Below, piece after piece: positions 1 through 32,961 of a DNA stretch of 32,961 nucleotides. Source of the DNA: Candidatus Faecisoma merdavium (lineage in GTDB: Bacteria; Bacillota_I; Bacilli_A; RF39; UBA660); the NCBI GenBank assembly GCA_018716405.1, contig DVJX01000096.1, positions 1-32,961 of the forward strand. The letters run 5' to 3'. A model generated the notes under the pieces. It was not told the DNA's origin. It did no database searches and saw only the letters and a list, made by a program, of their open reading frames with translations. Position numbers and translations under genes: made by a program. The number at the start of each line of letters is the position of its first letter. Positions within the stretch are counted from its first letter, which is position 1.

Positions 1-1
1 A

Positions 2-1888
2 ATAGAAAATGAACTAATTGGATTAAGTAAAAAGATTGATGATTTAAATTATCAATTGAATAATATTAAAAATAATAAAAATAAATTAAACGTTGATTTA
101 CAAAATAATTTAAAAATTTATAACAATTTGAATTTACAAATTGAATCTTTAAAATATAATATTGAAAACAACAGCAGTTTACCAACTTCTGTAAAAAAAG
201 TATTAGATAATCCAAAGTTAAGAGGAATTCATGATATAATTGGAAATTTATTTGATGTTTCTGAAGAATATTCTTTGGCTATTTCTACAGCCTTAGGCAT
301 TTCTTCTACTAATATTGTAGTTGATAATGAAAATTGTGCTAAAGAGGCAATTAATTATTTAAAAGAAAACAAATTAGGAAGAGCTACTTTTTTTCCTTTA
401 AATATAATTAAACCTAAAAATATTGATACTGTAATTAATTTGCCTGGATTTATTGATGTTGCTAGTAATTTGATTAAATATAATCCAAAATACTCTAATA
501 TAATACTAAATCAATTAGGAAATGTATTAGTAGTTGATAATATTGATAATGCTAATATTATTGCAAAATATATAAATTATAGATATAGAATAGTTACACT
601 AAATGGAGAGTTGTTACATGTTGGTGGCTCATTAACTGGTGGTAATACTATAAAAACTAAAAATATTATTTTAGAAAAATATGAATTAGAAAATAAAATA
701 AAAGAAGCTAAAATAATTTCTGATAATATAAGTAAAATAGAAGAAAAAATAAATGAAGTAGATAACAATTATAAAGAAATTGAAGATAAAATTTATTTAA
801 TTAATAAAGAAAAATTAAATAAAGAAGTTTTATTAGATAATTATAAGAAAGAAATAATTTCTAAGGAAGAAATTTTAAAAGAAACAACTTATGAAATAAC
901 AGGCAATAATAATATATTAGACAATAAATTGTTAGAAGAAGAACAACAAGTGTTAAAAGAATATTATGAAACATTAGAAAATAAAAACAAAGTTAATTTA
1001 TATCTAAATAATTTATTAAAGAAAAAAGAAGAGTTAAATAGTGAATTATCTGATTATGAATTAACTATCAAAAAAGAAAATAGCTTATATAATGAGAAAA
1101 AAGAAGAATTAAATAGGCTAGAAATAACTGTTAATAGACTAGATGTTAAGATTGATAATTTATTAAATATTCTTTCAGAAAATTATTCAATTACTTATGA
1201 TACAGCAATATCTAGATATAAATTAGATATTGATATTGATGTTGCTAGAAATAAAGTAAATAGTTTGAAAAAACAAATAAAAGAGATTGGTGTTGTTAAT
1301 TTAGGATCTATCGAAGAATTTGAATCAGTTAATGAAAGGTATGAATTCTTGAATAATCAAAGAGATGATCTAACTAAAGCTGAAAATACTTTATTAGAAA
1401 TAATATCTGAAATGGATAAAGTAATGGAAAAAGAATTTGTTAAAACATTTAAAGTTATTAAAGAAAACTTTAATATTACATTTAGGGAATTATTCAAAGG
1501 TGGAACAGCTGATTTAAAATTAACTGATCCAAATAACATTTTAGAAACTGGTATTGAGATAGTAGCATCTCCACCAGGTAAAAAATTAACTACTATTTCT
1601 TTATTATCAGGTGGCGAAAAAACATTTACAGCAATAAGCTTATTATTTGCTATATTAAAATCAAAACCAGTTCCATTTTGTATACTAGATGAAGTGGAAG
1701 CAGCTTTAGATGATGTAAATGTTGATTCGTTTGGTAAATATGTATGTAATTTGAAAGATAAGACACAATTTATAATTATTACTCATAAGAAAAAAACAAT
1801 GGAATATGTTGATACTTTATACGGTATCACTATGCAAGAGTCTGGTGTAAGTAAATTAGTAAGTGTAAAATTAGAAGAAATAAAATAA
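2..1888 (+). CDS. smc: Chromosome segregation protein SMC, C-terminal part (5' truncated by window edge)
   Basis: Hinge-like segment (NPKLRGIHDIIGNLFDV...LGRATFFPLNIIKP), coiled coil, ABC signature LLSGGEK and Walker B ILDEVEAALDD. The frame is open to the left edge, beyond the listed start at 56. Confidence 0.95.
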   Translation: MENELIGLSKKIDDLNYQLNNIKNNKNKLNVDLQNNLKIYNNLNLQIESLKYNIENNSSLPTSVKKVLDNPKLRGIHDIIGNLFDVSEEYSLAISTALGISSTNIVVDNENCAKEAINYLKENKLGRATFFPLNIIKPKNIDTVINLPGFIDVASNLIKYNPKYSNIILNQLGNVLVVDNIDNANIIAKYINYRYRIVTLNGELLHVGGSLTGGNTIKTKNIILEKYELENKIKEAKIISDNISKIEEKINEVDNNYKEIEDKIYLINKEKLNKEVLLDNYKKEIISKEEILKETTYEITGNNNILDNKLLEEEQQVLKEYYETLENKNKVNLYLNNLLKKKEELNSELSDYELTIKKENSLYNEKKEELNRLEITVNRLDVKIDNLLNILSENYSITYDTAISRYKLDIDIDVARNKVNSLKKQIKEIGVVNLGSIEEFESVNERYEFLNNQRDDLTKAENTLLEIISEMDKVMEKEFVKTFKVIKENFNITFRELFKGGTADLKLTDPNNILETGIEIVASPPGKKLTTISLLSGGEKTFTAISLLFAILKSKPVPFCILDEVEAALDDVNVDSFGKYVCNLKDKTQFIIITHKKKTMEYVDTLYGITMQESGVSKLVSVKLEEIK

Positions 1889-2029
1889 ATATTTAATTAA
1901 TACTGAATAGACTATAGTTTATTCAGCTTTTTATATATATTAAATTGACATTAAAAATAAAAAAGAAATATTAAAACAAGTAAAAGTGGGATAATTAATT
2001 ACATATATAGAATTTTTAGAATTGTATAA
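1886..2029 (+). pseudogene. Decayed third copy of the palindrome + promoter + repeat-module gene found at 5264-7059 and 7092-9309
   Basis: Near-identical to 5247-5320 (ataaatatttaattaatactgaatagactatagtttattcag...ttgacattaaaaataaaaaa), then fused to KKEILKQVKVG*LITYIEFLELYK, a module fragment with a Q->stop change (caa->taa). Confidence 0.8.
1903..1926. repeat. 24-bp palindrome copy 1 (CTGAATAGACTATAGTTTATTCAG)
   Basis: Near-perfect inverted repeat, followed by a T-run. Also at 5264-5287 and 7092-7115. Confidence 0.85.
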
Positions 2030-2030
2030 A

Positions 2031-2062
2031 AAAAGGCAAATTCTCTCAGAGAATGCCTTTTA
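2031..2062 (-). terminator. Intrinsic terminator of the minus-strand AAA operon
   Basis: Imperfect hairpin aaaaggcaaattctctcagagaatgcctttt with a T-run on the minus strand, downstream of the stop at 2163. Confidence 0.6.
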
Positions 2063-2162
2063 TTCAAAAATTATAATTACCTATACTTTAAAGATAATAT
2101 ATTGGTTTAGGTTTAATCATTCTTATTACTTCTTAAATATTTAAATTATTAATTATTTTCAT

Positions 2163-3053
2163 CTATATTTTTCGAGTTTTTTCAAAACTAGGTAATTCAA
2201 AATCTTTTGTTTTATAACCGTCATTGATATAATCAAACATATTATTAGCATCTTCTATAATATCATTACCATAAATGTTCATTATTCTTGGTTCACATAT
2301 GACTATATCATTAGGCTCTAAATCAATAATTTTTCTTATCATATTTTCTCCACTAGGAACACCATACCTATCACACCAAGCAAAATTAATATCTGGTGTT
2401 GTTTCCATCAATTTAAAATATAATCTTCTAAACCAAGACGGATGACACATTGGAAAAAATAACTTTTGAATATTTATCCGTTCGTTTATATTTTTTAATT
2501 TGAAAACTGAATAATGAACTTGTTTACCCTCATCTAACAAAACAAAAAAATTTAAACTAACACTAAATCCAAGCTGTTCTAAAATTTCTACTAAACTTAA
2601 AGTAATTGCACCACGATTAAATATTTGATTAGAATTATCACGCCAATCATAAGCGGAATTATAATAAATATTAATTTGTTTTTTTTGCGATTTTTGTTTA
2701 TTTAACATTGATAAGGGGTTGCCCTCTAAATATGCTTTTACATCTGGAACATAGCCAACGTAAAAATTATATTGTTTATATTTCTTACTATTTAATTTTA
2801 TATATTTTTCTAATTTTAATTTTAAATCCAAAAATTTATCAAAATTTTCATGATTCCCATATTTAGCCATATTTTTTGCTTCAGCTAAATTTATTGTTTT
2901 ATACCAATTGTAATTGTTAGTATATTCACTTTTAGCTGTTTCACGAAAAGCATTACTTATTTTAGCATTTTCTAAATGCTCTAAATATTCAGTAATTGAA
3001 TCAAAATAATAATACATTACATTATAATTATTTTTTTTATAATATTTATACAT
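2163..3053 (-). CDS. Hypothetical protein, possibly DUF7192/CobT-like partner of the adjacent CobS-like ATPase
   Basis: 296-aa ORF starting about 10 bp after the AAA gene stop in the same orientation. Family assignment rests on gene context and vague resemblance only. Confidence 0.5.
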   Translation of the reverse strand: MYKYYKKNNYNVMYYYFDSITEYLEHLENAKISNAFRETAKSEYTNNYNWYKTINLAEAKNMAKYGNHENFDKFLDLKLKLEKYIKLNSKKYKQYNFYVGYVPDVKAYLEGNPLSMLNKQKSQKKQINIYYNSAYDWRDNSNQIFNRGAITLSLVEILEQLGFSVSLNFFVLLDEGKQVHYSVFKLKNINERINIQKLFFPMCHPSWFRRLYFKLMETTPDINFAWCDRYGVPSGENMIRKIIDLEPNDIVICEPRIMNIYGNDIIEDANNMFDYINDGYKTKDFELPSFEKTRKI

Positions 3054-3064
3054 AAATTACTCCG

Positions 3065-4879
3065 TTAAAAATGTAACTCATCATCATGTCGTTGAGGTTC
3101 TTTTATCAATCTTAAAGATTTAGTAACAGAATAGTATTTATTATTTTCATCAATATAATCCATATTTCCAATAATTGTATTTAAATCATCTTGATCTAAA
3201 TTTTTGATAACATTATTTCTTAAAATAGTTTCAACTGGAATACCATTAATTTCTTTTTTGTAAACTTTTCCGATTCCACGAGTTGAAATTATATGTGGTA
3301 TTTTAGATTTTTCAACACTATCTCTAAAAGACCACATAAATTCTAATACTTGACGGTTTGGATATAATGCCCTTTCTAGTTTTCTATCATAATCAAAGAA
3401 AATATTATCAAATCTGTCTAATGTTGCTCCATCTAAAGCAGTTCTACCTATATATTGTAAGTCAGCACCTTTACCCCAAGTATTAGCAGCAGCTATCATT
3501 CTAAAATTTGGATGTTTTTCAATGGTTTCATGTGGAAAAGCCATATATCCGTTTGCCAAAGCTGAATTTATAATAATTAAAGCAGATGGATCAGAATTGT
3601 CTATTTCATCTAAGAAGAAAATACCACCATATTTAAATGCCTTATAAAATTCTGTATCTCTATAGTTACCTCCAGCATCAATAAAACCAGTTAATTTAAA
3701 TTCATTAGATACATTATTTGTGTAATACATTTTTTGCCCAAATGCTTTTGCAATTTGAGCTATCACATGGTTTTTACCAGAACCTGCAGGGCCGATTAAC
3801 ATTACTGGTTCATCTAATTGAACTGATGATGCTATTTCTTCATATTTTTCATGAAATAATTCAATGTCAGTTCTTCCTATTTCAACATCATTTAATTTTA
3901 TAATATTAATTTTTGGAACAGCTTGACTAGTAACAATTTTATCAATTAAATCTCTGTATTTAGCATATATTTCTTTAATAACATTATTTGATATAGAAAA
4001 TTTTTCAACTTCTGCTTTTATTATTTCTAATAAGTGTTTTTGAACTTCTATCGAAATTGCACTATCTACATATTCTGACACTCTTTTTTTAGGCTCAAGT
4101 GAATCAAAATAATCATTAAATGATTTTTCAATTCTAGCTCTTACACTTGTATCTGTTATATTAGATAATATTTCATTTAAACAATTTAATAAATTTTTGG
4201 CACTCATAAGATCGTCAAATAAAGGTTTATTTTTTTGATTTTCTTGTTTGGAAAAAACATCTGCATTTTCATAGATTATTTCTTCTTTTTCTTCTTCTAA
4301 AAAGTTATGAAACTCTCCGTTTTTATAATAAGTATTATCTGGAAATTCATAAACTTTGCCACACAATTTTTGTATAATATCCTCTTTATTAGAAAAAATT
4401 ATTTCCCCAAATTGTTTAGTATATCCAAAATATAAATCACAGGTCGTTCCAATTTTTATTGCAGTTAGTTCTTTTGTTTTCATATCATATAAAACATAAT
4501 TACAATTTGCATTTAACATTTGCAAAATTTTATAAGCATCATTATCATAGTCTTTAATTAAAAATGGTAAAAGTTCATGATATGTATCATATTCAAAACC
4601 ATATGTGTTTTCGTACTTTTCTGCAACTTTCCAAAAATCCTCTGCATCAACAACGTATAATAATTTTTCATCGAATATATATGGAAATTTGTAATCATCA
4701 TCTAGATTAATCCAATTGGTTTGACCAAAAATTGCATCATCACTTGTTACAATTTTTTCCTTATAAGTATCATCATCCGAATCTTTTGTAAGCTCTACTG
4801 CTTTAATACCCAACAAATTTCTGATTTCTTTTGATGATAGTTCTTTTCCTACATATGCTACTAATATATCATTAAGCAA
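3065..4879 (-). CDS. CobS-like / MoxR-type AAA+ ATPase with long N-terminal extension
   Basis: GPAGSGKNHVIAQIAKAFG (Walker A), GGIFFLDEIDNSDPSALIIINSALANGYMAFP (Walker B), RMIAAANTWGKGAD sensor-like motif, ALDGATLDRFDNIFFDYD. Typical of phage/accessory CobS-like ATPases. Confidence 0.8.
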   Translation of the reverse strand: MLNDILVAYVGKELSSKEIRNLLGIKAVELTKDSDDDTYKEKIVTSDDAIFGQTNWINLDDDYKFPYIFDEKLLYVVDAEDFWKVAEKYENTYGFEYDTYHELLPFLIKDYDNDAYKILQMLNANCNYVLYDMKTKELTAIKIGTTCDLYFGYTKQFGEIIFSNKEDIIQKLCGKVYEFPDNTYYKNGEFHNFLEEEKEEIIYENADVFSKQENQKNKPLFDDLMSAKNLLNCLNEILSNITDTSVRARIEKSFNDYFDSLEPKKRVSEYVDSAISIEVQKHLLEIIKAEVEKFSISNNVIKEIYAKYRDLIDKIVTSQAVPKINIIKLNDVEIGRTDIELFHEKYEEIASSVQLDEPVMLIGPAGSGKNHVIAQIAKAFGQKMYYTNNVSNEFKLTGFIDAGGNYRDTEFYKAFKYGGIFFLDEIDNSDPSALIIINSALANGYMAFPHETIEKHPNFRMIAAANTWGKGADLQYIGRTALDGATLDRFDNIFFDYDRKLERALYPNRQVLEFMWSFRDSVEKSKIPHIISTRGIGKVYKKEINGIPVETILRNNVIKNLDQDDLNTIIGNMDYIDENNKYYSVTKSLRLIKEPQRHDDELHF

Positions 4880-4957
4880 AAAAATCCCCCCTTAAATACA
4901 TTTATAATTTTAACTTAATATTTATATAAATTTCTCTTTTTTTAAGATTCGTACGTT

Positions 4958-4963
4958 ATTATA
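4958..4963 (-). promoter_or_regulatory. Putative extended -10 (TGaTATAAT, minus strand) for the AAA operon
   Basis: Reverse complement of attatatca, upstream of the start at 4879. Confidence 0.35.
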
Positions 4964-5263
4964 TCACAAAATATCTAAAAATGTATAACAAATTTGATAT
5001 TTTTAATATTTTAAAAATTTTAATTAATTATTTTGATATTTCATAAAATTTTCTTATTAAATTACAAATTTTTTATGATTTGTGCTTATTAGTTAATTCG
5101 TTGGGAATATCAGTTTTTTATTAAATATAAAATAATTTTTGAAATATTGTGTTTATATGATACAACTGATACATTAATTTAGTGAAAATACTTACAAGTA
5201 ATGGTTGAACTTTAATATAAATATTAATAATTATGAAACAATAAAATAAATACTTAATTAAGA

Positions 5264-5287
5264 CTGAATAGACTATAGTTTATTCAG
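5264..5287. repeat. 24-bp palindrome copy 2
   Basis: CTGAATAGACTATAGTTTATTCAG, identical to copy 1. Confidence 0.9.
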
Positions 5288-5305
5288 TTTTTATGTATAT
5301 TAAAA

Positions 5306-5334
5306 TTGACATTAAAAATAAAAAAATATATAAT
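5306..5334 (+). promoter_or_regulatory. Consensus sigma-A promoter TTGACA-N17-TATAAT
   Basis: TTGACA 5306-5311, TATAAT 5329-5334, spacer 17. The same arrangement is present upstream of the second paralogue. Confidence 0.8.
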
Positions 5335-5370
5335 AAATTCATTATTTTTATAATGAATGTTGGTGAAATA

Positions 5371-7059
5371 ATGGATTGGATTACCAAAGAACAAGAAGAA
5401 ATCAAAAAAGAAATATTAAAACATGTAGAAGAAGGGCAATTAATAACATATATAGAATTTTTAGAATTATATAAACCATATAAGGAAAGAATTAGTGAGA
5501 TTGCCTTTGCCAATCTTTTAGGAATAAGTAATTTTAATTATCAAATTTTTCAGGGTCGAGGAACGAGAACGAAAATATTCAAAAAAATTTATTCAAAATT
5601 AACACAAGAAGAACAAGAAGAAATCAAAAAAGAAATATTAAAACATGTAGAAGAAGGACAATTAATAACATATATAGAATTTTTAACATTATATAAAACA
5701 TATGAGGAAAGAATAAGTGAAATTGATTTTGCTAACCTTTTAGGCATAAGCGAATTTAATTATCAAAAAATTCGATATCGAGGAACAAGAACAAAAATAT
5801 TCAAGAAAACTAATTCAAAATTAACAGAAGAACAAGAAGAAATCAAAAAAGAAATATTAAAAAATGTAAGAATAGGTCAATTAATAACATATATAGAATT
5901 TTTAGAATTATATAAACCATATGAGAAAAGAATAAGTGAAATTGATTTTGCCAAACTTTTGGGAATAAGTTATAACAACTTTCAAAGGTTTCGTTATCCA
6001 AGTACAAAAGTAAAAATATTTAAGAAAACTAATTTAAAATTAACAGAAGAAGAACAAGAGGAGATAAGACAAGAAATATTAAAACAAGTAAAAGAAGGAC
6101 AATTGATAAAATATTCAGAACTTTTAGAATTATATAAACCATATAAGGAAAGAATAAGTGAAATTGATTTTGCCAAACTTTTGGGAATAAATTATAGCAA
6201 TTATAAGAGTGTTCGAAATAGAGGAACAAAAGCAAAAATAAAAGATTATAAAAAAGAAATAAAGATTAATGGAATAAGATATTTGCTACAAGAGTCAAGA
6301 TATTATTCAAAACAAGAATTGGAAAATTTATCAAAAAAATATGAAATAGATTTATCTGAAATTTTGAAGAAATTTTTTAACCTGCAAAATAATAAAAATT
6401 TAAAAAATATAGAGGATTGTCTAGAAATTAAAGGACAATTATGGATAGGAAATATAAAATGTAGTAAAATCTTTGCAGAAAAATATGCGCAATTTATGAT
6501 AGAAACAGCAATGAAAATAGGAAATAATTATTGTAGAAAGTACAAATGTGAATCAGTAAAAGATGATGTTATAAGCAATTCTATAATATTTATAATTGAA
6601 AAACGTGGACATATAGAAAAAAATTGTATAACTGAAGAACAAATAAAAACGGCAATTTTTCATTCTATTAGTAGATATATAATGGATTCATTTTTATGGG
6701 AAAAGAGTAGAAAATGCAGTAAAATATATTCATATTTTGAAATAAACATTAATGGTGAAGAAATTAATCCATTTGATAAGGGAATTGTAGATGCATCGAT
6801 TAATGTTGAGAACGAAGTCATTGAAAATATGTCACAAGCTAAAGAAATAGATTTGAAAAATGATTTATTAGAAGATTCTTGTTTAAGATTATTAAAAAAA
6901 TATTTAGAAATTGGTTATGATGAAAACAAAGCAATTTTAGAAGTTAGTAAGATTGTAAAGATAGCTGTGAAACCATTGGTTAAAATATTGAAAAAATATA
7001 TGATTAAACAGCAATATGTTAAAGTAACGAGCAAAGGAAGCTATATTTTAAAATATTAA
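5371..7059 (+). CDS. Four-module repeat protein with sigma-region-2-like C-terminal domain
   Basis: Modules start at 5395, 5617, 5836 and 6058 (EEIKKEILK.V..GQLITYIEFLELYKPY..RISEIDFA.LLGIS..NYQ..R..GTR.KIFKK). The listed start (5293) lies upstream of the -35 box, so ATG 5371 (after ttggtgaa) or 5353 is preferred. Confidence 0.85.
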   Translation: MDWITKEQEEIKKEILKHVEEGQLITYIEFLELYKPYKERISEIAFANLLGISNFNYQIFQGRGTRTKIFKKIYSKLTQEEQEEIKKEILKHVEEGQLITYIEFLTLYKTYEERISEIDFANLLGISEFNYQKIRYRGTRTKIFKKTNSKLTEEQEEIKKEILKNVRIGQLITYIEFLELYKPYEKRISEIDFAKLLGISYNNFQRFRYPSTKVKIFKKTNLKLTEEEQEEIRQEILKQVKEGQLIKYSELLELYKPYKERISEIDFAKLLGINYSNYKSVRNRGTKAKIKDYKKEIKINGIRYLLQESRYYSKQELENLSKKYEIDLSEILKKFFNLQNNKNLKNIEDCLEIKGQLWIGNIKCSKIFAEKYAQFMIETAMKIGNNYCRKYKCESVKDDVISNSIIFIIEKRGHIEKNCITEEQIKTAIFHSISRYIMDSFLWEKSRKCSKIYSYFEININGEEINPFDKGIVDASINVENEVIENMSQAKEIDLKNDLLEDSCLRLLKKYLEIGYDENKAILEVSKIVKIAVKPLVKILKKYMIKQQYVKVTSKGSYILKY

Positions 7060-7091
7060 AATTAATGATGTAATTAAAAAGCTGTTAGAAA

Positions 7092-7115
7092 CTGAATAAA
7101 TTATAGTTTATTCAG
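7092..7115. repeat. 24-bp palindrome copy 3 (CTGAATAAATTATAGTTTATTCAG)
   Basis: Two substitutions relative to copies 1 and 2; symmetry retained. Confidence 0.85.
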
Positions 7116-7133
7116 TTTTCATATATATAAAAA

Positions 7134-7162
7134 TTGACATCAAAAATAAAAAAATATATAAT
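7134..7162 (+). promoter_or_regulatory. Consensus sigma-A promoter TTGACA-N17-TATAAT
   Basis: TTGACA 7134-7139, TATAAT 7157-7162, spacer 17. Confidence 0.8.
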
Positions 7163-7176
7163 AAATGCGTTTTTTA

Positions 7177-9309
7177 ATGAATGTTGGTGATGAAATGGAT
7201 TGGATTACTAAAGAACAAGAAGAAATCAAAAAAGAAGTATTAAAACAAGTAAAAGTAGGTCAATTAATAACATATATAGAGTTTTTAGAATTATATAAAC
7301 CTTATGGTAAAAGAATGAGTGAGATTGATTTTGCGAATATTTTAGGGATAAATTATAGAAATTATCAAAAGATGCGAACACAAGGAACAAGAACAAAAAT
7401 ATTCAAAAAAACTTATTCTAAATTAACAGAAGAAGAAAAAGATAAAATAAAACAAGAAATATTAGAGAAAGTAAAAGTAGGTCAACTAATAACATATATA
7501 GAGTTTTTAGAATTATATAAACCATATGATGGAAAAATGAGTGAGATTGATTTTGCTAATCTTTTAGGAATAAGCTATATAAGTTATCAAAAAATTCGAA
7601 ATCAAGGAACAAAAGCAAAAGTTTTTAATAAAATGTACTCACAGGTGATAGCTGAAAAAATCAAAAAAGAAGTGTTAAAGCAAGTAAAAGAAGGACAATT
7701 GATAACATATTCAGAGTTTTTAGAACTATATAAACCGTATGAGAAACAAATAAGTGAGATTGACTTTGCTCATCTTTTAGGGATAGGTAATATGAGTTAT
7801 TATAATATTAAAAATCAAGGAACAAGAGCTAAAATATTTAATAAAAATAATTCAGAATTAGCAGACAAAGAAAAAGAAGAAATAAAGCAGGAAATATTAA
7901 AGCAAGTAAAAGAAGGACAATTAATAACATATATAGAGTTTTTAGAATTATATAAACTATATAAGAAAAGAATAAGCGAGATTGACTTTGCTAATCTTTT
8001 AGGAATAAATAGTGTTAATTATCAACTTTTTCGAGCACAAGGAACAAGAACAAAGATATTCAAGAAAAATTATCCAAAATTAACCGAAGAAGAAAAAGAA
8101 AAAATAAAACAAGAGATATTAGAGAAAGTAAAAGTGGGACAATTAATAACATATACAGAATTTTTGGAATTATATAAACCATATGATGAAAAAATGAGTG
8201 AGATTGATTTTGCTCATCTTTTAGGAATAAGTTATAGTAGTTATAGAAATATGCAATATAAAGGATCAAAAACCAAAATATTTAAAAAAATCAATTCAAA
8301 ATTAACAGAAAAAGAAGAAGAAAAAATAGTAAAAGAAGTATTAAAACAAGTAAAAATAGGACAATCAATAACATATATAGAATTTTTAGAACTATATAAA
8401 CCTTATAAAGAAAAAATAAGTGAAATTGACTTTGCTCTTCTTTTAGGAATAACTTATCCTAATTACCAAAGTATTCGAAATCAAGGAACAAAAGCAATAA
8501 TAAAAGATTATAAAAAAGAAATTAAGATTAATAGAATAAAATATTTATTAAAAGAATCAAGATATTATGAAAAACAAGAATTGGAAAATTTATCAAAAAA
8601 ATATGAAATAGATTTATCTGAAATTTTGAAGGGACTTTTTAATTTGAAAAATAACAACAATTTAAGGATTTTGGAAAGTTGCTTAGAAATTAAAGGATAT
8701 CTATGGATAGGAAATATAAAATGTAGTAAAATTTTTGCTACAAAATATAAACAATATATGATTGAATCAACAAAAAAAATAAAAAAATATTATTGTACAA
8801 AATATAGAAATTTAACTATAAAGGATGATGTTATAAGTAATTCTATAATATTTATAATTGAAAAATGTGGAAGTATAGAAAAAAATTGTATAAATGATGA
8901 ACAAATAAAAACATTGATATTTTATTCAATTAGTGGATATATAATAAAGTCATGTTTATGGGAATATTGTAAAAAGAATAGAAAAAATAATTCATTACTT
9001 GGGGCAAATGATAGTGAAGAAGAAATAAATCTTTCTAATAGAGGTATTGATACATCGATTAATACTGAAAATGATGTAAATCTATCTCAAAATAAAAGAA
9101 TGGATTCGAACAATGATTTATTAGCAAATTCTTGTTTAAAATTATTAAAAAAATATTTAAAAACTGGCTATGATGAAAATAAGGCAATATCGGAAGTTAG
9201 TAAAATTGTAGATATAGATGTAAAAGAATTGCTAGAAATATTAAAAAAATATATGATTGAACAACAATATGTTAAAGTAACAAGCAAAGGAAGTTATATT
9301 TTAAAATGA
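7177..9309 (+). CDS. Six-module repeat protein with sigma-region-2-like C-terminal domain, paralogue of the upstream gene
   Basis: Modules start at 7219, 7441, 7654, 7876, 8098 and 8320 (213-222 bp period). C-terminal region is collinear with the first gene (KDYKKEIKIN.I.YLL.ESRYY...KGSYIL). Listed start 7165 lies at the expected TSS, so 7177 or 7195 is more likely. Confidence 0.85.
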   Translation: MNVGDEMDWITKEQEEIKKEVLKQVKVGQLITYIEFLELYKPYGKRMSEIDFANILGINYRNYQKMRTQGTRTKIFKKTYSKLTEEEKDKIKQEILEKVKVGQLITYIEFLELYKPYDGKMSEIDFANLLGISYISYQKIRNQGTKAKVFNKMYSQVIAEKIKKEVLKQVKEGQLITYSEFLELYKPYEKQISEIDFAHLLGIGNMSYYNIKNQGTRAKIFNKNNSELADKEKEEIKQEILKQVKEGQLITYIEFLELYKLYKKRISEIDFANLLGINSVNYQLFRAQGTRTKIFKKNYPKLTEEEKEKIKQEILEKVKVGQLITYTEFLELYKPYDEKMSEIDFAHLLGISYSSYRNMQYKGSKTKIFKKINSKLTEKEEEKIVKEVLKQVKIGQSITYIEFLELYKPYKEKISEIDFALLLGITYPNYQSIRNQGTKAIIKDYKKEIKINRIKYLLKESRYYEKQELENLSKKYEIDLSEILKGLFNLKNNNNLRILESCLEIKGYLWIGNIKCSKIFATKYKQYMIESTKKIKKYYCTKYRNLTIKDDVISNSIIFIIEKCGSIEKNCINDEQIKTLIFYSISGYIIKSCLWEYCKKNRKNNSLLGANDSEEEINLSNRGIDTSINTENDVNLSQNKRMDSNNDLLANSCLKLLKKYLKTGYDENKAISEVSKIVDIDVKELLEILKKYMIEQQYVKVTSKGSYILK

Positions 9310-9353
9310 TGATTGTTTATTTTTATAAAAATTTATGATATAATTAAAAAGAG

Positions 9354-10990
<1,637 letters not shown>

Positions 10991-10992
<2 letters not shown>

Positions 10993-11539
10993 AAATTAAT
11001 CTAATTTCATTTTCATTAAAGAAAGGTTTGTCTTTATTAATTCGATCATAAAATAATATTCCATTTAAATGATCTATTTCATGTTGAAATGCAATTGATA
11101 ATTCTTCTCTTGCTCTTACTTTTATTTTGTTGCCATCAATGTCATATCCTTCTACTGTGACTCTAGCATATCTTGGAACGTGACCTTCAACATCACGATT
11201 AACTGATAAGCAACCTTCTCCAACATCAGCTGCTATCATTTCATTAGAATAAGAAACAATTTTAGGATTAACAAACACATATTCATCAAAGATACCATCT
11301 TCAACTTCGTGTACAATTATAATTATTCTTTTATTTAAACCTAATTGTGGAAATGCAAGTCCCATACCAGGTCTTAAATTATATTTATCTGCATATTCTT
11401 CAATTTGACTATATGTTAATTCATCGATTGCTCTTTTAATTAATTCTTTATCTTCATTTGATAAAGGAAAAGATGCATCAACACTTTTTTTTCTTAGCCT
11501 TTTGTCTTTTTCATCTAATATATTTAATTTTTTAAACAT
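10991..11539 (-). CDS. def: Peptide deformylase
   Basis: GMGLAFPQLG, VGEGCLSV and QHEIDHLNGILFYDR motifs. Start set at MFKKLNILDE (11539) with upstream ggagttgg; the ORF-track start at 11668 overlaps another gene. Confidence 0.93.
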
Positions 11540-11606
11540 GATAACCAACTCCAATAACACAAGTATTTTATCACATTTTATAAAAAAATCAAAATAAAAA
11601 GGAAGT

Positions 11607-11783
11607 TTATCTTCCTTGACAAGGTGTTTGATTGTGGCAACCACAGTTATTTTCGAATGCTCTTGCACCTATGATTATTACTAATAAAATGAATAAAACT
11701 AAAACAATTGCTGCTCCGTATCCAGTACCATAACCATATGGTTGATTGTAACCATAACCACTATATCCTCCGTAGTAATACAT
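11607..11783 (-). CDS. 58-aa YjcZ-like Gly/Tyr-rich single-TM peptide
   Basis: MYYYGGYSGYGYNQPYGYGTGYGAAIVLVLFILLVIIGARAFENNCGCHNQTPCQGR, with ggagg RBS upstream (minus strand). Absent from the ORF track, whose shortest listed entries are 60 aa. Confidence 0.75.
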   Translation of the reverse strand: MYYYGGYSGYGYNQPYGYGTGYGAAIVLVLFILLVIIIGARAFENNCGCHNQTPCQGR

Positions 11784-11914
11784 ATTATTACCTCCTTCTA
11801 GCTAATATAGTTTATTAAAAATTGTGTTATATGTTCATTAAAAACACCTATTTTTTAAATTAATGCAGGAAATCTTACTAGTATTGGCTAATATAACTAA
11901 TAGGAGGTAAATTT

Positions 11915-12589
11915 ATGCATTATATAAAAAAATACATATGGGTAATTTTAGTAATTTTCGTTTTATTATTTTTGTTTATTGCAAATAGTTCAAACGAAGA
12001 AGTTGTATTAGAAGAACAATTAAAAGAAAAAGAAGTAGAAGAACCTATAATTCAAGAAGAAAATAAAAAAATAAAAGTTGATATTAAAGGAGCAGTGAAT
12101 AATCCAGGTGTTTATGAAGTTTTAGAAAATAGTCGCGTTAGTGATGCGATAAATATAAGTGGTGGCTTAACTAAAGATGCTGATACGAGTACTATTAATT
12201 TAAGTAAAATAATATTTGATGAGATGGTAATAATTATTTATACAAAAGATGAAATTGCAGAAATGTTAAAAGGTGATACATCCATTAAATATATTGAAAA
12301 AGAATGTATTTGTCCAAAACTAGAAAATGATGCTTGTATTGAAGACAAGATTGAAAATGTTCCTAATAATAATTTAAATAACGATTCTAGTTCTTCAAAT
12401 AATAAAGTATCATTAAATAAAGCTAGTTTAGATGAATTAATGACTCTTGATGGAATAGGAGAGAAAAAAGCTCAAGCAATTATTGATTATCGTAATAAAA
12501 ATGGATTTAAATCTATTGAAGAAATAATGGAAGTAGATGGAATAGGCAGTACAACTTATGAAAAAATTAAAGATAGACTTACTTTGTAA
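11915..12589 (+). CDS. comEA: Competence protein ComEA (SLBB + helix-hairpin-helix)
   Basis: [18 protein letters not shown]...[54 protein letters not shown]. Confidence 0.92.
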
Positions 12590-14543
12590 AATAATTTTAA
12601 TTGTTACCTGTTTTTATACTTTTTATATTACTAAAAATTTAATATACCATACTAATTATAAAGAAGGTGAAATAACTTTAATTGGTAAAATAATTAATAT
12701 AACTAAAAAAGAAAATAATGTTGATTTGATAATAAAAGCAAAGGAAAAAATAAAAGTAACTTATTATGGTAGTGTTAATTATCAATTAGGTGATTATGTT
12801 AAAATTAAAGGAACATTAACAAAACCTTATAATAGTACTATTTTTAATTTGTTTGATTATAGAAATTATTTATTAAGTGATAAAATATATTTTATTTTAA
12901 AAGCTGATAAAATTGATAAATATAAAGATAATGATAATATATTTTATAAAATAAAAAATAGTATATATGAAAAAATAGATAAATTAAAAAGCAAAAATTA
13001 TGTAAAAACATTTATATTAGGTGATAAACAAGATTTAAATGATGAAATACTAAATAGTTATCAACAAAATGGTGTAAGTCATTTACTTGCTATATCAGGT
13101 ATGCATATTTCTTTATTAGTTGTAATTTTATCTAAAATATTAAAAAAATTTAAATATAGTTATTTTATAATAAGTATATTTTTAATTTTTTATGCATTTT
13201 TAACCAATTTTACTCCTTCTGTTTTAAGAGCAGTATTGCTTTATATTTTTAATAAAATAGATAAAAAAAATTTAATTTTATTAATTGCTAGTTTGATGTT
13301 ATTTTACAACCCATATTATATTTATAATGTTGGATTTTTATTTAGTTTCATAATAAGTTTTTATTTGATTTATTTTGGCAATTTAACTAACAAATTTAAT
13401 AATTATTTCATTAAATTATTTATGACATCAACAATTTGCTTTATAGCAAGTATTCCTATTATGATTAATAATTTTTATTATATAAATATAACAAGCCCTT
13501 TAATTAATATTATGTTTGTTCCTTTTATTTCCTTGATTATTTTTCCTCTGTCATTAATAACTCTGGTATTTCCAATCTTAGATAATATATTATTCTTTTT
13601 ATTAAATATTATGGAATCATTAACTTTATTTTTTAATAATTTTAACATTAATTTAACAATGGCAAAGATGAATATATATATTTTTATAATTTATTATTTA
13701 ATTATTACATTAATATTTATTAAGCCAAAGTATTTTTATGCTTTAATTTTTATTTTGATTATCCATAATAATATAAAATATTTTAATAAAAATAGTTATT
13801 TAACAATTCTTGATGTTGGACAAGGTGATTCTATTTTGCTAGAAATTAAAGATAAAAATATTTTAATTGATACTGGAGGTAATATGTTTAGTGATTATAA
13901 TATAGCTAAAAATAAATTAATACCTTATTTTAAATCATTAGGTATAAAAAAAATAAATTACTTAATTTTAACACATGGTGATTATGATCATATGGGTGAA
14001 AGTATTAATTTAGTAAATAACTTTAAAGTAGAGAAAGTAATATTCAATTGTGGGCCACATAATGATTTAGAACAAGAATTAATTAAAGTATTACATAAAA
14101 AGAAAATACCATATTACAGTTGTATCAAAGAATTAAATATAGATGATAATAAATTATACTTTTTAAATAATAAAGATTATGGTAATGAAAATGATAATTC
14201 AAGTGTAATTTATACAGAACTCAATAAACATAAATTTCTATTTATGGGAGATGCTGGTGTAGAAGTAGAAGATGATTTAATAGAAAAATATAATTTACAA
14301 AATATAGATGTATTAAAAGTAGGACATCATGGAAGTAAAACAAGTTCAAGTGAAGAATTCATAGGTGAGATAAATCCAAAATATTCAGTAATTAGTGTTG
14401 GAAAGAACAATAGATATGGTCATCCAAATGATAGTGTATTAGAAAATTTAGAAGATAGTAAAATTTATAGAACAGATGAAGATGGAAGTATTATGTTTAA
14501 AATTGATAATGATAAATTAAAAATTAAAACATGTGCACCATAG
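12558..14543 (+). CDS. comEC: ComEC/Rec2 DNA uptake channel with MBL-fold C-terminal domain
   Basis: [20 protein letters not shown] competence domain; [24 protein letters not shown] and [16 protein letters not shown] motifs. Overlaps comEA by 32 bp. Confidence 0.93.
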
Positions 14544-14559
14544 AAAGGAGAACAAAAAA

Positions 14560-15390
14560 ATGAATGAAATAAAAGAATATACAGAAAAATTATTTGAAAA
14601 TATAAAACATATAGATGAAAATGGCAATGAGTATTGGTTGGCTAGAGAATTAATGCCATTACTTGAGTACAACAAATGGGAGAGATTTTCTAATGCAATA
14701 GAATATGCAAAAACATCTTGTATAAAAAGTGGTTATAATGTTAGTGACCATTTTCCCGAGGTTGGGAAATTGGTTCAAATAGGTTCAAAAACAAACAGAA
14801 AATTGAAAGATTATAAACTATCAAGATATGCATGTTATTTAATAGTACAAAATGGTGATTCAAGAAAAGAAGCAATAGCTTTAGGTCAAACTTATTTTGC
14901 GATTCAAACTAGAAAACAAGAGTTAAATGAAAAAGAATATAGTAAGCTTACTGAAGATGAGAAAAGATTTTATCAAAGAGATTTAACTAGAAAAGGAAAT
15001 TATTCTTTGAATATTGCTGCTAGAAATGCTGGAGTAAAGAACTTCGATAAATTTCATAATTCAGGTTATAAAGGATTATACAATGGAGAAACAGCAAATG
15101 ATATTGCAAGAAGAAAGAAACTTAGATATAGAGAAGATATTTTGGATAACATGGGCAGTGATGAATTAATTGCAAATTTATTTAGAATCTCTCAAACAGA
15201 ACAAAAATTAAAGAATGAAAATATAAATTTAGAAAGTAAAGCAAATGAAACTCATTTTGAAGTTGGAAAGGAAATCAGAAATACAATTAAGAAACTTGGT
15301 GGAACAATGCCGGAAGATTTGCCAACTCCAGATAAAAGTTTGAAAGAGTTGGAAAAAGAGAACAAAACATTAAATGTAAAAAATGTATGA
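14560..15390 (+). CDS. dinD: DinD-like (DNA-damage-inducible protein D) protein, copy 1
   Basis: MNEIKEYTEKLFENIKHIDENGNEYWLARELMPLLEYNKWERF..., YKLSRYACYLIVQNGDSRKEAIALGQTYFAIQTRKQEL. RBS aaaggag directly after the comEC stop. Confidence 0.85.
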   Translation: MNEIKEYTEKLFENIKHIDENGNEYWLARELMPLLEYNKWERFSNAIEYAKTSCIKSGYNVSDHFPEVGKLVQIGSKTNRKLKDYKLSRYACYLIVQNGDSRKEAIALGQTYFAIQTRKQELNEKEYSKLTEDEKRFYQRDLTRKGNYSLNIAARNAGVKNFDKFHNSGYKGLYNGETANDIARRKKLRYREDILDNMGSDELIANLFRISQTEQKLKNENINLESKANETHFEVGKEIRNTIKKLGGTMPEDLPTPDKSLKELEKENKTLNVKNV

Positions 15391-15419
15391 TATAATGTAT
15401 ATATAGGATGTGATAAATT

Positions 15420-16079
15420 ATGTTAATAGTTGAAGTTGGGTTTAAATTAGATAAGACTTTAGAATACTATGATAAAATTTTAAAAATGCATGGATTAGAA
15501 AATGATTTTAATTGTGAAACACATGATATATATTATACAAAAGATAATTTAAATGAATTAACAGAAAATGAAATGAAACAAAAGTGTATTCGCTTAAGAA
15601 ATGTAAATTTTAAAGAAGGATATAAAGTAGAAAATAAATTGTTAGATTCATTGAATATTGATTTTGTTAATGAAAATGAACTTCTTGATTTTGAAAACAA
15701 ATTAAAAGAAAATGGATATTTAAAAGTTTTCGATACTAAAAAGAAAGATCATCATTATTACAAAGAAGGAATGAACACTAAAGTACAATTACAGGAAATT
15801 GACGATATAGGGTTACTTGTATATTTAGATAATTCAAACTATTATGAATTACCTTTAGAGGAACAAAGAAATAAATTAATTGATGAATTAAATAGTTATG
15901 GATTTGATTTTAAATATACGGATTTAGGATTAGATAAACTTAGGACATTATATTATCAAGAAAAAAATATAGTAAAAATCAAAATGGTTAAAGCAGAACT
16001 ACATAAATGTAGTTTTTTCTTTGGAAATAAAGTGTTTTACTCGACTTACTTTTTGACAATCAGCACATGGAGATTATAA
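15420..16079 (+). CDS. CYTH-domain-like protein (3' end probably disrupted)
   Basis: EVGFKLDKTLEYYDKIL..., CIRLRN, KVENK and KVQLQEIDDIG pattern. The last ~30 codons run through a terminator hairpin and into comEC-derived sequence. Confidence 0.55.
   Translation: MLIVEVGFKLDKTLEYYDKILKMHGLENDFNCETHDIYYTKDNLNELTENEMKQKCIRLRNVNFKEGYKVENKLLDSLNIDFVNENELLDFENKLKENGYLKVFDTKKKDHHYYKEGMNTKVQLQEIDDIGLLVYLDNSNYYELPLEEQRNKLIDELNSYGFDFKYTDLGLDKLRTLYYQEKNIVKIKMVKAELHKCSFFFGNKVFYSTYFLTISTWRL
15998..16017 (+). terminator. Intrinsic terminator of cassette 1
   Basis: actacat-aa-atgtagt followed by a T-run. Confidence 0.7.
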
Positions 16080-16080
16080 T
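16053..16080 (+). promoter_or_regulatory. Promoter at comEC-copy-2 junction: TTGACA-N16-TATAAT
   Basis: -35 TTGACA 16053-16058 lies in the conserved junction; -10 TATAAT 16075-16080 lies in the codons for HGDYN. Confidence 0.6.
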
Positions 16081-16635
16081 CATATAGGAAATGCAAAATA
16101 CATAGTAGAAAATTTCAAAGTAGAGAAAGTAATATTTAATTGTGGTGAATTTAATGAACTAGAGACTGATTTAATTAAAGTATTGGGTGAAAAGAAAATA
16201 CCATATTATTCGTGTATTAAAGAATTAAATATAGATAATAACAAATTATATTTTTTACAAACTAAAGAATATGATAATGAAAACGATAATTCAAATGTTA
16301 TTTATACTGAACTTAGTGGTTATAATTTTATGTTTATGGGTGATGCATCAAGTACAACTGAAAAAGAAATAATAGATAAATACAATCTTCCTGACATTGA
16401 TGTATTAAAAGTAGGACATCATGGAAGTAGGACAAGTTCAAGTATTGAATTTATAAATGAGATAAATCCAGAGTATTCCATTATTAGTGTAGGTAAGAAT
16501 AATAGGTATGGACATCCAAATAAAGAAGTGTTAGATGCATTAGAGGAATCAAAAATATATAGAACAGATCAAAATGGTAGTATCATGTTTAAAATCAATA
16601 ATAATAAATTAAAAATTGAGACTTGTAGTCCATAG
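16061..16635 (+). pseudogene. Second, diverged copy of the comEC 3' (MBL) end, starting at the HGDYNH motif
   Basis: [28 protein letters not shown]...[15 protein letters not shown]...[13 protein letters not shown]...KLKIETCSP aligns to the ComEC C-terminus. Open to the end, but no in-frame ATG before 16183. Confidence 0.85.
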
Positions 16636-16651
16636 AAAGGAAGATGATAAA

Positions 16652-17485
16652 ATGAATGAAATAAAAGAATATACTGAAAAGGTATTTGAAGATATTAAAC
16701 ATATTGATGAGATTGGTAATGAATACTGGTATGCAAGAGAATTGATGTCAGTACTTGGATATAGTAAATGGGAAAATTTTAATAAAGTAATAGAAAAGGC
16801 AATTGTCGCTTGTCAAAACAGTAGTATTAATTATAAAGAACATTTTCCTGATGTCAGGAAAACGTTAGAAATGCCTAATAATGCGATGAAAAAAATAATT
16901 GATTATAAACTTTCAAGATATGCTTGTTACCTAATTGCACAAAATGGTGATTCTAGAAAAGAAGTAATAGCACTAGCTCAGACTTACTTTGCTATACAAA
17001 CAAGGAAACAAGAATTAAGTGAAAAAGAGTATAACGAACTATCTGAAGATGAGAAAAGATTATATAGAAGGAATCAAGCAAGAAAAGGTAATTTTAATTT
17101 AAATAAAACAGCTGTTAATAGTGGAGTAAAAGATTTAGCTAGATTTCATAATGCGGGATATAAAGGATTATATAATGGTGAAACTGCTGATGATATATTT
17201 AAAAGGAAAAAATTAAGATATAGAGAAGATATATTAGATAATATGGGTAGTGAAGAACTTGCAGATAATATATTTAGAATAGCTCAAACAGACGCTAAAT
17301 TAAAAAGAGATAACGTAGATAATGAATATACTGCAAATTCTGTTCATTATGAAGTAGGTAAGGAAGTAAGAAATAGCATTAAAAGATTAGGTGGTACTAT
17401 GCCAGAAGATTTATTAACACCTGAGAAAAGTTTAAAAGAATTAGAAAAAGATAGCAGAAATCAATTAACTAACAATAAGTTGTGA
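16652..17485 (+). CDS. dinD: DinD-like protein, copy 2
   Basis: MNEIKEYTEKVFEDIKHIDEIGNEYWYARELMSVLGYSKWENF..., collinear with copy 1 along its full length. Listed start 16616 lies inside the comEC fragment. Confidence 0.85.
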   Translation: MNEIKEYTEKVFEDIKHIDEIGNEYWYARELMSVLGYSKWENFNKVIEKAIVACQNSSINYKEHFPDVRKTLEMPNNAMKKIIDYKLSRYACYLIAQNGDSRKEVIALAQTYFAIQTRKQELSEKEYNELSEDEKRLYRRNQARKGNFNLNKTAVNSGVKDLARFHNAGYKGLYNGETADDIFKRKKLRYREDILDNMGSEELADNIFRIAQTDAKLKRDNVDNEYTANSVHYEVGKEVRNSIKRLGGTMPEDLLTPEKSLKELEKDSRNQLTNNKL

Positions 17486-17511
17486 TATAATATTTATAGG
17501 AGATGAATACT

Positions 17512-17853
17512 ATGAATATTGAAGTTAATAAAGTTAAAATTTTTGTTACGGTACCTACAGAAAATACTCAAGAAGTAAGAAATGCTGTTTGTAATGCTGG
17601 TGCAGGAATAATTGGTGAATATAGTTATTGTTCTACTTGTGTTAAGTCATTAGGAACATTTATACCAAATGATAACGCTAAACCTTATATTGGTGAAAAT
17701 AATAAATTAGAATATGTTGAAGAAGATAAACTAGAAGTTATATGTGATATACAAAAGGCAAAACATGTAATCGCTGAACTTAGAAAAGTTCATCCATATG
17801 AAGAACCAGCAATAGATATTGTTCCATTAATTGATGAAAATAGTTTAATTTAA
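17512..17853 (+). CDS. NIF3/YqfO-type (CutA-like) domain protein
   Basis: KVKIFVTVPTENTQEVRNAVCNAGAGIIGEYSYCSTCVKSLGTFIPNDNAKPYIG...VEEDKLEVIC...VIAELRKVHPYEEPAIDIVPL. ATG 17512 follows tagggag-like RBS (aggag). Confidence 0.85.
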   Translation: MNIEVNKVKIFVTVPTENTQEVRNAVCNAGAGIIGEYSYCSTCVKSLGTFIPNDNAKPYIGENNKLEYVEEDKLEVICDIQKAKHVIAELRKVHPYEEPAIDIVPLIDENSLI

Positions 17854-17854
17854 T

Positions 17855-17885
17855 AAGAATTATCAATTATGATAGTTCTTTTTTT
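17855..17885 (+). terminator. Intrinsic terminator of cassette 2
   Basis: aagaattatc-aattat-gatagttctt followed by T-run. Confidence 0.7.
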
Positions 17886-17906
17886 GTTTTAAATTCGACT
17901 TACTTT

Positions 17907-17934
17907 TTGACAATTACCACATGGTGATTATGAT
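17907..17934 (+). promoter_or_regulatory. Promoter at comEC-copy-3 junction: TTGACA-N16-TATGAT
   Basis: TTGACA 17907-17912, TATGAT 17929-17934. Same layout as at 16053-16080. Confidence 0.55.
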
Positions 17935-18486
17935 CACATGGGAGAAAGTATTAATTTAATTAATAATTTTAAAGTAGATAATGTTATATTTAATCATGAT
18001 GGTTATAATGAATTAGTATTAGATTTAATCAAAGTATTAGATGATAAAAATATAAAATATTATAAAGGATTAAAACAACTAAATATAAATAACAATGTAA
18101 TATATTTTTTAAACAAAGAATTATATGATAATGAAAACGATAATTCAAGTGTGATTTATACTGAAATAAATGGAACAAAAATATTACTAATGGGTGATGC
18201 AGGTGTTAATGTTGAAAAAGAGATATTAAACAAATACAATTTAAGTAATATAGATGTATTAAAAGTTGGTCATCATGGTAGTAAAACAAGTAGTAGTGAA
18301 AGTTTCATTAGTAAAATTAATCCAATATATTCCATTATATCAGTTGGTAAAAATAATTGGTATGGTCATCCAAATGAAGAAGTTTTAGAAATATTGAAAG
18401 ATACTGATGTTTATAGAACTGACATAAATGGAAGCATCAAATTTAAAATTAAAAATAAATTAGAAATTAAAACATGCGTATCATAG
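17914..18486 (+). pseudogene. Third, diverged copy of the comEC 3' (MBL) end
   Basis: [30 protein letters not shown]...[13 protein letters not shown]...KLEIKTCVS. Confidence 0.85.
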
Positions 18487-18498
18487 AAAGGAGTAAAT

Positions 18499-18964
18499 AT
18501 GAATTATTATAATGAAATTAAAACTAATTTAATAAACAATGAAGTATATAAAAAGGTTAAAGATTATAGTAAAAATAGAAGTGATTTAAATACATATTAT
18601 AATGTTGGTAAATTACTTTTTGAAGCAGGAAAGCATTATGGCGAAGGAATAATTAAAGAATATTCTATAAAACTAACTAATGAATTAGGAAAAGGTTATA
18701 CATTTACTTCGTTGACACGAATGAAAAAAAATTTATTGTCTTATAGAAAAAGTTGCGACAAGGTCGCAACAATTAACATATGGTCACTATGTTGAAATAT
18801 TACCGATAAACGATGTTAATAAAATAAAATATTATATAAATATTACTGAATTTTATAATTTATCAATAAGAGAATTAAGGCAAAAAATAAAAAGCAAAGA
18901 ATATGAAAGATTAGATGAAAAAACCAAATTAAAATTAATAACTAAAGAATATGAATTAATTTGA
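18499..18964 (+). pseudogene. DUF1016/YhcG N-terminal domain, frameshifted and lacking the nuclease domain
   Basis: Frame 1: MNYYNEIKTNLINNEVYKKVKDYSKNRSDLNTYYNVGKLLFEAGKHYGEGIIKEYSIKLTNELGKGYTFTSLTRMKKN...KVAT. It continues in a second frame as QLTYGHYVEILPINDVNKIKYYINITEFYNLSIRELRQKIKSKEYERL...ELI*. Confidence 0.8.
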
Positions 18965-19200
18965 TATTATATTTTAAAATTAATTTAACTGTCTACACAA
19001 ATAAATATATATTGAATATATTATTAATGGGTGTGAATATAAACAATTAATGTATATAATTTTTATTATTGAATATATTAAAAATATAAAGTGCTAATTA
19101 TGATAACACCTACTAACAAGTATATTTCTATAAGAACATATGCTTGTTACAATGTGTACGCTAATGCTATTAGCGTTTAATATAGATAGGAATTCCTAAA

Positions 19201-19228
19201 AAAACTAATCAATTTTGATTAGTTTTTT
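19201..19228. terminator. Bidirectional terminator
   Basis: aaaactaatca-att-ttgattagtttttt. Confidence 0.7.
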
Positions 19229-19763
19229 ATTTTACATAAATATTAATTCCGTATTTATCTTTTGCCGTGTCATAGAAAATATAATTTTCAATTGGCCTAT
19301 AAGTTAAATAACCAAATATAATATAAACAAGAATTATACCAATTATTCCTATAAAATTTTGATATTTTATCTCTTTAGATTGTAATATAAAATAACTTAT
19401 AATTTGTTCTATAATTATTATAATAAATAGTAATCCTATACTAATTATCATATTTTCTCCTATTTTATTATAAATTGGAATAAAAACAATTAGATATAAA
19501 ATAATACCAATTATTGGGACTAAAAATAATTGAATTAAAAAGTTATTATATTTAATATTATTTTTTTTAATCAATAAATAATCAAAAATACCATAAAAGA
19601 CGTAAGAACTAAATATTAATTTCATATGTTCCCAAATACTTTCATTTACAGGAAAAAATATACTAAATAAGGAATTAGGTAACCAGTCATATAAAAAATG
19701 GAATAAAAAACACAGAGAAAAAATAGCAAAAACTCCTATTATTTTAACTGTTTTTAGGTTCAT
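19227..19763 (-). CDS. DUF6512-like integral membrane protein
   Basis: HFLYDWLPNSLFSIFFPVNESIWEHMKLIF motif; multiple TM segments. Confidence 0.7.
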   Translation of the reverse strand: MNLKTVKIIGVFAIFSLCFLFHFLYDWLPNSLFSIFFPVNESIWEHMKLIFSSYVFYGIFDYLLIKKNNIKYNNFLIQLFLVPIIGIILYLIVFIPIYNKIGENMIISIGLLFIIIIIEQIISYFILQSKEIKYQNFIGIIGIILVYIIFGYLTYRPIENYIFYDTAKDKYGINIYVK

Positions 19764-19869
19764 TTTAACATCTCCTCATTAAATAATATGTAAAAATCAA
19801 AAAAAATTATGTAAAAAAAAAGGAAATTGTTATTTTTTGTCGTATATTAATAAGTAGGGGAAGATTAAT

Positions 19870-21600
19870 ATGAAAACATTATCACAAGAACAAATTAACG
19901 AAATAAAGAATAGTGTTGATATAGTTGATGTTGTATCAAAATATATTCCGTTAAATAAAACAGGGAAAAATTATTTTGGGTCATGTCCTTTTCATGAAGA
20001 TAAAACACCTTCACTTTCTGTATCTCCTTCAAGGCAAATGTTTAATTGCTTTTCTTGTCATAGAGTTGGTAATGTTTTTCAATTTTTAATGGAATATGAA
20101 AATATTCCATTCATTGAAGCTGTTAAAATGGTTGCTGATATGGGTGGAATTGATATAAAAATAGATTTAAAAAATACAAAAAAAATTAATAACAGTGATA
20201 TATATAACATATATGATATTGGTCAAAAATTTTATTTAAATAATATTAATACTTCATATGGTAGACAAGCTAAAGAATACTTATATAAAAGAAAAATAAA
20301 TGATGATTTAATTAAGGAGTTTGAAATTGGACTAGCTATCAAGAATAGTAAAGCCTTGTCTAATTTGTTAAATAAAAAAGAATTTAAAGAAAAAGATTTA
20401 ATAGATAGTGGATTAATAGTTAAAGATGAGAATGGTTTTCATGACTTCTTTTATGATAGGATTATGTTTCCTTTACATGATATGAATAGTAAAGTCATTG
20501 GCTATAGTGGTAGAATATACACTAATATTGAAGCACCTAAGTATATTAATAGTAAAGAACATGTTTTATTTAAAAAAGGTGAATTTATATATAATTATGC
20601 TAAAGCAAAAAATGAATGTCGGATGAAAAATACAGTTATTATCATGGAAGGATTTATGGATGTCATAAGAGCATATAGTATTGGAGTTAAAAATGTAGTA
20701 GCAACATTAGGTACTGCTTTTACAAAAGAACATGCAAATATAATTAAAAGACTAGGTAGTAATATAATTATTTGTTTTGATGGTGACAAAGCTGGTGCTA
20801 AAGCTACGATGGCTTGTAGTGATATACTTCTTGAATTTAATATTATACCTAAAGTGGTAAGATTAGAAGAAGACTTGGATCCTGATGAATATATATTAAA
20901 GTATGGGAAGGATAAATTTTTAGAAAAAATTAATAATCCTATAAGTGTTATGGACTTTAAATTAAGTTATCTAAAAAATAACAAAGATTTAACGCAAACA
21001 GTCGATAAAGCTAAATATGCTAAAGAAGCAATTGAACATTTAAATAAAATAGATGATGAAATTTTAAGAGAAATTACATTAAAAAAATTGAGTAAAGAAA
21101 CTGAACTAGATATTGATTTTTTAAGAAGTAAAATTGAAAAAAAAGAGATAATTAAAGTAGATAAACCAAAAATTGTTCAAACTAATAAATATGATATGGC
21201 ACAATTAGGGTTACTATTTTATATGTTAAGAAGTGGGGATGTTATTAAAATGTTTGATAATAGAACCATTTATTTTCCAACAAAGGAATATCGAATGCTT
21301 GCACATGAAATAAGTTATTTTTATAAAAATAATAATTATATAGACGAATCAGAATTTATTAATGATTTAGATAAGGATTCGTTAGCTATAGTTAGTAAAA
21401 TAGAAAGTTTAAATTTGAGTGATGAATACAATAATAATTTAATATTAGATTATTTTAATGCTATAGAAGAGAAAAATATAAATGATGAATGTGATAGATT
21501 AACAAAATTGATGAATGAAGAAACTGATTTAGAAAAAAAAGCAAAATTAGGTCAAAGAATATTAGAATTAGTGGTAAGGAGAGAAAAAAATGTTGAATGA
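19870..21600 (+). CDS. dnaG: DNA primase
   Basis: [51 protein letters not shown] zinc finger; [16 protein letters not shown]...[10 protein letters not shown]. Confidence 0.97.
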
Positions 21601-22666
21601 AATTAAAACTTTTGCAGAAAGAAAAGATGAGTTAGTAAAATTAGGAAAACAACAAGGCTATATTACTTACGATAATTTAGCTAATGCATTAAAAGGACTG
21701 GATTTAGATTCAGATTCTTTAGATGATTTATATAATATTTTTAATGAGAACAATATACCAATTGTATCAGAAGAAGAATCAGATGGTGGATCTGAAAAAA
21801 TATTATTGGATGATAATACACTAACTAAGGATTTAAATATTAATGATCCAGTTAGAATGTATTTGAAAGAAATAGGTCAAATTAAATTACTTACAAATGA
21901 AGAGGAATTAGACTTAGCAGATAGAATAATTGCAGGGGATGAAGAAGCAAAAACTATTTTGGCTGAAGCAAATTTAAGATTAGTAGTTAGTATTGCTAAA
22001 AGATATGTAGGACGTGGAATGTTATTTTTGGATTTGATTCAAGAAGGAAATATTGGACTTATGAAAGCTGTAGAAAAATTTGATGTATCCAAAGGTTATA
22101 AGTTTTCAACTTATGCTACTTGGTGGATAAGACAAGCTATAACTCGTGCAATTGCTGATCAAGCAAGAACAATACGTGTTCCTGTTCATATGGTTGAAAC
22201 TATAAATAAACTAGCTCGTGTTCAAAGACAATTAACACTTGAATTAAATCGTGAACCTTCAGAAGAAGAATTAGCTAAAAAAATGAATACCTCTGTAGAT
22301 AAAATAAGAGAAATTTATAAGATAAGCCAAGAACCAGTTAGTTTAGAAACTCCAATCGGTGAAGAAGACGATTCTCACTTAGGAGATTTTATTAAAGATG
22401 AACATAATATGAGTCCAGAAGAATATGCAACAAATGAAATGTTAAAAGATGAAATAAGTGATATATTATTAACATTAACAGAAAGAGAAGAAAAAGTTAT
22501 TAGATTAAGATTTGGCCTAGAAGATGGTAAAGCTAGAACACTAGAAGAAGTTGGTCAATTATTTGGCGTAACACGAGAAAGAATAAGACAAATTGAAGCT
22601 AAAGCACTAAGAAAATTAAGACATCCTTCTAGATCACGTAAATTAAGAGATTATTTAGATAACTAG
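21590..22666 (+). CDS. rpoD: Primary sigma factor RpoD/SigA
   Basis: [91 protein letters not shown]. Confidence 0.98.
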
Positions 22667-22682
22667 ATTATTCTAGTTTTTT
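22661..22682 (+). terminator. Terminator after sigA
   Basis: aactag-attatt-ctagtt followed by T-run. Confidence 0.65.
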
Positions 22683-22747
22683 AATTTGACAAAAACTTTT
22701 TTTTATATTAAAATATTGGCGTATTAAAAACGCAAAAGGAGTTAATT

Positions 22748-23404
22748 ATGAATTATGAACAATTAGTTGAAACATTAATAGGTATTTTTACTGTAGATAA
22801 GGGAGTTGTAAAGATTTTATTAATGCACAAAAAAGATGAACCTTATAAAGGTTATTGGATATTGCCAGGTGAACTTTTGAATGATAAGGAAACATTAGAA
22901 GATAACATTACAGATGTAGTTTGTGATAAACTTGGGTTACCTACTATGTATATTGAACAATTTCATTCGTTTAGTAATTTAAATAGAAATCATGAAAAAA
23001 GAGTTATTGCTACAACTTTTATTGGGCTAATAAATAATATAACATTGATATTAAGAAAACAAGAAAGAGAAAATTTAGAATTAGCTTGGTTTGATATTAA
23101 TTCTATTCCAAAAATGGGTTATGATCATGATAAAATAGTTGAAAAATTAATAAATTATTTGAAAAAAAGAATTATTGATAGCAATATTTTAAAAATATTA
23201 TTTCCAAGTGATTTTACTATACCGGAATTACAAAAAGTTTATGAACAACTTCTCGATATACAAATTGATAGAAGAAATTTTAGAAAAAGAATTTTAAATT
23301 CAGGATATATTGTTTCAACAGGCGATGTTAATGAAGGAAATATGGGAAGACCTGCAAAACTATATAGATTTAATGATAACAAAGAAGAAGGTAATATTTT
23401 TTGA
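22748..23404 (+). CDS. NUDIX domain + winged-helix protein (NrtR-like)
   Basis: GYWILPGELLNDKETLEDNITDVVCDKLGL; C-terminal RNFRKRILNSGYIVSTG...GRPAKLYRFN. Confidence 0.8.
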   Translation: MNYEQLVETLIGIFTVDKGVVKILLMHKKDEPYKGYWILPGELLNDKETLEDNITDVVCDKLGLPTMYIEQFHSFSNLNRNHEKRVIATTFIGLINNITLILRKQERENLELAWFDINSIPKMGYDHDKIVEKLINYLKKRIIDSNILKILFPSDFTIPELQKVYEQLLDIQIDRRNFRKRILNSGYIVSTGDVNEGNMGRPAKLYRFNDNKEEGNIF

Positions 23405-23802
23405 TGAAGATAGATAATAGAGGATTTGGAATACAGTCAATGATGATAGCAGTATTAGTTTTAATGATGTGTTTAGTTTTAATATCCGCTTTTGCTAATA
23501 AAGTTTTTAATAATATATCAAATGAAGAAACTAATTCCACTGATTATATAGAAATTGAAGAAAAAGTAGAGCAAGCTACAAAAAAGTATCAACAAAAGTA
23601 TTATAATAATATATTAGATGGTGATGAAATTAAAGTGTCATTAAAAAGTTTACAGAATGAAGGATTTATTGATATTTTAAAAGACAACAAAAACAATATA
23701 TGCGATGGATATGCTTATATTATTGGAAAAGAGAATAAAGTGATATATAATGCATATATTAGATGTGGCAATGAATATAAAACAAAAGGTTTTAAAGATT
23801 AA
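23404..23802 (+). CDS. Small pilin-like membrane-anchored protein
   Basis: MKIDNRGFGIQSMMIAVLVLMMCLVLISAF hydrophobic N-helix; the ATG overlaps the NUDIX-gene stop (tgatg). Confidence 0.5.
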   Translation: MKIDNRGFGIQSMMIAVLVLMMCLVLISAFANKVFNNISNEETNSTDYIEIEEKVEQATKKYQQKYYNNILDGDEIKVSLKSLQNEGFIDILKDNKNNICDGYAYIIGKENKVIYNAYIRCGNEYKTKGFKD

Positions 23803-23817
23803 AATCAAAAAATAATA

Positions 23818-23846
23818 TTGACAAATATTCAAAATAATGATATGAT
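23818..23846 (+). promoter_or_regulatory. str operon promoter TTGACA-N17-TATGAT
   Basis: Spacer 17 nt, upstream of rpsL. Confidence 0.7.
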
Positions 23847-23857
23847 TTCTATGTTTT

Positions 23858-23876
23858 AGATTTGTGTTACAAATCT
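23858..23876 (+). promoter_or_regulatory. Leader hairpin upstream of rpsL
   Basis: agatttgt-gtt-acaaatct, 8-bp perfect stem followed by an A/T-rich tract. Confidence 0.5.
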
Positions 23877-23932
23877 TTAATTAAATTTTAAAATGAAACA
23901 CCTGGAAGTGTGTAAATGAAAGGAGGGTAAAC

Positions 23933-24349
23933 ATGCCTACAATTAACCAATTAGTTAGAAAAAACCGTAAAGATAAAACTAGAAAAAGTAAATCACCAGT
24001 TTTAGGAATTGGATATAACAGCAAAGATAAAAAAAGAACTAGTCAAAATTCACCTCAAAAACGTGGTGTTTGTACTCGTGTAGGAACAATGGCACCTAAA
24101 AAACCAAACTCAGCGTTACGTAAATATTGTCGTGTTAGATTATCTAATGGTATGGAAGTTACTGCTTATATACCTGGTGAAGGACACAATTTACAAGAAC
24201 ACTCAGTAGTTTTAATTCGTGGTGGACGTGTTAAAGACTTAATCGGTGTTAGATATCATGTTATTCGTGGTACTATGGATACAGCAGGTATCGAAAAACG
24301 TCGTCAAGGACGTAGTAAATATGGAAGTAAAAAACCAAAAACTAAATAA
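23933..24349 (+). CDS. rpsL: 30S ribosomal protein S12
   Basis: [22 protein letters not shown]...[19 protein letters not shown]. Confidence 0.98.
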
Positions 24350-24364
24350 TGAAAGGAGATAGTT

Positions 24365-24832
24365 ATGCGTAAAAGACGTGCAGTTAAAAGAGACGTATTA
24401 CCAGATCCATTATACAATTCTAAATTAGTTACTAAATTAATTAATAGATTAATGGTTGACGGTAAAAAAGGAATTGCTCAAAAAATTCTTTACGAAGCTT
24501 TTGAAATAATAAAAGAGAAAACAAATCAAGAACCAATGGACGTTTTAAATAAAGCTTTAGAAAATATCAAACCAGCTTTAGAAGTTAAATCACGTCGTGT
24601 TGGTGGAGCAAACTATCAAGTTCCAATTGAAGTAAGACCAGATAGAAGTCAAGCTTTAGGATTAAGATGGTTAGTTCAATACGCTAGATTAAGAGGCGGA
24701 CACTCAATGGCTGAAAATTTAGCTAATGAAATAATTGATGCATCAAATGGTGTTGGTGCAGCTGTTAAAAAACGTGAAGATACACATAGAATGGCAGAAG
24801 CTAATAAAGCATTTGCTCATTATAGATGGTAG
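24365..24832 (+). CDS. rpsG: 30S ribosomal protein S7
   Basis: [30 protein letters not shown]. Confidence 0.98.
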
Positions 24833-24846
24833 AAAGGATTTAATAT

Positions 24847-26919
24847 ATGGCTCGTGAATATAGTTTAGAAAAAACACGTAATTTTGGTATCATGGCCCAT
24901 ATTGATGCTGGTAAAACAACTTGTACAGAACGTGTATTATTCCATACAGGTAAGATTCATAAAATTGGAGAAACTCATGATGGTGAATCTCAAATGGACT
25001 GGATGGAACAAGAACAAGAAAGAGGTATTACAATTACTTCAGCAGCTACTACAGCATTCTGGAAAAATCATAGATTAAATATTATTGATACTCCAGGACA
25101 CGTAGACTTTACAGTTGAAGTATCTCGTTCTTTAAGAGTATTAGATGGTGCAGTAGCACTTTTAGATGCTCAAGCTGGTGTTGAACCACAAACAGAAACA
25201 GTATGGCGTCAAGCAACTGAATTTAAAGTACCAAGAATGATTTTCTGTAATAAGATGGATAAGATGGGAGCTAATTTTGAATATAGTTTGTCTACTATTG
25301 ATTCAAGATTAGGTGTTAATGCAAAACCTATTGAATGGCCAATCGGTGCAGAAAATGAATTTAATGGTATTATTGATTTAGTTACAAGAACAGCTTATCA
25401 ATATGATGGTGAACAACATGAAAATGCAAAAGTTATCGATATTCCTGCTGATATGGTTGATTTAGTTGAAGAAAAAAGAAATGAATTAATTGAAGCAGTA
25501 GCTGAATTTGATGACGAATTAATGAACAAATACTTAGAAGGTGAAGAAATTTCTGTTGACTTAATTAAGAAAGCAATTAGGAAAGGAACTTTAGCTGTTG
25601 AATTCTTCCCAGTAATGTGTGGTACTGCTTTAGGTAATAAAGGTGTTAAATTATTACTAGATGCAGTAATCGATTATCTACCAAGTCCAGTAGATATTGA
25701 AGCTATTAAAGGTGTAGATTTAGATGGTAAAGAAATTGAAAGACATCCATCTGACTCTGAACCATTTGCAGCTTTAGCATTTAAAGTCATGACAGATCCA
25801 TTCGTTGGTAAATTAACTTTCTTTAGAGTTTATTCAGGAAAATTAAGTAGTGGCTCTTATGTATTAAATGCTACTAAAGACAAAAAAGAAAGAATTGGTC
25901 GTATCTTACAAATGCATGCTAATAATAGAACTGAAATATCTGAAGTATTTGCAGGAGATATTGCTGCAGCAGTTGGATTAAAAGATACAACTACAGGTGA
26001 CACATTATGTGATGAAAAGAAACCTTGTATTTTGGAATCAATGGAATTCCCAGAACCAGTTATTGAATTAGCTGTTGAACCAAAATCAAAAGCTGATCAA
26101 GATAAAATGGGATTAGCGTTACAAAAATTAGCTGAAGAAGACCCAACTTTTAGAGCTAGTACAAATCATGAAACTGGTCAAACTATCATTGCTGGTATGG
26201 GTGAATTACACTTAGATATCATCGTTGATAGAATGAGAAGAGAATTTGGTGTTGAAGCTAATATTGGTAAACCACAAGTATCTTATCGTGAAACATTGAC
26301 TCAAGCTGGTGAATGTGAAGGTAAATATATTAAACAATCAGGTGGTCGTGGACAATACGGTCACGTATGGATTAAATTCGAACCAAATCCTGATAAAGGT
26401 TATGAATTCGTTGATGCGGTAGTAGGTGGTGTAGTTCCAAGAGAATATATCCCTGTTACTGATAAAGGATTACAAGATGCTATGAAAACTGGTGTTTTAG
26501 CAGGATATCCAATGATTGATGTTAAAGCAACATTATTTGATGGTTCATACCATGATGTTGACTCATCTGAAATGGCTTATAAAATTGCTGCTTCTATGGC
26601 ATTAAAAGAAGCTCGCAATAAATGTAAACCAGTTTTACTAGAACCAATTATGAAAGTTCAAGTAGTAGTTCCTGATGAATATTTAGGTGCTGTTATGGGT
26701 GAACTTACATCAAGAAGAGGACGTCCACTTGGTCAAGAATCAAGAGGAAATGCATTAGCTATTGACGCAATGGTACCTTTAGCTGAAATGTTTGGGTATG
26801 CAACAAGCTTAAGAAGTAATACTCAAGGTAGAGGAACATTTACAATGGTATTTGATCATTATGAAGAAGTTCCAAGAAATATTGCTGAAGAAATTATCAA
26901 AAAAAATGGTACAAATTAA
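24847..26919 (+). CDS. fusA: Elongation factor G
   Basis: [35 protein letters not shown]. Confidence 0.98.
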
Positions 26920-26991
26920 TATAAAAGTATTGAATTTTTATGTTAATTAGTATAAAATTAATAATGAAATTAAATAAGGAGGAAAATTAAT

Positions 26992-28176
26992 ATGGCAAAA
27001 CAAAAATTTGATCGTTCAAAACCACATGTTAACATTGGTACAATTGGACACGTAGATCATGGTAAAACTACTTTAACAGCTGCTATTACTAAATATTTAG
27101 CTGGTAAAGGTCAAGCTGACTTTGTTGATTATGCAAATATCGATAAAGCACCAGAAGAAAGAGAAAGAGGTATTACAATTAATACTTCACACGTTGAATA
27201 TCAAACAGATAAAAGACACTATGCTCACGTAGATTGCCCAGGACATGCTGATTATGTTAAAAACATGATTACAGGTGCTGCTCAAATGGATGGTGCTATC
27301 TTAGTTATTGCTGCTACAGATGGACCTATGGCTCAAACTCGTGAACACATCTTATTATCACGTCAAGTTGGAGTACCTCGTATGGTAGTATTCATGAACA
27401 AATGTGATATGGTTGATGATGAAGAATTATTAGATTTAGTTGAAATGGAAATTCGTGAATTATTAAGCGAATATGGTTTCGATGGAGATAATACTCCAAT
27501 CATCAGAGGTTCTGCATTAAAAGCATTAGAAGGAGATCCAGCTTACCAAGAAAAAATCCAAGAACTTATGGATGCTGTTGATACATGGATCGAAACTCCA
27601 GCACGTGATACTGATAAACCATTCTTAATGCCAATTGAAGATGTATTTACAATCACTGGTCGTGGAACTGTTGTTACAGGACGTGTTGAAAGAGGTCAAT
27701 TAAAATTAAATGACGAAGTTGAAATCGTTGGTTTAAAAGAAACTAAGAAAACTGTTGTTACAGGAATTGAAATGTTTAGAAAACAATTAGATTATGCTGA
27801 AGCAGGAGATAATGCTGGTGTATTATTACGTGGTATTTCTCGTGATGAAGTTGAAAGAGGTCAAGTATTAGCTAAACCAGGTACAGTTACTCCTCATACT
27901 AAATTCAAAGCTCAAGTTTATATCTTAACTAAAGAAGAAGGAGGACGTCACAAACCATTCTTTACAAATTATCGTCCACAATTCTATTTTAGAACTACAG
28001 ATGTAACTGGTGTTATTGAATTACCAGCTGGAACTGAAATGGTTATGCCAGGTGATAATGTTGAAATCACTGTTGAATTAATTGCTCCAATTGCTATCGA
28101 AAACGGAACTAAATTCTCTATCCGTGAAGGTGGACACACTGTTGGTGCAGGTAACGTTTCAGAAATTATTAAATAG
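26992..28176 (+). CDS. tuf: Elongation factor Tu
   Basis: [28 protein letters not shown]. Confidence 0.98.
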
Positions 28177-28200
28177 TTAGATATATCTAACTATTTTTTT
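28172..28200 (+). terminator. Terminator after tuf
   Basis: aatagttagat-atatctaactatttttttt perfect hairpin and T-run. Confidence 0.8.
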
Positions 28201-28296
28201 GTAAAGTTTAAAGTGATATACAATAACAATATTTTAATAAAAGTATTTACATTTAAATATAATTAATGTATAATTATATCTGAAAGTAGGTAAAAA

Positions 28297-29430
28297 ATGA
28301 AAGTGATATCAAATAAAGCATTTACATTAATAGAATTATTAGCAGTAATAATAATTTTAGCTGTTGTTGCTTTAATTGCAACACCTATTGTATTAGATGT
28401 AATTGAAGATTCTAAATTATCTGTAGGTAAGTCAGAGGCTAATATAGTTTACAACGGAATTGTAAACTATTGCTTAAATGAAGAAATGGAAGCTCAATTG
28501 AATAATAATTATAAAAAAATTTGTACATCAGAGTTAGATAAAGATGATGTATCTAATATGGTTAATTTAGGAAGTGCGGAAATATTAGAAATAGAGTATA
28601 CAACTAAGTTAACCTGGCTAAAAATAAAAAGTAATGGCAATATTTATTCTTTAAAAGATAATAAAATGGTAGAAGGTGATTTAACTAAACCAGAATTGCC
28701 AATTGAATCAAAATCATTTGCAGAAGATTCATGGGAAACTATATCTGCAATAGTAAAATCTGGAAAAGCTAAAGACCACTATAATGTTGGAGATGAAAAA
28801 GAAGTTGCTTTGACCGGTGCCTATGCAGGAAATTATACAGTAAGAATATCTAATATGTCGACACCAGAAGAATGTGGTACTAAAGGATTTTCTCAAACAG
28901 CATGTGGATTTGTAGTAGAATTTGTTGATATTATTACTATGTATAATATGAATTCTACTAGTACTAATATTGGTGGATGGCCAGCAAGCGATATGAGCAG
29001 TTTTGTGAACAATAATATATATAATGCATTATCAATTGATTTAAAATCAGCTATAATTGACACAAGTTCTGTCTCAGGCCATGGGAACGACGATTCAGCT
29101 AATTTTTTATCAAAAGACAAGTTATATTTATTTTCTACTAAAGAAGTTTGGGGTAAAGAAGGCAAAAATAATAATGTAAATTATGATAGTGCTGAAGCAG
29201 AAACAAGGCAATTAGATTATTATAAAAATAAAGGAGTAACGACGGATAATTATTCAGGAGCAATAAAAAAATATCAAGATAGTGCTAGTAATTGGTGGTT
29301 ACGTTCATCTGATTCACGTTATACAAATGTTTTCTATAATGTAACTTCAAATGGTATTTTTGATGGACCTTGGATTTCTGAAAATGCTAGTCGCACTTAT
29401 GGTGTTGCCCCTGCATTTAGAATAGGATAA
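28297..29430 (+). CDS. Type IV pilin-like N-terminus fused to DUF6273-like C-terminal domain
   Basis: NKAFTLIELLAVIIILAVVALIATPIVLDVIEDS prepilin signal; C-terminal NWWLRSSDSRYTNVFYNVTSNG...YGVAPAFRIG. Confidence 0.75.
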   Translation: MKVISNKAFTLIELLAVIIILAVVALIATPIVLDVIEDSKLSVGKSEANIVYNGIVNYCLNEEMEAQLNNNYKKICTSELDKDDVSNMVNLGSAEILEIEYTTKLTWLKIKSNGNIYSLKDNKMVEGDLTKPELPIESKSFAEDSWETISAIVKSGKAKDHYNVGDEKEVALTGAYAGNYTVRISNMSTPEECGTKGFSQTACGFVVEFVDIITMYNMNSTSTNIGGWPASDMSSFVNNNIYNALSIDLKSAIIDTSSVSGHGNDDSANFLSKDKLYLFSTKEVWGKEGKNNNVNYDSAEAETRQLDYYKNKGVTTDNYSGAIKKYQDSASNWWLRSSDSRYTNVFYNVTSNGIFDGPWISENASRTYGVAPAFRIG

Positions 29431-29459
29431 AAGCAAGTTATTTTATTAACTTGCTTTTT
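29431..29459. terminator. Bidirectional terminator
   Basis: aagcaagtta-ttttat-taacttgcttttt. Confidence 0.75.
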
Positions 29460-30700
29460 ATTAAGTTCTTTAATGGCACATAGTTTCTATATAAATTATA
29501 ATTTCTTTTATGAGTTACTAATTCAAAATCACCAGCATATTCATACATATAAGATCCAAATCCTAATTTAAATTCATCTAATCCTGTATATTTTTTATCA
29601 TCTATAGTTATGTTTGACATTCCGCCTAAATTAAATTTGGTATAACCTAATTTTTTATAAATATCAATTATTTGCCATATCAGTAAATGTTTTGAATTAA
29701 AAGATTTAAAGTTTTTATCATATCCATCAAATAGTATAGTTATTTCTTTTTCTTGTTTAATTAATACTATAACTGATGTTATAATTCCATCTTGATAATT
29801 TCTTAATAGATTAGTTGCTTTTATTAATTTCTTTTTATAATAGTCTAAATATTTATCAGTGTTTATTTTTTTATTGATCAATTTTTTATTGTTCTTATTT
29901 ATGTTTTTAACTATTAATTGATTAAAGTAAAAACTTCTTTGTTCATAATAATTTAATTTTTTTTGTACTGTTTCTAAATATTTTTTAGTATCTAATTTTG
30001 TATAAAATAAGTCAATCATGTTTCTTTTAGAATAAAAGTTATAACAATCTTTAAAGTAAGTTAAATTTCTATTATAAGTTTTATTTATAAATTTATATAA
30101 TACATCAATTTGATCAATATCTCCTTTATATACTTTTATTCCATTTCTAATAGCGCTTCTTATTTTTGTTTTATATTTTTTATTAATATTATTGAATAAA
30201 TCATCAATTGGTTTATTTAAGTCAATAATAGCTTCAAATCTTGGCTTTAAAGCTTCAAAAAAGTTATTATATCCTAAATGATAATAGTTATTTTGTTTTA
30301 AGGTACTAAATATTTCGTTATACTTTGGATTTTCAATTCTTTCTTGTTTTTTGATATTATAAATTGATCTTATGATTAATGGGTTTATTTTTAATCCCAT
30401 AACTCCTTTTTTATTTAAATATAGTTTAATTTTATTACTAAACTCTCTTAATATGTTGTTGTCTTCATAGTTTAAAATATAACCTCTAGGTGCGTAAGCG
30501 TATTTAAATCCATTTTCTTTTTGTATTAAAATTAAGCTTGCAGCTTTAATTATATTATCTTGTAATAGTCCTAAAAAAACAGAATCATAATTTTGATTAT
30601 GCATAACAAATGCATATTCCGGAGTTTGATAAATTGATTTTAGTGGGCAATTTGTTATAAAGTTTGTAAATTCTTGATTAGTTAATTCTCTAAATTCCAT
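29438..30700 (-). CDS. FemA/B/X-like peptidoglycan branch aminoacyltransferase
   Basis: MEFRELTNQEFTNFITNCPLKSIYQTPEYAFVM..., APRGYILNYED, KFNLGGMSN...YTGLDEFKLGFG. The ORF-track N-terminus (to 30886) overlaps the divergent gene, so the start was moved to 30700. Confidence 0.85.
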   Translation of the reverse strand: MEFRELTNQEFTNFITNCPLKSIYQTPEYAFVMHNQNYDSVFLGLLQDNIIKAASLILIQKENGFKYAYAPRGYILNYEDNNILREFSNKIKLYLNKKGVMGLKINPLIIRSIYNIKKQERIENPKYNEIFSTLKQNNYYHLGYNNFFEALKPRFEAIIDLNKPIDDLFNNINKKYKTKIRSAIRNGIKVYKGDIDQIDVLYKFINKTYNRNLTYFKDCYNFYSKRNMIDLFYTKLDTKKYLETVQKKLNYYEQRSFYFNQLIVKNINKNNKKLINKKINTDKYLDYYKKKLIKATNLLRNYQDGIITSVIVLIKQEKEITILFDGYDKNFKSFNSKHLLIWQIIDIYKKLGYTKFNLGGMSNITIDDKKYTGLDEFKLGFGSYMYEYAGDFELVTHKRNYNLYRNYVPLKNLIKSKLIK

Positions 30701-30786
30701 AATATTCACCAATAAAATTATACCATATTGTTTATTAAAAGTCATATAATTTAACTTTAGATAATATATTTTCTTAGGTGAAATAA

Positions 30787-31614
30787 ATGAAAATAGGAAT
30801 ACCAAAAGTTTTAAATTATTATTGTTTAAAAAAATGGATTTATTTTTTTGAAGAGTTAGGTATTGAAGTTGTCTATTATGATACAAATAAAAAAAGAATA
30901 GAACTTAAAGATAAAAGATGTGATAATGAAATGTGTTTATCTTTTAAATTTTTTGAGAGGCATACAGAATATTTAAAAGACAAGTGTGATTATATTTTAA
31001 TTCCTAATTTAAAATATCAAAAGTGTACAAATTTTAGAAATTTATATGATTTATGTAATAATTTATCAAATGGTAATATAATAATGTTTGATAATATTGA
31101 TAAATTAAAATATTTTATAAAAATAGGAGATAAATTAGGTTTTAAAAGAAGTGAAATTAAAAAAGCTTATTTAAAATCTTCTATTAAGTATAATAAACAA
31201 TTAAAAAAATTAAGGATAGATAATATTAATAATTTAACTAGCAATCATAAAAAAATATTATTAGTTAGTAATTATTATAATGATTCAGATAAATATATTA
31301 GTGCGATGATTAAATTATTTGATAAACATAACATAAAGACAATATATGAAGATCTGTTAAATGAAAATTGTTCAAAAAAGAAATATTTTAAAAATAATAA
31401 AATAGATTTGTTAAATGTTAATGAATACAAAAAAAATGTAGATGGTATAGTTTTTTTTGATAAAATTCCTTGCGTTTTAGATAATTTAATAAATGAATTA
31501 ATGATAGATAAAACTGATAAGCCTTATTTGAATTTATCTGTTAACGATGAAGAATCTTTATCAAAAGTAGAAGAAAAAATAGAAAGTTTTATTTCATTAA
31601 TCAATAATAATTAA
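30787..31614 (+). CDS. DUF2229 / 2-hydroxyglutaryl-CoA dehydratase activase-related protein
   Basis: MKIGIPKVLNYYCLKKWIYFFEELGIEVVYYDTN..., CLSFKFFERHTEYLKDKCDYILIPNL. Confidence 0.65.
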   Translation: MKIGIPKVLNYYCLKKWIYFFEELGIEVVYYDTNKKRIELKDKRCDNEMCLSFKFFERHTEYLKDKCDYILIPNLKYQKCTNFRNLYDLCNNLSNGNIIMFDNIDKLKYFIKIGDKLGFKRSEIKKAYLKSSIKYNKQLKKLRIDNINNLTSNHKKILLVSNYYNDSDKYISAMIKLFDKHNIKTIYEDLLNENCSKKKYFKNNKIDLLNVNEYKKNVDGIVFFDKIPCVLDNLINELMIDKTDKPYLNLSVNDEESLSKVEEKIESFISLINNN

Positions 31615-31721
31615 AATTATAGTTAATAATAATTTTTAATGATGTCCAATTTTTGTAAAATTTATAATATAACGCAAAAACAATCTAAAAATGTGCTATA
31701 ATATTTTATGTGGTGATTTGA

Positions 31722-32961
31722 ATGAAATTTAGTATTAATAAAACTTTATATGTAATATTTACTTTTTTAATTTTATTGTTTTTAATATTCATATTTGGAA
31801 CAAATATTGTGCCATTAAAATATTTAATTTTATTATTAGTATTTTTTGTTTTATATGATATTGGTTTATTTTTCTTGTTATTTAAGAAAAATAAAAAGAA
31901 AAATATTATTGGATATGTCTTAGGTGGATTAATTATAGTATTAATGGGCGTATTATTTTACTATCTAAGTATAACAATGGGCTTTTTTAAAGGATTTGGA
32001 AATAATAAATATAAAGAAGAAAACTATTTAATTTTAGTACTAGAAGAAAGCGAATTTGATTCAATTAGCGATTTAACTAATATTGGTTATACAACTAATG
32101 AATTATCAAATATAGATAAAGCTTTGGAAAAATTAAATAATGAAACTGATATTGAAAATATTAAATATGATAATTCATCTTTAATGTTTGAAGATTTAAT
32201 AAATAAAAATGTTGATTCTGTTATGATTGAGGAATCATCTATGTCATTAATATATGAACAAAATGAAGAATATAGTGGTATGTTTAAGACTATACATACT
32301 ATAAACATTAAAACAGAAATAGAAATAAAATCTGAAGTTGATGTAACTAATTCTCCTTTTAGTATTTATATAAGCGGAATAGATTCTTATGGAAGTATTG
32401 CAACAGTATCTAGAAGTGATGTTAATATGATTGCAACAATTAATCCTAATACTAAACAAGTATTGTTGGTTTCGGTTCCAAGAGATTATTATGTTCAATT
32501 AAGGGGAACAACCGGATATAAAGATAAATTAACACATGCTGGAGTTTATGGGGTTGAAACTTCAATGGGAACTTTAGAAGATTTATTAGATACTGAAATT
32601 AATTATTATGCAAGAGTTAATTTTACATCTTTAGAAAAAATTGTTGATGCTTTAGGTGGTGTAGATGTATATTCTAAATATTCATTTACAAGTTCACAAG
32701 CAACGGGAGCAACATATTACTTTTCTAAAGGATATAACCATATGAATGGGCAACAAGCATTATCTTTTTCTCGAGAAAGAAAAGCTTTACCTGGTGGTGA
32801 TAGATCTAGGGGTGAAAATCAGCAAGCTGTAATAGATGGAATAATTAGAAAAGCTACCAGTCCTGCAATTATAACAGGCTATGTTAAAATATTAAATTCT
32901 TTAAAAGATACTTTCCAAACTAATATGACAGATACAGACATTCAAAAATTAATTAAAATGC
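31722..32961 (+). CDS. LytR-CpsA-Psr (LCP) family protein, 3' truncated by window edge
   Basis: FSIYISGIDSYGSIATVSRSDVNMIATINPNTKQVLLVSVPRDYYVQL...YARVNFTSLEKIVDALGGVDV...FSRERKALPGGDRSRGENQQAVI. Not in the ORF track because no stop occurs within the window. Confidence 0.92.
   Translation, partial: MKFSINKTLYVIFTFLILLFLIFIFGTNIVPLKYLILLLVFFVLYDIGLFFLLFKKNKKKNIIGYVLGGLIIVLMGVLFYYLSITMGFFKGFGNNKYKEENYLILVLEESEFDSISDLTNIGYTTNELSNIDKALEKLNNETDIENIKYDNSSLMFEDLINKNVDSVMIEESSMSLIYEQNEEYSGMFKTIHTINIKTEIEIKSEVDVTNSPFSIYISGIDSYGSIATVSRSDVNMIATINPNTKQVLLVSVPRDYYVQLRGTTGYKDKLTHAGVYGVETSMGTLEDLLDTEINYYARVNFTSLEKIVDALGGVDVYSKYSFTSSQATGATYYFSKGYNHMNGQQALSFSRERKALPGGDRSRGENQQAVIDGIIRKATSPAIITGYVKILNSLKDTFQTNMTDTDIQKLIKM

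Follow-up and report, generated by a model that had tools for sequence, protein, structure and literature searches.

The nearest published relatives of the proteins described here are TALE-like and pTERF repeat proteins. In a screen of tandem-repeat proteins, pTERF proteins from gut MAGs of Clostridia/Bacillota were found to bind DNA sequence-specifically (PMC11417379). pTERF1 binds ACTNNNAGTC with a Kd of 1.87 nM, and the members, which carry 3-11 units, differ from each other in their specificities (PMC11417379). Neither sigma nor helix-turn-helix (HTH) is mentioned in the main text of that study (PMC11417379).

The window, i.e. the whole stretch of 32,961 nt that was analysed, is contig C67 of a low-GC, 1.31-Mb assembly. 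It comes from an uncultured, gut-type Bacillota bacterium and carries two adjacent genes for paralogous proteins, A and B, which appear to represent a family of modular gene-switch proteins that has not been described before. An earlier note, made from the letters alone, had not recognised their architecture as a named family, and the open-access literature likewise gave no description of this architecture, here called class 1 (the C-terminus of A and B with ~74-aa modules); papers under subscription were outside the scope of the search. The same C-terminus with ~31-aa repeats is called class 2. The locus comprises the following features:

1956 to 2051, plus strand: decayed remnant of a third copy, leader joined to a module fragment, with one in-frame TAA (E 3.7e-7, 75% identity)
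5306 to 5334, plus strand: promoter of gene A, consensus sigma-A-type, TTGACA - 17 - TATAAT (12/12 hexamer bases)
5371 to 7059, plus strand: protein A, four HTH modules and the sigma-like C-terminus (intact ORF, 562 aa)
5385 to 6244, plus strand: array of A, four modules starting at 5385, 5607, 5826 and 6048 (repeat spacing, AlphaFold2 model mace0f52b3c9d)
6247 to 7056, plus strand: C-terminal effector part of A, 270 aa, with a small helical domain, a region-2-like part and a C-terminal HTH-like part (AlphaFold2 model m7458be52029d, profile and fold comparisons)
6463 to 6720, plus strand: sigma region-2-like helices of A, residues ~365-450 (AlphaFold2, profile comparison)
6802 to 7056, plus strand: region-4-like or HTH-like C-terminal part of A, residues ~478-562 (profile comparison)
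7134 to 7162, plus strand: promoter of gene B, perfect consensus sigma-A-type, TTGACA - 17 - TATAAT (hexamer match)
7195 to 9309, plus strand: protein B, six HTH modules and the sigma-like C-terminus (intact ORF, 704 aa)
7209 to 8506, plus strand: array of B, six modules starting at 7209, 7431, 7644, 7866, 8088 and 8310 (repeat spacing)
8509 to 9306, plus strand: C-terminal effector part of B, counterpart of that of A (sequence comparison)

On one side the genes are bordered by smc (end at 1888) and two genes of the minus strand, on the other by pyrG (9386). They sit alone, with no partner in the neighbourhood betraying a function, and an Rfam scan of 4800-9500 gave no match. The starts at 5371 and 7195 are preferred because the mechanically called ORF starts, 5293 and 7165, fall either before the -10 element or directly at it. 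Exact promoter matches occur three times in the window, compared to 0.15 expected, and the TTGACA-17-TATAAT form also precedes the homologues in the genomes G001, G013 and G158. The leader is duplicated, the 104 nt at 5244-5347 being repeated at 7072-7175 (83%); no further occurrence of its motif was seen in the genome, so that no regulon emerges from it.

Several other features of the window and genome were observed. On the minus strand, 2163-4879 holds a pair of genes, one for a DUF7192 protein and the other for an AAA_5 ATPase that matches DUF3700 weakly. The 3' part of comEC, coding for the metallo-beta-lactamase end, is present in triplicate within 12558-18486 (end of 12558-14543, 16183-16635 and 17938-18486), and between the copies lie Bro-N genes at 14533-15390 and 16616-17485, the first of which matches PADLOC PDC-S13; the region appears as if a cassette had been inserted repeatedly and the gene end restored. 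Elsewhere, the second RpoD-like sigma factor of the genome (L060, G000:C2, region-2 match 12846-13052) has 761 aa, with a long extra part after region 4.

The four and six tandem units of ~74 aa that the earlier note had read in A and B were confirmed, with spacings of 74/73/74 aa and 74/71/74/74/74 aa, respectively. Chance can be ruled out as the origin of ten copies of a ~222-nt unit that stay in register. At the DNA level these share 65-82% identity with a reference copy (300 nt), and 23 columns are invariant across the ten modules. For each of them AlphaFold2, with a 19-row alignment built from the window proteins and retrieved ones, predicts a helix, a strand, three helices and a strand, with an HTH (mean pLDDT 80.9); the relative orientation of the modules is uncertain (pTM 0.42). 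The segments 'SEIDFAnLLGIS' and 'xxNYQxxRxx', proposed in the note to form an HTH, are placed in consecutive short helices in every module, in agreement with that proposal. On the homologous modules of L042 and L044, Pfam matched HTH_3, HTH_26 and Sigma70_r4_2, with scores summed over the repeats. Further Pfam and NCBIfam matches such as Peptidase_S48/HetR, villin headpiece, CPL3 and MCM4 were scattered, repeat-summed and mutually inconsistent and were rejected, as was calmodulin as a fold relative of the whole model, a tandem-helix lookalike of low probability. A PDB sequence search with the modules, the C-terminus and one class 2 protein returned nothing significant.

To locate variation within the module, column statistics were compiled from 58 modules of nine proteins (62 positions, two shifted duplicates removed). 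The five most variable of the 62 columns, +28, +32, +31, +36 and +35 from the conserved Tyr, all fall in the second, i.e. the recognition helix of the predicted HTH. As these columns were first picked by their variability, which is partly circular, a held-out test was added: columns chosen in one half of the proteins were also more variable in the other (p 1e-4 and 0.013), with +28, +31 and +32 common to both. In 9/9 proteins pN/pS was higher at the five columns (0.62-1.39) than elsewhere (0.28-0.66); values near 1 could also arise if constraint were relaxed. A test for helical periodicity among the variable columns gave only a marginal result (p 0.048). That the modules bind DNA is an inference from the predicted fold, supported only indirectly by the variability of the second helix, and we consider it very probable. 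No DNA target was found.

The non-repeated C-terminus, which the earlier note had described as common to both proteins, is 71% identical between A and B. The note had also likened it to a sigma factor, and this is supported, though not overwhelmingly, by profile comparison; sigma factors also head the fold matches, none of which is individually significant. A profile of 30 C-termini of both classes was compared with one of 29 canonical sigma factors from eight genomes. The hhalign score was 38.6 (P 8.4e-5, Prob only 60%), with region 2 and region 4 aligned in colinear order, while a reversed alignment reached 15.5 and 60 column shuffles at most 17.7. Taken separately, the region-2-like part scored 24.4 (shuffles ≤ 15.6) and the region-4-like part 26.3 (shuffles ≤ 14.0); the domain preceding them served as an internal negative control and stayed within its shuffles (17.8, shuffles ≤ 18.0). 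The class 2 C-terminus alone did not reach the sigma profile.

With the AlphaFold2 model of the C-terminus of A (mean pLDDT 79.5), a Foldseek search of the PDB placed the ECF sigma factor sigma-H on ranks 1-3 (E 0.12-0.19, prob 0.60-0.75), and RpoE, SigA, SigB, SigE and SigG1 were among the other matches. Sigma chains made up 19/50 of the top list, many of them one protein in different entries. The whole model matched two phage sigma factors among viral structures (prob 0.93-0.96). None of the fold searches, with the C-terminus, with the whole model or against viral structures, reached E < 0.001. Pfam and NCBIfam gave no sigma match on the C-termini, including none to Sigma70_r2; the Sigma70_r4_2 match in L044 falls on an array module. 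The last ~60 aa of A and B weakly match the C-terminal domain of RsmI (best E about 1e-6), a generic HTH-like fold, hence the region-4 assignment is that of a generic HTH at best. Few residues of the C-terminus are invariant, and an SLDE/SLDQ linker motif is kept in several Clostridia members. We regard descent of the C-terminus from a sigma factor, as a very divergent sigma-70-like domain, as probable. The canonical residues for promoter melting and -10 reading have not been shown to be kept, and binding of RNA polymerase is inferred.

In class 2 proteins the N-terminus consists of ~29-33-aa repeats in up to about 22 copies, e.g. LLELVKTCPSILAxGKAQEIEKILTLLESKG, in which x marks the position of highest variability (normalised within-protein entropy 0.61, against 0.47 for the next). 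The class 2 proteins form a sister clade; homology between the C-termini of the classes is clear (hhalign 99.4%, E 7.8e-22), and in the tree a single, well supported change of array type suffices (98/96). The Bacilli family and Clostridia (L090) each contain both classes. Class 2 loci include L093, L100 and L026, and in the genome G155 two such genes are direct neighbours, flanked by ftsY and an rnjA-like gene.

A survey of module copy number among homologues, which the earlier note had proposed, gave 4 to 12 modules. Matches were found in 3/17 other genomes of the genus; one of these (G006) is cut off by a contig end and the other two have six modules. The homologue in G001 lies between smc and pyrG, as in the window. 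A genome of another genus of the same family (G158) has six modules as well, and profile searches with the C-terminus detected further members within this Bacilli family and in Clostridia MAGs (L042, L044 and L045 with 6, 12 and 4 modules, respectively). The family of L044 has matches in 22/145 genomes. A long homologue with at least eight modules (L046, 2620-5527) shows a frame change between array and C-terminus, which could be decay or an assembly error; the longest intact frames among homologues reach 1138 aa. A Tenericutes MAG member (L048) is more divergent. The modules also occur in other architectures, namely as an array without the region-2-like part (L047, 5965-6921) and on a different C-terminus (L049, 5920-8580). 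Class- and phylum-wide matches to ~280-aa proteins were not accepted as relatives; the four inspected (L103-L106) are RsmI, cross-matching over the last ~60 aa only. No relatives were detected in viral contigs, phages or plasmids with the queries used.

When the window genome is compared with G001, identity amounts to 86-91% for smc, pyrG and def, but to 55-59% for the modules and 50-52% for the C-termini. The strings of recognition residues differ between the two genomes and are not conserved, and the orthology of A or B to the single G001 gene is uncertain. As judged from the sequences, the family is patchy, chromosomal and fast-evolving, with homologues in one Bacilli family and in Clostridia. 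The rapid divergence, the unconserved recognition strings, the patchiness, the duplication and the decay suggest quickly changing targets.

In the mechanism that we propose, the N-terminal array would read DNA, each ~74-aa module being a small HTH on one common scaffold. As the residues of the recognition helix vary from module to module, both how long the target is and which sequence it has would depend on how many modules there are and in what order, and targets could change through gain, loss and mutation of modules. The divergent sigma-70-like domain, with region-2-like helices, an SLDE-type linker in several Clostridia members and a C-terminal HTH, would engage RNA polymerase, so that transcription would be started or redirected at sites chosen by the array. 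A and B would thus be paralogous, self-contained and re-targetable regulators of transcription, a reading to which we assign a probability of about 0.5. The repeats, the conservation pattern, the common C-terminus with its sigma similarity and the variation in copy number are direct observations; the HTH fold is a prediction, and DNA binding, RNA polymerase binding, the sign of regulation (activation or repression) and the targets are inferred. Equally inferred, and in our judgement an even bet, is that the protein acts as an array-guided initiation factor or activator. More tentatively, with the odds somewhat against it, the family may represent naturally re-targetable sigma factors, in which an expandable array brings RNA polymerase to promoters and two unrelated array types serve one sigma-like core.

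The sigma-descended C-terminus may instead no longer initiate, in which case A and B would be modular DNA-binding regulators acting as repressor, roadblock or decoy, or merely holding RNA polymerase. The weak profile probability of the divergent region-2-like part, the failure of the class 2 C-terminus alone to reach the sigma profile and the scarcity of invariant residues are in agreement with such a loss, but the order from region 2 to region 4 is retained in the joint profile of both classes, as is the SLDE/SLDQ linker motif in several Clostridia members, and we consider a non-initiating C-terminus unlikely. A role in genome defence or control of mobile elements, in which the arrays evolve to read DNA that is invading or parasitic and its transcription is set off or blocked by the C-terminus, would fit the fast evolution of arrays and C-terminus (50-59% vs 86-91% for smc, pyrG and def between two species), the presence in only 3/17 genus relatives and the local duplication and decay. 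However, PADLOC gives no coherent or convincing anti-phage family for A or B, the searched phage and plasmid records contain no match, no recognisable defence neighbours lie beside the inspected arrays, and the promoters appear strong and constitutive; such a role seems improbable to us.

mTERF proteins bind nucleic acids in organelles, which favours the possibility that RNA-binding repeat proteins of the PPR or mTERF kind act here on transcripts and not on promoters. The ~31-aa repeats of class 2 with their one variable residue recall this logic, while the class 1 modules are HTH-like, as is typical of DNA binding, and those mTERF-like repeats of prokaryotes that have been tested bind DNA (PMC11417379); we give RNA binding little credence. 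Least credible is a repeat expansion without function, in which selection is relaxed and an HTH gene has become over-amplified. It could account for the decayed copy in the window and the broken frame of L046, but is hard to reconcile with pN/pS values of 0.3-0.7 away from the variable positions, with unbroken frames of up to 1138 aa, with perfect promoters at a number of different sites and with retention of the family in two lineages.

If the preferred reading of A and B as array-guided regulators is correct, bacteria possess modular DNA-address proteins of their own that can be expanded and are coupled to a sigma-like domain, which would be a new route for the evolution of promoter choice. 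The arrays would join TALEs and zinc fingers as a new kind of scaffold on which the reading of DNA by repeat arrays can be studied, and two array types on one core would permit a direct comparison of reading modes.

The C-terminus compares best with the sigma-70 family (ECF-like, sigma2-sigma4), which it resembles in the order of the region-2-like and C-terminal HTH-like parts, in the SLDE-type linker of several Clostridia members and, without individual significance, in the top PDB fold matches. It differs in being very divergent; A and B add a small helical domain and an array (4-12 modules in the family), and no anti-sigma neighbour was seen. RsmI is a methyltransferase, and its weak likeness is limited to the small C-terminal domain matching the last ~60 aa of A and B. 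The pTERF proteins are likewise tandem-repeat DNA-binding proteins from MAGs of gut Bacillota/Clostridia, and they may correspond to the class 2 array; their unit is a three-helix, mTERF-like one, in contrast to the four-helix HTH module with strands of the window proteins. With TALE-like proteins (TALE, RipTAL, BurrH, MOrTL, STAR; PMC4066763, PMC11417379) the family shares near-identical tandem units with few hypervariable positions and a part acting on transcription, and class 2 in particular has one hypervariable residue per ~31-aa repeat. Pfam gave no TALE family match in the scanned proteins of either class. The TALE repeat has 33-35 aa and two helices, with the variable pair at positions 12/13, whereas the window modules have 71-74 aa, four helices and two strands, and class 1 is chromosomal in gut bacteria and has a sigma-like partner domain.
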